In this document: piece by piece, positions 1-64,000 of the stretch
Layout: every line of letters begins with the position of its first letter
Numbering within the stretch: the stretch's first letter is position 1
Program-made: the position numbers and the translations under genes
Assembly (NCBI RefSeq): GCF_018863195.1
Contig: NZ_JAHKRT010000003.1
Span: 310,001 to 374,000, forward strand
DNA length: 64,000 nucleotides
DNA from: Sphingomonas quercus
GTDB lineage: Bacteria; Pseudomonadota; Alphaproteobacteria; Sphingomonadales; Sphingomonadaceae
Direction of reading: 5' to 3'
Notes under the pieces: generated by a model
Database searches by the model: none
Seen by the model: the letters and a program-made list of their open reading frames with translations, nothing else
Told to the model about the DNA's origin: nothing

Positions 1-417
1 AAGAGAGGAGGCCGGACCGGCATGCCCAGGGAGCGGAGCAAGAACGCATGTCATCGGCATTCGTGCCAAGCCGACGGTGAACTATGCTCCGCTATACAAC
101 GTTTCAAATTATTCGGCGCGGGATCATTTTCTGATAACATCGATCTCAGCCGCGGTCGCGCCGATCTCCCCGTCAGGGAGCCCCTGACGACAAGGCCGAT
201 CATCATATATCCAGACAGCGATCTCGGCAGGCGGACAGCGAAACTTGCCCCGAATGAACGCTGTCATCGGCAGCTTGGTGGGGATCGGCGGCATTTAGAC
301 CGCCGGCGCTCGCGACCGATCGGGTCGCAACGACCATAGAAGCTTGAGCGCTGAAGCCCATGGCGTACGCACCTTCGTGACGCCAAATCCGACACCCTCC
401 GCAACCGGTCCCGATGC
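1..417. other. Region without a supportable gene
   Basis: No reading frame here has a plausible start, ribosome binding site and protein-like composition together. The short open frames on both strands are rich in Arg, Pro and Ser, as expected of shadow frames in GC-rich DNA. I see no repeat, RNA gene or clear promoter. Confidence 0.5.
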
Positions 418-681
418 CTATTGCCTCGTCGCGGGCTCCTCGAAATCAAGGTAATTCGCCATTTTCCAGAGATCCTGGGACATCAAGCGCGCTTGGGGGC
501 TCGTCAGCGTCACCTGTGTCGCAATGCCACCCGCCTCGACTTCCCGGTCGTTTTCCGCGTGCAGCAAGCGCAGGAGGCCCGTTTTCTGAGCCGTGGCGGC
601 TTCCCATGACAGCGTGATTGAGAGGCGGACTGTGCCATCGGTGAGCCTATCCCAATGGTCGACGCTCTTCGCTGGGCTCAT
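418..681 (-). CDS. Hypothetical protein, 87 aa
   Basis: I do not recognise the family. The product has ordinary protein composition, with a Leu/Ala-rich middle part and the C-terminus MANYLDFEEPATRQ. The ATG at 681 is preferred because a GGAG motif sits about 7 bases upstream; the frame is open further, to a TTG at 738. It shares strand with the two small genes at 861-1507. No signal peptide or membrane segment is visible. Confidence 0.5.
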   Translation of the reverse strand: MSPAKSVDHWDRLTDGTVRLSITLSWEAATAQKTGLLRLLHAENDREVEAGGIATQVTLTSPQARLMSQDLWKMANYLDFEEPATRQ

Positions 682-860
682 GCCGGTCTCCAGTCGCGGC
701 ACGGTGCCCGACTTGAGATGAACGTCTGAGCGCGGCAATCGGCCCAGCCTCGCGGCAATCGTTTCTGTCAGGCCATTCAGCCGTGCCCTTCCGGCCTGGT
801 CAGCCGATACGCCCGAACTTCATTGCGAAGCGGGCTGAGCGGAGATAGCCCATACAGGAC

Positions 861-1049
861 CTAAGAACCGCTCTTGGTATGATCGAAAGGCTGTCGCTTG
901 GCCTGTACGACCGCGTCCTTGAGATTGCTGTAACGAAATGCGCCAACGTTGAAGGAGTCGATTGGTCTGCGTACGATCCCGAACTCCGCCATCTCGACCA
1001 CTTCCTCTTCAGTGAGCGGAGCCAGCCCCAGTCCCCGCTCTATCGTCAC
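861..1049 (-). CDS. Small hypothetical protein, 62 aa
   Basis: A soluble-looking small protein beginning MTIERGLGLAPLTEEEVVEM, with no recognised domain. It starts with GTG, and the stop of the gene upstream overlaps it in a GTGA arrangement, which implies translational coupling with that gene. The coupling is the main support that both are real. Function unknown. Confidence 0.5.
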   Translation of the reverse strand: MTIERGLGLAPLTEEEVVEMAEFGIVRRPIDSFNVGAFRYSNLKDAVVQAKRQPFDHTKSGS

Positions 1050-1507
1050 GACGCCTTCTCCGAATGATTGACACCTGACATATCAGCTAGCCTTGCCCGG
1101 TCTTGCCTGAGGAACCGGCTACGGCTCTGGAACGAGTTGACGCTGACTTCTCCGTCCGCGAACTGTGCTGCTAGCAGGCGCTCGTTTCCTTCCACAGACC
1201 GAATCAAATTCCTGAGGCTTTCCTCAAACGCGTTCGATTTTTCTGCCCGCTCCTGAGCAAAGACATGGCGCTCATTCTCTGGGTACGGAGTGGCGTTGAT
1301 CAATTCCCGGGTATCCAGCGATGCGTTGCGGTGCATCTCATACACCTCGGGGACCGCTGCTGCTTCGTTCATGATGGAGGTTTGCTCTTGCACGAGCAAC
1401 GAGTTGGGATCGCGATGCGGCGGAACCGCCTCAACACATCCGCCATCGTCTTCCCACGATGGCATGTCGAGATCGCGTAAACTCGTTTTATCTTGAGGCC
1501 GGACCAT
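1046..1507 (-). CDS. Hypothetical protein, 153 aa
   Basis: First gene of a two-gene unit with the 62-aa gene that overlaps its stop codon by four bases. The chosen ATG at 1507 follows a GAGGAG motif at good spacing; an in-frame ATG at 1546 would add 13 residues. The protein is acidic and polar with a probable helical C-terminal half (residues about 85-150, many Arg/Glu/Leu). No signal peptide, membrane segment or known domain is seen. Confidence 0.5.
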   Translation of the reverse strand: MVRPQDKTSLRDLDMPSWEDDGGCVEAVPPHRDPNSLLVQEQTSIMNEAAAVPEVYEMHRNASLDTRELINATPYPENERHVFAQERAEKSNAFEESLRNLIRSVEGNERLLAAQFADGEVSVNSFQSRSRFLRQDRARLADMSGVNHSEKAS

Positions 1508-1778
1508 TGCGCTGCTCCTCTGCGTGTAAGCGGGAGCACATCGCATCTCTCAGCCGTCCACTTGCTCGGATCGGCGGGCGGTACAATCTAGATGGTAGGT
1601 CGGTCAGCAGATTACAATGAGGCGCAGGGGAGCCCACCTTCGTCCCCTGTCCGTCGAACCGCCTAAACAGCGGCCCTCCACCTCAAGGCGGTCATAGCAT
1701 CTGCCGGAGCGGGTGGCTGCTATCGGCCAGTGGTCGTCGTTTCCGTAGCAAGTCCGTGATCCTGAAGCAGCCGTCCGT

Positions 1779-2228
1779 TCAGGCGTGCTCGGTAATCCGG
1801 GGGGATGGACCATCCAAGAGCATGTAAGCTTCGTCGAAGTCTTCGACCGCCATCAGCCGATCCCAATTATCGATCCGGACGGTTCCCGCGCTAATTGCGG
1901 CAATCCCCTGGATTCTCAACTCCCTCAGGGTACGGTTTACGTGGACACTCGTCAGGCCGGTCGCATCTCCTAGATCAATCTGCGTAATCGCCAGCGGAAA
2001 GGCGCGTCTGTTGCCCTTGCCCGCCCGCTCGTTCCGGATCGCCATCTCGCAGAACAGATGCGCCAGGCGTGACAGCGCGTCTCGGCGGCCGACGTTGACC
2101 ACCCACTCCGAGAACATAGACCCATCGACGACGCAGTCCCGCCAGAAGGCCTCGGCGATCCCGGGATGATGGGCGGCCAAACGCTGGAGTTGAGCATGTT
2201 CCCCCGATCCCGAGTGGTGCGCTGCCGA
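1779..2228 (-). pseudogene. 5'-truncated Crp/Fnr-family transcriptional regulator
   Basis: The frame encodes the C-terminal half of a Crp/Fnr regulator: the connecting helix (FSEWVVNVGRRDALSRLAHL) and the winged helix-turn-helix (TQIDLGDATGLTSVHVNRTL). A full-length member has about 230-250 residues and an N-terminal cyclic-nucleotide-binding-like barrel. Here the reading frame meets a TGA at 2229-2231 and the sensor barrel is absent from all frames upstream. The remaining ORF could start at a TTG at 2180. The break lies almost at the point where the rightward metallo-beta-lactamase gene also loses its 5' end, so one deletion may have hit both. A short DNA-binding protein could still be made, but I call it a pseudogene. 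Confidence 0.75.
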
Positions 2229-2305
2229 TCAGCGACCATTTTGATGGCAAACACTTCTTCAATCCCGACGGGCGGACGGGCAAGCCTGGCGAGGAAAGCA
2301 AGGGA

Positions 2306-3196
2306 GTGATGGCGCTTGTCCGGGAGGAGCTTCATCCACCCTTCCACACTTGGCCTAAATCCATGCAGGTGGTGCAGACCAGGCCGCCCGCGCGGGTGGA
2401 CGGAAGCAGCATGCTGGTCACCTGGATCGGCCATTCAACCGTGCTGGTGCAGACCCGGGGTCTCAACATCCTGACCGATCCAGTGTGGGCGCAACGCGCC
2501 TCACCCCTGAGCTTTGCCGGCCCCCGACGGGTGCGTAGGCCGGGGGTGGGGCTACGGGATCTGCCGCGCATCGACATCGTGCTTATCAGCCATGACCATT
2601 ATGATCATCTCGACACCGGTACGCTTTCCGCGCTTTGGCGGCGAGATCGCCCTCTCATTGTAGTTGGACTCGAGAATGACCGCCTGCTCGCCCGCTACGG
2701 GATCAGGGCGACGGCGCTCGACTGGGGGATGAGCGTGGCCGTGCGATCCGACGTCAGCATTGTCGCGGAGAGGGCGCATCATTGGAGCGCGCACGGGCCG
2801 GGAGATCATAATCGCTCGCTCTGGTGTGGCTTCACGATCGTGCTTCCGGGAGGCGATATCTACTTTGCAGGCGACAGCGGACCAGGCGATATGAAATGGG
2901 CGATCGAAGCCCGGAAACATGGACCGGTTCGGCTCGCCCTCCTGCCAATCGGGGCCTATCACTTCGATAGCGGCCAGACTGACAATCATATAGGGCCCGC
3001 TGAGGCGGTGACGGCATTTGAACAACTGGGCGCCAGCTATGCACTCGGCATCCACTGGGGAACGTTCGAGCTGACATCGGAAGGCGTGGACGAGCCCGCC
3101 GAACGCCTCAGCTCTGCTCTCCGCGAAGAAGGCATCAACCCGGCCCGGTTCAGGACGACGAGCGCTGGTGAACAATGGGCAGTTCCAGTTTCTTAG
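2306..3196 (+). CDS. MBL-fold metallo-hydrolase, NAPE-PLD/UlaG-like, 5' end altered
   Basis: Metal-dependent hydrolase of the metallo-beta-lactamase fold. The zinc motif HDHYDH is at residues 96-101, after the typical TWIGHSTVLVQ and ILTDPVWAQR strands of the NAPE-PLD/UlaG group; later metal ligands lie in FAGDSG and the C-terminal GIHWGTF. The GTG at 2306 is the first usual start, but the same frame is open from 2120, and bases 2231-2305 encode family-like sequence (SDHFDGKHFFNPDG). No ATG, GTG or TTG lies upstream in frame, only a CTG at 2222. The native N-terminus, usually a signal or lipoprotein peptide, therefore seems lost. The substrate cannot be told. Confidence 0.75.
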   Translation: MMALVREELHPPFHTWPKSMQVVQTRPPARVDGSSMLVTWIGHSTVLVQTRGLNILTDPVWAQRASPLSFAGPRRVRRPGVGLRDLPRIDIVLISHDHYDHLDTGTLSALWRRDRPLIVVGLENDRLLARYGIRATALDWGMSVAVRSDVSIVAERAHHWSAHGPGDHNRSLWCGFTIVLPGGDIYFAGDSGPGDMKWAIEARKHGPVRLALLPIGAYHFDSGQTDNHIGPAEAVTAFEQLGASYALGIHWGTFELTSEGVDEPAERLSSALREEGINPARFRTTSAGEQWAVPVS

Positions 3197-3454
3197 TCGT
3201 CTTCTGGGCCGGCTGCAGCCTGGCAGCTTCTGGGCGCCAGATCGCGCGAAGCGGACATTGGCGCTCGCTGGTCGAGCCGCTAAGACCCAATCTCGGCTGT
3301 TCGTGGCCTCTTTTCGCATCCTCAGCTTTGGCCGTTCGTTCACCTCGCCCGGGATCATCAGCCGGCCCGCACGCAATTGCGCTGGTATGAACGCGACACA
3401 TGCGGCTCAGGTGGCGGGATGGCGCTTCAGCACACTGGACCGACGCCATTCAGG

Positions 3455-4375
3455 TCAGCCAGCCCGTGAAAGAAGATATCGATCCTGAAGTGCCGCAAGT
3501 CTGGCCCTGAACTCCGGAGCCAGACCTGCCGCCAAGTTTGCGTAGGCGCGCGGGTTGCGGATCCATCTCCCGAGTTCGACTAGTCCGTCATCCAGGTCTG
3601 GAACGCAACCGACGAGACGGGCCGCGATCAACCGCTTCTCCAGATCCCGCAGCAGCAGGTAGGCTGACCCGCTTTCCGCAGGCCCCGGTGCCGAGAGGAC
3701 CGAAGCGGCGGGAACAACTGAACTGACCCGAGGGAAATGGCCGCGAGGCAGACCGGCCAGCGCGGATCGCACCTTCAGCCCGACCAAACCATGGCTGCCC
3801 GTCGCGTCACCGCGATACAGCGACTTCATGAACCGCAGCTGCCGCAGGTTCGCGACCGCTCCCCTGTCGAGGAAGCCCTCTTCTCGCAGAGCGTCGAGGA
3901 TGGCATCGTAAGCGAAGATGTAGCGACCGCGCTCCGCTAGCGAGAGGACGCCGAAGTTCCGCATTGTGACGTAAAGCACGTCCGCCGCCCACATCTCGGC
4001 GACCGGACCAGGGGGAATCCGAGCGATCAACCCAGCCAGTGCACCGTTGTCCGCGATCTCAGCCGAGTAGGACGACTTCGGCCGAAAAGACGCCAGCAGG
4101 CGGCCAAGACGTCCGTCACGATCCACCGAGACGTCGGCCTCCAGCCGCAGGTGCTGGACGAAGAGCGCCCCTACACGCGACAGATGCTCGAGCTTGCAGA
4201 ACGTGTAGGACGCGACCGAGAACCCCTCCGCCCGAAGAGCCGCCGACCTCTCGCGCAGGACTCGGACGTCATCGTCGACGATAAGGAAGTCGCGATCGCT
4301 CAGCGCGTCGGCATCGCCACGCGCAGACGAGCCGAATTCCGCCTCGGAGGCGGCAAAGGTCGAAGCCGACCTCAT
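3455..4375 (-). CDS. Nucleotidyltransferase-fold protein, 306 aa
   Basis: The N-terminus carries a polymerase-beta-type nucleotidyltransferase signature: G15-S16, then SDRDFLIV with probable metal ligands D27 and D29, and a possible third carboxylate in LRLEADV (E79 or D81). Such enzymes transfer nucleotides to proteins, antibiotics or other nucleotides. Residues about 100-300 are mostly helical and I do not recognise them. The start overlaps the stop of the upstream pentapeptide/channel gene by four bases (ATGA), so the two are translationally coupled. No signal peptide or membrane segment is seen. It could be a toxin-antitoxin-like, defence or signalling enzyme; the sequence does not decide. 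Confidence 0.7.
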   Translation of the reverse strand: MRSASTFAASEAEFGSSARGDADALSDRDFLIVDDDVRVLRERSAALRAEGFSVASYTFCKLEHLSRVGALFVQHLRLEADVSVDRDGRLGRLLASFRPKSSYSAEIADNGALAGLIARIPPGPVAEMWAADVLYVTMRNFGVLSLAERGRYIFAYDAILDALREEGFLDRGAVANLRQLRFMKSLYRGDATGSHGLVGLKVRSALAGLPRGHFPRVSSVVPAASVLSAPGPAESGSAYLLLRDLEKRLIAARLVGCVPDLDDGLVELGRWIRNPRAYANLAAGLAPEFRARLAALQDRYLLSRAG

Positions 4376-5271
4376 CGCAGGAACCTCTTCACGAGCACGG
4401 ATGTGAATATAGACAACCAGCCGATCGCCGCCAATGCCTCGAACACGGTCAGCATCTTGGCGAAGGGGCTGTCAGGGACGACAGTGGAGAATCCGAGAAC
4501 GGTCAGGACGGAAAATGAATAGAAGATGCTGTCCACAATCGAAGGGGTCGCCAGACGGGCGCCGTTCACCACGAGATCCGCACCGATCAAAAGGTGGTTC
4601 AGCAAAGAGATCGCTAGGAAGAAGAGGATTGTGAAGCCGAAGAGCCTCACCGGCTTGTAGCCGTAGCCAGCCAGCACGTCGTAGGTCAGACTCTTCAGTT
4701 TCGCCCATTCTCCCGGCATCCTGTCGACCTTCCCGCTGCGGATGTCCCAGTCAAGCTGATACCGCTTCCAGCGCCTGAACTGGATGTCCGCGTCCGCATA
4801 GAAGGCGTCCTGCCGCTCATTCGAGTAGTTGGAGAGTAGCGCCTGGTACATTGTAACGGGCACGTTCGCCGCTTCGACGCGATATCGCCGGTCGAGCCGT
4901 ATGGTGCGAGGATCGAGATAGCACTGTTCGAACTTGGCCTTCCACATGCTCGTATCGACGAACCTACACTTGTGGAACTCGACCTCGCGAAAGCGGCTGC
5001 CGTTGAACAGGCAGTCCTCGAAGGTGCATTCGGTGAAGGTGAGCTGGAACAGGTCCATGTTCTGGATCGACACGTTCCTGAACGTCACCTTCTTGATCTT
5101 CTTGCGCGGCTGATACCACTGCTCCCCCCGGAACAGGATGTTGGTCACCTCATCGCCCGGCGACATTGATGGCATCGCCTCCCCCTGCTGGTGCACTTTC
5201 GGCGTGCCATCCAGTCTGAAGAGGTTCGTCAGCATTGCGGCAGTTGAGCCGGAACCGCTGTCCGTGTCCAT
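4372..5271 (-). CDS. Pentapeptide-repeat protein with two-helix ion-channel domain
   Basis: A soluble N-terminal part contains degenerate pentapeptide repeats (residues about 61-120, with Phe/Leu every fifth position as in FTECTFEDCLFNGSRF). After a charged linker comes a two-helix pore module: TM1 about 207-231, a re-entrant loop 247-268 and TM2 about 272-295. The filter reads TVLGFSTVVP instead of the potassium-channel TVGYG, so ion selectivity is uncertain. The protein ends right after TM2. ATG 5271 has a weak ribosome site; ATG 5175 follows a GGGGGAGG and would remove 32 residues before the repeats. It is followed by a coupled nucleotidyltransferase gene. I infer a membrane effector or osmotic/ion-flux role. 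Confidence 0.7.
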   Translation of the reverse strand: MDTDSGSGSTAAMLTNLFRLDGTPKVHQQGEAMPSMSPGDEVTNILFRGEQWYQPRKKIKKVTFRNVSIQNMDLFQLTFTECTFEDCLFNGSRFREVEFHKCRFVDTSMWKAKFEQCYLDPRTIRLDRRYRVEAANVPVTMYQALLSNYSNERQDAFYADADIQFRRWKRYQLDWDIRSGKVDRMPGEWAKLKSLTYDVLAGYGYKPVRLFGFTILFFLAISLLNHLLIGADLVVNGARLATPSIVDSIFYSFSVLTVLGFSTVVPDSPFAKMLTVFEALAAIGWLSIFTSVLVKRFLR

Positions 5272-5833
5272 AGCCCGTCAAGGGGTGGCCGTTTGGAGAC
5301 AAGCGGTTTCGGGCGGACGACTCCGGCGAGCTGCCCTTCGTTCATGTCGTGGTCAAGACGGCAAATGCCCGCAACCGCCGCCCTCACTTAGCCGGTGCGA
5401 ACCCGCTGCGCGGGGGGTGGGGAATAGCTCGCGGCGTTGAGTCGAGATCAACGCCGGTCGGCAAGCCGAGGTGCAACCTCTCGCCGCTCTATGGTGGAGG
5501 GGCTATATGCGTTGTAGCGACCGTTGATTGATCAATCGGTCAGAATTGAGGATCGAGTCGCGAACATCATCCCTTCCGCCCGCTAACCATCTAGCGTGGG
5601 TGATGCCGAGATCCCCCGAACATTCGCCATGCGCGTCGTCGAGCCGGCCGAATACGAATCAAGCAATGGTGGTAAAATCTTCCGGCAGATTGCCGCAGTG
5701 CTGATGCGGTCCAAGGGCGTGCCACCTTCAGAGACAGAGCCAATTGGAACTCCGCTTTGTCAACACCACCTAGACTTCTAAAGTTGAGGGCGGCTCATTG
5801 GCCGCCCCCAACCATCCTCAAATTTAACCGAGC
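5272..5833. other. Intergenic region with weak ORF content
   Basis: No well-supported gene. A 61-codon plus-strand frame at 5596-5781 (ending GTPLCQHHLDF) has somewhat protein-like composition but no clear ribosome site, and may be a gene remnant. A GC-rich hairpin lies at the right end. Confidence 0.4.
5788..5807 (-). terminator. Hairpin downstream of the beta-helix gene
   Basis: A 7-bp inverted repeat, GGGCGGC / GCCGCCC with a 6-base loop, lies 26 bases past the stop of the leftward gene at 5834. The following T tract on the minus strand is poor, so termination is only plausible. Confidence 0.4.
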
Positions 5834-7276
5834 CTAGAAGCCGGGATTCTGCTCTGGCTTGACGGTGAGGGTGAAAGCGAAAGGCCGCAGCGGCTGGGAC
5901 CCCTGAATAGCATTGCTCGTTACGACCGACACATTACTCCCATCGATCGCATTCATGGTCAGCGGCACAAGATAATTACCTGAAGCCATTGCATACCCAG
6001 AATGACTTTCAACACGCTTGACATCACCAAGGCCGCCAGAAAGACCATGCGAGAAACTCGCGGAGCCCGATCCATCTAGAGTTCCATAATAGAACAATTT
6101 TCCACTAATAATGTATTGAGGATTTGGAAATGCAGATCGACTATTGATGTTGTCGATGAAGTGGTTTTCGCCAATGCTAGCGCTATTAGAGCCGAGATTA
6201 TTCACCCAGATCACAGGGTAACCGCTTATGCGTGCTGTGTTCGAGTCGAAGGTGACCGACGTACTGCCGTCGAAGTAATATGCGAAACCAGCACAGTTGA
6301 TCACCTGATTGCCTGTCACATGGGCCCCGCGAGCGCGGTTCACGACGATGCCGCTTTGACCCCCGGCGCCACTGTAGGAGAGTGAAGAGTCGGTCACAAG
6401 GTTGTTCGTAATCGATACGTTGACCTCCTCGGTCGAGCTGTTTCCGTTGTAACTAATACCGGCTTCACCGCAGTGGCGAATATTATTGCTGTCGATCTTA
6501 AGATGATGGGGCCCTATCCCACCATAGGATCCCGGGGCAATACCGATTTGACATCCGTCAATTAGATTATCTGACACGAGAAGATAGGCGAGTGTCGAAT
6601 TCGGTCCAATGCCAACACCAAGACTAGTGTTCGCGATGTAGTTGTTCGCCACAACGCCGGAAACCCCGTTATTCAGCGCAATGCCACCATCTCCACTATT
6701 CATAGCAATGTTATCGGTAACGAGCACGAACCCGCCGTTAAAATTGTAGATATCCCCACTTGCTTGGTCGCAATAGTTTCCAGTAAATACCCCCCAGACA
6801 CTGTTCATTACCCATGCATGTGCCGTATTTGCTGGGTTCGTGGGCATTGGAAGCATCTTGAATCGATTATTCAGCACGTGGAAGTCGTAGGAATTCTGGC
6901 CCGCCGGACTTGTGATCGCCTGGGAGCCCGCAGCAGACATTGCGGTCCCATCAAAATAACAGCCCTCTATGGTGACGTTGTCTGTCCCTCCGGGAAGGTT
7001 TAAGATTACTGAAGAACCCGCGGTCCCCTTCATGTTGATTCCATAAAGAGTGACGTTAGGCTTCAGTTGGATGTCATGAACTTGGTAAACAACTGACTTA
7101 GTGGAAGTGACGACTCCGCCGCCGATGGCGTTGACCGCATCAATAGCAGCCTGCAAGGCCTGAATATCAGACCCGCCCGCAGTCCTATAATATTCGACAT
7201 TGTATCGGGGCACGTTTACATCAACCATGACACTGGGCTCCAGGGCAAAGCGCATCCGCTTTGACATTAAAGACAT
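5834..7276 (-). CDS. Right-handed beta-helix protein, 480 aa
   Basis: After a Pro/Val-rich start the protein shows a typical pectate-lyase-superfamily N-terminal motif (SDIQALQAAIDAVNAIGGGV). Repeated short strands with Asn ladders follow (for example TDNIAMNSGDGGIALNNG), the pattern of a parallel beta-helix from about residue 60 to 390, then a C-terminal beta domain. Such proteins are polysaccharide lyases, epimerases or phage tailspikes. No signal peptide is visible, which fits a tailspike-like or otherwise exported protein. Base composition is clearly AT-richer than the neighbours, suggesting recent acquisition. Catalytic residues cannot be assigned. Confidence 0.75.
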   Translation of the reverse strand: MSLMSKRMRFALEPSVMVDVNVPRYNVEYYRTAGGSDIQALQAAIDAVNAIGGGVVTSTKSVVYQVHDIQLKPNVTLYGINMKGTAGSSVILNLPGGTDNVTIEGCYFDGTAMSAAGSQAITSPAGQNSYDFHVLNNRFKMLPMPTNPANTAHAWVMNSVWGVFTGNYCDQASGDIYNFNGGFVLVTDNIAMNSGDGGIALNNGVSGVVANNYIANTSLGVGIGPNSTLAYLLVSDNLIDGCQIGIAPGSYGGIGPHHLKIDSNNIRHCGEAGISYNGNSSTEEVNVSITNNLVTDSSLSYSGAGGQSGIVVNRARGAHVTGNQVINCAGFAYYFDGSTSVTFDSNTARISGYPVIWVNNLGSNSASIGENHFIDNINSRSAFPNPQYIISGKLFYYGTLDGSGSASFSHGLSGGLGDVKRVESHSGYAMASGNYLVPLTMNAIDGSNVSVVTSNAIQGSQPLRPFAFTLTVKPEQNPGF

Positions 7277-7538
7277 AAATTTCGGGGTGACCGCAGAGCA
7301 GTAAGGCTATGCAGCAGCGCTGATAATAGATTTTTTCCGACTCGAACTCCTCTAATTCGGACTGAACAGAAGGAGAACAAACTCGAGTCGATCCTACAAC
7401 GCAAGAGGGCGTCAGCCGGCAGGGGAAATCCGAGTTACGCAGCTGCGCTTGAAAGCGGGCGCGCGTCCGCGCCGCTAGCGGGCGAGAATGACGTTTCCAG
7501 CTACAGCGAGATGCTCGACTGGAAATGCACAGCCGTAC

Positions 7539-8681
7539 TCAGGCTGTGCGTTCGACCAAGAAAGTGTGAGAGAGGCCAGGCGTCGCGCCAATCCTTCCGT
7601 CCTCGCGAACCTCCACGGGACGGCAGCCCGCGCGATAGATCAGTTCGAAGATGACCGACTGGGGCAGCGCGTTCATCTCCATAGATGGTTGCTCTGCCGC
7701 CAGATAATCAGCAACGGAGAAGCTATAGCCCTCAAGGAAGGTGGGCACCTGGAAAATAGCCAAACCCCCAGGAGTGAGGAGGCCGAGGAGTTGCAGTAGA
7801 ATCGTAGCCATAACTGGCGGGGGATTGTGCTGCAGCACAATCATGCTGATAATGAGATCTTGTCCATTGTAACGCGAGATATCGTTTACCGTGGAAATCG
7901 TGTCGAATGTTACGTTGCTTATGCCGGCCTTCGAGGAGCGCTCACGCGCCCACACTAGGTGCGGCGCCGAAATATCTAGGCCAAGAACATGGCCGACGTG
8001 CGGCGCCAGCGCTAGTGACAGTCGCCCGACACCGCATCCGAAATCGAGCGCCCTTGCCAGTTGCGCTGAGGGCCTGTTCCTACCAATCATGGCCAGAAGT
8101 TGTGCAACGTCTGGGATGCCTGTTGCGTAAAACTCGTCCTCGTGGGCGCGAACGTTGGGCATAAGGAACTTATCATTCACGAGCACAGACCAGTGCGGGT
8201 CACGTTCCCCGAACCCCGTCCACTCCCGCGAAATTCCGGAAAGCATGCGTTCAAGCTCTTGTGGCGAGCAATCCACCTCCACGATCGACGGCCCCGCTTC
8301 GAGATAGCGGCCGACCAATCGATAGGACGTGTGTGAACGGTATTCCGAGCTATTCATGAAAATCTGGCGGAGCTGCTCCCTGTCTCGTATGGTGGTCTGT
8401 TCCTCCACAACCCGTTCACTCTCGGGTTCGCGACCCAACAGCATCCGGTACGCCCACCGCACTTCGTCATCTGAAACTGACATATTCACCACCGGAGCAG
8501 AAAACAGCGTCCTAACCGATTCAGCGACGCGAGCACATCCCCCTTTCTCCCCGGCCTCTGAGAGATTTCCCATTGAGTGGCGTCCCCCGCTTTTTTCATC
8601 CGGATTGAGATAGAGTTTCGCGGCCCTTTGAAGCCCTGCGAGCAAGGTCGGCGTTCCGACCGTCTCTCCTATCGCGCTCAC
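7539..8681 (-). CDS. Class I SAM-dependent methyltransferase with N-terminal extension
   Basis: Residues about 205-320 form a Rossmann methyltransferase core with the SAM-binding motif DFGCGVGRLSLAL, followed by GLDIS and a post-I acidic turn. Residues about 68-115 (WAYRMLLGREPES onward) resemble the short helical repeat found N-terminal to glycosyltransferases and methyltransferases of surface-polysaccharide clusters. The first 66 residues look poorly conserved, so ATG 8483 (start MSVSDDEVRW) or ATG 8573 may be the true start. A role in glycan or lipid methylation is an inference from the domain layout. Confidence 0.7.
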   Translation of the reverse strand: MSAIGETVGTPTLLAGLQRAAKLYLNPDEKSGGRHSMGNLSEAGEKGGCARVAESVRTLFSAPVVNMSVSDDEVRWAYRMLLGREPESERVVEEQTTIRDREQLRQIFMNSSEYRSHTSYRLVGRYLEAGPSIVEVDCSPQELERMLSGISREWTGFGERDPHWSVLVNDKFLMPNVRAHEDEFYATGIPDVAQLLAMIGRNRPSAQLARALDFGCGVGRLSLALAPHVGHVLGLDISAPHLVWARERSSKAGISNVTFDTISTVNDISRYNGQDLIISMIVLQHNPPPVMATILLQLLGLLTPGGLAIFQVPTFLEGYSFSVADYLAAEQPSMEMNALPQSVIFELIYRAGCRPVEVREDGRIGATPGLSHTFLVERTA

Positions 8682-9001
8682 CGAGCGGTTGGCGTGTACC
8701 CGCAGCTAGCGAAGGCGGTGCTCGCCCGCTCAATGCCCGTAGCGGCTCCGGCGGTCGCCTGCGCCAGCTCGGTGCCCGCCTCGAGCAGCGCCGTGCCCGA
8801 CTCCTCTATCGCCTTGCGGAAGGTTTCCTCGTTCGGCGCCACGCCGGTCGTGATGGAGTATTGCCTGACGTCGACGGCAATCGCGACGAATCCGCCTGCC
8901 GGCGGGACGTCAGCGCCCTGTTCGGCAGGCATTTCCCCAACGGGCCGCCGAGGACCGAACTCGTCCGCCGGCGGAAGCGTGGGCCGGAGGACGATGTCCA
9001 C
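8678..9001 (-). CDS. Uncertain ORF or gene fragment
   Basis: A GTG-started 107-aa frame with an amphipathic Ala/Glu-rich stretch (EETFRKAIEESGTALLEAGT). The frame is open upstream only to a stop near 9060, so this may be the 3' remnant of a larger gene. It overlaps the methyltransferase start by four bases. The overlapping plus-strand frame is less protein-like in this part. Family unknown. Confidence 0.35.
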   Translation of the reverse strand: MDIVLRPTLPPADEFGPRRPVGEMPAEQGADVPPAGGFVAIAVDVRQYSITTGVAPNEETFRKAIEESGTALLEAGTELAQATAGAATGIERASTAFASCGYTPTAR

Positions 9002-9578
9002 GAGCGCCTCGTGGCCATCGTCCTCCGGGGCCCCGGGCGGCGCCGAACAGCGCCATCAGAGCACGATCGGGCAGGGGATCGAGGCGGTGTTCGACCGGCG
9101 CCGGCATCGCATCGTGGCTTACGTGCCGCCGGGGAGGGGCGCACCTATCGAAGCGCCAAAAGGCCGGCCAATCATTGCGGTCACCGGCGCCTTTGCTCCG
9201 TATCAAATCCAACTCGATGACGGCGCCTGCTTCGTGCTTGAAAGCAGCCGCGCGAGCAGATCGTACAAGGCCGGTCCAGCGGCGCGTATGCCATGCCAGC
9301 CGGCGATTCCATTCGAGCCCGTTACCCCCGTCCCACCCCGTGCCGACATGCGGCTCATCGGCACGGCCTGGGGCTTTGCGGCGTGGCGGGACGACCGCAC
9401 CGGGGGCACGGTTGTGACCGATATGCGCGCAGGCGGCCAGCCGATCCTTTTCGAGACCCAGATGGCGGCCGTCGGCATTCGTGGAATGCGCGCCATCGAT
9501 GCACCAGGGGCGATGATCAGTCTGGTCGGGCGATATGACGGCCACGACGCCGTCATTCTGTTTGATCTGTACATCTAG
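8994..9578 (+). CDS. Hypothetical protein preceding the RHS genes
   Basis: The C-terminal 150 residues look like a real beta-rich protein (strings such as GFAAWRDDRTGGTVVTD and AMISLVGRYDGHDAVILFDL), with no domain I recognise. The start is uncertain: the frame is open back to 8577, but codons before about 9050 look like a shadow of the opposite strand. ATG 8994 is a compromise. It may be a 5'-truncated gene, possibly associated with the RHS locus that follows in the same direction. Confidence 0.45.
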   Translation: MSTSASWPSSSGAPGGAEQRHQSTIGQGIEAVFDRRRHRIVAYVPPGRGAPIEAPKGRPIIAVTGAFAPYQIQLDDGACFVLESSRASRSYKAGPAARMPCQPAIPFEPVTPVPPRADMRLIGTAWGFAAWRDDRTGGTVVTDMRAGGQPILFETQMAAVGIRGMRAIDAPGAMISLVGRYDGHDAVILFDLYI

Positions 9579-9727
9579 ATTGCGCGGATGCGACACGGCC
9601 ATCGACCGCTTTGCGGGGAATCCCGACGTCTGCCGATGGCCGCAAAGGACGTGAAAACCCCTTGCGATGTAGGATCGAGGGGTATCTGTTCTTCTTATGT
9701 TCGCACGATGCGAATCGGAGGAGGACA

Positions 9728-9940
9728 ATGCGAAACAGATTATTCTGCATCGGCTTGATCATCTTTGGCGGAGCCACCGGCGCGATCGCAGCCGAGACGA
9801 TCACCTACAGCTATGACGCCCAAGGGCGGCTCGTGCAGGTCGCCCACTCAGGCAGTGTGAACAACGGCCAGGCGACGACCTACGCACATGACAATGCCGA
9901 CAACCGGACCAGCGTGGCGGTGAGCGGCGCTTCCCACTGA
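9728..9940 (+). CDS. Small secreted YD-repeat protein, 70 aa
   Basis: ATG 9728 follows a strong GGAGGA site. The product has a signal peptide (MRNRLFCIGLIIFGGATGAI, cleavage after AIAA) and then a single RHS/YD repeat (TYSYDAQGRLVQVAHSG) plus an Asp/Asn-rich tail. The repeat is nearly the same as one inside the 1401-aa RHS protein that starts 60 bp downstream. The gene is complete, not cut by the window, so it is either a truncated RHS duplicate or a deliberate small partner. Function unknown. Confidence 0.65.
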   Translation: MRNRLFCIGLIIFGGATGAIAAETITYSYDAQGRLVQVAHSGSVNNGQATTYAHDNADNRTSVAVSGASH

Positions 9941-9999
9941 CGATCCGGGGCCGGGCGCCCCGATCCCGGCGCCCATGCTGGCGCCACCAGACAAAGGAT

Positions 10000-12900
10000 A
10001 TGATGATGAAGAGGCTCGATTCCGAGAACGGCTTCGTGCGCCCGCGACAGGCGCGCACGGCCATGTCTCGCCACACCGGTTTTGCGCTGGCCGCCCTGCT
10101 GGGCTCGGCCTCGTTGCCGACCCTCGTTCAGGCGCAGATCGTGGCGCCTGCTCCGGTGCCGGTACGGCAGGTGATCGACGCGAACGGTGTCGACCTGTTT
10201 GCCGGCACGTTCAATTTCAGCGCGCCCTCAATGACCATCGGCCATGGCGACGCGACCATGGCCTATACCAGGCGCTGGGCCGGCAATGGCTGGACGGATG
10301 AGTATAACGTCTATCTCTATAAGAACGGCAGCACGCTTACCGTCAGCCTCGGCGGACAATCGGACAGCTTCACGGTATCCGGCTCCACCTTCACGCCAAC
10401 GGAGGGCAATGGCTCGACGCTTACCTTCAACGGCACGAACATCTACACCTATTCCCGCGCCGACGGCATGGTGATCCATTTCAACAAGACCTACGGCAAG
10501 CGCATTTCCGACACGTTCAACGAAGGCCTGGCTTCCGACATCACCTATGCCTCTGGTGCCCAGGTCTCCCTCACCTACACGACGGTGATGCCCTGCGCGA
10601 CGTGGAAAGAACTCAGCGATGGCCCCGTCTGTACGTCGCGCTACACGCTGTCCCGGCTGCAGTCCGCCGGCAACGCCTATGGTTATCGCGTTGTCTACGG
10701 CTATGCCGAGGATAATTACGACGACAGTATCGGTGTGGACAACAGCCTCTGGTCAACCCTTACCTCGGTGAGGGTCGACAACGTCGCCACGGGCGCCAAC
10801 GGCCTTGCCTCGACGGGGCTCAACACGACCTGGATTGTCGGCGGCGAGAGATTTGAGACCGTCACGGACCCGCTTGGCCACGCCACGCAGTTCCACCTCA
10901 ACCCTACTGGCCAGCTGATCGGCATCCGGACGCCGACGAGCGCCTCCGAGAATGTGACATTGGGCTATGCGGCCGGCCGCATATCGAGTGTGACGACGCC
11001 CGCCGGCACCGTCAGCTATGCGGCTGTCGATGCCGGCGGCGCGCGCACCGTCACCGCGACCGACGGGCTCAGCCACAGCACGACCTATGTCTTCGACATC
11101 GCGTCGCGCCGCATGACATCGACGACCAATGCACTCAGCGAGACCACCAGCTACAGCTATGACGGTAACGGCCGGCTGGTGCAGGTCACGCGCCCGGAAG
11201 GCGACTATACTCACTACACCTATGACGGCCGCGGCAACCTGACCGAGACCCGCATCGTCGCCAAGCCCGGCCCTGCGCCGCAGCCGGCCGATATCGTGAT
11301 CAGTGCGAGCTTTCCGTCCAGCTGCCTGACCACGGCAGCCTGCAACAAGCCGAGCACCACCACCGACGCGCGAGGTAACGTCACCTCCTACAGCTACGAT
11401 ATCGATACCGGCCAGATTCAGTCGATGACGCGGCCCGCTGTCAACGGCGTCTCGCCGCAGACTCGCTATGGCTATTTCAGCATCGGAGGCGTCAGCCTGC
11501 TCACCGATATTTCGTCCTGCCAGAAGTCCGCGTCCTGCGCAGGCACGGCCGATGAGGTGAAGATCCATATCAGCCACGACGCGAACAAGCAGCCCAACAG
11601 CATTACCACCAGCGCCGGCGACAATTCACTCTCCGCGACCACAGCCACAGGCTATGACTATCGCGGCAACGTGATCGCGGTCGATGGTCCGCTTGCCGGC
11701 GGTGCCGATACGACGGTGACGACCTATAACGCGATGCGCCAGCCGATGGTGACGGTCGAGCCCGATCCCGATGGCAGCGGCCCGCGCCGCAGCCGCGCGG
11801 CGAGCCGCACGTACGACGCCGAAGGGCGGCTGACGAGCGTCGCCCGCGGCACCGCCAATGCGGATGGGAGCGGCTTCGTGTCGCTGCAGGAGAGCCGCGC
11901 CAGCTATGACGGGGCGGGTCGCATGCTGACGCAAAGCCTCACCTCGGGCGGCACCACCCACAGCCTGCGTCAGTACAGCTATGACACCGCCAGCCGCCTC
12001 GATTGCGCGACGCTGCGCATGAACCCCGCCGCGTTCGGCGCGCTGCCCGCATCAGCCTGCACGGCGGGCACGGCCGGCAGCTTCGGTCCGGACCGCATCA
12101 CGAAATATGGCTATGACGCCGCTGATCGCCAGACCAGCGTGACCACAGCCCTCGGCACGAGCGCGGCGCAGACCATCTCGACGAGCTGGACCGCCAATGG
12201 CCGGCAGGCAAGCCTGACCGACGGTAAGGGCAATGTCACGGCCTTCGCCTATGATCGGTTCGATCGACTGTTCCGCACCTACTATCCCAATCAGGCCGGC
12301 GGCGGCAGCTCGACGACCGATTATGAGGAGCTGACCTATGATCCCGCGTCCAATGTCAGCGTCCGCCGGCTGCGCAACGGCAACACCATTGCCTACTTCT
12401 ATGACGCGCTGAACCGGCTGAGCACCAAGAACCTGCCGACGGGCAACAGCAATCTCAACCCGGCCTACAGCTACGACAATTTTGACCGGATCGTCACGGC
12501 GACGAACGCCAACGACCTGTACAATACGTCCACCGCGTTCACCTATGATGCGCTCGGACGCAAGACGTCGGAGACGTCCGGGCTGAACGGCACCAGCCTG
12601 ACCAAGACGATGGGCTACGATCTCGCCGGGCACCGCACGCGGCTGACCTGGCCCGACAATTTCTCGGTCTATTTTGATTATGACCCGAGCGGCATGACGA
12701 CCTCGGTCCACGAGGACGGCGCGACCTCCGGTCCCGGCCTGCTGGCGACCTTCGGCTATGATGATCTCGGGCGGCGTACCACGCTCACCCGGGGCAATGG
12801 CACGATGACCAGCTATGGTTATGACGACGCCTCGCGGCTGACCGCCCTGTCGCAGGACATGCCGGGCAGTGGCTGGGACCAGATCCAGGGCTTCAGCTAC

Positions 12901-14205
12901 AATCCCGCCGGCCAGATCATGCAGCAGACGCGCTCGAACGATCTCTACGCCTATACCGGCGCGGCAAACGGAGCGGCGAGCTATGGCACGAACGGGCTGA
13001 ACCAATATACGCCGCCGGCCCCGGGCGTCGCCTCGCCGGGCTATGATCCGCGCGGCAACCTCAGCTCGCTCGGCGGGCTGGCGCTCAGCTACAGCGCAGA
13101 GAATGAGCTGGTGCTGGCCGGCACCAGCCGCTTCTACTACGACGCGCTGCATCGACTGGTGTACAGCAGCGGCGTGTCCGCTCGGTCCGATCGCGATGGC
13201 GATGACCTGATCGCAATGTATGATGCCTCAGGCAACCTGCTTCGCCGCTTCGTGTTCGGCCCGGGCGTGGACGAACCGCTGGTCTGGTATAATGGCACCG
13301 GCACGGCGGATCGCCGCTGGCTGCACGCCGACGAGCGGGGCTCGATCACCGCGATCACCAATGCCACCGGCGGCGTGCTGTCGATCAACACCTATGACGA
13401 ATATGGCAACCCGGGCGCGGGCAATCAGGGCCGGTTCCAATATACCGGACAGGCCTGGCAATCGGAGGCCGGAATGTATTATTACAAGGCCCGTATGTAC
13501 GTACCCAGCCTCGGCCGCTTCGCCCAGACCGACCCGATCGGCTATGCCGCCGGCCCCAACCTCTATAATTATGTCGGCAGCGATCCGATCAATGCCACCG
13601 ATCCGATGGGGCTCGATACCACATCCAATGGCGGTCGGGGCACGGCCAACCCGGGTTGCGCCACGGATCTCGGCGTAACCTATTGTGGTGGGACCGGCGG
13701 CCCCTCGGATGCCGGGGAGATCATCCTCACGCCGCCTCCCGCGCCCTCTGCCGTCACGGGCTCACTTTCCACCGGCTACGTTGGCGTACAGGGCGGCATC
13801 AGCTTGGCTGGAGCCGCAGGATCGCCGCAAAAGGACAAGTCCACTTTCGATAAGTTCAAGGACTGTGCTGCTGCCCAGTACGGGCTTGGGGACGGGAAGG
13901 CTGAAGCCGGTCTCGATCTAGCAAAGATTGGTTCGGAGATCGCTTCCTTGCCGGTGTTCAAGCCGCTTGTCGGGATACCCGTCATTGGGGAGTCTTCGAG
14001 CTTTACCAATGTTCTGAATTACACCTCGTTTAAGCTAGGATTGAATGCGCGTTTCGAAGGCGCTGCGGCGCGATCCTTTACCAAGGCAGCGTTCGGAAGT
14101 GTGCGCATCGCAACGGTGCTTGGTAGGGCAAATGTGGTGATCGGTGGAGCATTGCTGGCCTACGATGCAGCCGCTATCGGCATCTGCACGGCGAGGGGTG
14201 ACTAG
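10000..14205 (+). CDS. RHS-repeat protein with RHS core and variable C-terminus, 1401 aa
   Basis: Start ATG 10000 follows AAAGGA. A basic N-terminus and hydrophobic segment (HTGFALAALLGSASLPTLVQ) with AQA predict Sec export. From about residue 150 to 1170 there are many YD repeats (SYSYDGNGRLVQV, TYDGRGNLTETR), which form a beta-cocoon shell in this family. The RHS core ends with GRFAQTDPIGYAAGPNLYNYVGS at about 1180-1200, after which the sequence is lineage-specific. The last 190 residues hold a Gly-rich linker and a helical, partly hydrophobic tail (VVIGGALLAYDAAAIGICTA) with no catalytic motif that I recognise. RHS tips are often polymorphic toxins; a small gene one base downstream fits an immunity or partner role. 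Confidence 0.9.
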   Translation: MMMKRLDSENGFVRPRQARTAMSRHTGFALAALLGSASLPTLVQAQIVAPAPVPVRQVIDANGVDLFAGTFNFSAPSMTIGHGDATMAYTRRWAGNGWTDEYNVYLYKNGSTLTVSLGGQSDSFTVSGSTFTPTEGNGSTLTFNGTNIYTYSRADGMVIHFNKTYGKRISDTFNEGLASDITYASGAQVSLTYTTVMPCATWKELSDGPVCTSRYTLSRLQSAGNAYGYRVVYGYAEDNYDDSIGVDNSLWSTLTSVRVDNVATGANGLASTGLNTTWIVGGERFETVTDPLGHATQFHLNPTGQLIGIRTPTSASENVTLGYAAGRISSVTTPAGTVSYAAVDAGGARTVTATDGLSHSTTYVFDIASRRMTSTTNALSETTSYSYDGNGRLVQVTRPEGDYTHYTYDGRGNLTETRIVAKPGPAPQPADIVISASFPSSCLTTAACNKPSTTTDARGNVTSYSYDIDTGQIQSMTRPAVNGVSPQTRYGYFSIGGVSLLTDISSCQKSASCAGTADEVKIHISHDANKQPNSITTSAGDNSLSATTATGYDYRGNVIAVDGPLAGGADTTVTTYNAMRQPMVTVEPDPDGSGPRRSRAASRTYDAEGRLTSVARGTANADGSGFVSLQESRASYDGAGRMLTQSLTSGGTTHSLRQYSYDTASRLDCATLRMNPAAFGALPASACTAGTAGSFGPDRITKYGYDAADRQTSVTTALGTSAAQTISTSWTANGRQASLTDGKGNVTAFAYDRFDRLFRTYYPNQAGGGSSTTDYEELTYDPASNVSVRRLRNGNTIAYFYDALNRLSTKNLPTGNSNLNPAYSYDNFDRIVTATNANDLYNTSTAFTYDALGRKTSETSGLNGTSLTKTMGYDLAGHRTRLTWPDNFSVYFDYDPSGMTTSVHEDGATSGPGLLATFGYDDLGRRTTLTRGNGTMTSYGYDDASRLTALSQDMPGSGWDQIQGFSYNPAGQIMQQTRSNDLYAYTGAANGAASYGTNGLNQYTPPAPGVASPGYDPRGNLSSLGGLALSYSAENELVLAGTSRFYYDALHRLVYSSGVSARSDRDGDDLIAMYDASGNLLRRFVFGPGVDEPLVWYNGTGTADRRWLHADERGSITAITNATGGVLSINTYDEYGNPGAGNQGRFQYTGQAWQSEAGMYYYKARMYVPSLGRFAQTDPIGYAAGPNLYNYVGSDPINATDPMGLDTTSNGGRGTANPGCATDLGVTYCGGTGGPSDAGEIILTPPPAPSAVTGSLSTGYVGVQGGISLAGAAGSPQKDKSTFDKFKDCAAAQYGLGDGKAEAGLDLAKIGSEIASLPVFKPLVGIPVIGESSSFTNVLNYTSFKLGLNARFEGAAARSFTKAAFGSVRIATVLGRANVVIGGALLAYDAAAIGICTARGD

Positions 14206-14206
14206 A

Positions 14207-14467
14207 ATGGCGCAGGGCATAACCAAGTCAGAATTGGCCGCCGTCATACACGATGAGGTCGCGAAGTATGTGGACCGTGAATTTGGCGATGGGGAAGGCT
14301 TCGTATCCGATCTAGAGCTTGCATCGGACGACCTGAGCGCCATCGCTCTCACCTTAGAGAAGCGGTTCAACGTGAAGATCGAGCGCCGTCGCTATCGCGA
14401 AGTGTCAAACGTCGATGATTATGCGGATTTGTTCGCGGAAGCGTTGGGCGGAGGCGAAGCAAGATAA
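14207..14467 (+). CDS. ACP-like small protein, possible RHS partner or immunity protein
   Basis: Begins one base after the RHS stop, so it is almost certainly co-translated. The 86-aa acidic, helical product resembles acyl carrier proteins in length and pattern (DLELASDDLSAIALTLEKRF, then VSNVDDYADLFAEAL). The phosphopantetheine site DSL is replaced by SDD, so carrier function is doubtful. In RHS loci the gene directly downstream usually encodes the immunity protein; that role is inferred from position. It may instead be a degenerate carrier-fold adaptor. Confidence 0.65.
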   Translation: MAQGITKSELAAVIHDEVAKYVDREFGDGEGFVSDLELASDDLSAIALTLEKRFNVKIERRRYREVSNVDDYADLFAEALGGGEAR

Positions 14468-14528
14468 AAGGAATGACTCCCCTGCAGGCTAACCTATTGT
14501 CTGCACATCCTAATTTAGCGAGATATAC

Positions 14529-14555
14529 GGCACCGTCAGCGAGACTGGCGGTGCC
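14529..14555 (+). terminator. Hairpin after the RHS operon
   Basis: GGCACCGTCAG and CTGGCGGTGCC form an 11-bp stem with one mismatched pair and a 5-base loop. No T tract follows. Position, 62 bases past the last gene, suggests a transcript end or processing site. Confidence 0.4.
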
Positions 14556-14561
14556 GTCTAG

Positions 14562-15970
14562 CGTGCGCGCCGTTCGCTCGACAATGCGATGAAGGGTGCC
14601 GAACGCGCCGCGGCGCTGACCCAGCGCCTGCTCGCCTTCTCCCGCCGGCAGCCGCTGGCGCCCAAGCCGATTGACGTTGATCGGCTGGCGGCTGGCATGT
14701 CCGATCTACTTCAGCGCTCCATTGGCGAACGGGTGCGGCTTGAAATCGTTACGGCGCCGGGCCTATGGCGGGTGGAGGCGGACCCCAACCAGCTCGAGAG
14801 TGCGATTGTCAATCTCGCGGTGAACGCGCGCGATGCGATGCCGAACGGTGGCCATCTTACGATGGAGACCGCTAACTCCCGGCTTGATGAAGGATATGCC
14901 GCCGCTCAAGCCGAGGTGCCGCCGGGGCAATATGTCATGATCGCGGTGACCGACACCGGATCGGGCATGCCCAAGGAGGTGATCGACCGCGCGTTCGAGC
15001 CCTTCTACACCACCAAGGAGGTCGGCAAGGGCACGGGGCTCGGGCTGTCGATGGTCTATGGATTCGTCAAGCAATCCCGTGGCCATGTGAAGATCTATTC
15101 GGAAGAGGGGCGGGGAACCACGATCAAGGTCTATCTGCCGCGCCTGTTGCGGGATTCCGTGCCCGAACAGCTCCCTGCGGCGAGGCCAGCTTCGAAGGAA
15201 GTGTCGAGCGTGAGACGATCCTCGTCGTCGAGGATGATGATGATGTGCGCGCCTATACCGTAGAGACGCTGCGCGAGCTTGGTTATCGCGTGCTCGAAGC
15301 CCATGACGGACCGGCGGCGCTGCGGCTGCTCGAGCGGCAGGAGGGCCCGATCGATTTGCTGTTCACCGACGTGGTGATGCCCGAGATGACCGGAAGCGAA
15401 CTGGCGGCGGAAGCCCGCAAGGCCCAGCCTGGGCTGCGGGTCCTCTACACGTCGGGATATACCCGCAACGCTATCGTGCATGGCGGACGCCTGGACCCAG
15501 GGGTCGAGGTGATCGTCAAGCCATTTACCTTCGAGGCGCTAGCTCAGAAAGTCCGCGATCAGCTCGATGCGGGGCGCACCAAGTGCGTCCTGATCGTTGA
15601 GGGGGAGCCGGCGGTACGGATCCTCGCCGCCGAGGTGCTGCGCGGCCTGGGCTTGCGCGCTGAGGAAGCTGCGACCGGATCGGAGGCGCTGAACAAGGTG
15701 CGCGCGGCCCAAGGAAGCTATGATGCGGTCATCCTTGAGGACGTGTTGACGGATATTTCGGGGGAGGACCTGAGGGCTGAACTCCGGGCGTTGCACGCCC
15801 AGCTTCCCCTCGTGGTCACAGTTCGCGAGCAAGCAGCCGGATTACGGGAGCGTCTGCGCGATGACCGGTGTACTGTTGTGATCCCACGTCCATATTCGGG
15901 GGCGGAGCTCCAAGAGGCGCTCCAGAAATTATCCATAGAATGCGACATACCGCCCAAGGGCCTTAGCTGA
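14562..15970 (+). pseudogene. Remnant of a hybrid histidine kinase with two receiver domains
   Basis: Bases 14562-15200 encode the end of a HisKA helix (ERAAALTQRLLAFSRRQPLA) and a complete HATPase_c domain with N, G1 and G2 boxes (NLAVNARDAM, DTGSGM, GKGTGLGLSM). From about 15200 the homology continues one frame over: receiver 1 (ETILVVEDDDDV, FTDVVMPEMTG, KPFTFEAL) and receiver 2 (CVLIVEGEPAV, LEDVLTDISGE). The sensor part and phospho-accepting His box are missing before a TAG at 14559, and a frameshift near 15185-15210 separates kinase from receivers. Both defects argue for a dead gene. Receiver 2 has EGEP where D-D would normally be. Confidence 0.8.
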
Positions 15971-16214
15971 ATCTATATGCACGAGCCTGCGACTACGCGC
16001 AGCTGACGGTGCCCAGTAGCCCGACCGTGCGCTCACGGCGGTCCTGTGTCTCTGAACCCCGCACCGTGATGGGCCGCATATAGTCAGCCATCGGGGCCGA
16101 ACGACGGGGGGCTGCGGCGTGGGCCGACCGGCGCCATGCGTTCCTCTTCTCGAGAGTCGCCCCCCCGGCGGTGCTGAGCGTTGCCTGTCGAGGAGAGCTT
16201 CAACATAAGGGGCT

Positions 16215-16871
16215 ATGACGGAAACACCCGAGCGCATTCAACGCAACGTCTTAGCTGTCGCCGAGCGCCGCCTGCTAACCTGGCTTTGCGGCCGAATGCC
16301 GAGCTGGGTGACACCGGATCGACTGACGAGCCTCGGGATGGTCGGGTCAGTAATGGTCTTCGTGGGCTATGCGGCAAGCGAATGGGCGGCAGCCTGGCTG
16401 TGGTTGGCAATCTTCGGCTATCTCGTTCACTGGTTTGGCGACTCCATGGATGGCAGCCTCGCACGATTCCGTCGGGTGGAGAGACCGAACTACGGATATT
16501 TTCTGGATCATAGCTGCGATGGGGTTGCCACCGTCCTCATCATCGGGGGGATCGGGTGCAGTCCGTTCGTCAGACTTGATGTCGCTCTTTTTGCCGCAAT
16601 CGGATACCTTCTCCTATCCGTCCACGCCTATCTAGCGGCGAAGGTTTGCGGCGAGCTCAAGCTCTCCTACCTTGCCGCAGGGCCTACAGAGCTTCGCCTG
16701 ATGCTCATTGGGCTGACACTTGCGATGCTGCTCCTTGACGATGCCCCGGATGTTTTCGGACAGATGTCGGGCTTCGACGTTTTCGTCGGGGTGGCCGGTG
16801 CGGTCCTGGTCCTCCTGTTTCTCAATCAATCCATTCTCACGTGCCGACGCCTTGCGCCACTTGAGCCATGA
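16215..16871 (+). CDS. CDP-alcohol phosphatidyltransferase family membrane protein
   Basis: Integral membrane enzyme that moves a phosphatidyl group from a CDP-linked lipid to an alcohol. The full motif DxxDGxxAR(x9)GxxxDxxxD is present: D76, D79-G80, A83-R84, G94, D98, D102. About five or six hydrophobic segments follow or flank it. At 218 aa it has normal family length. It stands alone between a dead kinase and a TraB/GumN gene, so the acceptor alcohol (inositol, glycerol phosphate or other) is not indicated. Confidence 0.8.
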   Translation: MTETPERIQRNVLAVAERRLLTWLCGRMPSWVTPDRLTSLGMVGSVMVFVGYAASEWAAAWLWLAIFGYLVHWFGDSMDGSLARFRRVERPNYGYFLDHSCDGVATVLIIGGIGCSPFVRLDVALFAAIGYLLLSVHAYLAAKVCGELKLSYLAAGPTELRLMLIGLTLAMLLLDDAPDVFGQMSGFDVFVGVAGAVLVLLFLNQSILTCRRLAPLEP

Positions 16872-17010
16872 CCGCTGCACCCGGATAGGTTGTTTGCAAC
16901 CAACTCGCCTCCGGAGAGGGGCGGATCTCTGGCATTTGTAGGGCATGTGCTGCCTACGAGAGCCACAGATGGGTTGTGCGTCCGACTGTGTATTGCTAGC
17001 GTAATACACC

Positions 17011-17910
17011 ATGGTTGATGAATCTCATCCACTGCTCGATGCTCAAATCAGTAGGCGGCAGGTCCTTGGCAGTTCGGCCCTGGCTCTATCTGCTGCGCCA
17101 GCCATCGGGGCGGTTGCTCACGCAGCGCCGCTATGGACCGTGCGAAAGGGTGGCAGGAGCATATACGTACTCGGTGAGAGCCTGCCCCGTCCAATCGACT
17201 GGCACAATCCGATCGTCGAGGCGCTATTGCTGCGGTGCGGGCGCCTCTGGACGGAAACGAACCAAATCTATCGAAACGCAGCCACGGATTTGGCGAAGGC
17301 GTTTGGGATGTCCGGCTCATCCTCGCCACTGGGGCTGCTGAGCCCAGCACAGATGGCGCGGGTAAAGAAGGCGGCAGCCATGTCGCATGTTTCGCTTGAT
17401 GAGCTGGACGGCGCGCGACCCTGGCTGGTCGGCGCCACCCTCGAGGATGCTGGCTACCAAACCGCGGGGTTGATCGGAAAATCCGCCAACGCGATTCTGA
17501 GCGCCCAGGCAATGGCTGCCGATATCCCTGTCTCCAGCGAATTTGCAGTGAAGGACGACGTTTTCGCGTGGTTCGGCGGCATGACAGCCCAGCAAGACGC
17601 CCAGTTTCTTTGCTTTTGTGCAGACGGCGTGGTTCTCGGCCGTGCCGGATCCGAGCGGATATCGGCCAGCTGGCTATCCGGTCAGCTTGGGCCGGCCCTG
17701 GATTTCGTTCGCCACGAGGAGCGTGAATATCCCGAGCTGTACGAGAAGCTTACGGTCGCTCGTAACCACGGCTGGATACCGCGGTTCGAAGGCATGCTAC
17801 GCGAGCCGAAGCCGACGCTCGTTGTCGTAGGTCTTTATCATCTGGTCGGGCCCGAAAGCCTGCTCGTACAGGCGAGGAACGCCGGCTTTACGGTCTCGTA
17901 TGGCATATAA
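17011..17910 (+). CDS. TraB/GumN-family protein with twin-arginine signal
   Basis: The N-terminus has a Tat-like signal (SRRQVLGSSALALSAAPAIG, cleavage near AHA at about residue 38). The mature part matches the TraB/GumN fold: a first strand APLWTVRKGGRSIYVLGES, a helix pair, and a C-terminal motif VVVGLYHLVGPESLL that replaces the usual GxxHLxG. The family holds putative metalloproteases; the first conserved motif, normally GTxH, reads GESLP here, so activity is uncertain. Periplasmic location is inferred from the signal. Confidence 0.65.
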   Translation: MVDESHPLLDAQISRRQVLGSSALALSAAPAIGAVAHAAPLWTVRKGGRSIYVLGESLPRPIDWHNPIVEALLLRCGRLWTETNQIYRNAATDLAKAFGMSGSSSPLGLLSPAQMARVKKAAAMSHVSLDELDGARPWLVGATLEDAGYQTAGLIGKSANAILSAQAMAADIPVSSEFAVKDDVFAWFGGMTAQQDAQFLCFCADGVVLGRAGSERISASWLSGQLGPALDFVRHEEREYPELYEKLTVARNHGWIPRFEGMLREPKPTLVVVGLYHLVGPESLLVQARNAGFTVSYGI

Positions 17911-18341
17911 ACTCGGATCTGTCCTCGTCGATCGGAATAAGTGCCCCTAGCCGGCTTACTCTCTCGTCTGATTGGATGTCCGCTTTCGTGATTGCCTTCT
18001 AGTGCCACGAACGGCCTGAATGGGCGCGAAGCGGTCTTCGCTGATCACCATGCCAGATAAGTGCTGAGAACCTCCAACCGGAAAGAGCACTCCGTTCGAA
18101 TGGAGCGGAAGTGGGTCGTAATTCGCACGGAGCGGGTGACGACCTGACCTGGTAATCCGTCGGGCTCTCGACAGTGGAAGGGCACTCAAGCTGCCTCCAT
18201 CGGAGCCCAACAGTGACCACGTTATCTGATCTGCAGTCAGTCCTTCTCATCGCCGCGGTCAAGCGGTCGGATGGCGCTCTACCACCGCCCCCCTCGACGA
18301 ATACGGTCACACCGCGGGTAGAAGGGCGAGCGTCGGGCGGA
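17911..18341. other. Intergenic region, no clear gene
   Basis: The frames on both strands lack ribosome sites and protein-like composition. Nothing recognisable until the regulatory sites that begin at 18342. Confidence 0.4.
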
Positions 18342-18391
18342 TGCTGCAGATGCGACAGGCGGCGAGTGGCGATGCTGTGATTGCACCAGCC
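18342..18391 (+). promoter_or_regulatory. Tandem putative activator sites upstream of the TonB receptor
   Basis: Two similar 19-bp sites, TGCTGCAGATGCGACAGGC (18342-18360) and TGCTGTGATTGCACCAGCC (18373-18391), start 31 bp apart. The second ends 51 bp before the -24 element at 18442. The same pair with the same 31-bp offset occurs before the two other sigma-54 promoter regions of this window, so I read them as enhancer sites of the activator encoded at 28419-29528. Confidence 0.65.
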
Positions 18392-18441
18392 TTGTCGCCA
18401 TTTTCTACTCAATATCATTAGAATACAACGCACTATCCATC

Positions 18442-18456
18442 TGGCATAGTCATTGC
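18442..18456 (+). promoter_or_regulatory. Sigma-54 promoter of the TonB-dependent receptor gene
   Basis: TGGCATAGTCATTGC matches the -24/-12 consensus TGGCAC-N5-TTGC at every position but one (T for C at the sixth base). Transcription would start near 18468, leaving a leader of about 37 bases before the TTG start codon. Confidence 0.75.
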
Positions 18457-18504
18457 TTCCCGATGGTCATCCGCGCATTTCCGCGCCAATGACTGGGGAA
18501 TTTC

Positions 18505-20826
18505 TTGCTTCATTATCTGATCCGATCGAGAGCCGCGCTCCTTTATGCCAGCGCCCTCGCCTCCACATTGGCTTTCCCGGCCGTTGCCCTGGCCGCGGTC
18601 GATGACGTGGCCGATGCCGCTGCGGATACGGCTGTCGAAAGCGCCGATATCGTCGTGACAGCGCAGCGCCGCGAGGAGCGGCTGCAGGATGTGCCGACGG
18701 CCGTGACGGTGCTCAGTCAGAATCTGTTCAGCGAAGGCGGCGTCGGCCGATCCGCGAACGAGGTGCTGAACCTGGTACCCAATGCGTCCGCCGGCACGCA
18801 GCAGCATGGCCGCCCGCGCTGGTGGATCCGCGGCGTCGGCGCCGGCCAGCAGCAGCTCGACCTCGCCAACCCCGTCGGCTTCTATCTGGACGATGTCTAT
18901 ATCAGCAACGCCAGCGCCACCGGCCTGCCGCTGTTCGATATCGAGCGCGTCGAGGTGTTGCGCGGCCCGCAGGGCACGCTGTGGGGGAAGAACACCACCG
19001 GCGGCGCGATCAACGTTATCTCCAAGCGCCCCAGCCTCGCACCGGGCGACGACGAGAATTATGCGAAGCTCGAATATGGTAGCTTCGACAACAAGATCGC
19101 CGAGGCCGGGATCGGCGCGGTGCTGGCGCCGGATGTGCTGGCGGCGCGCATCTCCGGCCGGTTCGACGATCGCGACGGGCGCTTCAACAATCTTTTCACC
19201 CGCGACAAATCCAGTGCGGTGCGCGACGCGGTGCTGCGCGGGCAGCTGCTGTTCAAGCCGAGCGACAGCCTGGAGGCGCTGCTCAGCGTCCATTATCGCG
19301 ATTACGACACGGACGGCACCTACTGGACGACGACGAGCTATGCCGCCAACGGCGTGGTCCGCAACGGCTATGCTCCGTCCACCAACAAAGACGATGTCAG
19401 CACCAATGCCGGCGAGTTCAGCCGCAACAAGCAGCTTGGCGGATCGCTGCACCTCGACGCCTCGCTCGGCAATCTGACGCTCACCGCGATCACCGGCTAT
19501 GAACGGTTCAAGACGCGCAGCGCCACCGACGGCGATTACACGCCGCTGGAGATTTCGCGCGGCTATACCCGGGCGCGCAGTCGGCAATGGACCCAGGAAT
19601 TGCGACTGGCCTCACCCCAGACGAACCGGCTGAACTGGATCCTCGGCGCCTATTATTTCAACGAGCGGATCATCTCCAACGCCGCGTCGGCAACATTGCC
19701 GGCAGGCTCGGTGGCGGCGCTGCCCGGCTCGACGGCGACGCCGGCCTACAGCCTCACCAGCTATCGCCACAAGGCGGAGAGCGGCGCAGCGTTCGGCAGC
19801 GCCACCTTTGATTTCACCGATGCGTTGAAGCTGACGGTGGGCGCACGCTGGACCCGCGAGACCAAAACGCTCGACTTCGACCGACTCGCGTCGCCCAACG
19901 CGGCGGCCTCCGGCTGGAGCAGCTACACCCATTGGTGGGACAGCTACACCGGCACCTATGGCGGGCCGGGCACCTTTTCCAGCGATCTCAAGCGCACATG
20001 GAACGCCTTCACCTATGACGTGACGCCGTCGTGGAAGATCGACGCCAACAACATGGTCTATTTCAAATTCTCCCATGGCCTGAAGTCGGGCGGCTTCAAT
20101 ACGGCCGCGACATTGCCGGTGGCCTTGACCGCGGTGGCGCCGGAGAAGCTCGATGCATCGGAGATCGGCTACAAGTCGCAATGGTTCGATGGCCGGCTGA
20201 CGTTCAACGTCACCGCGTTCCATTATGGTTATGACGATGTGCAGATCAACGTTGTCGGCCCCAATCCCGGCGCGGTCGGCGGCGCCACTGTCTCCTATCT
20301 GCAGAACGCCGCCAAGGCGCATGTCAACGGCGCCGAGATCGAGATCGCGTCGACCCCGATCGAACGACTGAAGCTCACCGGATCGGTCGGCATCCTCGAC
20401 ACGAAATATGATAAGCTGCAGGTGCTGAACGGCGGCGCCGATCTCTCCGGCGCGCGCTTCGTGCGGGCGCCGAAGCTGACCCTGAACGGCAGCGCCAGCT
20501 ATACTGTGCCGCTGGGCGATGCGGGCAGCATTGAGCTGGCGGCGGACGCACGCTACAACTCGCTCCAATATTATTACATCACGCCGCAGGACACGCTGAA
20601 CCGGCCGGCCCTGAACCAGCCTGGCTACACTATCGCCAATGCGCGAATCAGCTACAGCGCCGCCAATGATCGCTATACCCTGACGGTGTTCGCCAACAAC
20701 CTGTTCGACGTCGATTACCGCAACCACGCCTTGCCCCAGGCCAATCCGGCGCAAGGGATCAATGGCGATGCCGTGCAGTGGGGCGATCCGCGCACCTATG
20801 GCGTCTCTCTGATCGCGCGCTTCTGA
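18505..20826 (+). CDS. TonB-dependent outer-membrane receptor, 773 aa
   Basis: Energy-coupled outer-membrane importer. A signal peptide (about residues 1-31, ending AVALAA) precedes a plug domain (DIVVTAQRREERLQDVPTAV, then RRPRGPQGTLWGKNT-like plug end) and a 22-strand barrel ending YGVSLIARF with the C-terminal Phe. No ATG fits: a TGA lies in frame at 18490, and TTG 18505 follows GGGGA at 5-base spacing. A strong terminator follows. A sigma-54 promoter and the shared activator sites tie it to the sulfur genes that converge on it, so the cargo is probably an organosulfur compound (sulfonate, sulfone or sulfate ester); this is inference. Confidence 0.9.
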   Translation: MLHYLIRSRAALLYASALASTLAFPAVALAAVDDVADAAADTAVESADIVVTAQRREERLQDVPTAVTVLSQNLFSEGGVGRSANEVLNLVPNASAGTQQHGRPRWWIRGVGAGQQQLDLANPVGFYLDDVYISNASATGLPLFDIERVEVLRGPQGTLWGKNTTGGAINVISKRPSLAPGDDENYAKLEYGSFDNKIAEAGIGAVLAPDVLAARISGRFDDRDGRFNNLFTRDKSSAVRDAVLRGQLLFKPSDSLEALLSVHYRDYDTDGTYWTTTSYAANGVVRNGYAPSTNKDDVSTNAGEFSRNKQLGGSLHLDASLGNLTLTAITGYERFKTRSATDGDYTPLEISRGYTRARSRQWTQELRLASPQTNRLNWILGAYYFNERIISNAASATLPAGSVAALPGSTATPAYSLTSYRHKAESGAAFGSATFDFTDALKLTVGARWTRETKTLDFDRLASPNAAASGWSSYTHWWDSYTGTYGGPGTFSSDLKRTWNAFTYDVTPSWKIDANNMVYFKFSHGLKSGGFNTAATLPVALTAVAPEKLDASEIGYKSQWFDGRLTFNVTAFHYGYDDVQINVVGPNPGAVGGATVSYLQNAAKAHVNGAEIEIASTPIERLKLTGSVGILDTKYDKLQVLNGGADLSGARFVRAPKLTLNGSASYTVPLGDAGSIELAADARYNSLQYYYITPQDTLNRPALNQPGYTIANARISYSAANDRYTLTVFANNLFDVDYRNHALPQANPAQGINGDAVQWGDPRTYGVSLIARF

Positions 20827-20839
20827 GCGCATGAGAAAG

Positions 20840-20871
20840 GGCGCCGGCGAAATTCGCCGGCGCCTTTTTTT
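20840..20871 (+). terminator. Rho-independent terminator of the TonB receptor gene
   Basis: An 11-bp perfect stem GGCGCCGGCGA / TCGCCGGCGCC with a 3-base loop is followed by seven T residues. It sits 14 bases past the receptor stop and between convergent transcripts; the minus strand has only a weak T run. Confidence 0.9.
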
Positions 20872-20885
20872 CCCTTCCCGCCGGA

Positions 20886-22046
20886 TTATTCCGCCGCCCT
20901 CAGCAGCGCCGGCGCCTCCCGGCCGAGCAGCGGCAGCACTTCCTCGCCGACCCGATAGGCTTCCTCGAGATGCGGCGTGCCGGCGAGGATGAAGGCGTCC
21001 GCGCCGCGCGCGATCAGCTCGTCGAGCCGCGCCGCGCATTGTTCATAGCTGCCGACGATGCCAAGCGCCGGCCCGCCGCGCAGCAGGTTGAAGCCGCCCC
21101 ACAGGTTGGGCGCGACGATGAGATCCTCATAGCGCCGTGCCTCGCTTGGCCGCAGCGCCTGCTGGCGCGCGGCGCCCACGGAATCGGTGGGCCCGCCCCG
21201 GCTCTGACGGCGGCGCGCCTCGTCAACATTCTCGAAGCCGAGCTTGATGTCACGCCACGCCTCCTCCTCGGTGGCGCGGGCGACGAGATCGACGCGCACG
21301 GCGCATTTCTGCTCGCCGCCGAGCGCCGCCGTACGCTCCTTCACGCGCGCGAACTTGTCGGTGAGCTGGTCGAACGGCTCCAGCCAGGAAAGATAATGAT
21401 CGGCATGCTTCGCCGCCGATTGAAGGGCGGCGTCGGACGAGCCCGAGAACCATATCTCCGGCAGATCCTCCGCCGAGAGCAGCGGCGACAGGCCGCCATC
21501 CCTCACCTGATAGAAGCGGCCATCATAGGTGAAGCCCTCGCCCTTCCACACGCCCTTGAACACGTCGAGGAACTCGGTGGTGCGGCCATAACGGTCGTCG
21601 TGGCTGAAGCTGTCGCCCCACCACAGCTGGGCCGGGCCGCCGCCGCCGGTGATGATGTTGAACACGGTGCGCCCGCCGGTCGCGCGCTGCAGGCTGGCGG
21701 ACAGCCGGGCGGCGTGCACCGGATTGAGGAAGCCCGGCTGGAAGGCGATCATGAACCGAAAGGTCCGCGTCGCCCGCGCCAAGAGCGGCGAGATCACCCA
21801 GGGATCGTCCGTATTGGGAAAGGACGGGATCAGGCCGCCGATGAAGCCCGCGCTCTCCGCCGCGCGCGCGATCTCAGCGAGATGGTCGATATAGCGAAAG
21901 CCATCGTCCCTGCCCTGCCGGTCCAGCCCGGGGGCGACATTGTGGGTGCCGAGGGGTGACCAGTCGCCGCGGTCATAGCCGCCGTGGCGGAGGCTGGAAT
22001 GACAGCCATGGGTCGGCAGGCGCCAGTAGAAGTCGATCGTCATCAC
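20886..22046 (-). CDS. SsuD-like FMNH2-dependent alkanesulfonate monooxygenase
   Basis: LLM-class flavin monooxygenase, 386 aa. It aligns in my memory with SsuD throughout: IDFYWRLPTHGCHSS at the N-terminus, FRFMIAFQPGFLNPVHAAR, the ITGGG loop after FN, IWFSGSSDAALQSAAKHAD, the TDSVG...APNLWGG region and the C-terminal AGTPHLEEAYRVGEEVLPLL. SsuD cleaves the C-S bond of sulfonates with oxygen and reduced FMN, giving sulfite and an aldehyde. It is the last gene of the minus-strand importer operon. An insert near residues 20-45 versus SsuD suggests a different substrate. Gene symbol withheld because true SsuD specificity is not shown. Confidence 0.88.
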   Translation of the reverse strand: MMTIDFYWRLPTHGCHSSLRHGGYDRGDWSPLGTHNVAPGLDRQGRDDGFRYIDHLAEIARAAESAGFIGGLIPSFPNTDDPWVISPLLARATRTFRFMIAFQPGFLNPVHAARLSASLQRATGGRTVFNIITGGGGPAQLWWGDSFSHDDRYGRTTEFLDVFKGVWKGEGFTYDGRFYQVRDGGLSPLLSAEDLPEIWFSGSSDAALQSAAKHADHYLSWLEPFDQLTDKFARVKERTAALGGEQKCAVRVDLVARATEEEAWRDIKLGFENVDEARRRQSRGGPTDSVGAARQQALRPSEARRYEDLIVAPNLWGGFNLLRGGPALGIVGSYEQCAARLDELIARGADAFILAGTPHLEEAYRVGEEVLPLLGREAPALLRAAE

Positions 22047-22056
22047 ACACCTCCGC

Positions 22057-23019
22057 TCAGGCCGCGACAGGCAGGGTTTCGGTCAGCGCGCGGAGGCGCG
22101 GCAGGACGTGCTGGCCGACTTCGTAGGCCTCCTCCAGCGATCCGGGCGCAGTCAGCACGAGATGGCGGATGCCGAGCGCCGCCAGCGCAGCGAGCCGCCC
22201 GGCAACCTCGGCATGATCGCCGACCATCGCCGTCTCGCCGAGCCCGAGGCGGGCGGCGTCGCGATGCGCCTCGTCGGAGAATTGCCGGGAGAGCACCGGC
22301 TGGACCAGCCCGAACGCCACCGTCCGCCCCTCGCGAAGGGCAAGCGCGTCCAGCCCTTCGATCAGGCTGCGCAGCCGCTCGGTCGGCGCCGCGGCGAAGA
22401 GGTGGACATCGGCGGCGCGCGCCGAAAGCGACAGCGCCTCCTCGCTGTCCCCCTGGAGGTACACGCGCGGGAAACGCACGCGGTTCAGCGGTGCGTCGAA
22501 GCCGCCATCCTGAACCTCGAAATATCGCCCCTTGAAGGAGAAGGGGCGCGCCCCGTGCACCCCTCGCGCCACCGCCAGGAATTCCTCGGTGCGGGCGATC
22601 AGCTCATTCTCGTCGACATGATCGCCGTCCCGTGCGCGGGTCTCGGCGTCGGCGGGCTGGGCGATCGCCCAGCCCAGCCGTTCGCGCGTGGCCCGCTGGA
22701 AGCTCACCGCCTGCTTGGCGGCATAGACGGCCGAGCCGACCGAGGCCGGGAATTCCGGGATCAGCGCCAGCCCCGGCGTCTCCCGGGCGAGGGCAGCGGC
22801 GATGATCTGGCTGTCATCGGCCTCCGGCCGATAGGCCACGAAAAGCCCGTCGAACGCGGTCTGCGCCGCCGCCTGGGCGAGCTGGGCATAATAATCATAG
22901 CGAAAGATCGCCGCCGTCCGCACATCGCGGAACAGGCGCGGCCCCTGCTGACGGGCGCGCCGCTCGGCGCGAGCGGGCTCGGCAGCGGGGTCGATCCGCC
23001 AATAGGCGTGGATGGTCAT
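22057..23019 (-). CDS. LLM-class flavin-dependent monooxygenase, 320 aa
   Basis: A second, more divergent SsuD-like flavin monooxygenase (MTIHAYWRIDPAAE at the start, FSFKGRYFEVQDGGF in the middle and APGSLEEAYEVGQHVLPRLR at the end, parallel to its neighbour). ATG 23019 overlaps the nitroreductase stop by four bases (ATGA) and follows AAAGGAA. It is shorter than typical SsuD and lacks the long C-terminal insertion. It probably oxidises another organosulfur compound with reduced flavin supplied by the adjacent nitroreductase; specificity unknown. Confidence 0.82.
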   Translation of the reverse strand: MTIHAYWRIDPAAEPARAERRARQQGPRLFRDVRTAAIFRYDYYAQLAQAAAQTAFDGLFVAYRPEADDSQIIAAALARETPGLALIPEFPASVGSAVYAAKQAVSFQRATRERLGWAIAQPADAETRARDGDHVDENELIARTEEFLAVARGVHGARPFSFKGRYFEVQDGGFDAPLNRVRFPRVYLQGDSEEALSLSARAADVHLFAAAPTERLRSLIEGLDALALREGRTVAFGLVQPVLSRQFSDEAHRDAARLGLGETAMVGDHAEVAGRLAALAALGIRHLVLTAPGSLEEAYEVGQHVLPRLRALTETLPVAA

Positions 23020-23624
23020 GCCGCGTTCCTTTCGTCGGTGAAGGCAGGCTCGCCGATCCGCCCGGCGAACACCGTCTCGTCGAGCGATCGCCGGCCGTTG
23101 GGGCTCTCCGTCTGATGGAAATCGGCGTGAAGCGTATCGAGCCCGCCCAGCCGGCCGAGGGCCACGATCGTCTCGATGGCATAATCTTCGGGGATGGCGA
23201 GCCGGCTCCGCGCCGCGTCGCGGTCGAAGCCGCCGATGCCGTGGCTGTGCCAGCCGAGCAGCAGCGCCTGATGCGCGAAATTCGCCCAGGCCGCGCCGGC
23301 ATCGAAGCTGTGCGAGACATTGTCGACCAGCGCTCGGCGCCGCTCGATATGCCGGGCGGACAGGATCAGCACGAGCGCCGACGCCCGCCCCGCCCACAGC
23401 GCGTTGCGCGGCATGAGCAGGCCGAGGAAGGTCTCCCAGTTCGCATCGCCGTGCCGCGTGATGAGGAAGCGCCAAGGCTGGGCATTGGAGGCAGAGGGCG
23501 CCCAGCGCGCTGCCTCGAACGCGCTTTGCAGCACGGCATCTGGCACCGGCTCGCCGGTGAAGCTGCGGGGGGACCAGCGATCGACGAACAGCGGGTCGAT
23601 CGGATAAGCAGGCTCGCGGGCCAT
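23016..23624 (-). CDS. Nitroreductase-family FMN protein, candidate flavin reductase
   Basis: 202 aa with the FMN-binding motifs of the family (RWSPRSF near the N-terminus, RWAPSASNAQPWRF about residues 40-53) and the C-terminal ALGRLG loop. Nitroreductase-like enzymes reduce flavins or quinones with NAD(P)H. Sitting inside an operon with two FMNH2-consuming monooxygenases, and with no SsuE-type reductase nearby, it likely supplies reduced flavin. It overlaps or abuts both neighbours by 1-4 bases. Confidence 0.82.
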   Translation of the reverse strand: MAREPAYPIDPLFVDRWSPRSFTGEPVPDAVLQSAFEAARWAPSASNAQPWRFLITRHGDANWETFLGLLMPRNALWAGRASALVLILSARHIERRRALVDNVSHSFDAGAAWANFAHQALLLGWHSHGIGGFDRDAARSRLAIPEDYAIETIVALGRLGGLDTLHADFHQTESPNGRRSLDETVFAGRIGEPAFTDERNAA

Positions 23625-24469
23625 CAGCGCTCCTCCCGGCCCGGCAGGCGGACGAGATTGGCGGGATCGGCGGGCCGCGCCGTCAGCTCAGCGAGGATCT
23701 CGTCCTTCAACCGGTGGAGCAGCGGCGCGCTGCGATCGCGCGGATGCGGCAGGTCAACATCGACGATGCGGCGAATGCGCCCCGGATTGGGCGACATGAC
23801 CACCACCCGGTCGCCGAGATACAGCGCCTCCTCGACATCGTGCGTAACCATGATCATCGTCGAGCGCTGCGCCATCCAGATGCGCTGCAGCTCGTTCTGG
23901 ACATGGACGCGGGTCAGCGCATCGAGCGCGCCCAGCGGCTCGTCGAGCAGCAGCAGCTTGGGCTCCGTCACCAGCGCCCGGGCGATTGCGGCGCGTTGCG
24001 CCATGCCGCCCGAAAGCTGGTGCGGATAGGCGGTCTCGAAGCCCTGCAGGTTCACCAGCGCGATATGATCGGCGACGATCTGCGCGCGGCGCGCCTTGGG
24101 CGTATCCGTATTGAGCAGCGCCAGCTCGATATTCTGGCCCAGCGTCATCCACGGGAACAGCCGGTGATCCTGGAATACGATGCCGCGATCCAGGCTGGTG
24201 GTGGCGATGCGTTCGCCGTCGAGGCGGATCTCGCCGCTATATTCGGCATCGAGGCCGACGATCAGGCGCAGCAGCGTCGATTTGCCGCAACCGGAAGCGC
24301 CGACAATGCTGATGAACTCGCCCGGCTTCACGGTGAGGTTGACGCCATCCAGCACGGCACGCGGCGCGCCGGCGATGGTGAAGCTCTTGTCGAGGTCGCT
24401 GATTGTCAGCGCGCCGCGCGCCGCAGCCTTGGCTTCGGCCGGGGGACGGGATCGGACATCCGGGAACAT
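23624..24469 (-). CDS. SsuB-like ABC transporter ATP-binding protein
   Basis: ATPase of a sulfonate/nitrate/taurine-type importer. Walker [11 protein letters not shown]-loop [10 protein letters not shown], signature [10 protein letters not shown], Walker [13 protein letters not shown] and switch His in THDVEEAL are all intact. ATG 24469 is chosen because AGGAGA lies just upstream; the frame is open further but that part is an overlap shadow of the permease gene. 281 aa is normal for the family. It powers the two permeases encoded just before it. Confidence 0.9.
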
Positions 24470-24482
24470 TCGTGTCTCCTGA

Positions 24483-25262
24483 TCAGAGCGGGGACGCCTG
24501 CCAGCGCAGCAGATGCGCGCGCAGGCTGCAGAAGAGCTGGTTGATGGCGAAGCCGAGCAGCGCGGTGGCGATGATCGTGACGAGGATGATGTCGAGCCGC
24601 TGCTGCGTCTGGGCAAGCTGCATCGTCACGCCGAGGCCGCCGCCGACGCCGAGCAGGATCTCGGTCGCGATCGAAGAAATCCAGGCAAAGGCAAAGGCCT
24701 GGGTGACGCCGGTCAGCACAAGTGGCATCGCCGCCGGCAACAGGATTAGGCGGAAGCGCTGGGCGGCGGTGAAGCCGTAGATGCGCCCGACCTCGACATA
24801 GCGCCGCTCGACATGGGCGACGCCCTCATAGCTGTTCAACATCGTCGGGAAGAAGGCCGAGATGCTGACCACGATCAACTCCGATGCCCCCCCGGTGCCG
24901 GCCCACAGACCGATCAGCGGCAGCCAGCCCATCAGCGGAACCTGCCGGATCGCCATCAGCAACGGCCCCAGCACGCGGTCCAGCGGCCGCCAGCAGGCCA
25001 TGGCGACGCCGGTGGCGATGCCCAGCGCACCGCCGATGGCGAGGCCCGACAGGCTGCGTGACAGGGTGGCAAGCATGTCGGAGAAGATGAGGCCGCTCTC
25101 CGCCAGCTCCACGAAGGCGGTGCCGACCGACTGGAGCGGCGCGAAAGCGATCGCGCGCGCGCCGCCGGCGGTGGCCTGCGATTGCCACCAGATCAGCACC
25201 AGCGCCGGCACGACCAGCCCCACGCCGATGCGCAGCCACGGCCGCGAGAGCAGCGCGCTCAT
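24483..25262 (-). CDS. ABC importer permease, sulfonate/taurine type (second)
   Basis: 259 aa with six predicted membrane helices and the binding-protein-dependent permease EAA loop in the region [23 protein letters not shown] 25262 overlaps the stop of the preceding permease gene by four bases. Together with that gene it would make a heterodimeric channel, unusual since SsuC-type systems generally use a homodimer. Confidence 0.88.
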
Positions 25263-26011
25263 GCCGTCCTCCACCGGGTCGCGCGACGTTCGACCGCCTT
25301 GGCGCCGCGGTCCAGCGCGAAGCCGATCACGCCGCTCACCACCACGCCGGCCAGCACCACGTCGATGCGGAACATCTGCCGGCCCATCTCCATCATCTGG
25401 CCGATGCCGCTGTCGGCAGCGAGCAGCTCGGCAGCGATCAGCACCACCCATGCGCGGGTCAGCGCCAAGCGCAGCCCGGTCAGCACCGCCGGCACGGTGG
25501 CGGGGATGAGGATGCGCCAGACGAGATCAGGCAGCCGCGTGCGGTAGACGCGCGCCACCTCGAACCACGTCCGCGGCACGCCGCGCACCCCGTCAAAGGT
25601 GGCGAGCGCGATCGGGAAGAAGGCCGCGAGGATGACGATCGCCACCTTGAACGGCTCGTCGATGCCGAGGAAGATCACCAGCATCGGCACGAACGCGATC
25701 ACCGGCACCTGCCACAGCGCCAGAAAGAAGGGTCCGAACGCCGCCTCCGCCCAGCGCGACAGCGCGATCGTGGCACCGAACGCGAGCCCAGCCAGCGCGC
25801 CGATGACATAGCCGAGGCCAAGGCGGAACATGCTCTCGCCGATATGCCGCTCCAGCTCACCGCTGCTGGCCAGCGCGGCCAGCGTGCGGGCCACTTCGCT
25901 CGGCGGCACCAGGACCTGGGCGGGAAAGGCGCCGCTGAGGCAGGCGAGCTGCCAGAGCAGGATCAGCACCAGCGGCGCGGCGACGGCAGCGATGCGGGAT
26001 TGCGGCGTCAT
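25259..26011 (-). CDS. ABC importer permease, sulfonate/taurine type (first)
   Basis: 250 aa, six predicted membrane helices, EAA loop at FEVARVYRTRLPDLVWRILI followed by PATVPAVLTGLRLALTRAW. Its start codon shares an A with the stop codon of the substrate-binding protein gene (TGATG), so translation is coupled. It resembles SsuC/TauC permeases and its neighbour. Confidence 0.88.
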   Translation of the reverse strand: MTPQSRIAAVAAPLVLILLWQLACLSGAFPAQVLVPPSEVARTLAALASSGELERHIGESMFRLGLGYVIGALAGLAFGATIALSRWAEAAFGPFFLALWQVPVIAFVPMLVIFLGIDEPFKVAIVILAAFFPIALATFDGVRGVPRTWFEVARVYRTRLPDLVWRILIPATVPAVLTGLRLALTRAWVVLIAAELLAADSGIGQMMEMGRQMFRIDVVLAGVVVSGVIGFALDRGAKAVERRATRWRTA

Positions 26012-27114
26012 CAGGATTGCGCCCCCGCCGTGGCGGGCTGCTGCCAGAAGCCTTCCAGCTTCAGATCACGCAGGGCCTGCACCACGAAGCGATCGTCGAT
26101 TAGCGCATCCGTGTCGACCTTGCTGCGCACGAGCCCGCGATCGAAGGCATATTGCGCGACCGAGCGATAATGGTCGGCGATGTTCGGGCTGAACAGCGGC
26201 GAGAAGCGATCACGCCACGGGATGCCGGATTCGGCATAGTCCCTCGCGATGATCGCCTCCGGCATCGAGCCGCGCGAGGCGTCACGGATCACCTCGCCCT
26301 TGTTGGCTTCCTGCGACGACCAGGCGGCGGCGCGCACGAAGGCATCGACGACGAGCTGGGTCAGCTCGGGATTGCCCTTCACGAAATCGCCGCGGCCGAA
26401 CAGCTCGGCGCGCATCCGCCAGTCGGCCGGGGCCTCCTTGGTCGACCAGACGATGCGGCCGACGCCCTTCTGTTCGAGCAGCAGCCCGTCGGAGAGCAGG
26501 AAGGCCGCATCGACATTGCCCGAGGCGAGCGCGGCCGGCGTCGCGGCGGGATTGATGTTGACGATCTTGAAGTCGCTGAGCTTCAGGCCATTGGCGTCGA
26601 GCAGCTTGGAGAACGGCAGCTCCCACGGGCGACCGCGGTGCAGCGCGATGCTCTTGCCCTTGAGATCGGCGATGCTCTTCGCGGGCAGCCCGTTGCGAAC
26701 GATCAGGTAGCTGTTCTGCCCCTGCCCCACCGCCGCCACCAGCTTCAGGGGCACGCCGCCCGACACCGCGATGATCGCCGGGAAATCGCCATAGGAGGCG
26801 AAATCAATCCGCTTGCCGGAAAAGCCCTCGTTGATCAGCGGCGCGCCGACCGCCGTCGGCACCGGCGTGAAGGCGAGGGCGACGCCGCGCTTCGCCAGCT
26901 CGTCCTTGAGCCACCCCTGCCGGATGACCACGCCGGTCAGCCCGTTATAGGCCTGCCCGCCCTGATAAGAATAGGCGATGCCGGCGATGGTGATCGTCTT
27001 CGCGCCGCCGGCGTCGCCCCGTCCGCGGAACTGGACGCTGATCGCAGCCAGGATCAACGCCAGCACCGCCGCACCGATCGCCCATGGGCGCCATGACTGT
27101 CTTGCAGGGGCCAC
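26011..27114 (-). CDS. SsuA-like periplasmic substrate-binding protein
   Basis: 367 aa. GTG 27114 follows GAAAGGAA; the frame is open upstream but without a better start. An N-terminal hydrophobic segment (WAIGAAVLALILAAISVQF, about residues 8-26) acts as signal or anchor. The rest is the NMT1/SsuA-type fold with ITIAGIAYSYQGGQ, IDFASYGDFPAIIA and LKGKSIALHRGRPWE. It captures the organosulfur substrate for the two permeases. First gene of the minus-strand operon, transcribed from the sigma-54 promoter at 27141-27155 with a very short leader. Confidence 0.87.
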   Translation of the reverse strand: MAPARQSWRPWAIGAAVLALILAAISVQFRGRGDAGGAKTITIAGIAYSYQGGQAYNGLTGVVIRQGWLKDELAKRGVALAFTPVPTAVGAPLINEGFSGKRIDFASYGDFPAIIAVSGGVPLKLVAAVGQGQNSYLIVRNGLPAKSIADLKGKSIALHRGRPWELPFSKLLDANGLKLSDFKIVNINPAATPAALASGNVDAAFLLSDGLLLEQKGVGRIVWSTKEAPADWRMRAELFGRGDFVKGNPELTQLVVDAFVRAAAWSSQEANKGEVIRDASRGSMPEAIIARDYAESGIPWRDRFSPLFSPNIADHYRSVAQYAFDRGLVRSKVDTDALIDDRFVVQALRDLKLEGFWQQPATAGAQS

Positions 27115-27140
27115 TCGGAATTCCTTTCGGAGACCCCGAT

Positions 27141-27155
27141 GCACTTCGCGTGCCA
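27141..27155 (-). promoter_or_regulatory. Sigma-54 promoter of the importer/monooxygenase operon
   Basis: Read on the minus strand, TGGCACGCGAAGTGC has a perfect -24 element and a -12 element with the invariant GC but G for the first T. The predicted transcript starts near 27129, just before the ribosome site GAAAGGAA and the GTG start at 27114. Confidence 0.65.
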
Positions 27156-27195
27156 AGCGAGATGACGGCCGGGCGGCGGGCCGGCGGCGCGAAAA

Positions 27196-27245
27196 GGCTG
27201 TGCAATTTGAAGCAATGCCGGCCACGGGCTGCGCGAAATCCAACT
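27196..27245 (-). promoter_or_regulatory. Shared tandem activator sites between divergent sigma-54 promoters
   Basis: On the minus strand, TGCTTCAAATTGCACAGCC (27214-27196) and AGTTGGATTTCGCGCAGCC (27245-27227) are offset by 31 bp, as in the pairs at 18342-18391 and 29518-29567. The proximal site ends 41 bp before the minus-strand -24 and lies 31 bp from the plus-strand -24. The distal site touches the first base of the plus-strand promoter. Confidence 0.6.
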
Positions 27246-27259
27246 GGCACGGGCTTTGC
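27245..27259 (+). promoter_or_regulatory. Sigma-54 promoter of the first desulfinase-like gene
   Basis: TGGCACGGGCTTTGC is a perfect match to TGGCAC-N5-TTGC, followed by T. Predicted start near 27271, 39 bases before the ATG at 27310. It may also feed the activator gene at 28419, giving autoregulation. Confidence 0.85.
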
Positions 27260-27309
27260 TACCCAACATCCCCGACAGGCTCTATGAGCGCGAAGCGGAG
27301 ACCGAGCGC

Positions 27310-28329
27310 ATGAAGCTTCCCGAAGCCATCTGGATCACGCGCTGCCCGGTGCCGGCGGCATCCGGCGTGGCCTGGGCGCTCGGCTGGATGGACGAGGCAT
27401 TCGGGCGTGACGGCATCGCCGTGCACCGGGTGCGCGAGGCCGGGCTCAACCTCGTCGCCGACGATCCTCAGCATCAGGCGCGCTACCTGTTCCGCGAGGG
27501 CGGCAACATCCAGGCGCTGGCCGCCCGCGCGATGGGCGCGCCGACGCGGGTGATCGGCCTCACCTGGATCGACGAGCATCAAGCGATCATGGTCCGCCCC
27601 GACACCCGCATCCTCGGCCCCGCCGACCTTCGCGGCCTGCGCTTCGCGCTGCCCGGCTTCGCACGCTCGCGCGGGGAAAGCATCGCACGCGGCATGTCGC
27701 TGCACGGCATCCAGAGCGCGCTGGCGCTGGGCGGGCTAACGCTCGAGGATGTGACGCTGGTCGATGTGCCGGCGCCGCCGGTCGAGCTGCCCAGCGCAGA
27801 GGGCATGCGGCGGCTCTGGCTGGGGCTGGAGTGGCTTGCCGCCAGCCGCGTCGACGCGGTCTATGTGAAGGGCGCGGCCGGTGCCGAGGCGGCGGCGCGG
27901 CTCGGGCTCAGCGTGGGCATCGATCTGGACGCCTATCCCAGTCGCCTCGCCCGCGTGAACAACGGCACGCCGCGCCCGATCACGGTGCACCAGCATATGA
28001 TCGATGATCATTTCGAGCTGGTCGTCCGTTTCCTCCGCCAGACGCTGCGCGCCGCGGACTGGGCCTCGACCAACCTCACCGCGCTGAAGCCGATCCTCGC
28101 CCGGGAAACCGTGTCGAGCATCGCGGGCGTCGAGGCCGCCTATCGCAACGACTTCCATCGTTCGCTCCACCCCGACCTGTCGGCCGACCGGGTGACGATG
28201 CTGTACAAGCAGGCGGATTTCCTCTGGACGCACGGCTTTCTCGATGCATGCGTGGATATCGCCTCGTGGGTCGACGCCCGCCCGCTCGCCGCCACGCTGC
28301 ACCCCGCCCCGCTCGCTGCGATGCGATAG
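27310..28329 (+). CDS. DszB-like desulfinase paralogue 1, 339 aa
   Basis: Homologue of the DszB/TdsB sulfinate desulfinase family, which is built on the fold of periplasmic binding proteins but is cytoplasmic. The motif TRCPVPAASG places a Cys at residue 12 where DszB has its catalytic Cys in NCPVPNA; QARYLFREGGN carries the His/Arg-GG region of the active site. No signal peptide is present, which argues against a transport role, though such proteins are often named ABC substrate-binding proteins. ATG 27310 follows GGAGA; it is preferred over a TTG 54 bases upstream inside the promoter. Two paralogues lie at 29668 and 32903. Confidence 0.75.
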   Translation: MKLPEAIWITRCPVPAASGVAWALGWMDEAFGRDGIAVHRVREAGLNLVADDPQHQARYLFREGGNIQALAARAMGAPTRVIGLTWIDEHQAIMVRPDTRILGPADLRGLRFALPGFARSRGESIARGMSLHGIQSALALGGLTLEDVTLVDVPAPPVELPSAEGMRRLWLGLEWLAASRVDAVYVKGAAGAEAAARLGLSVGIDLDAYPSRLARVNNGTPRPITVHQHMIDDHFELVVRFLRQTLRAADWASTNLTALKPILARETVSSIAGVEAAYRNDFHRSLHPDLSADRVTMLYKQADFLWTHGFLDACVDIASWVDARPLAATLHPAPLAAMR

Positions 28330-28418
28330 CTCAGCTACACGGGTGACGTTATTTCCTAGTTATCAGCTAGGGTATTTGCTGTTATCCTCGCCCGGCTTGG
28401 ATCGGGGAGAGGAAAGCC

Positions 28419-29528
28419 ATGGCCATACCGCAGCACGGCGATCCGGAGATACCCGTCGGCCTGGCCACGACGACGCAGGCCGGCGGCCGCTCAGTCCTGT
28501 CCTTCGACAGCCAGAAGCATCATTCCGTCGGCGTCCGTGCGCGCGCCTTCGTCTTTTCCGACGCGCGATCCCGCGCGTTGCTGCCGCTTATCGAGAAGAC
28601 GGCGCCGAGCGATGCCAACATACTCGTCGTCGGCGCGACGGGCACCGGCAAGGAACTGGTCGCGCGCTATGTCCACGCGCTCAGCCGGCGCGCGGGCGGG
28701 CCGTTCCTGGCGGTGAATTGCGGCAGCTTTTCCGAGACGCTGATCGAGGGCGAATTGTTCGGCTCCGAGAAGGGCGCCTATACCGGCGCCCATGCCGCGC
28801 GCGCCGGCTGGTTCGAGGCCGCCAATGGCGGCACGCTGTTCCTCGACGAGATTGGTGATCTGCCTTTGCCGCTGCAGGTCAAGCTGCTGCGCGTGTTGCA
28901 GGAGCGCGAGGTGGTGCGCCTCGGTTCGCGCACGCCGATCCCGCTCGACGTGCGGGTGATCGCGGCGACCAATGTCGATCTCCAGCAGGCGGTGGCGAAG
29001 GGCGGCTTCCGCGCCGATCTCTTCTACCGGCTGCAGGTGGTGACATTGCCGCTGCTGCCGCTCAGCGAGCGCCGCGCGGATATCCTGCCGCTGGCTCGCC
29101 ACTTCCTCCAGACCTATGGCGATGAGCTGCGCCCGCGCCGCCTCGATCTCAGCCACGCGGCCGAGGAAGCGCTCTACCGATATGGCTGGCCGGGCAATAT
29201 CCGCGAGCTTGAGAACGCCATCTACCGGGCCACCCTGGTCTGCCAGGACGGCGTGATCGAAGTCGGGGATCTCGGCCTGCCGACGGCGGATGCAGCGCCG
29301 CTTCCCGCCGACAGCCTGCCGCCTTCGGGCTCGCTCGAGGATATCGTCCGCCCGATGATCGCGCGGCTGCTCGACGGCGGCCATGAGGCGCTGCTCGACC
29401 GGCTGGTGAACGCGGTCGTCACCGAAGCCTATCAGCGCAACGGCGCCAACCAGATCCGCACCGCAGCAGCACTCGGCGTGACGCGCAACGTCGTGCGCAC
29501 CCACCTCAAGAATTTCGGGCTGATCTGA
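28419..29528 (+). CDS. SfnR-like sigma-54-dependent transcriptional activator
   Basis: 369-aa enhancer-binding protein. A short N-terminal region (about 1-45) without receiver or PAS domain precedes the AAA+ domain: Walker [10 protein letters not shown] (71-79), the sigma-54 contact loop GAYTGA (119-124), Walker [13 protein letters not shown] (137-148) and the arginine-finger region. A Fis-type helix-turn-helix ends the protein ([20 protein letters not shown]). The missing sensor domain is typical of SfnR, which is controlled by its own level under sulfur limitation. It is embedded among four sigma-54 promoters and is the obvious activator for them. Start ATG follows a GAGAGGAAAG site; an inverted repeat CCTAG/CTAGG lies at 28355-28371 upstream. 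Confidence 0.88.
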
Positions 29529-29567
29529 GCAAATCTGATCAGGTCGCCTGCTGATTATCGCACAGCC
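29518..29567 (+). promoter_or_regulatory. Tandem putative activator sites upstream of the desulfinase/monooxygenase operon
   Basis: GGCTGATCTGAGCAAATCT (29518-29536, overlapping the activator stop codon) and TGCTGATTATCGCACAGCC (29549-29567) start 31 bp apart. The proximal site ends 51 bp before the -24 element, exactly as at the TonB receptor promoter. Confidence 0.65.
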
Positions 29568-29617
29568 GGCGCCTCTCCGACCCGCTTCTCCCCGGGGAAA
29601 TCCGACGCCTCGCCGAT

Positions 29618-29632
29618 TGGCACGGCCTTTGC
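29618..29632 (+). promoter_or_regulatory. Sigma-54 promoter of the 29.7-37.6 kb operon
   Basis: TGGCACGGCCTTTGC matches the -24/-12 consensus perfectly and is followed by T. Predicted start near 29644, 24 bases before ATG 29668, leaving room for the ribosome site GGGAGAG. Confidence 0.88.
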
Positions 29633-29667
29633 TGTCTTTCCGGGACAGGATGTGAGGGAGAGACGGC

Positions 29668-30756
29668 ATGGCGATACCGACCAATGGCTTGCCCACCGAT
29701 TTGTGGTTTACGCGCTGCCCGGTGCCCACTGCGACCGGCATCGCCTACAAGCTCGACTGGCTGACCGAGGAATTCGCGGAAGACGGCATCGCCGTCCGCA
29801 CGCTCCAGGAATCCGGCTCGGAGCTTGGCCGCCATCATTATGATCATCGCCTGCCGACGCTGATCCGCGAAGGCGGCAACATGCTCGCCATCGCCGCCCG
29901 CGCGCAACGCGAGCCGACGAAGCTGATCGGCTTGACCTGGATCGAGGAAAGCCAGCTCATCCTCACCCGCCCCGATACGGGCATCCGCGCCGCCGCCGAC
30001 CTCAAGGGCCGCCGGCTGGCGCTGCCCGGCTGGTCGCACAACGACATCCCCAGCCATGTGCGCGGCACCAGCATCGCGCGCGGCATGTCGCTGGCCGGAT
30101 ACAAGGGCGCGCTCGCCTCGGCGGGCCTGACCCTCGACGATGTCACGCTGGTCGAGACGGAGGATCGGCTGCGCAATATCGGCGGCAGCGGCCGCGACCT
30201 CGAACCGCGCCGGTCCGGCGTCGGCCGGCTGTGGTCGATCCAGCCGCTCGTCGAGGGCTATGTCGATGCGATCTACGTCAAGGGTGCCTCCGCCCTCGAT
30301 CAGGCGCGCGAGGCCGGGCTGGTGGTGGCCGTCGATCTCGACGCGCTGCCCGACCGCCGCTTACGTGTGAACAACGGTACGCCGCGCCCGATCACCGTCC
30401 ATCAGTCGCTCATCGACGATCATTTCGATCTGCTGGTGCGCTTCCTGGCGGTGACACTGCGCGCGGCCGACTGGGTGGCGTCCTCGCCCGACCGGCTGCG
30501 CGACATCCTCGAATATGAGACGGCCGGCAGCACCGCGTCGGTCGACCAGGCCTATCGCCTGCTCCACGAAGGGCTGCACCCGACGCTCGACGAGGAGCGG
30601 CTCGTGCTGTTCGACCTGCAGAAGAAATTCCTCTTCACCCACGGCTTCCTCGACGCCGATTTCGCGCTGGCCGACTGGATCGACCCGCGCCCGCTCGAAG
30701 CCGCCCGCACGCTAGCGGCGCGCGGCTCCGCCCAACGCATCCCCGAACTCGCCTGA
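29668..30756 (+). CDS. DszB-like desulfinase paralogue 2, 362 aa
   Basis: First gene of the plus-strand sigma-54 operon. The DszB-type motif FTRCPVPTATG puts the candidate catalytic Cys at residue 17; HRLPTLIREGGN holds the His/Arg-GG active-site segment, and VNNGTPRPITVHQ matches paralogue 1. No signal peptide. The reaction inferred from the family is hydrolysis of a sulfinate to sulfite plus the desulfurised product. A 12-base gap separates it from the class II aldolase-like gene, so the two may act on one pathway. Confidence 0.75.
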   Translation: MAIPTNGLPTDLWFTRCPVPTATGIAYKLDWLTEEFAEDGIAVRTLQESGSELGRHHYDHRLPTLIREGGNMLAIAARAQREPTKLIGLTWIEESQLILTRPDTGIRAAADLKGRRLALPGWSHNDIPSHVRGTSIARGMSLAGYKGALASAGLTLDDVTLVETEDRLRNIGGSGRDLEPRRSGVGRLWSIQPLVEGYVDAIYVKGASALDQAREAGLVVAVDLDALPDRRLRVNNGTPRPITVHQSLIDDHFDLLVRFLAVTLRAADWVASSPDRLRDILEYETAGSTASVDQAYRLLHEGLHPTLDEERLVLFDLQKKFLFTHGFLDADFALADWIDPRPLEAARTLAARGSAQRIPELA

Positions 30757-30768
30757 AAGGAACCCTCC

Positions 30769-31515
30769 ATGTCCGATCGTGCCGGCCTTTCGCCCGAAGC
30801 CATCGCCTTCGTCGTCAAGACCGAGGATGAGGCGCGCCGCGCCTTCCGCGTGCTGCGCGAGACGCACACGCTGTCGCCCAGCGGCACCCTGTTCTTCGCG
30901 GTCCGCATCCCCAACGAGAACAAGATCATCACACTCAACTATCTCGGCCTGTGGGAGGACGATCCCGATCGGGCGCAGACGGCGGTGATCGATTTCGACG
31001 GCAACAGCTATTGGAGCAGCAAGCCGGGCGGCGCCGCGCGCTACCTGAAGCTGTTCAAGACCCATGACGGCGTGCAGGCGATCAGCCACATCCATACGCC
31101 CCATCTCGGCGCCTATTCCCAGGCCCATCGGGCGCTGCCGCTGCTCTACGTGCCGAACCGCCGCTTCCGCTTCAGCGCGGAGCTGCCGGTCTATATCAAC
31201 CGCCGGCAGGCGGAGGTCGACTTCATCCTCGATTCGATCGAGCGCGACCGCGAGGTGCCCGGCATCGTCGAGGCCAATGGCGGCGCCACGGTGTGGAGCT
31301 GGAAGGGCCTGCGCGATCTCGTCAACAACATCGTGCTGCTCGAGGAAGGCGCCCATTTCCAGATCCTCGGCGCGGCGCTGGGCGGCTCCAAGCCGTTCGG
31401 GCCGGGCGTGCTGGAACAGCAATGGAAGATGGGCAAGCTCGTCCCCGCCGACGCGCACGTCGATGACGATGGCACGATCCGCTACGCCTCGCCTGCCGCC
31501 GAGGCCGCGGAGTGA
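30769..31515 (+). CDS. Class II aldolase/adducin-domain protein
   Basis: 248 aa, start preceded by GAAAGGAA. Features of the class II aldolase/adducin fold are seen in the NENKIITLNYLGLWED region, the metal-binding histidines of AISHIHTPHLGAYSQAH (about residues 106-121) and a C-terminal helix with LEEGAHFQILGAALGG. Members act on aldehydes, phosphosugars or related hydroxy acids with a divalent metal. In this operon it may process the aldehyde left after C-S cleavage; that is inference. Its stop overlaps the start of the DszA-like gene. Confidence 0.75.
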   Translation: MSDRAGLSPEAIAFVVKTEDEARRAFRVLRETHTLSPSGTLFFAVRIPNENKIITLNYLGLWEDDPDRAQTAVIDFDGNSYWSSKPGGAARYLKLFKTHDGVQAISHIHTPHLGAYSQAHRALPLLYVPNRRFRFSAELPVYINRRQAEVDFILDSIERDREVPGIVEANGGATVWSWKGLRDLVNNIVLLEEGAHFQILGAALGGSKPFGPGVLEQQWKMGKLVPADAHVDDDGTIRYASPAAEAAE

Positions 31516-32888
31516 CCGGGGCGGCGAGCGCGAAGCGCCAGCTCGCCCTCGGCGTGTTCCTCACGCGCCACGGGCATCACCCAGGCGCGTGGCGGCAGCC
31601 GGGATCGGCGCGCAGCGGCCGGCCGGACTTCGCCTATTGGGCGGAGTTGGTGAAGACGGCCGAGCGCGGCAAGTTCGACGTCGCCTTCTTCGCCGATTTC
31701 GTCGGCCAGAATGGGGACAGCACCAAGGGCATCGAGCGCCGCCACGCCTTCCTCGATTTCGAACCGCTGACACTCACCGCAGCACTCGCCGCCGTCACCA
31801 GCCGGATCGGGCTGGTGGCGACGGTGAACACCAATTTCGACCAGCCCTATTCGCTCGCGCGTCGTTTCGCTTCGGTCGATCATATCAGCAAGGGGCGGAT
31901 CGGCTGGAACATCGTCTCCTCGCTGGCTGACGGGGCGGCGAAGAGCTTCGGCGTCGAGCAGCCGCTCAGCCACGCCGATCGCTATGAACGCGCTGCCGAG
32001 TTCGTCGATATCACGCGCCGGCTCTGGGACAGCTGGGAGGACGACGCCTTCGAGCATGCCGATCGCGACAGCGGCATCTATCTCGACGCGAACGACGTCC
32101 ACCCCGTCCACCATGACGGGCGCTACTTCCATCTCGACACAGTGCTCGACACGGCGCGCCCGGTGCAGGGCCATCCGGTGTTCGCGCAGGCCGGCAATTC
32201 CGAGGTCGGCCGCGATTTCGCCGCCAAATATGCCGAGATGATCTATGCCGCCGCGCAGTTCATCGGCGACGCGCAGCGCTTCTACGCAGACGTGAAGGGG
32301 CGCATGGCCAAATATGGCCGTGATCCGGATACGCTGAAGGTGATGCCCGGCCTGTCCTTCGCCATCGGCCAGAGCCGGCAGGAGGCGCAGGACAAGTTCG
32401 GCGCGCTGGAAGACGCCGTCGATTTCTCCGGCGAGCTCAATCTGATGGGGCAGGATGTCAGCGGCTATCCGCTCGACGGGCCGCTGCCCGACCTGCCCGA
32501 GCCGGAGAATGGCAAGGGCCGCTGGCGCCAGCTCACCGAACTTGCCCGGCGCGAGAACCTGACGATCCGCCAGCTCTTCCTGCGCTTCAATGCGGTGCGC
32601 GGGCATCGCGTGGTGATCGGCACGCCCAACGATGTCGCCGACCAAATTCAGGACTGGTTCGAGTGCGGCGCCGCCGACGGCTTCAACCTGATCCCGCCGC
32701 TGATGCCAAGCTCGCTCACCGAGTTCGTCGACCTGGTAGTGCCGGAGCTGCAGCGGCGCGGCCTGTTCCGCACCGACTATGAAGGCACGACGCTGCGCGA
32801 GCATCTGGGTCTCCCGCGCCCGCGCATCGGCGCCGCCGAGCCCGCGCCGGCGGTGGCCGAACCCCGCATCCTCGCACCCGTGTCCTGA
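31512..32888 (+). CDS. DszA/NtaA-family FMNH2-dependent monooxygenase
   Basis: 458 aa, GTG start overlapping the upstream stop (GTGA). The sequence follows the NtaA/SnaA/DszA family from end to end: HPGAWRQPGSA and AERGKFDVAFFADF near the N-terminus, SLARRFASVDHISKGRIGWN with IVSS (FMN-binding region), GRYFHLDTVLDTARPVQGHP, the C-terminal AADGFNLIPPLMPSSLTEFV and RTDYEGTTLREHLGLPRP. DszA oxidises dibenzothiophene sulfone to a sulfinate, the substrate of DszB. A DszA-like and DszB-like pair in one operon suggests an oxidise-then-desulfinate route for a sulfone or aromatic sulfur compound. Reduced flavin probably comes from the nitroreductase at 23016. Confidence 0.88.
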   Translation: MTGAASAKRQLALGVFLTRHGHHPGAWRQPGSARSGRPDFAYWAELVKTAERGKFDVAFFADFVGQNGDSTKGIERRHAFLDFEPLTLTAALAAVTSRIGLVATVNTNFDQPYSLARRFASVDHISKGRIGWNIVSSLADGAAKSFGVEQPLSHADRYERAAEFVDITRRLWDSWEDDAFEHADRDSGIYLDANDVHPVHHDGRYFHLDTVLDTARPVQGHPVFAQAGNSEVGRDFAAKYAEMIYAAAQFIGDAQRFYADVKGRMAKYGRDPDTLKVMPGLSFAIGQSRQEAQDKFGALEDAVDFSGELNLMGQDVSGYPLDGPLPDLPEPENGKGRWRQLTELARRENLTIRQLFLRFNAVRGHRVVIGTPNDVADQIQDWFECGAADGFNLIPPLMPSSLTEFVDLVVPELQRRGLFRTDYEGTTLREHLGLPRPRIGAAEPAPAVAEPRILAPVS

Positions 32889-32902
32889 GAAAGGGAAAGA
32901 TC

Positions 32903-33955
32903 ATGGCCAGTAAACTCGACACGCTCTGGTACACGCGCTGCCCGGTGCCGACCGGGCTCGGCATCGCCATCCAGCAGGGATGGCTGGAGAATGCCTTCCG
33001 GGCGCAGGGCACAAAGCTCTCCTCGTTGCTGGAATCCAATGATTTCGCTACGCGCGAATCCCATTTCAGCCATACCCTCCAGAACTCGGTGCGCCACGGC
33101 GGCAACATCCCGGCGATCAGCGCCAGGGCACGCGGCCGCGACACGCGGGTAATCGGCCTGTCCTGGGCGGACGAGACCCAGCTCATCCTCGCCCGTCCGG
33201 ATTCCGGCATCGAGACGGTCCGCGACCTGAAGGGCCGCCGCTTCGGCCTGCCGAACTGGAAGCATGTCGAGATCGACTTTACGCGGGCGCAGGCGATCCG
33301 CGGGCTGGAGAACGCACTCAGCCTCGAAGGGCTGACCGTGCCCGACGTCGAGATCGTCGATCAGGACATAGAGACCCACTATAGCGACGAGCGCGCCGAG
33401 AACGTCAACGGCACGCTGGCGCGGCGTGTCGGCAGCCGGGCGCGGGCCAATAACCAGGAGCTGATCGCGCTCATCCGCGGTGAGGTGGACGCGATCTTCC
33501 TCAAGGGCGCGCACGGCGCGCAGGCCGCCAACCAGTTCGGGCTTACCAAGGTGATCGACACCGGCGCCCATCCCGAGCCGCTGATCCGCGCCAACAACGG
33601 CACGCCGCGCACGCTGGCGGTGGACGGCCACCTGCTCGACAATCATTTCGACGCGGCGGTGACGATCCTCGACCAGGTGCTGCGCGCCGAGGCCTGGGCG
33701 CAGGATCATCCGTCGGACGTCCGCCGCTACCTCGCCCGCGAGACCAATTCGAGCGAATATTGGGTGTCCGTCGCCTATGGCGATGATGCCCAGACGCGGC
33801 TGAAGACGGATCTCGACGACCAGTCGATCACGGCCATCCAGGACTTCACCAACTTCCTGCATCGCTGGAACTTCATCCCCGAAAGCTTTGACGTGCGCGA
33901 CTGGATCGATCCGCGCCCGCTCGATGCGCTCCGGTCGGCGCGCATCGCCGTCTGA
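32903..33955 (+). CDS. DszB-like desulfinase paralogue 3, 350 aa
   Basis: Third paralogue, directly after the DszA-like gene with a GAAAGGGAAAG ribosome site. The motif YTRCPVPTGLG sets the candidate nucleophile at Cys13; SHFSHTLQNSVRHGGN contains the His and Arg-x-GG segment. It differs from the other two at the C-terminal half (TNSSEYWVSVAYG), suggesting another substrate. Adjacent to the DszA-like gene, it is the best partner for its product. Like the others, it has no signal peptide. Weakly it could be a binding protein without catalysis. Confidence 0.75.
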   Translation: MASKLDTLWYTRCPVPTGLGIAIQQGWLENAFRAQGTKLSSLLESNDFATRESHFSHTLQNSVRHGGNIPAISARARGRDTRVIGLSWADETQLILARPDSGIETVRDLKGRRFGLPNWKHVEIDFTRAQAIRGLENALSLEGLTVPDVEIVDQDIETHYSDERAENVNGTLARRVGSRARANNQELIALIRGEVDAIFLKGAHGAQAANQFGLTKVIDTGAHPEPLIRANNGTPRTLAVDGHLLDNHFDAAVTILDQVLRAEAWAQDHPSDVRRYLARETNSSEYWVSVAYGDDAQTRLKTDLDDQSITAIQDFTNFLHRWNFIPESFDVRDWIDPRPLDALRSARIAV

Positions 33956-33966
33956 TCCGCTTCGCC

Positions 33967-35775
33967 ATGCTGCTCGAAACCATCCGGCCGGCCGCATCTT
34001 CGGCCGGCTCGCCGCTGATGCGCTGCCTGGCGATCTACCGCCAGATGCCGAAGCGCTTTGCGCTGACGGCGATGATGCTGCTCGCCGTCAATCTGGCGCT
34101 GGTCGCGCAGCAGGGGCTGGTGGGGCGGGCGGTACGCGAGGCGCGGCTCGGCGATCTCGTCACGCGGGATGTGGCCGGCGGGCTGGATTATCGGCGGGCG
34201 TGGTTCTGGGTGGCGGTGCTGCTCGGCCTGTCGCTGGCGCGGGCCGTGGTCCAATATGGCGCCGGGCTGCTCTCGCTGTCGATCGGGCAGGAGCTGCTGA
34301 CGATCCTGCGCGCCCGCATCCTCGCCCAGATCCAGCAGCTGGACCTCACCTATCACTGGCGCCACGGCGTCGGCGAGATGGTGACGCGGATGACGCGCGA
34401 TGCCGACAAGGTGCGCGACGCGCTGATCAACTTCTGGCGCCAGATGTTCGAGACCGGGCTGATCGTGCTGGTCTCGGGCGCGATGCTGATCTGGTATTCG
34501 CCGTGGCTCGGCATCGTGCCGCTGGCGCTGGTGCTGGCCGGCATCGCGCTGCTTTCCGCCCAGGCCGGCGCACTGGTGCGGCTCGATCGCCGCATCGGCG
34601 CCGCCTATGACGCAGTGACGCAGGATCTGTCCGAAGGCGTGAATGGCGTCCGCGTCATCAAGGCATTCGGGCTCGGGCCCGCGCGCATCGCCCGTTTCGA
34701 CGCGCATATCGCCACCTTCCGGCAGGAAGCGCGCGCCGCCATCGTCCATGCCGCGCGGCGCGTGCCGCTGCCGCAGACGGTGATCGCGCTTGGCCATGTC
34801 TGGGTGCTGGGCTATGGCGCGTGGCTGGTGAGCCGAGGCACGATCGATCTCGGCGCCTTCGTCGCGGCGCTGCTCGTCATCAACACGATGGTGCTGAGGA
34901 TCGAGACGATCGGCCTGCTCCTCCAGATCATCGCTGATGCCCGCTCGTCGGCGAGGCGCATCTGGGAAGTGCTGGACGCCGAGCCTGGCATCGTCAGCGG
35001 CCATGCGGCGGTGCCCTTCGGCCCGCTCGGCGTGCGCCTCGAAGGCGTGTCGGTGGCTCCGCTCGAGGACGGTGCGGCCGTGCTGCGCGACCTCAGCTTC
35101 ACGATCCGGCCCGGTGAGATCGTGGCGCTGGTCGGCCCCACCGGGTCGGGCAAGAGCATCCTCACCGCCCTGCTGCCGCGCCTGCTCGATGCCGGCGCGG
35201 GCACGGTGCGCATCGGCTCCGACGAGGCCGGCTGGCGCGACGTGCGCGACCTCGATCTCGCCGCGCTGCGTCGTCGCGTCCACGTCCTGCCGCAGGAGAG
35301 CTTCCTGTTCTCCGACACGCTCGCCGCCAATCTCCGCCTCACCGCGCCCGATGCCGACGATGCCCGCCTCTACGAGGCATTGCTGCAGGCCGCCGCCGGC
35401 GAGCTGCTCGATCGCCTGCCCGATGGCCTCGCCACGCGCGTCGGCGATCGCGGCATCACGCTTTCCGGCGGACAGCGCCAGCGCATCTGCCTCGCCCGAG
35501 CGCTGCTCTCAGATGCCGACCTGCTGGTGCTGGACGATGCGACCAGCGCGCTCGACGCTGCCACCGAGAGGCTCGCCATCGCCAATATCCGCGGCCTGCG
35601 CGCAGGCGCGGCGCGGCCGGTGACGATGCTGATCGTGTCCAGCCGCCTGTCGACGATCCTCGCCGCCGACCGCGTGCTGATGCTCGCCGACGGCCATGTC
35701 GCGGCGAGCGGCACTCATGACGAGCTGGTCGCCACCAGCCCCGCCTATCGCGCGCTGATGGGGCTCCAGCCGTGA
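33967..35775 (+). CDS. ABC exporter half-transporter with degenerate ATPase site
   Basis: 602 aa: membrane domain with six predicted helices (about 30-320) and a C-terminal ATPase. Walker A GPTGSGKS and signature LSGGQ are normal, but the Walker B acid is Asp (LLVLDDATSALD instead of DEATS) and the switch His is replaced (IVSSRLSTI instead of SHRLS). This is typical for one subunit of a heterodimeric type IV exporter with a single competent site. The GTG start of its partner overlaps its stop. Gene follows desulfinase 3 by 11 bases, so it shares the sigma-54 operon and may export a desulfurised product or an inhibitor. Confidence 0.88.
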   Translation: MLLETIRPAASSAGSPLMRCLAIYRQMPKRFALTAMMLLAVNLALVAQQGLVGRAVREARLGDLVTRDVAGGLDYRRAWFWVAVLLGLSLARAVVQYGAGLLSLSIGQELLTILRARILAQIQQLDLTYHWRHGVGEMVTRMTRDADKVRDALINFWRQMFETGLIVLVSGAMLIWYSPWLGIVPLALVLAGIALLSAQAGALVRLDRRIGAAYDAVTQDLSEGVNGVRVIKAFGLGPARIARFDAHIATFRQEARAAIVHAARRVPLPQTVIALGHVWVLGYGAWLVSRGTIDLGAFVAALLVINTMVLRIETIGLLLQIIADARSSARRIWEVLDAEPGIVSGHAAVPFGPLGVRLEGVSVAPLEDGAAVLRDLSFTIRPGEIVALVGPTGSGKSILTALLPRLLDAGAGTVRIGSDEAGWRDVRDLDLAALRRRVHVLPQESFLFSDTLAANLRLTAPDADDARLYEALLQAAAGELLDRLPDGLATRVGDRGITLSGGQRQRICLARALLSDADLLVLDDATSALDAATERLAIANIRGLRAGAARPVTMLIVSSRLSTILAADRVLMLADGHVAASGTHDELVATSPAYRALMGLQP

Positions 35776-37571
35776 ACGCGCTCGCCGGCGATCGCCCGCT
35801 CTCCGAAATCGAGCTGGAGGAGAAATACGCGCAGAAGGATCTGGAACGCGGCATCGTCCATCGCCTGCTCCCGCTGCTCCGCCCGGTGCGCGGACGGGTG
35901 GCGGCGGTGATCAGCATCGAGCTGTTGCAGGTGCTGGCGATCTTCGCGCGACCGCTGCTGATCGGGCTGGTGATCGATCGCGGGCTCGGCCATGGCGCCG
36001 GCCCGGCCGACATGCGCCTGATCCTCTGGGCCTGCCTCGGCCTCGCGCTGAGCTGGGCCGCCCGGTTCGCTCTAGGCGGCCTGTCGCAATATTTCGCGGG
36101 CACGGCGGCGATCCGCGTGCTCAACGACCTGCGCTCGCGCGTCTTCGCCCATGTCCAGACGCTGAGCGTCAGCTATTTCGACCGCACCAAGGCCGGCCGC
36201 ATCATCTCGCGCGCGGATCGCGACGTCGACACGCTGGAGCCGCTGCTCATCCAGGGGCCCCCGCAATTCCTCTCGGCGATCTTGCGCCTGTTGATCTCCG
36301 CCGCCCTGCTGTGGATGATCGCGCCGGCTCTGCTCGTCGGGCTCGCCGGCGTGGTGCCAGTGCTGGCGATCGCCACCATGCTGTTCAAGCGCGTGGCGCA
36401 GCGCAGCTGGGCGAGGGTGGCGGAAAATCGCAGCCGCTTCACCGCCCATCTCGTCGAGACTGTGGCCGGCGTCCGTCTGATCAAGCAGGCCGGGCGCGAG
36501 CGGGAGAACCTTGCCAGCTATCAGGTGTTGCTCGACGATTTCAACACTGCGCTGGTCCGCGGCAGCATGCGCTCCGGCTGGTTCGCGCCCTTCACGGGGC
36601 TGCTCACCACGGTCGGGCTGGCGCTGATCCTGCTGGTCGGCGGGCGTGGCGTGGCGACGGGCGCGCTGACGCTCGGCGAGCTGACGCAGAGCCTGTTCTA
36701 CGTCTTCCTGTTCCTCGCCCCGCTGCAGGAATTCAGCGATCTGTTCGAGCGCTTCGCCAATGGCTCGGCCTGCGCCCAGCGCATCTTCCTGCTGCTCGAC
36801 ACCGACCCCGAGATCCGCGCCGCGCCCGACGCGCTCACTCTGCCCCGCATCCGGGGCGCGATCGAGTTCCGCGACGTGCGCTTCGGCTATCACCCGGACA
36901 AGCCGGTGATTCGCGGCCTCAACCTGTCGGTGGCCGCCGGCGAGGTGCTGGCGATCGTCGGCCCAACCGGCCACGGCAAGAGCACGCTCGTCCAGCTCCT
37001 CACCCGCTTCTACGATGTGTCGAGCGGCGCCGTGCGGCTCGACGGCCACGACATCCGCGATATCTCGGAGGCGAGCCTGCGCCGGCAGATCGGCGTGGTC
37101 CTGCAGGACAATGTCCTGTTCGGCGGCACCGTCCTCGACAATCTCCGCCTCGCCCGGCCGGAGGCGAGCGACGCCACCCTGATCGCCGCCGCCCGCGCGC
37201 TGGGTGCGGACGAGGTGCTGGAGGCGCTACCCCACGGCTATCACACGGATGTCGGCCCGCTCGGCAGCCAGCTCAGCCAGGGCCAGCGCCAGCTCGTCTG
37301 CCTGACGCGGGCCTATCTCGCCGACCCGACCGTGCTGGTGCTGGACGAGGCGACATCTGCCGTCGATGTCAGCACCGAACGCCGCATCCAGCAGGCGCTC
37401 CGCCGGCTGTGCGAGGGGCGCACCGCGCTGATAATCGCCCACCGCCTCGCGACTATTCGGGACGCCGATCGCATCGCCGTGGTCCGCGATGGCAATGTCG
37501 TCGAGCTGGGATCGCATCATCAGCTCATAGGACGCGGCGGCACCTATGCGTCGCTCTATCGCGCATATTAG
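35772..37571 (+). CDS. ABC exporter half-transporter with canonical ATPase site
   Basis: 599 aa, GTG start overlapping the upstream stop (GTGA). Six predicted membrane helices, then an ATPase with Walker A GPTGHGKST, signature LSQGQ (Gln for Gly), Walker B VLVLDEATSAVD with catalytic Glu, and switch His in IIAHRLATI. It completes the asymmetric pair with the preceding subunit. Last well-supported gene of the operon; composition drops sharply after its stop. Confidence 0.88.
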   Translation: MNALAGDRPLSEIELEEKYAQKDLERGIVHRLLPLLRPVRGRVAAVISIELLQVLAIFARPLLIGLVIDRGLGHGAGPADMRLILWACLGLALSWAARFALGGLSQYFAGTAAIRVLNDLRSRVFAHVQTLSVSYFDRTKAGRIISRADRDVDTLEPLLIQGPPQFLSAILRLLISAALLWMIAPALLVGLAGVVPVLAIATMLFKRVAQRSWARVAENRSRFTAHLVETVAGVRLIKQAGRERENLASYQVLLDDFNTALVRGSMRSGWFAPFTGLLTTVGLALILLVGGRGVATGALTLGELTQSLFYVFLFLAPLQEFSDLFERFANGSACAQRIFLLLDTDPEIRAAPDALTLPRIRGAIEFRDVRFGYHPDKPVIRGLNLSVAAGEVLAIVGPTGHGKSTLVQLLTRFYDVSSGAVRLDGHDIRDISEASLRRQIGVVLQDNVLFGGTVLDNLRLARPEASDATLIAAARALGADEVLEALPHGYHTDVGPLGSQLSQGQRQLVCLTRAYLADPTVLVLDEATSAVDVSTERRIQQALRRLCEGRTALIIAHRLATIRDADRIAVVRDGNVVELGSHHQLIGRGGTYASLYRAY

Positions 37572-37597
37572 CCAGAACCCACAACACACGGAGGAAT

Positions 37598-37636
37598 ATG
37601 TTCGCCGATAAAAAGCAATTGATGAAATACATTTAG
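37598..37636 (+). CDS. Possible 12-residue ORF after the exporter genes
   Basis: ATG 37598 follows a consensus GGAGGA site and encodes MFADKKQLMKYI before a TAG. It begins 26 bases after the exporter stop. It may be a real micropeptide, or the start of a gene destroyed by a stop mutation. Evidence is only the ribosome site and position. Confidence 0.25.
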   Translation: MFADKKQLMKYI

Positions 37637-39298
37637 GCCTTCGCGCATGCGTTCCAAGAGTTATCCGTCTTATCATATTCATAGATAGAGAAGTCGTGAC
37701 CATTAACTACACCGGTACTACATGCGCGATATCGATAATGTCATCACTTGTGAATTTAGATCGCGTCAATAACGTCATCACCGAGCGCGCCAAACCTGAG
37801 AATGCCGGCAGAGCATTTGTCGAGCTACCCCGCGGAATGTGAACCCGTGATAGATGGAACACTGCCCTGAAGAGGAATTTGTTCGAGGTTAGGCAGGACA
37901 GGTGGACTACCTATCGAGTACACGCCCCCTGTGTTTCATAACAATATTATTGCACTTTCGGGGGTTTATGTACCTTACCCAACTTACCAACGTAGTATAT
38001 CTCTTAATTCTTCTTTTACTGATTTCATATGTCCACGATAATTATTACATAGACCTGTCACAATGGGGGATCGTTGCATTTCGGCAGCAGCGAGTTTTGC
38101 GCGCTTCTTATCACAGCAGTCGCGGTCATGGCCGAGATATTCATTTCGGTTCTTCCGCCTTCGCGCCTTGCCGATGATAAGCCGCCGTTCCGGGGGCGAG
38201 GTGTCGAAGCGGCAGCCGGTCGTCCGCTTCCCACCCCTTAGCTGCCTGCCTTGTCCGCCAGAACGAATGACCGCTTACGGGCTCGTCCCTTCGCATCTTA
38301 GACTGCTTGGATGGGGCGCGAAGCTGACCTTCCCCACTGGGTCTGCGAACGGCGGCTAACTCCCCATGTCGGCCCTTTCGGGCGACCCTCAGAGCTGGAT
38401 GAACGAAAGGCAGGTTTCGGGCTCGCGCCGAATGAGGCTGAATGACCTCATGGGTGCGAGCCGCCCGGCGGCTGCGCGGCGGGCGAATGACTGGTTCGGA
38501 CACGAGCAACCGTTCAAGCGTCAGTCCGGGAACGGCTTGATTGGTCGCAAGCTGCCGGTCTGCATCGCGCGTCCTGGTCACCGTTCATCGGCCGCGGCGA
38601 TAACTCGCGGCAATGGGAAAGGTGGCCCAGCGCCTAGGGGAGGGGGAGGGTGGGAGCCGGGCCACTTTCAACAACGCGCCCTGCGCGACTCCGATCCAAG
38701 GAGAAGCCGGGTGACCCGGCAGGGTCAAGATATGCCTTGGGCGACTCCCTGCCGGATCGGGGGCAGCATGCCAACCGCCTGCGCGGGGCGCCAGTCCGAT
38801 TCGACGAGGATTACCTGATGCGCGACATAGCCGGCCTGGCCAAAATGTTCAGGCCCGCGCGTCGCAAAGGTCGGACGCCACATTCAAGCTCGTGGAGCTG
38901 GGAGCGCTCGCCGAACTGCGCGCGCTCGAAAAACGTTCGGCGGGCCCACGCAGAAATTTAAAGGCCGAGCGCCGAGACAGGCGCGTTATAGACAAAAAGT
39001 CAAAGAGACCCCGCGGACGGGCCTCGAGGTGACAAAATCGGGCAAGAGCCGCATTGACACGTCGGCGGCTGCGCGTGCTCATCCAGAGTGGTCCGAACCC
39101 GGCGAGCATCATCGCCCGGGCCGCGGGTTCAGGAGCGTTGCCCACAGTCGCTCGTGTCGAGAGCTGTCCGGCCGCTGCTGGACGTAGGCACGGCGATTAT
39201 CCCCCTGCACCATGAACCCGCCCATTCCGGACGACGCCCGGCGTGCCAAGAGCGGAGGGCGTCAGCTGTCACCCGGCCCGGCGCCGATACCGGGGTGG
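37637..39298. other. Low-coding stretch at the border of the second accessory region
   Basis: Bases 37640-38060 are much AT-richer than the flanks. A GTG-started 48-codon frame at 37696-37842 and a 91-codon frame at 37902-38177 with a hydrophobic middle are the only candidates, and neither has good support. From 38060 to 39298 the frames on both strands look like decayed or shadow sequence. No terminator, RNA gene or complete mobile element was recognised. Confidence 0.4.
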
Positions 39299-39814
39299 TC
39301 AGCCCTCGCTCCGTTTGCGCAGCTGCTCGACCTGATCGGCTAGCGTCGCCACCTGCCGGGACAGGTTGGCGATGGTCTCGATCACGCTCTCGAAGCGCGG
39401 ATCTGGCCCCGGCGGGAATCGGTCTCCCGGGTCGAACACACCGTCCGCCTCGATCTTCTCGAGCTTCAGCTCCTTGATCTCGTGCTTCTCATGCTTCTCG
39501 ATCTTCTCGAGCTTTTCCGGCTTCTCCACCTTCTCGTGCTTTTCGAGTTTCTCTGGTTTTTCAGGTTTCTCGACCTTCTCGATCTTCAATTCCTTGATGA
39601 AGTCCTTGGCGACCTCGGGGAACGGCTTGTCGAAGAAATCTTTGATTGAGGTCTTGCCGGCTTCGAATGGCGATTTGCCGCCGACCTGCCCGAGGATAGC
39701 CGCGAGGTCGCGGACCCTGAGTTCGGTGACGGGCATGTCCAGGTCCAGCCTCACTTCCGGCCGATCCGCCGCTCCTATGAACGGCTCCTTGTTTCCCTCG
39801 CTCTCATTGGCCAT
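39299..39814 (-). CDS. Lys/Glu-repeat protein encoded with two ATP-grasp genes
   Basis: 171 aa, no signal peptide. Residues 1-70 look folded (RPEVRLDLDMPVTELRVRDL, then a helical DFFDKPFPEVAKDFIKEL). Residues about 74-122 are a tandem array of short units of the form EK-x-EKPEK with occasional His, bounded by near-identical IKELKIEK and IKELKLEK. The C-terminal 35 residues form a probable coiled coil (ETIANLSRQVATLADQVEQL). It starts 11 bases after the second ATP-grasp gene, so it belongs to that operon. Abundant paired Lys and Glu make it a candidate substrate for ATP-grasp ligation (side-chain amides), but an elongated structural role is equally possible. Confidence 0.7.
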   Translation of the reverse strand: MANESEGNKEPFIGAADRPEVRLDLDMPVTELRVRDLAAILGQVGGKSPFEAGKTSIKDFFDKPFPEVAKDFIKELKIEKVEKPEKPEKLEKHEKVEKPEKLEKIEKHEKHEIKELKLEKIEADGVFDPGDRFPPGPDPRFESVIETIANLSRQVATLADQVEQLRKRSEG

Positions 39815-39825
39815 GTTTGCCTCCT

Positions 39826-40797
39826 CTAGGGTCGACGCGGATGCGATGGTCTCGGCGGCGAGGGCACCCTCTCCGCAGCGCCGGTGCGGAGCAGCTCCGC
39901 CAAAGCGAATGAAATCGGCTGCCCGGTATTGCGCTCATAATAGAGAAATCCCGGACACGGATTGACCTCGAAACAATACCAATCACCGTTCGGCGTCTCC
40001 CGGAGGTCGATGCCGGAGTGCAATAGGCCGAGGTCGCGCGACACGCGCAGGCAGGCTTCGGCTACGGCCGGCGGCAGCTCGGCGGGCTCCATCTCCACTG
40101 ACGCCCCCTCGCGCCCGGCATAGCGGTAGTCCGTCGCCTCGGAGCGGACGCGCGTCGCGAACAGCTGGTCGCCGACGACATGCACCCGCACGTCGCAGCC
40201 GCGGATCAGCGCCTGGAACTGCGCCGGCCCGTTGCGCAGCAAAGCGAGCCGAGGGAGATGGTCTGGCTCCAGCCGCCGCACGATGGAGCGGATGCCGCTC
40301 GTCGACTTGTAGATCAGCGCGCCATGCTCGGCCCGGAACGCCTCGACTGCCTCCGGATCATTGGTGACCAGCGTCGGCGGGACGAGAAGCCCGGCGCGGG
40401 CGATGAGTAGCAGCTGATGAGGCTTGCTGTTGTTCGACATGCCGCCGCCCATGCGGTTGACCACCGCGCACGGCAGGTCGTCGAGCACGAGCATCAGCGC
40501 CGCGTCTGCCTCCTGCTGCAGCTCGCAGGCCTGTGGCTCGGGCAAGCCTGCAGGAAGCTGGCGCCCTTCCGGACCCAGGAACCGGACATAGGCGCCGCTG
40601 ACCTCCTCGATCCCCATTTGCCAGTCCTGTCCCGACAGATGCCCGCTGCGGCGACCGTCCGCCCAGTTCATGGTCAAGCCATATCCCGCCGGATAGCGCC
40701 CGAGGTCCAAGAGCCGATAGGGATAGCCGCAGTCGTCGAGCCGGGCGCAGACCAGCTCGGCCACTTTGTCCGCGATGCCGCCCGCGACGAGAATCAT
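39826..40797 (-). CDS. ATP-grasp protein, RimK/graspetide-ligase-like
   Basis: 323 aa. The N-terminal third is a pre-ATP-grasp domain (MILVAGGIADKVAELVCARL). The ATP-grasp part shows a nucleotide-binding Lys in ALIYKSTSGIRSIVRRL, the R-V-H-V strand (GCDVRVHVVGDQLFATRV) and the metal-binding end LHSGIDLRETPNGDWYCFEV with NP following, so the Glu and Asn ligands are intact. Layout and size match the MvdC/MvdD-type peptide ligases and RimK relatives, which join carboxylates to amines or hydroxyls with ATP. Its start overlaps the stop of the other ATP-grasp gene by four bases. The likely acceptor is the Lys/Glu-repeat protein; this is inference. Confidence 0.78.
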   Translation of the reverse strand: MILVAGGIADKVAELVCARLDDCGYPYRLLDLGRYPAGYGLTMNWADGRRSGHLSGQDWQMGIEEVSGAYVRFLGPEGRQLPAGLPEPQACELQQEADAALMLVLDDLPCAVVNRMGGGMSNNSKPHQLLLIARAGLLVPPTLVTNDPEAVEAFRAEHGALIYKSTSGIRSIVRRLEPDHLPRLALLRNGPAQFQALIRGCDVRVHVVGDQLFATRVRSEATDYRYAGREGASVEMEPAELPPAVAEACLRVSRDLGLLHSGIDLRETPNGDWYCFEVNPCPGFLYYERNTGQPISFALAELLRTGAAERVPSPPRPSHPRRP

Positions 40798-41684
40798 GGC
40801 AGCGCCTCCCTCGCCATCCCCGACGCGCGGCCCGTGAGAAGGTCGACCAGCGCCTCGATGATCTCGTCCTGGTTTGTAGCGTCGAAATGCTCGAGCCAGG
40901 GCAGCGGATCGACATGGATCACCGCCGGGCCTTCCGGCAGCCGGCCGAGCGCGATCTCGACGAAGGCAAGCTCCGCTAAGTGGGCGAAGTGCATCAGCCG
41001 GCCCGACAAGGCGCGCTCCGCAACCGAAGCCTGGCCGCCCCAGACGATCCGCTCACCGACGATGCACAACACGGTCACCGGCCCGTGCGGCTCAGCGAGG
41101 CAAACCGGGGCATGCGCCTGGAGTGCTGCGACGCCATCCCAGTCACCGGCGCCAACGAGCCAAGCCTGATTGCGCCTCAGCGACTTGAAGATCGCCCCCG
41201 GAGTGTCGCTGGTGTCGAGCCGCCGGCGGAACGCCGCGACGGCCTCGGTGCTGTCGGTTACGACGGTTTCCGGGGTCGGCAAGCCCGAGCCTCGAAGGAG
41301 CGGCATCCAATGCAGCAACATCGTCCGTGGTCGGTACCAGGTTTCGGCGTCGAGGCGGTTGATCACCGGGCAATCAAGAGCCGACAGCCACCCTAGCACG
41401 GCTGCCTCGGTCTCCGCCTGCATGTAGCTATGGTCGACCGTGCTCCAGCCGGCGGGATCGAGCGCAGCGCGCGCGCGGACGAGCACGCTCTCGACCGGTT
41501 CCTCAGGACCATCGCCGATTGCCAGCGAGCTCGACGAGGTCCCATCCGATGCGATGCGCAGCGAATAGCGTGTCGGCGCCCGGAACAGCGCCTCCGTCAG
41601 CTGCGCCGCACGGCCCTCTGCGGCCAGCCTCTTCATGACGCCGCGGCAACAGGAGTCGTGCGAATGTCCGAGCACCAGATGCAT
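40794..41684 (-). CDS. Second ATP-grasp-like protein, metal site apparently altered
   Basis: 296 aa, first gene of the operon, ATG 41684 with a weak ribosome site. The arrangement parallels its neighbour: an N-terminal domain (MHLVLGHSHDSCCRGVMKRL), a region INRLDAETWYRPRTMLLHWM, a candidate ATP-binding Lys in GAIFKSLRRNQAWLVGAG, and a C-terminal strand where the usual ExN metal ligands would lie. That strand reads VIHVDPLPWLEHF, with Asp for Asn and no Glu, so catalysis may be lost or use another metal geometry. It could be a partner, a pseudoenzyme or a second ligase. Confidence 0.68.
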   Translation of the reverse strand: MHLVLGHSHDSCCRGVMKRLAAEGRAAQLTEALFRAPTRYSLRIASDGTSSSSLAIGDGPEEPVESVLVRARAALDPAGWSTVDHSYMQAETEAAVLGWLSALDCPVINRLDAETWYRPRTMLLHWMPLLRGSGLPTPETVVTDSTEAVAAFRRRLDTSDTPGAIFKSLRRNQAWLVGAGDWDGVAALQAHAPVCLAEPHGPVTVLCIVGERIVWGGQASVAERALSGRLMHFAHLAELAFVEIALGRLPEGPAVIHVDPLPWLEHFDATNQDEIIEALVDLLTGRASGMAREALP

Positions 41685-42223
41685 GTCGATGCAGTCCCGC
41701 GACCAGCAGACGCAAGACGCGTCGTGCCGTCAACAGCGAACAATTTTGATAGTCGTTACCCTCTCGCTATGAAGGGCACGCCGATTCACGATCAATAAAA
41801 TGTCGTCCCGCCGAAGGAGACAGCTCGAATTCAACGAGCACAACGTTCGGCGACTCGATATTGTAATACGTTATTATAAATTTATTCGATGCGGAGCGCA
41901 AGTGCCGGCTGCCGGCGTCGTTGTAGACATGGCAGCGGCGGCTCTTTGCGTCCCGTTCGGTGGGCTGGTCAGCCAAGGGGAATCGAGCGAGTCGACCATG
42001 CTCCCCTTTGGCGCGCTCTGTAGCAACTGCGCCGGCGTCGCTCGCATCGGCCTTCGCGATCACTGGAGAGCGAAGGCGTAGAAGGCAAGCCATCCCGTCG
42101 TCGCCGGCTACGTGCCGATCGCACTTGGTGCGGATGTCGGCATCGACAGGATTCGTAGCCTCGCTGCAGCCCAAGCTGCCCCCGGCTTGCCGGTCTTCGC
42201 CTGGAGACAATCCCGGGTGCGGA
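41685..42223. other. Intergenic region upstream of the ATP-grasp operon
   Basis: The AT-rich part at 41735-41890 probably holds the leftward operon promoter, but I cannot assign -35/-10 elements. The remainder has no protein-like frame; degraded continuation of the integrase fragment to its right may reach into it. Confidence 0.35.
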
Positions 42224-42331
42224 CCTGCCACTCGGCACCAGATCGCCGATCCTCACCTTCACGACGTCACATCCACGTAGGTTGCTGTTGATCGCCAGAT
42301 CCAACAACGCCCGGTCGCGCAGCCGCCGGTG
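42224..42331 (-). pseudogene. Fragment of a tyrosine recombinase (integrase)
   Basis: About 36 codons, [20 protein letters not shown] continuing as [11 protein letters not shown], match the start of the catalytic domain of phage-type integrases, including the region around the first catalytic Arg (KLRGCDLV-type segment). Both ends lose similarity. It borders an IS21 remnant on the opposite strand. Confidence 0.65.
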
Positions 42332-42341
42332 CCTCGAGCCT

Positions 42342-42638
42342 GTGAACCGGCTCGAGGAAGGGGCCCGGATCGGCAAGGCGGGGACCCTGGCGGCCCAGCT
42401 CACCCGGCTCGCCGTGGTCGTGCTCGATGAGCTTGGTTACCTGCCGTTCGCCCGCTCCGGCGGCCAACTGCTGTTCCACCTCGTAAGCAAGCTCGACGAG
42501 CGCACCTCGGTGACCATCACCACCAACCTGACGTTCGGCGATCCCAAGATGACCACCGCCATGCTCGACGGGCTCACCCACCACTGCGACATCATCGAGA
42601 CCGGCACCGACAGCTTGCGCCTCAAGCATCGCAGCTGA
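42342..42638 (+). pseudogene. istB: Remnant of IS21 helper ATPase (istB)
   Basis: The C-terminal part of an IstB-type AAA+ ATPase: Walker B region [20 protein letters not shown], then [19 protein letters not shown] and the end [19 protein letters not shown]. The N-terminal half with Walker A is missing, and about ten residues seem deleted between TTNLTFG and DPKMTT relative to the usual protein. No istA or inverted repeats were recognised nearby, so the insertion sequence is dead. Confidence 0.8.
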
Positions 42639-43126
42639 CCGTCAGGCAGTCGATCAGAACGCTTCGCGCTGGTCGCGCCTCCGGTCGGGGTACGCCCGCC
42701 CTGCGCCGCAACCAGCGCGAACGCAGCGTTCGTCACCGTCATCCAACAATCGAAAGGGGGGGCCCTGTTCGACGCCGATATGGGGTCCCGGTTAGACGCC
42801 TATTTATAGCTCTTGCCATCAATACTCGTAGTGGCGCTGAAGCCTTTCTGCGTTACAAGCTCGCTGATCGCCGTCAGCGGCGATCGCTTCGGATACTTCG
42901 GCTCGCGCTCGCTGAAGTTCGCGGATGGAAGAACCGAAAGCACGATTAACCGGCCGGCTTCCGATACCGTTCTTTTACAGTCTGGCTGGCCAGGCGCCCC
43001 GAGCGGGCGTTGTCGAAGTTGCTGAGGGTCTGCTTCTGCAACTCTTCGCACGGCCGAGGATTCGCAGGAGGCGGTCGGAATATCCGCGCTCAGTTCCTGA
43101 GCTCGATCGCAGCGCAAGGTTGAAAC
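42639..43126. other. Intergenic region with one doubtful frame
   Basis: A minus-strand frame at 42800-43117 has a partly protein-like C-terminal half (EPKYPKRSPLTAISELVTQK) but no recognised family or ribosome site. It may be a fragment of a mobile element gene. Nothing else is seen. Confidence 0.35.
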
Positions 43127-43840
43127 TCAATCGGGCGAGCGTGGCGCTATCGCCACTTTCGGTGGGAGAGCGAACAGACCGAGGAATCGTTCGGCGACCG
43201 CACGGTTCCCACAGGAGCGCAGGTCGCCGGCGCTTTGCGCATCCGCAAGCGTCCGTCCGCCGAACAGCACCGGCAGGAAGACGCCCGGGGATCCCTCCAG
43301 CGTCGCGTCGGAGGCCTCTGGCGTGCCGCGCCCGACGTTAAGCGCGCCACCGGTAAGGCGCGCGCCATAATCCTCGCCATCGAGCCGGAGCGCCAATGTC
43401 CCGCTGAACCCGGCCGCGCGCTCGGGCACCAGCAGCATCTTGAACATCAGCATCAGCGAGACCGCTGAGAAGTTCAGTAACGGATTGTGCGTGACAGAGC
43501 GCAACGCCCAACGCGCCAGCGCAAACACCACCGGCTCGCATTCCTTCCCCCATGGAGTGAGCGCATAGACCTGTGCATTGGCGGGCGGCGGCAGGCGCAG
43601 CCGCTCGATGATCCCGGCCTCCTCCAGCGCGGCCAAGCGCTGCGTCAGCACATTGGCGCTGAGGCCGGGCAGGCCGCCGCGCAGCTCGCCGAAGCGGCGC
43701 GGGCCTAACAGTAATTCCCGCACGATCAGCAGCGACCAGCGCTCCCCGATCAGCTCCATTCCTAAGGCCGCGCCGCACGCGTCATCATACCAGCGCCGCG
43801 ATTTAGCTCTGGGTTCGGTAGTTATCTTTTCTAACACCAT
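43127..43840 (-). CDS. HxlR-family transcriptional regulator with C-terminal domain
   Basis: 237 aa. The winged helix of the HxlR/MarR-like group covers residues about 22-110 (GAALGMELIGERWSLLIVRE, then LSANVLTQRLAALEEAGIIE). The extra 110 residues resemble the SCP2-like ligand domain seen in some long HxlR proteins. It is divergent from the VOC/GST cluster starting at 43903, with 62 bp between the genes, so it probably controls that cluster. Signal unknown. Confidence 0.85.
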   Translation of the reverse strand: MVLEKITTEPRAKSRRWYDDACGAALGMELIGERWSLLIVRELLLGPRRFGELRGGLPGLSANVLTQRLAALEEAGIIERLRLPPPANAQVYALTPWGKECEPVVFALARWALRSVTHNPLLNFSAVSLMLMFKMLLVPERAAGFSGTLALRLDGEDYGARLTGGALNVGRGTPEASDATLEGSPGVFLPVLFGGRTLADAQSAGDLRSCGNRAVAERFLGLFALPPKVAIAPRSPD

Positions 43841-43902
43841 GGTTGCCTTTTGTAACCAGCTAGGGCACCCATCGCAAGTTCCGATTCGAAAGGAGGGCTG
43901 CG

Positions 43903-44337
43903 GTGCCCCGGATGATCTTCGTGAACCTGCCCGTCGCCGATGTCGCCAGATCGACTGCCTTCTACGAAGCGATCGGCTTCAAAAAAAACCAGCAGTTCAG
44001 CAATGAGCAGGCGTCATCAATGATGTGGTCGGACACGATCTTCGTCATGCTGCTGTCCAAGCCGTTCTTCGCGACCTTCACAAGCAAGGAGATCGCTGAC
44101 GCCCACGCGGTCACCACCGGCCACTTCGCCTTGTCGTTCGACAGCCGCGGCGACGTCGATGCGATATCCGAGGCCGCCGTCGCCGCCGGCGGCAAGGAAC
44201 TGCATGGACCTGAGGACATGGGCTTTATGTACAGCCGCGCGTTCGAGGATCTCGACGGGCACGCTTTCGGCCCGTTCTGGATGGACCCGGCCATCGCCGA
44301 GCAGGGGCCGCCCGAGCATCAACCGATCGCGAACTGA
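43903..44337 (+). CDS. VOC-family (glyoxalase/bleomycin resistance-like) protein, 144 aa
   Basis: Single vicinal-oxygen-chelate unit: FVNLPVADVARSTAFYEAIG at the N-terminus, a central beta-hairpin and the end YSRAFEDLDGHAFGPFWMDP, where the Glu and His positions are typical. It follows AAGGAGG and opens a run of detoxification-type genes. The family includes lactoylglutathione lyases and drug-binding proteins; the specific reaction is unknown. Confidence 0.82.
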   Translation: MPRMIFVNLPVADVARSTAFYEAIGFKKNQQFSNEQASSMMWSDTIFVMLLSKPFFATFTSKEIADAHAVTTGHFALSFDSRGDVDAISEAAVAAGGKELHGPEDMGFMYSRAFEDLDGHAFGPFWMDPAIAEQGPPEHQPIAN

Positions 44338-44386
44338 CGCCGATCGTCATGGTCCCGATACCATGGAACCGAGGGGGGAGAGAGAC

Positions 44387-45088
44387 ATGAGCCGCCCAAC
44401 CATCACGGCGTTCGACTGGGTTCCGCCCTTCGCGCGGGGCCAGGTGCGCGATCTGCGCGTCCGCTGGGCGCTCGAGGAAGTCGGCCAGCGTTATGATGTC
44501 CACTATCTCCGGCCGGGCGAGCAGAAGGAATGCGCGCATCGCGAACGCCAGCCCTTCGGCCAGGTGCCGACCTACGAGGAGGAGGGTCTGACCCTGTTCG
44601 AATCCGGCGCGATCGTGCAGTATGTCGCCGAACGCTACGGGACGCTGCTGCCCGACGATCCCGCAGAACGGGCGCGGGCGACCGAATGGATGTACGCCGC
44701 GATCAACTCGGTCGAACCCTCAATCATGGACCTCTCGTTCGTGACCGTGTTCGAGCGCGACAAGCCGTGGTCCGAAATGCGCCGCCCGGCAGTCGAGGAG
44801 CGCGTCCATGGGCGCCTCGCCGATCTTTCCCAGCGGCTCGGCGACAGGATCTGGCTTGACGGCGATACTTTCACCGCAGGCGACCTGCTGATGGTCAGTG
44901 TGCTGCGCATCCTGATCGATCAGGGTTATGTCGAGACCTATCCGAGCCTGACCGCCTACATGCATCGCGGCATCAATCGCCCCGCCTTTCAGAGGGCGCT
45001 GGCCGATCAGTTAGCGGGATTCACCGGTGGGACGCCCGAATGGTATCCCGCTTGGGCGGCGAAGCAGAAGCAGGGACAGCAGGCATGA
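44387..45088 (+). CDS. Glutathione S-transferase family protein, 233 aa
   Basis: Thioredoxin-like N-terminal domain (RPTITAFDWVPPFARGQVRD; the PFGQVPTYEEEGLTLFESGA segment has the cis-Pro and the ES motif for the glutathione gamma-glutamyl group), and an all-helical C-terminal domain with FTAGDLLMVSVLRIL. ATG 44387 follows a strong GGGGGGAGAG. Conjugates or reduces electrophiles with glutathione. Sits in the HxlR-controlled cluster. Confidence 0.83.
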   Translation: MSRPTITAFDWVPPFARGQVRDLRVRWALEEVGQRYDVHYLRPGEQKECAHRERQPFGQVPTYEEEGLTLFESGAIVQYVAERYGTLLPDDPAERARATEWMYAAINSVEPSIMDLSFVTVFERDKPWSEMRRPAVEERVHGRLADLSQRLGDRIWLDGDTFTAGDLLMVSVLRILIDQGYVETYPSLTAYMHRGINRPAFQRALADQLAGFTGGTPEWYPAWAAKQKQGQQA

Positions 45089-45298
45089 CGTACTTCCAGG
45101 TTTTCCTGGTACCAGCGCATGCCGACGCGACGGCGGAATAGCTCGCCATGGCCAGGACCGCTGCCGAGGTATTCAAGAGTCATGGTGACCTCGGCGTGGT
45201 CGGACGCTGGGCGGACGAAGTGGTCGAGGGAAAGGTGACCGATTTCTGGCGCGCGATCTTCGGCGGCTTCACCCCGATCCTCAATACGAGTGTCTAGC
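45085..45298 (+). pseudogene. DUF1428-family gene with internal stop
   Basis: ATG 45085 overlaps the GST stop (ATGA). Translation gives MTYFQVFLVPAHADATAE, then TAG at 45139, and then in the same frame ARTAAEVFKSHGDLGVVGRW and EGKVTDFWRAIF, which matches the first two thirds of DUF1428 proteins. The C-terminal part is missing before a TAG at 45296. Coupling to the GST gene suggests it was once a functional member of this operon. Confidence 0.75.
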
Positions 45299-45389
45299 CG
45301 CGTTGCCGGGCGCTCTCTCCACTGGACGAATGCGCTGGCATCGACTGGAACGCGCTTCCCCGCGCGTTCTTCACAGGAGGAGAGTAGCG

Positions 45390-46166
45390 ATGCCCAGCCC
45401 CCAAGGCACACCGATCTGGTATGAACTGCTAACTTATAATCATGACGCGTCCAAAGCGTTCTACGACCACGTCATCGGCTGGACGCTGGGCGGCAAGCCT
45501 GATGGCCCGATGAATTACCACATGATCCAGACCGCCGACGGGTCGATGGTGGGAGGCGTGATGCAACTCACCGACGAGATGAAGGCGGGCGGCGCGAAGT
45601 CCACCTGGCTGTTCTATGTCGGCGTCGATGATGTCGATGCCTCATACGAGAAGATCCTCGGGAAGGGCGGCGCCTCGCTGATGGCGCCGTTCGACATTCC
45701 CAATGCGGGCCGCGCTGCGTTCGTCACTGATCCGCAGGGCAACCCCTTCTACATCATGCGCGGCAACGGCCCGGAGAACAGCACAGCGTTCGAGCGGTTC
45801 GGCATGGGCGAGTGCAACTGGAACGAACTGACCACCACCGACCAGGCGGCGGGCAACGCGTTCCACGCCGACGTGTTCGGCTGGACCTATCCCGACAAGA
45901 TGGCGATGCCGGGCGACATGGGCGACTATGTCTTCATCGACGTAGCCAGCCAGCGGATTGGGGCGACGATGAAGGCCGCGTCCGGCGCCCCCACCGGCTG
46001 GCGCTTCTATTTTCGCACTCCCGATATCGAGGCGACCGCGAAGAAGGTCGCCGAAGCCGGCGGCAATCTGATGATGGGGCCGCACAAGGTTCCAGGTGGC
46101 GACCGCATCATCGTCGCGACCGACCATCAAGGCGTCGTGTTCGGTGCGGTCGGGCCGGGCAGATAG
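45390..46166 (+). CDS. Two-domain VOC-family protein, 258 aa
   Basis: Two glyoxalase-like units in tandem: GTPIWYELLTYNHDASKAFY to about residue 128, and CNWNELTTTDQAAGNAFHAD to the end. The first ends with FVTDPQGNPFYIM. ATG 45390 follows AGGAGGAGAG. Similar proteins are often annotated as glyoxalase or hydroxylase-like; substrate unknown. Same direction as the preceding GST gene. Confidence 0.83.
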   Translation: MPSPQGTPIWYELLTYNHDASKAFYDHVIGWTLGGKPDGPMNYHMIQTADGSMVGGVMQLTDEMKAGGAKSTWLFYVGVDDVDASYEKILGKGGASLMAPFDIPNAGRAAFVTDPQGNPFYIMRGNGPENSTAFERFGMGECNWNELTTTDQAAGNAFHADVFGWTYPDKMAMPGDMGDYVFIDVASQRIGATMKAASGAPTGWRFYFRTPDIEATAKKVAEAGGNLMMGPHKVPGGDRIIVATDHQGVVFGAVGPGR

Positions 46167-46205
46167 TCCGGCCAACAAGCAAGCACGTTTCTCGGGAGAG
46201 AGAGA

Positions 46206-46703
46206 ATGAGTGAAAAACTGATCACCTGCCTGTGGTTCGATCATGGCCAGGCGCGCGCAGCGGCCGAATTCTATGCCGCCACGTTCCCCGACAGCTATGT
46301 CGGCAAGCCGATGGCGGCGGCGTCCGATTATCCAGACAGCGGGGCCGACAATGAGATCACGGTCGAATTCACCGTCCTTGGCCGTGCTTTTGTCGGCTTG
46401 AACGGTGGCGACATGTTCAAGGCCACCGGGGCGGTCAGCTTCATGGTGCTGACCAACGATCAGGAAGAGACCGATCGCTATTGGAGCGCGATCGTCGGCA
46501 ATGGCGGCCAGGAAAGCATGTGCGGCTGGTGCAAGGACCGCTGGGGCTTCTCGTGGCAGATTACGCCCCGCGCCCTGCTCGCAGCGAACAGCGATCCCGA
46601 CAAGGCGGCGGCGAAGCGGTCGTTCGAAGCGATGATGACGATGAAGAGGATCGATATCGCTCAAATTGAAGCGGCACGCCGCGGGGAGATGAGCGATCCG
46701 TAA
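46206..46703 (+). CDS. PhnB/DUF899-like VOC protein, 165 aa
   Basis: PhnB-type VOC protein (formerly called 3-demethylubiquinone-9 3-methyltransferase domain): ITCLWFDHGQARAAAEFYAA, GRAFVGLNGGDMFKATGAVS, and CGWCKDRWGFSWQITPRALL near the C-terminus. Ribosome site GGGAGAGAGAG. Third VOC-type gene of the cluster. The methyltransferase name is historical; the function is unknown. Confidence 0.83.
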   Translation: MSEKLITCLWFDHGQARAAAEFYAATFPDSYVGKPMAAASDYPDSGADNEITVEFTVLGRAFVGLNGGDMFKATGAVSFMVLTNDQEETDRYWSAIVGNGGQESMCGWCKDRWGFSWQITPRALLAANSDPDKAAAKRSFEAMMTMKRIDIAQIEAARRGEMSDP

Positions 46704-46971
46704 GATTACCGGTGCCCTCTCCCTATCACTGGATAGCGGGATGCGGGCACCGGGCGCGCCATGCGAGGACTATACTGAGGCCTCGACGAAGGCGGCGAGA
46801 AGGTCGGCTTGGGCGATCACGGCGTATTCGGCGCGATCGGGTCAATCTTTCTGGCGACATGTCCTCTTGTTCGAGCGGCGGCGCGCTGCCGGTCGAAAGC
46901 CTGTTCCCTGAAGCGATCACCAGCGCGCGCGAGGACGAGCTCGATTAAGGCATAAAGGAAGGCAATCGGTA

Positions 46972-47625
46972 ATGGAACTCTTCGGACACCCTTTCTCGTC
47001 CTACACCTGGAAGGCGCTGATACCGCTCTACGAGAACGGCACGAACTTTACCTTCCGGAATGTCGATCCAAGCGAGCCCGGCAATTACACCGAACTCGCC
47101 AGGCGCTGGCCGCTCGCCAAGTTCCCGTTGCTGGTCGACGGCGATCGGCAGATTTTCGAAACCAGCGCGATCATCGACTATCTTGAAGTCTTCCATCCCG
47201 GCGCCGCGCGGATGATCCCTTCTGATCCGTGGGATGCGGTAAAGGTCCGTCAACTCGACCGCGTGCTCGACAATTACGTGATGAACGTCGCGCAGGTGCT
47301 CGTCTCCAATGCGATGCGTCCCGACGAGCATCGCGATACGTTCGGGCTCGGTCAGGCGAAAGATAATCTCGACAAGATTTATTCCTGGCTCGATAGCCAT
47401 CTGGCGGGGCGCCGATGGGCCGTAGGCGATACGTTTACGCTCGCTGACTGCGCCGCGGCACCGGCCCTCTTCTACAGTGATTGGGCCCATCCGATTCTTG
47501 CCACGCACGCCAATCTGAAAGCCTATCGCGCGCGCCTGCTCGCCCGGCCTTCGGTCAAACGCTGCGTCGAGGACGCGCGTCCGTATCGCCGTTACTTCCC
47601 GCTCGGAGCGCCCGACCGCGATTGA
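46972..47625 (+). CDS. Glutathione S-transferase family protein, 217 aa
   Basis: N-terminal thioredoxin-like domain (MELFGHPFSSYTWKALIPLY, cis-Pro in LAKFPLLVDGDRQIFETSAI with the ETSA glutathione contact) and a helical C-terminal domain with the N-capping motif DTFTLADCAAAPALFY. GGCAAT-rich leader with AAGGAAGG as ribosome site. The second GST of the cluster, distinct from that at 44387. Confidence 0.85.
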   Translation: MELFGHPFSSYTWKALIPLYENGTNFTFRNVDPSEPGNYTELARRWPLAKFPLLVDGDRQIFETSAIIDYLEVFHPGAARMIPSDPWDAVKVRQLDRVLDNYVMNVAQVLVSNAMRPDEHRDTFGLGQAKDNLDKIYSWLDSHLAGRRWAVGDTFTLADCAAAPALFYSDWAHPILATHANLKAYRARLLARPSVKRCVEDARPYRRYFPLGAPDRD

Positions 47626-47788
47626 GACGGAGCCCAGCGTCTCCGCAGCAAGAGGAACGCGGGACCTCATCGTTCTCAAGGTCGGTTCGTAAATGCGATC
47701 CGCCGGCATGCGCTGATTTGATAGGACAGACAACTTTGCTGACGCGCTCTATGAGTTGGCACTGGGGTTCAGCTACACGCTGGCGAAT

Positions 47789-48049
47789 CTATAGCGATTC
47801 AGCCTGTGATCGAAGGATGGCCGGAGCCGCAATGCCATCCATCAGGATCTCCCAGAGGATGAGGCCGGAGGCATCGGTGACAACCACGCTCCAGGGCCTG
47901 CTTCCCCAAAACCCCTCGGGGGCGTCCTTCATCATCTGGCCGCAGGTTTCGATGGCCTGTCGCCGTGCCTCGATGTGATTCGGGAGGTCCATGCCCTCTA
48001 GATCTGTTCTGCGGGACTCGGTCTGTGTGTGAAAGTAATAGTGCGGCAT
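47789..48049 (-). CDS. DUF6894-like small protein, 86 aa
   Basis: Starts MPHYYFHTQTESRRTDLEGM and ends with a short beta segment (WSVVVTDASGLILWEILMDG), the pattern of the small alphaproteobacterial DUF6894 family. The frame is open 13 codons upstream to another ATG, but the family begins at MPHYYFH. Function unknown. Confidence 0.7.
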   Translation of the reverse strand: MPHYYFHTQTESRRTDLEGMDLPNHIEARRQAIETCGQMMKDAPEGFWGSRPWSVVVTDASGLILWEILMDGIAAPAILRSQAESL

Positions 48050-48221
48050 CGTTGGCGCTCCGGTCGCATGGGGCTGGAGCAAGCGCAAACTCCATCACCG
48101 GGGCCCGAGGTCTAGGGCGGTGAGGTACATCAACGGACGGGCTGAGTCATTCGATCCCCGGCGCGGGTCGATCATCTGACGGCGGTAGCAGCCCGGAGCC
48201 TAGCGCCCCTGCCGTCCACCA

Positions 48222-48935
48222 ATGAGCGCCATCGTTGAGTTCGCCGACCGCCTAGTCAACTTCAAGACCAGCCGGGGCACGGGCAACGACCGAGGGTCGC
48301 GTCATCCGTCAGCAGGTCATGCGAACGTTGCACCGAGGCCCGCTAATCGTCCTGCCGCAGGACAGCCTCGACACGGGCTCGCCCGGCAATCCGCACGTCA
48401 GCGGCGCGGGACAGGCGGGCTCCACGCTGGTCCTAGCCGGCTTCTCATCCGGCTATGCTATCCCGGCCGGCCGGCCCTTCAGCCTGATCCAGGGCGGGCG
48501 CCGCTAGTCTACACGGTCAACGCTGACGCCATAGCGGACTTCTCCGCCGACGCCACGATCAGCATCACGCCCATGCTGCGCACCTCGCCTCCGAATAGTG
48601 CGATGGAGGGGTTCCAGAAGCCCTATCTCCAAGGCACCGTCGTCGGCGACGTGAACTGGGTCTACACGCCCGGCCGGTCGCAGAGCCAGACCCTGCCGGT
48701 TGGAAGCGGCGTGACAGCCCCCCCCGGCGCTCGGCAACGCGCTCTCCGGCCCCTCGCGCCGGTGGCTGCGGTGGTGGGCGATGTGCTCATGGCTGATGGC
48801 GACCCAGGCACCGGCGCGCTGCAGGTCGCGCTGGGGAATGGCCGCGTGTTTGGGTATCACGTCGATGCCAAGGGCGCATGCGTGCTGCAGCCGGTGGCTT
48901 ATGTGGCAGGGTGGAGGGTCGCGATTGCGGCCTAG
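48222..48935 (+). pseudogene. Decayed phage tail-protein gene
   Basis: The homology changes frame twice. The first 25 codons are in the frame of ATG 48222. Bases about 48305-48505 in the next frame encode NPHVSGAGQAGSTLVLAGFS and AIPAGRPFSLIQGG. From about 48506 the original frame continues with VYTVNADAIADFSADATISI, PMLRTSPPNSAMEG and so on. This order resembles a tail protein of lambda/Mu-type prophages. Two frameshifts make it non-functional. No other phage structural gene was recognised nearby. Confidence 0.6.
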
Positions 48936-48942
48936 CCCGCCA

Positions 48943-49194
48943 TCATAGGCCGGCCTCTCCGGCGCAGTCGATGCGCACAATCTTTTGTTCTGTCTCGAAG
49001 ACGACAAAAACGTTCGGGTCGCTGGTCGCATCAACGTGGTACCCGTTGATGAGCGCCCACCGCTTCCCGCCGTGCAGCCTCTCAGTCGAGCCATCCAAGC
49101 CTCGATGCTCGATGATCTCGCTTAGCTCCCGCACTCGGAGCATCTCGCCGGTCCTCTCGATCCTCGCGATAAACTCATCGGTCACGTCTTCCAT
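48943..49194 (-). CDS. Hypothetical protein, 83 aa
   Basis: Protein-like sequence (ARIERTGEMLRVRELSEIIE; VVFETEQKIVRIDC) with no family I recognise. No signal peptide or membrane segment. It converges with the decayed tail gene. Confidence 0.5.
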   Translation of the reverse strand: MEDVTDEFIARIERTGEMLRVRELSEIIEHRGLDGSTERLHGGKRWALINGYHVDATSDPNVFVVFETEQKIVRIDCAGEAGL

Positions 49195-49434
49195 ATTGCG
49201 CCTTCATATCGGGTTTTTGGTGTGTCAGGACGACCGGAAACCCGGCGGCGGCAGTCCATCCTGCGTATGGTCCTGGCGGGAGATGACGAGCCTTGCGCCC
49301 TCGAAGCAGGTCAGCCTCGAGGTAGTATAGCCGGCGGCCGGCCGTCGGGAGCCCTCTAACGCACCCGCTCGTAGAGATCCGTGACCCAAAGCCCGATCGC
49401 ACCGGGCCCTCAGGAAACTTGGGTTCGAGCGACC

Positions 49435-49665
49435 TCAAGCCAGGGGAAAAGATCTCGCTTCGCCGTGCCGCCTTGCTGCCATCTCGGCGGCTTCGTTATG
49501 CACTCGCGCGTAGACGCCACGCTCGCCGCCATCGATAATTTCCGCATTAGGGTCGTCAGCGGCAAGCCGGGTCAGCAGCACTTGCGCCTCCTGCGCCGTT
49601 GCCGTGATCGGTACTAACTTCGGATATTCGGGCCGTTCTACCCTGGTTCGATCATTCCATCTCAT
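49435..49665 (-). CDS. Hypothetical protein, 76 aa
   Basis: The start ATG 49665 follows AAAGGATGACGGC. The product has a conserved-looking segment PITATAQEAQVLLTRLAADD and an acidic then basic tail. The frame is open further upstream without a better start. Function unknown. Confidence 0.5.
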   Translation of the reverse strand: MRWNDRTRVERPEYPKLVPITATAQEAQVLLTRLAADDPNAEIIDGGERGVYARVHNEAAEMAARRHGEARSFPLA

Positions 49666-49820
49666 GCCGTCATCCTTTGGTTCCTGCCCCCGGTTCTGAC
49701 GCGGGTTTGCCGTCCGACGCTCCGGGCAGCCGCTGATCTGGAATGCCGCGGAACGACGCCATCCTCGTGTGGGACACGCTGCGGACCGCAATCACTGAAG
49801 AACGTTGCTATCGATCCAAT

Positions 49821-50000
49821 TTAGCCGCGAGGCACTAATGTGGATTTTCTTTCCTCATCCGCAAAGTCCGATCTCGCCTCATAGTTCTCCGCAATGAACA
49901 GATGGATATCTCTCACCTCCGGACTGCTGGCGGCGGCGGCAAGGTTTCGCTCTTCGCCTGCCCTTCTGCGGTAGTAAGCGCGATCGAAACCACTAAACAT
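49821..50000 (-). CDS. Small hypothetical protein, 59 aa
   Basis: ATG 50000 to TAA 49821. The sequence begins MFSGFDRAYYRRRAGEER and continues with SSPEVRDIHLFIAENYEARS, an all-helical pattern (Tyr-Tyr-Arg-Arg ... Glu-Glu-Arg ... His-Leu ... Ala-Glu-x-Tyr) common to small sphingomonad proteins of unknown role. Composition and helix periodicity support it despite its length. Confidence 0.6.
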   Translation of the reverse strand: MFSGFDRAYYRRRAGEERNLAAAASSPEVRDIHLFIAENYEARSDFADEERKSTLVPRG

Positions 50001-50704
50001 GCCGAGTCTCCCTGCTCACCCCCCTATATATGGGTGCGAATGCGCTAAATACATCGGGCTCCAGGGCTTCGTGGCCCTTTATCCGAGGCCGGCACCGGCT
50101 TGGGCTGACGGCGGTAACTGCATATCCCCGGGAACCATAGCGTGGCGGCATGGCCAAGGCACTGCGGACAGCGGCAATCGTGTTGGGCGCCGGCTGCGCC
50201 GGTTGCCAGCGGCGTGCGGCGCAGCCGGCGCCCTCGCTGGCGCCTTTGCCCTCAGCAGGGGCGTGTCGTCGCCAGCGCTTCCCTTGCCTCAACGATCGGA
50301 GTGGGCATTGGCGGTCTCATGGCAGCATCCTCGCTGCTGACATTCGCCGCCCCAGCCGTCGCCCCCAAGCCCTCCAATGCCGCCATCGGTAGCCAAGAGC
50401 GCTTCACGCTCATGCGCGGGCAGTCGAGCAAGCGAAGGGACTCGCTGAGGTAAAGAACCGCAGAACTTCATCCAAGGCCGCGCCGAACTCGGAGGCGAAC
50501 TCTGACGCCAAGGGCGCCGCCCGGCCACGATGACAAGCTGGTGGCGGTGCTTCGCCGCGCAGTTGGAGCTAGGGCAGGCCACGATGGTGGGCGCCGCTGG
50601 ATGTCGCGGGCAATGCGGCCAGGCGTCAGGCGTCGATCATCCTCGCAACCAAGGAGTACGCAATTTCCCGAGGCTTTTTGAAGCGATCGGACTGTTTTAT
50701 ATCG
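50001..50704. other. Region without a recognisable gene
   Basis: Frames on both strands overlap without ribosome sites or familiar domains. It lies between small hypothetical genes and integrase remnants and is probably decayed island DNA. Confidence 0.4.
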
Positions 50705-50778
50705 TCAGGGGCGGAAGAGATCGGCCAAAGCTACGTTGCCGACAAGAGAAACCGCGAGCCCATTCCAAAGCCACGATT

Positions 50779-51318
50779 TTAGCGGGCTCGGATGATCGGA
50801 GAGAGCGTGGGTTGCGGGCTGTCTCGTCGACAGAGCTTGACGCTTCGGTGAAGTCGGTCGAGCTCGTCCGACCAATATTGCATCATCATGACCCGCTCGC
50901 TCCAATATTCCCCGCGCGTACGGGCGCAGCGCACGCCATTGGTCTCGATGTGCGCAAGCGGGCGTTCGATCGCGTCCGGGTGGAACTGCCCGCTCTCGTT
51001 GAGTAGCGTGGCTGCCATGGCCCGGAAGCCGTGCGCGCTCATCTCTGCCTGCTGGAACTCCGAGCACGCGAAGCGCCGCCTTGACGGTCTCCTCCGACAT
51101 CGGCCGCCGATCCGTTCGGACAAGGGAAAGCAGTATCGGCCCTGCCGGTCAGCTCCCAGAGCTCCTCGAGCAGGCTGGTCACCTTCGTCGAGAACGGAAC
51201 CGGTGCGCGCGGCGCTCGCGGCGGCGTTTTCTTCGATCATATGGAGTCCTGTTACGCGTTGTCGGCGCGGTACGGTCCATCGATGACGGGATCGACAGCC
51301 AGCCACCCCAGCGAACAA
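50779..51318 (-). pseudogene. C-terminal remnant of a second tyrosine integrase
   Basis: From about 51060 to 50790 the frame encodes AEMSAHGFRAMAATLLNESG, then FHPDAIERPLAHIETNGVR and GEYWSERVMMMQYWSDELDR, closely similar to the C-terminus of the intact integrase at 51462. Upstream (51090-51210) homology continues in other frames (PFSTKVTSLLEELWELTG; GRYCFP), so at least two frameshifts exist. The N-terminal two thirds are absent. It is most likely the integrase of an older island or phage inserted at the same site. Confidence 0.75.
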
Positions 51319-51461
51319 GCTGATAATCCTTTCGCGCGCCCGCCCGTCGGATAATCAGTGAAAGCTATCTCGTAGCCTGCGCCAGGCAGCTTACATTCTG
51401 GAACTAAAACCGATGGATGACGACGTCTACATCCACCATGCCCATGCGCAGCGATTAAGCA

Positions 51462-52754
51462 TCAGCTCGCATTCGCGCGCCGCCCTCCGAAATTTGGTCT
51501 GAGCAGACTGACGCCATTGCGAAGCCGATCAAGCTCGTCCGACCAGAACTGCATCATGGTCGCCCGCTCCTCCCAATACTCCCCTCGGGCGTAGGCGCGT
51601 CGTACGCCATCATTCTCCATATGCGCCAGCTGCCGCTCGATGGCGTCGGGATTGAATCGGCCGGCCTCGTTCAGGAGAGTTGCCGCCATGGCCCGGAAGC
51701 CGTGGGCGGTCATCTCCTCCTGACCGAACCCGAGCACACGCAGAGCGGCCGTCACGGTGTTCTCGGACATTGGTCGCCGGCCGGTGCGGAACGATGGAAA
51801 GCAATAGCGGCCCGTTCCTGTGAGATCCCAAAGCTCCTCGAACAGGGCCACGACCTGCGTGGAGAGCGGTACGCGGTGCGGCCGCCTCATCTTCATCTTC
51901 TCCGCCGGGATACTCCAGACCGACCGGTCAAAATCGAATTCAGCCCACTCGGCCTGGCGCAGCTCGCCGGGCCGGACAAACAGATGCGCGGAGAGCCGCA
52001 ACGCATAGAGCGTGATCGCGTGACCGCCATAGGTCTCGATCGCGCGCATCAGGTCGCCGGCACGCTTCTCCGTGGTGATCGCGGCAAGGTGTTTGGGTTT
52101 GGGCACGGTAAGTGCGCCGCGCAGGTCGCCCGTCGGGTCCCGCTCGGCCCGCGCGGTCGCGACGGCATAGCGGAACACGCGGCCAAGGACGCTGCGCATC
52201 CGGCGCGCGCTCTCGTAGCGACCGGTTGCCTCGACCGACCGCAAGACCGTCAACACCTCAGGGGTGGTGATCTTGGCAATCGGCCGGCTGCCAATCCTAG
52301 GATACGCCTTGTCCAGCAGCCATCGGATCTTGCTGAGCGTTACCTCGGCCATCCTCTCCCGCTCGTTCTTGGCGATCCATTCCATGGCCACGGCGCGGAA
52401 GGTGTCGTCTTCCTCGATCCGCGCCTTGGCGCGGGCGACCTTCTGCTCGTGCGATGGATCGAGACCCGCGGCGAGCAACTTGCGAGCCTCGTCGCGCTTG
52501 CTCCGTGCATCGGCTAGCCCGACGTCCGGCCATGCGCCTAGGGATAGCGTTCGATGCTTGCCGTGGCAGACGTAGTTCAGGCGCCAGAGCTTCGACCCGT
52601 TCGGTCGGATGAGGAGATAAAGGCCAGCGCTGTCGGAAAGCTTGTAGTCCCTGCCAGCCGGCCGTGCGGCGGCGACAGTGGTCGCAAAGAGGGTGCCCAC
52701 GGAAGGTATCTCCTCCAGAAGGGCGGGAGAACGATACCTCTCAGGATACCTCAT
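51462..52754 (-). CDS. int: P4-type tyrosine integrase, 430 aa
   Basis: Site-specific recombinase of the P4/DUF4102 type. The arm-binding N-terminal domain shows YKLSDSAGLYLLIRPNGSKL. The catalytic domain has the first Arg in LFVRPGELRQAEW, the HxxR box in TAHGFRAMAATLLNEAGRF and the Tyr region in GVRRAYARGEYWEERATMMQ. ATG 52754 is the likely start; a GTG about 18 codons later is possible. It lies 113 bases from the 3' end of tRNA-Leu and reads away from it, the classic arrangement for an island integrated at the tRNA 3' end. All catalytic motifs look intact. Confidence 0.88.
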   Translation of the reverse strand: MRYPERYRSPALLEEIPSVGTLFATTVAAARPAGRDYKLSDSAGLYLLIRPNGSKLWRLNYVCHGKHRTLSLGAWPDVGLADARSKRDEARKLLAAGLDPSHEQKVARAKARIEEDDTFRAVAMEWIAKNERERMAEVTLSKIRWLLDKAYPRIGSRPIAKITTPEVLTVLRSVEATGRYESARRMRSVLGRVFRYAVATARAERDPTGDLRGALTVPKPKHLAAITTEKRAGDLMRAIETYGGHAITLYALRLSAHLFVRPGELRQAEWAEFDFDRSVWSIPAEKMKMRRPHRVPLSTQVVALFEELWDLTGTGRYCFPSFRTGRRPMSENTVTAALRVLGFGQEEMTAHGFRAMAATLLNEAGRFNPDAIERQLAHMENDGVRRAYARGEYWEERATMMQFWSDELDRLRNGVSLLRPNFGGRRANAS

Positions 52755-52866
52755 TTGTTCCCGATTGGTGCCATATCCGCCCGGATTTAGCTGGACGATG
52801 ATAGCACAAGAAAGAGCTGATTTCAGCCATTTCCGGGACGTTCTCGGACGTCCCCGGAAGAACAAA

Positions 52867-52890
52867 TGGTGCCCAGAAGAGGACTCGAAC
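52867..52890 (-). other. Probable attachment site at the tRNA-Leu 3' end
   Basis: P4-type integrases usually recombine within the T arm and 3' acceptor strand of a tRNA gene, and this segment lies beside one. Core limits are not visible. I found no second copy of the 3' end in the window, so the other island boundary is outside or decayed. Confidence 0.5.
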
Positions 52891-52953
52891 CTCCACGGCC
52901 TTGCGACCGCCAGCACCTGAAGCTGGTGCGTCTACCAATTCCGCCATCTGGGC
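52867..52953 (-). tRNA. tRNA-Leu (anticodon CAG)
   Basis: Read on the minus strand: acceptor stem GCCCAGA/TCTGGGC, a D arm with AATTGGTAGA, anticodon stem CCAGC/GCTGG with loop TTCAGGT (anticodon CAG), a short variable arm typical of class II tRNA, T arm with GGTTCGAGTCC, and encoded CCA. Length 87 including CCA fits tRNA-Leu. Confidence 0.95.
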
Positions 52954-53062
52954 ACGGGGTAGGCGGCGGCCTTTAGAGTGGACCCGCGCGGCTTGTCAAC
53001 CGAGGCATTGTCATCGAGGCCAAGGGCGGGCATTGGCGGAGCGTGGCGCGGCGGGCGCGACC

Positions 53063-54013
53063 ATGGCAGGGATGAGCATGATGGCCGGTTTGGTGACGGT
53101 TTTCGGCGGTGGCGGCTTTCTCGGGCGCTATGTCGCGCAGGAGCTGCTGCGGCGGCGCGCACGGGTGCGGATCGCCGAGCGCCGCCCGCGCGACGCATGG
53201 TTCATCAAGCCGCTGGGCGCGCTCGGCCAGACCGAGTTCGTCGCCGCCGACGTGCGCCGCCGCGAAGGCGTGATCCGCGCGGTGGACGGCTCGGACGCGG
53301 TGATCAACCTGGTCGGCATCCTCTCCGGCGATTTCCAGGCGCTCCACGTCGACGGCGCGCGCCATGTCGCGGAGGCGGCCGCGATCGCGCAGGCCGGCGC
53401 CCTGGTCCATGTCTCGGCGATCGGCGCCGATCGCGAATCGCCCTCCGCCTATGGCCGCTCCAAGGGCGAGGGCGAGGCCGCGGTGCGCGCTGCCTTCCCC
53501 GGCGCCACGATCGTGCGCCCCTCCGTTCTGTTCGGGCAGGAGGATGATTTCGTGAATCGCTTCGCCCGGATGGCATCGACCATGCCGCTGGTGCCGGTGA
53601 TCCGCGGCGGCACGCGCTTCCAGCCGGCCTGGGTGAAGGACGTCGCCGTGGCCATCGCCGAGGCCGCGCTCAATCCGGGCGCTTATGCCGGGAGGACGTA
53701 CGAGCTGGGCGGGCCCGAGGTGCTGTCGATGGCGGCGCTCAACCGGTGGGTGGCCGAGGCGATCGGACGCCATCCGCGCGTCACCGAGCTGCCCGACAGC
53801 CTCGGCGCGCTGATGGCGCGGTTCGGCTTCCTGCCCGGCGCGCCGGTGACGTGGGAACAATGGCAGATGCTGCAGCAGGACAATGTCGTCGCCGCCGGCG
53901 CGGAGGGTTTCGCGGCATTCGGCATCCAGCCCTCGCCGCTCGCCGCCGTGGCGCCGCAATGGCTGGTCAAATATCGCCGCCACGGCCGCTTCGGCCAAGA
54001 TCTCGCCGCCTGA
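53063..54013 (+). CDS. NAD(P)-binding SDR, complex I NDUFA9-subunit-like
   Basis: Atypical short-chain dehydrogenase-like protein, about 316 aa. N-terminal dinucleotide motif [20 protein letters not shown]; then [36 protein letters not shown] (Ser-Tyr-Lys positions) and a C-terminal substrate-like domain. It matches the NDUFA9-related group that binds NADPH and is linked to respiratory complex I in alphaproteobacteria; catalysis may be absent. Start: ATG 53063, with further ATGs at 53072, 53078 and 53081, so the N-terminus is uncertain by six residues. First gene of the core region. Confidence 0.8.
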
Positions 54014-54023
54014 TTTGCCGGTG

Positions 54024-54821
54024 ATGTCCCTGTCGATCATCCTGCTCCTCGGCCTGGTCGAGGGGCTGACCGAGTTCATCCCGGTCTCGTCCACTGGCCA
54101 TCTGATCCTGGCCGGCGCGCTGCTCGGCTTTCAGGGCGGCGCCTCGGCGACGTTCGATATCGTCATCCAGCTCGGCGCGATCCTGGCGGTGGTGGTGGTC
54201 TATTGGCGCCGCTTCCTCGATGCCGGGCTCGGCCTCATCCGCGGCGAGGCGCAGGGCGTCGCCTTCGTGCGCAACGTCGCGCTCGGCTTCCTGCCGGTGC
54301 TGGTGATCGGCGCCATCGCCTATCCGCTGATCAAGGCCATGCTGGAATCGCCGCTGGTGGTGGCGATCGCGCTGATCGTCGGGGGCTTCGCGATCCTGTT
54401 CATCGAGCGCGTCGCCGTCCGCCACACGGTCCATAGCGTCGAGGCGATGAGCTGGCGCACCGCGATCGGCGTCGGGCTGGTGCAATGCCTGTCGATGATC
54501 CCCGGGATCAGCCGTTCGGGGGCGACGATCATGGGGGCATTGTCGATGGGCGTCGATCGCAAGACGGCGGCCGAGTACAGCTTCTTCCTTGCCATTCCCG
54601 TGATGCTCGCCGCCTCCGCCAAGGAATTGTGGGAGCAGCGCCACGCGCTCGCCGGCAGCCAGTGGAATGCCATCGGCATCGGCTTTGTGGTGTCGTTCGT
54701 GGTGGCGCTGGTGGTGATCCGCTGGTTCGTGGCGCTGGTTTCGCGCCACGGGTTCGCACCCTTCGCCTGGTATCGAATCGCCGTGGGCAGCATTGCCCTC
54801 GTCGCGCTGCTCGCTCGGTAA
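54024..54821 (+). CDS. uppP: Undecaprenyl-diphosphatase (UppP/BacA)
   Basis: Integral membrane enzyme that removes a phosphate from undecaprenyl diphosphate to recycle the cell-wall lipid carrier. Active-site motif [20 protein letters not shown] (residues about 11-30) and the second motif [16 protein letters not shown] are complete. About eight hydrophobic segments, 265 aa, normal length. It follows the SDR gene by 10 bases and is probably co-transcribed with it. Confidence 0.95.
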
Positions 54822-54979
54822 AGGACCGCAACGGACCTATTTTTTCCCGGCAAATTCGGTGCCGCAATGCTCAAAGTGGCGAACTCCCGGGAAAGTAGGT
54901 CAGCATCTATGTCCTATAGGCCGAAAAGTGCGTGACTTCGCCCTTCGCCTATGCTTTCGCATGGGTGAAGGAGCGCGCT

Positions 54980-56428
54980 ATGGCCGGATCGAAGATGTTG
55001 TCATTTGTCCGCATGGGGCAGTCCTATCCGGACAAGCGCGCCGCGACGGACCGGCGTGACGATTTCGCCGAGATTGCCAGCAGCTTCGCGCTCGCCAAGG
55101 CTGAGGAACAGTCCTCGCGCTGCTCGCAATGCGGCGTGCCCTATTGCGCCACGCATTGCCCGCTGCACAATCACATCCCCGATTGGCTGCGCCTCACTGC
55201 CGAAGGCCGTCTGCGCGAGGCCTATGAGCTGTCCAACGCGACCTCGACCATGCCGGAGATTTGCGGCCGCATCTGCCCGCAGGATCGCCTGTGCGAGGGC
55301 AATTGCGTCATCGAATTTTCCGGCCACGGCGCCGTCACCATCGGTTCGGTGGAGAAGTTCATCACCGACACCGCGTGGGAACAGGGATGGGTGGAGCCGA
55401 TCGTGCCGGTGCGCGATCGCTCGGCCCAGTCGGTCGGCATCATCGGCGCCGGGCCGGCGGGCCTCACCGCCGCCGAATTGCTGCGCGCCGAGGGCTATGC
55501 GGTGCACGTCTATGATCGCCACGATCGCGCCGGCGGGCTGCTCACCTATGGCATTCCCGGCTTCAAGCTCGAAAAGCACATCGTCATGCGCCGCGTGCAG
55601 CGCCTCGTCGACGCGGGCATCGTCTTCCACACCGGCTTCGACATCGGCCGCGACGCCACGCTGGAGAGCTTGCGCCAGCGCCACGACGCGCTGCTCGTCG
55701 CCACCGGCGTCTACAAGCCGCGCGCGATCAAGGCGCCCGGCGTCGGCGCCCCCGGCGTGGTCAAGGCGCTGGATTATCTGATCGCGTCCAACCGCAAGGG
55801 CTTCGGCGACACCGTTCCCGAATGGGAGGATGGCAGCCTCAACGCCGCCGGCAAGCGGGTGGTGGTGATCGGCGGCGGCGATACCGCGATGGATTGCGTG
55901 CGCACCGCCGTCCGCCAGGGCGCCAGCTCGGTGAAGTGCCTCTACCGCCGCGACCGCGCCAACATGCCCGGTTCCCAGCGTGAGGTCGCCAATGCCGAGG
56001 AGGAGGGCGTCGAGTTCGTCTGGCTGTCCGCGCCCGAGGCGTTCGACGGCGACACCAGTGTCAGCGGCGTCCACGCGACGCGCATGCGGCTCGGCGCGCC
56101 GGACGCCAGCGGCCGCCGCGCGCCCGAGCCGGATCCGGACAGCGGCTTCCATCTCGACGCCGATCTGGCCATCCAGGCGCTCGGCTTCGACGCCGAGGAT
56201 CTGCCGAAGCTGTTCGCCACGCCGGAGCTGTCGGTGACGCGCTGGGGCACGCTGCGCGTCGATCGCCAGATGATGACGTCGCTGGAGGGCGTGTTCGCCG
56301 CCGGCGACATCGTCCGCGGCGCCAGCCTGGTGGTGTGGGCGATACGCGACGGCCGCGACGTGGCGACGCGCATGCACAATTTCCTGAAGCAGAAGGCCGG
56401 GGCCTCACGCGAAAAGGTGGCAGCATGA
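54980..56428 (+). CDS. gltD: Glutamate synthase small subunit (GltD)
   Basis: 482 aa, ATG 54980 after AAGGAG. N-terminal cysteine clusters CSQCGVPYCATHCPLH and CGRICPQDRLCEGNC hold the iron-sulfur centres; then an FAD motif (VGIIGAGPAGLTAAELLRAE) and an NADPH motif (VVVIGGGDTAMDCVRTAVRQ). It passes electrons from NADPH to the large subunit for glutamate synthesis. Here gltD precedes gltB, with a DUF2059 gene between them; its stop overlaps that gene by four bases. Confidence 0.93.
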   Translation: MAGSKMLSFVRMGQSYPDKRAATDRRDDFAEIASSFALAKAEEQSSRCSQCGVPYCATHCPLHNHIPDWLRLTAEGRLREAYELSNATSTMPEICGRICPQDRLCEGNCVIEFSGHGAVTIGSVEKFITDTAWEQGWVEPIVPVRDRSAQSVGIIGAGPAGLTAAELLRAEGYAVHVYDRHDRAGGLLTYGIPGFKLEKHIVMRRVQRLVDAGIVFHTGFDIGRDATLESLRQRHDALLVATGVYKPRAIKAPGVGAPGVVKALDYLIASNRKGFGDTVPEWEDGSLNAAGKRVVVIGGGDTAMDCVRTAVRQGASSVKCLYRRDRANMPGSQREVANAEEEGVEFVWLSAPEAFDGDTSVSGVHATRMRLGAPDASGRRAPEPDPDSGFHLDADLAIQALGFDAEDLPKLFATPELSVTRWGTLRVDRQMMTSLEGVFAAGDIVRGASLVVWAIRDGRDVATRMHNFLKQKAGASREKVAA

Positions 56429-57036
56429 TCCGCAACATCGCTTTCCCGCTGGCGCTGGTCTGCGCCGTGCCGGCCCTGGCCCAGACCCCTGCCGCCGCCC
56501 CCGCCGCGAGGCCCGCCGATCCGGCGACGGCGGCGCTTGCCCGCGAGCTGGTCGCCACCATGGGCCTGCGCCAGACGATGCAGGCGACAATGGATCGCAC
56601 CCTCGCCGATCTGCGCGCGGGCAACGCCATCAGCGCGCAGCTCGACCGCAATGCGAACATCCGGCTGGAGCGCGCCAAGAATCCGCAGGCCTGGGATGCC
56701 GCCATCGGCCGCATCGGCGCCAAGCAGGCGGCGATGATGCAGAAGGTGCTGACCGACATGCAGCCAGAGATCGAGGCCCGCTCGATCCAGATCTACGCCA
56801 ATAATTTCACCGCGGCCGAGTTGCGCGAGCTGCTGGCTTTCTATCGCACGCCGCTGGGCAAGAAGATCACCAGCCGCCTGCCAGAAATCTCCGCAGAGAC
56901 GACGCGCTGGGTGCAGCAGGAAATCCCGCGCCGCATCGCGCCGGCGATGCAGGCGCTCGCCCCCGAGATCCAGAAAGAACTCGCGCCGCTCCTGCCCAAG
57001 CCGCCGCAGCAGCCGGCCGGCACGCCCGCGAAATAA
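56425..57036 (+). CDS. Secreted DUF2059-family protein between gltD and gltB
   Basis: 203 aa. A signal peptide (MIRNIAFPLALVCAVPALAQ, cleavage at about 19-20) is followed by a Pro/Ala linker and a helical domain. The DUF2059 signature FTAAELRELLAFYRTPLGKK lies at about residues 132-151. Periplasmic. The start overlaps gltD (ATGA) and gltB begins 19 bases after its stop, so expression is tied to glutamate synthase; why is not apparent. Function of the family is unknown. Confidence 0.85.
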   Translation: MIRNIAFPLALVCAVPALAQTPAAAPAARPADPATAALARELVATMGLRQTMQATMDRTLADLRAGNAISAQLDRNANIRLERAKNPQAWDAAIGRIGAKQAAMMQKVLTDMQPEIEARSIQIYANNFTAAELRELLAFYRTPLGKKITSRLPEISAETTRWVQQEIPRRIAPAMQALAPEIQKELAPLLPKPPQQPAGTPAK

Positions 57037-57054
57037 TTTGAACAGGCTCCGTCG

Positions 57055-61596
<4,542 letters not shown>

Positions 61597-61616
61597 TCCG
61601 TCACGGCACATGCCCC

Positions 61617-61712
61617 GTCATGCTGAACGTGTTTCGGCATCCGCTCGACCTCAAGGCCCGTGCGCTTGTGGGACAGTGGGTGCTGAAACACCTCCGGCCC
61701 GACGGAGCATGC
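61617..61712. repeat. REP-like intergenic palindromic element
   Basis: The strings CGTCATGCTGAACGTGTTTC and GGTGCTGAAACACC enclose about 45 bases; GTTTCGGCATCC and GGGTGCTGAAAC are inverted repeats with two mismatches. Such elements with CATGCTGAA half-sites are widespread between genes in sphingomonads. It could act as an attenuator after gltB. Confidence 0.55.
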
Positions 61713-61758
61713 GCGCCGAAGACTCGCCACAGCCCGACAGACAGCATATTCGAACCCG

Positions 61759-62427
61759 ATGTGGCAGCTTTTCCAATTTCCGCTTTGTCCCTTTTCCCGC
61801 AAGGTTCGCCTGCTGCTCGGCGAAAAGGGCGTCGGCTATGAGCTGGTCCGCGAATCACCCTGGGCGCGCCGCGACGAGTTTCTCGATCTGAATCCTGCCG
61901 GCCAGACGCCGGTGATGGTCCATTCCGACGGCACCACGCTGATCGACAGCCACGCCATCTGCGAATATTTCGAGGAGACGGTGGAAAAGGCGCCGATGAT
62001 CGTCGGCCCCGCCCCTGCCCGCGCGGAGATCCGCCGCCTCGTTCACTGGTTCGACGAGCGCCTGCATGGCGAGGTCGTCGCCCCTCTGATGCGCGAGCGG
62101 ATGACCAAGCGGCTCGTCCACCGCCAGTCGCCGGACGCCGGCGCCCTCCGCGAGGCGATGAAGCAGGCCAACGCCCATCTCGATTATGTCGACTGGCTGC
62201 TCGATCACCGCCGCTGGCTGGGCGGGCCGATCCTCAGCCTTGCCGATCTCGCCGCCGCCGCCCAGCTTTCGGTCGCCGATTATCTCGGCGGGCTGGACTG
62301 GCGCGGGCATGAGCAGACGCGCTCCTGGTATTCGGTGATGAAGTCGCGCCCGGCCTTCCGCCCGCTGCTCAGCGAGCGGATGGAGGTGATCGGCCCGCCG
62401 GCCCATTATGACAAGCCGGATTTCTAG
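61759..62427 (+). CDS. Glutathione S-transferase family protein, 222 aa
   Basis: Thioredoxin-like N-terminal domain beginning MWQLFQFPLCPFSRKVRLLL, a Cys-Pro-Phe-Ser that could act as the redox or thiol site, the cis-Pro in NPAGQTPVMVHSDGTTLIDS and the DSHA contact; helical C-terminal domain with LSLADLAAAAQLSV. 222 aa fits the family. Solitary, following gltB. Confidence 0.82.
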   Translation: MWQLFQFPLCPFSRKVRLLLGEKGVGYELVRESPWARRDEFLDLNPAGQTPVMVHSDGTTLIDSHAICEYFEETVEKAPMIVGPAPARAEIRRLVHWFDERLHGEVVAPLMRERMTKRLVHRQSPDAGALREAMKQANAHLDYVDWLLDHRRWLGGPILSLADLAAAAQLSVADYLGGLDWRGHEQTRSWYSVMKSRPAFRPLLSERMEVIGPPAHYDKPDF

Positions 62428-62447
62428 ACGAAACGGGGAGAGGGAAG

Positions 62448-62864
62448 ATGTTTGCAGCGGTCGCCGCCCTGATGCTCGCCGGCAGTGCGCCGGCCGCGAC
62501 GGAGGCCGCGATCCGCGCCGCCTCCCGGGAATTCGACGATGCCCAGCTGCACGGCGACCGCGCCGTGCTTGAGCGCTATCTTGCGCCGGATTTCCTGTTC
62601 GTGCGCGGTTCCGGCAAGGTCACCGGCCGGCAGGAGTTCATCGACACCTTCGCCGGCGGCACACTGAAGCTGGAGCCGTTCACCATCGTCAACCGCAGCT
62701 TCGTCGGTCTCGGCGCGGATGCCGGGATCATGGCCGCCGAAGGCACGATGCGCGGCACCGCCAACGGCAAGCCGTTCGTCGATCATTTCCGCTTCGCCGA
62801 CACCTTCCTGCGCCGCGGCGGGCGCTGGCAGGTCGTCTATGTGCAGGTGACGCCGCTGCCGTAA
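62448..62864 (+). CDS. SnoaL/DUF4440-like (NTF2-fold) protein with signal peptide
   Basis: 138 aa. A short hydrophobic N-terminus (MFAAVAALMLAGSAPAATEA) predicts secretion. The rest is an NTF2-like fold: EFDDAQLHGDRAVLERYLAP, DFLFVRGSGKVTGRQEFIDT, and the C-terminal FLRRGGRWQVVYVQVTPLP. Such proteins bind small ligands or act as isomerases; no catalytic set can be given. Ribosome site GGGGAGAGGGA. Confidence 0.75.
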   Translation: MFAAVAALMLAGSAPAATEAAIRAASREFDDAQLHGDRAVLERYLAPDFLFVRGSGKVTGRQEFIDTFAGGTLKLEPFTIVNRSFVGLGADAGIMAAEGTMRGTANGKPFVDHFRFADTFLRRGGRWQVVYVQVTPLP

Positions 62865-62887
62865 GCGATCGGCGCGTCCAGGCGGCC

Positions 62888-63094
62888 TTAAGTAAAAATC
62901 CGCCAGACGATCGCCGCCATCACCGCCCAGAACAGGGCGAGGCCGAGCACGATCGCCGTGGCGCCGAGCCGCGCCGGGGCCGGCTGGGGATCAGGACGCA
63001 CGTCATGCAGCGGCGCGCGCGTCAGCCACGCGCCCCAGGCATCCTTGGGCGGCGAAGCGTCCGTGACGGGCTCCGGAGGTGTCCACGACTCCAT
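62888..63094 (-). CDS. Small single-pass membrane protein, 68 aa
   Basis: Pro-rich soluble N-terminal part (MESWTPPEPVTDASPPKDAW) and one C-terminal membrane helix (ATAIVLGLALFWAVMAAIVW). No recognised family. It lies 28 bases upstream of ubiG in the reverse orientation order, possibly in one transcript with it. Confidence 0.55.
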   Translation of the reverse strand: MESWTPPEPVTDASPPKDAWGAWLTRAPLHDVRPDPQPAPARLGATAIVLGLALFWAVMAAIVWRIFT

Positions 63095-63122
63095 CTTGTG
63101 AGGCTAGACGGAGTCGTGTTGA

Positions 63123-63857
63123 TCAGTCCTTAACGCGCACCGCCGTCACCAAATAATCAAGCGCGACATCGTCGGACAGCACGAAGCCGCGCGCCGGCGA
63201 GAAACCCAGGCCGCGCACATCGGTCGCCGTCAGCCCGACCCGCCCGAGCAGGCCGGTCAGCTCGTCCGGCGTCAGGAATTTCCGCCAGTCATGCGTGCCC
63301 CTGGGCACCATGCCCAGCCCCTCGCCGATGGTGATCAGCGCCAGCCGCGACAGCGGCGTGCGATTGGGCGTCGACAGGATCATCAACCCGCCCGGCGCCA
63401 GCGCCCGCGCCAGCCCGCCCACGAAGGCGGCCGGGTCGGCGACATGCTCGACCACCTCCATCGACACGACAAGGTCGAAGCGCTCGTCCTCGCCCAGCGT
63501 CTCGACGCCGCCGGCGCGGTAAGAGACGTTGAGCCCCTGCCCGTCGGCATGATGGCGGGCGACGGCGATATTCTCCGGCGCCGCGTCGAGGCCCAGCGCG
63601 TCCGCGCCGAGCCGGGCCAGCGGTTCGGTGAGCAGCCCGGCGCCGCAGCCCACGTCGAGCGCCCGGCGTCCCGCGAGCGGCCGGCGCGCACGCGGATCGC
63701 CGCCCCAATGCGCGTCCACCGCCTGGCGCAGATAGGCGAGCCGCGCCGGGTTCAGCCGATGCAGCATTGCTGATGATCCCTTCGGATCCCACCATTCGCT
63801 GGCCAGCGTCCCGAAATGGGCGGCTTCAGCGGGATCGACGGTGGTGCTTGCGTTCAT
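63123..63857 (-). CDS. ubiG: Ubiquinone biosynthesis O-methyltransferase (UbiG)
   Basis: 244 aa class I methyltransferase. N-terminal EAAHFGTLASEWWDPKGSSA is characteristic of UbiG, followed by SAM motif ALDVGCGAGLLTEPLARLGA, GLDAAPENIAVARHHA, VVSMEVVEHVADPAAFVGGL and C-terminal GTHDWRKFLTPDEL. Performs the two O-methylations of ubiquinone synthesis with S-adenosylmethionine. Divergent from the aspartate kinase gene. Confidence 0.93.
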   Translation of the reverse strand: MNASTTVDPAEAAHFGTLASEWWDPKGSSAMLHRLNPARLAYLRQAVDAHWGGDPRARRPLAGRRALDVGCGAGLLTEPLARLGADALGLDAAPENIAVARHHADGQGLNVSYRAGGVETLGEDERFDLVVSMEVVEHVADPAAFVGGLARALAPGGLMILSTPNRTPLSRLALITIGEGLGMVPRGTHDWRKFLTPDELTGLLGRVGLTATDVRGLGFSPARGFVLSDDVALDYLVTAVRVKD

Positions 63858-63936
63858 GGAAACCGGCTCATATCAGGGCGCCGCCTCGTTGCCCGACGAG
63901 CATTCCTACCGCAACAATATTTCGAGCGCACTCCCT

Positions 63937-64000
63937 ATGGCCCGTATCGTCATGAAGTTCGGCGGCACCTCGATGGCCGGGATCGAGCGCATCCGGAATG
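63937..64000 (+). CDS. lysC: Aspartate kinase, 5' end only
   Basis: The first 21 codons, MARIVMKFGGTSMAGIERIR, include the conserved KFGGTS phosphate-binding motif of aspartate kinases, which phosphorylate aspartate at the head of the lysine, threonine and methionine pathway. The gene runs off the window. Confidence 0.85.
   Translation, partial: MARIVMKFGGTSMAGIERIRN

Follow-up and report, generated by a model that had tools for sequence, protein, structure and literature searches.

In plesiocin, a short repeated peptide bears Thr-Glu esters, which are installed by a single synthetase; to our knowledge, it has no Lys array. Its synthetase PsnB (PDB 7drm) is the closest solved synthetase to the profile of the G2 family described below. 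In the microviridin pathway two ATP-grasp enzymes, MdnC/MdnB (PDB 5ig9, 5ig8), share the fold of our G1 and G2 and the leader holds a helical motif, PFFARFL, but both enzymes are active and the precursor is a short one whose core is fixed, whereas G1 is degenerate.

Corallotide (graspetide group 15) is made on CorA, a precursor of about 22 kDa that holds five isopeptides of KxxxD type, of which the Lys9-Asp13 isopeptide is proven, and the rosaritide synthetase depends on a partner protein (PMC13097080). Groups 34 and 35 have long precursors with repeating linkage residues, and group 34 also includes unassigned proteins (PMC13097080). For ATP-grasp branches 7 and 8 no precursor was predictable, and peptidases of several unrelated families were recorded (Makarova et al., 2022, PMC8939145). 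Loci of branch 8 also encode a truncated, inactive ATP-grasp (PMC8939145).

The locus analyzed here lies in a 64,000-nucleotide stretch of Sphingomonas quercus DNA, referred to as the window. An earlier note on this DNA described three minus-strand genes that overlap or nearly touch, and the ORF coordinates agree: G1 and G2 share 4 bp (ATGA), and KE starts 11 bp past the G2 stop, a layout of translational coupling or near contact. The genes are as follows.

40794..41684, minus strand: G1, ORF of 296 aa, degenerate MvdD-type ATP-grasp partner, predicted catalytically inactive
39826..40797, minus strand: G2, ORF of 323 aa, graspetide-synthetase-like ATP-grasp ligase, predicted active
39820..39825, minus strand: ribosome-binding site of KE, AGGAGG, read from the sequence, consensus, 5 bp ahead of the ATG
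39299..39814, minus strand: KE, ORF of 171 aa, Lys/Glu-array protein, candidate substrate

Sequence comparison assigns G2 to the graspetide-synthetase-type ATP-grasps; its catalytic residues are retained, and it is predicted to be active. TIGR04187 was matched at E=4.5e-47 (160.8 bits, under the model's curated 350-bit cut-off), followed by MvdD and MvdC, ahead of the RimK families, so that an ATP-grasp of the MvdC/MvdD/TIGR04187 family, one mark of a graspetide locus, is present. When a profile of 65 relatives was compared with the PDB, PsnB came first (7drm, 8.9e-47), and CdnC, PruB, MdnC and MdnB were also matched. The catalytic Mg/ATP residues K164, R204, D264, E277 and N279 were invariant across the 65 family sequences. 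The relatives next closest to G2 are the RimK families, and a RimK-like G2 would add amino acids (e.g., Glu) to carboxylates of the array, where many Glu side chains are on offer, or of the C-terminus, with KE as the scaffold of a polyglutamyl-type tail. However, RimK was not the best match of G2 (rimK_fam, E=2e-16), and in the profile comparison the peptide macrocyclases matched far better (RimK 1.8e-15, against the PsnB value above).

For G1, a Pfam search gave no match. An AlphaFold2 model (pLDDT 84) was searched with Foldseek, and the top matches were the graspetide synthetases MdnC, CdnC, PruB and PsnB (TM about 0.7). In a profile alignment to G2, D264 is replaced by Ala, E277 by His, N279 by Asp and R204 by Val. 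From the alignment and the model, G1 is predicted to have the fold of G2 with the catalytic Asp, Glu and Asn lost; given these replacements, it is predicted to be an inactive partner and not a second ligase. Most G1 relatives lack the middle part and are 230-250 aa long. The two ATP-grasp proteins of the earlier note thus have a common fold, but only G2 looks active.

The closest G2 relatives were found by an alignment-based scan in Paracoccus subflavus and Elioraea rosea (70-71% identity), where G1, G2 and KE stand in the same order; the trio loci of the three genera have no neighbor in common beyond these genes. On this comparative evidence, the trio is genuine and moves as one unit. Immediately upstream of it in the window, an IS21 IstB ATPase fragment (42282-42638, plus strand) is consistent with horizontal arrival. 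A cluster at 28419-37571 (plus strand), convergent with the trio, includes a sigma-54 activator, two NMT1-like binding proteins, a class II aldolase, a luciferase-like monooxygenase and two half ABC transporters, and probably has no relation to it. Within the order, class and phylum, searches that started from a single G1 or KE sequence returned next to nothing, as the sequences are too divergent or of low complexity. The trio would have seemed unique from these searches, a reading that the alignment-based G2 scan overturned, and the co-occurrence in other genomes that the earlier note had asked for was found.

KE is made up of the following parts.

39752..39781, minus strand: candidate recognition motif FIGAADRPEV, KE residues 12-21, a match to F[IV]x4RPx[LV]
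39683..39730, minus strand: conserved segment VTELRVRDLAAILGQV, KE residues 29-44, predicted helix
39443..39595, minus strand: Lys/Glu array, KE residues 74-124, read from the sequence, mainly E-K-x units
39308..39397, minus strand: C-terminal coiled-coil-like helix, KE residues 140-169, from the AlphaFold2 model

The AlphaFold2 model of KE, for which three sequences were the input, had a mean pLDDT of 56. Helix 140-169 was the sole confidently predicted part (pLDDT 80-90 over most of it) and is kept in the Paracoccus and Elioraea orthologues (loci L033 and L034), which agrees with the coiled coil described previously. The folded N-terminal part described alongside it was not recovered, apart from helix 29-44: AlphaFold2 confidence was low there. 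Confidence was low for helix 29-44 as well, and its VTELRVRDLAAILGQV segment is near-invariant in the three species. Weak matches of KE to MbeD and ribosomal L23 were set aside as coiled-coil or low-complexity noise.

The Lys/Glu repeat of about 50 residues reported earlier is real and is matched position by position in the orthologues. Among the three KE genes, 99/99 residue pairs at K/E/D positions of the array were identical, while their codons held 38 synonymous differences and identity at the spacer positions was just 35%. Identity of K/E/D despite 38 silent changes, with variable spacers, shows that purifying selection acts on the Lys and Glu residues themselves. Whole-gene dN/dS was about 0.09-0.11 (window, Paracoccus, Elioraea).

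Two graspetide traits are missing from KE. The precursor is not short, with 171 aa in KE and up to 900 aa in relatives, and there is no conserved GG-type cleavage site, the GG at KE residues 45-46 not being kept in L033 or L034. The fit to graspetides is lowered by both, though not decisively, as a GG motif is found in only about half of graspetide precursors (PMC8939145).

To cover the wider family, three aligned G2 sequences were used to scan named species genomes, which gave 80 G2 relatives. These, together with the window, locus G289 and a Candidatus Megaera plasmid, make up a set of 83 loci, and the G2 family is spread over about 13 phyla. G1, as orthologue or homologue, adjoins G2 in 79/83 loci. 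A Lys/acid array was called where 30 residues held at least 7 Lys and at least 7 acids in an ORF up to 3.5 kb upstream or up to 1 kb downstream of G2; by this definition arrays were found in 70/83 loci, against 0/419 distant background ORFs. An adjacent candidate substrate gene with donor (Lys/Ser/Thr) and acceptor (Asp/Glu) residues, a further mark of graspetide loci, is present in these 70 loci in the form of the array. Background ORFs for both array and motif counts were mechanical ORFs out of the same loci. In an independent set of 289 genomes, a search with the C-terminal module gave one clear match, which adjoins G1 and G2; the others appear to be partial matches to coiled coils. When plasmids were searched, G1 had no match, and G2 matched mostly ordinary TgmB-type loci.

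In a quick tree the G2 sequences formed one clade, and SH-aLRT support for its separation from the ordinary graspetide synthetases found in related bacteria was 99%. Several loci whose precursors differ served as an outgroup. Ordinary alphaproteobacterial graspetide loci (L023, L024, L025, L028 and L032), some of them in the window's family, have precursors with repeated TxTxxxxExDDQD units and a conserved membrane-like protein downstream.

The array usually sits on the C-terminal side of proteins with a variable N-terminal cargo domain. Among 67 such proteins the domain was an M6 peptidase in 19, S8 in 15, Nal1-type in 9, kelch in 4, C13 in 3 and DUF6519 in 1, and in Fibrella the peptidase cargo, array, motif and G1 are fused into one ORF. 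Extensin matches of array-protein relatives were discarded as low-complexity noise. Cargo class changed at least 17 times on the G2 tree, in which inner branches are partly unresolved and some entries classed as small end at contig ends, while array and motif persisted. For branches 7 and 8, cutting of other cellular proteins by the locus peptidases was proposed (PMC8939145); here, the peptidases would process such proteins into peptides for G2, with the array protein as an accessory. A peptidase domain is indeed found in most relatives, M6 and S8 foremost, but the array protein is without one in the window and in the Paracoccus, Elioraea, Methylocapsa, Sphingopyxis and Acetobacteraceae loci. 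Elsewhere kelch or DUF6519 is the cargo, and the common part is array and motif, not proteolysis, which leaves this explanation highly improbable.

The motif F[IV]x4RPx[LV] was found in ORFs near G2 in 71/83 loci, against 4/3537 background ORFs, and in the form F[IV]x4RPx[LVI] in 65/68 array proteins. In most relatives it is C-terminal, past the array and coiled coil, while in the window, Paracoccus and Elioraea proteins it is at the N-terminus. A C-terminally placed graspetide leader remains functional (PMC13003496). KE has PFIGA, a loose fit to the graspetide leader motif Phhx(1,2)h, from which the conserved F[IV]x4RPx[LV] differs. Arrays without the exact motif are present in L064, L103 and L108. 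In L064 and L103 (bacterium CPR1; bacterium SZAS-1), EKGPxEK-type arrays end in PSDRFF and not in FIx4RPDL, and this ending is a candidate alternative recognition tail.

Composition of the arrays bears on the chemistry. Lys made up 28% of array residues and Arg 3.6%, so that K:R was 7.9 in arrays against 0.49 in the remainder of the same proteins. Counts of Lys and of Asp plus Glu per array were about 1:1 (r=0.98, acid/K 1.03+-0.14). Together, these values point to a requirement for the Lys amine, beyond positive charge alone, and the 1:1 ratio favors cross-linking over amino-acid addition. The RimK-like reading leaves the strict need for Lys, all of which are conserved, and the 1:1 ratio unexplained, and we hold it to be quite unlikely. 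Ser and Thr together were only 3.4% of array residues, and this scarcity counts against ester links. Lys-Lys adjacency was avoided and spacings of 3, 4 and 6 were favored; Lys-to-acid spacings of 1 and 4 were dominant overall, with 2, 5 and 8 favored in the small proteins. As the Lys/acid spacing varies by family (KEx vs. EKx), no one ring size would hold for all. A charge-balance test (Lys=acid vs. Lys+Arg=acid) gave p=0.001, 0.016 and 0.35 under three array-end settings and was not relied on, since the outcome shifts with the array boundary definition.

Alternating K/E sequences can form salt-bridged helices. The array might be no substrate but a charged spacer or single alpha-helix, with G2 and G1 acting elsewhere, e.g., on the motif region, on the coiled coil, on the cargo or on a different protein; loci L035, L036 and L113, which have no array, would be in keeping with this. 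However, Arg is avoided, though it is freely used in salt-bridged helices, the E-K-P units of the window array are poor for a helix and none was predicted in the array region by AlphaFold2, and the array tracks G2 over about 13 phyla while the cargo changes. We therefore regard this reading as unlikely. Lys-acid isopeptides fit best: Arg would be acceptable in a salt-bridged spacer, and Ser/Thr would be required in an ester core.

Several loci depart from the common layout. In L035 and L036 (Verrucomicrobia) the ATP-grasp pair is present and array and motif are absent; their G2 is a sister branch to the window G2. A 241-aa neighbor without an array (4536-5261 in both) may be another substrate type, and homology of KE to the upstream gene of these loci was not supported (E 0.13 to 0.18). 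L113, a 3.1-kb contig, has a peptidase with the motif and without an array, and L059, L072 and L104 have weak arrays only. In L098, a frame at 3265-4305 resembles the reverse complement of a Lys/acid repeat, which suggests an opposite-strand array gene just after G2. Candidatus Megaera plasmid pPCS109 (L031, 3405-6905) encodes, one after another, two very small Lys-rich peptides, both ATP-grasps and two oxygenases. The 41-aa Lys-rich peptide directly before G2 bears FISFDLRPDL and a 53-aa Lys/Asp peptide adjoins it; the 2OG/isopenicillin-N-synthase-like oxygenases come after and, with the Lys-rich peptides, are reminiscent of the hydroxylated isopeptide of corallotide. A small gene of about 90-110 aa (consensus near MVQIVENWAEI) was found with its own profile in 22 loci, the window not among them, and follows G2 in L040, L041, L043, L047, L049, L051, L053, L090, L091, L093 and L097, among others; it is a possible fourth component.

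Compared with the described systems, the loci resemble branch 8 in a graspetide-type ATP-grasp beside a truncated, inactive one (G1 being shortened in most loci), and in the unrelated peptidases M6, S8, Nal1/trypsin-like and C13 of the relatives, none of which is in the window. They differ in that the peptidases, or stand-alone proteins such as KE, themselves bear the Lys/acid array and motif. We infer, by matching descriptions, that these loci are branch 8 of PMC8939145, and the array protein is most likely the precursor that the survey did not find. The candidate new system of the earlier note would be new in its proposed array substrate; its enzymes belong to a known graspetide-synthetase-like family. 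Overlap with groups 34 and 35 of PMC13097080, known to us by description, is possible. Corallotide shares a TIGR04187-type synthetase, a large precursor and repeated Lys-Asp isopeptides, and needs for partner proteins are described in the same paper (PMC13097080). Its differences are five spaced motifs, a 2OG oxygenase, restriction to Corallococcus and no ATP-grasp twin described, whereas the arrays here are dense, often peptidase-fused and spread over about 13 phyla. A large repeated substrate, which the earlier note took for a different kind, has a precedent in CorA at about 22 kDa (PMC13097080). In the literature covered (main texts, mainly of open-access papers), no report was found of peptidases as array carriers or of array proteins that have no peptidase, as in the window and five other loci.

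We consider it probable that the locus is a protein-scale graspetide-type system in which G2, guided by the motif and with G1 as partner, makes Lys-Asp/Glu isopeptides on the array; the array as ATP-grasp substrate, first suggested from this DNA alone, is strongly supported by comparative genomics through the co-occurrence of array, motif and G1. G2 would bind the short motif F[IV]x4RPx[LV] on the substrate, use ATP to phosphorylate Asp/Glu side chains in the array and link these to Lys side chains by isopeptide (omega-amide) bonds. G1, the twin predicted to be dead, would be an obligatory partner that helps to bind the substrate or to stabilize the complex. The array would serve as core, with the helix and motif beside it as leader or follower; in most bacteria this core would be a tail on a peptidase or other cargo, and in the window a stand-alone protein. 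The product may consist of small lactam rings in a chain, or of inter-chain cross-links held by the coiled coil, and could act as a stiff, protease-resistant stalk. A general tail-stiffening machine, in which an active/inactive ATP-grasp pair turns dense Lys/acid arrays on swappable cargo, mostly peptidases, into ladders of isopeptide rings or covalent inter-chain bundles through one short portable motif at either end, is a more tentative proposal, to which we give slightly less than an even chance.

A likely precursor can now be named for the two graspetide-synthetase branches left without one by the 2022 survey, and the signature is simple: a Lys/acid array and F[IV]x4RPx[LV] adjoining an active/inactive ATP-grasp pair. 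At 171 aa, the stand-alone KE would make a convenient minimal substrate, and chosen proteins could be stapled by means of the portable motif. If the proposal is true, graspetide chemistry would reach beyond small peptides to the tails of large proteins in more than 12 phyla.
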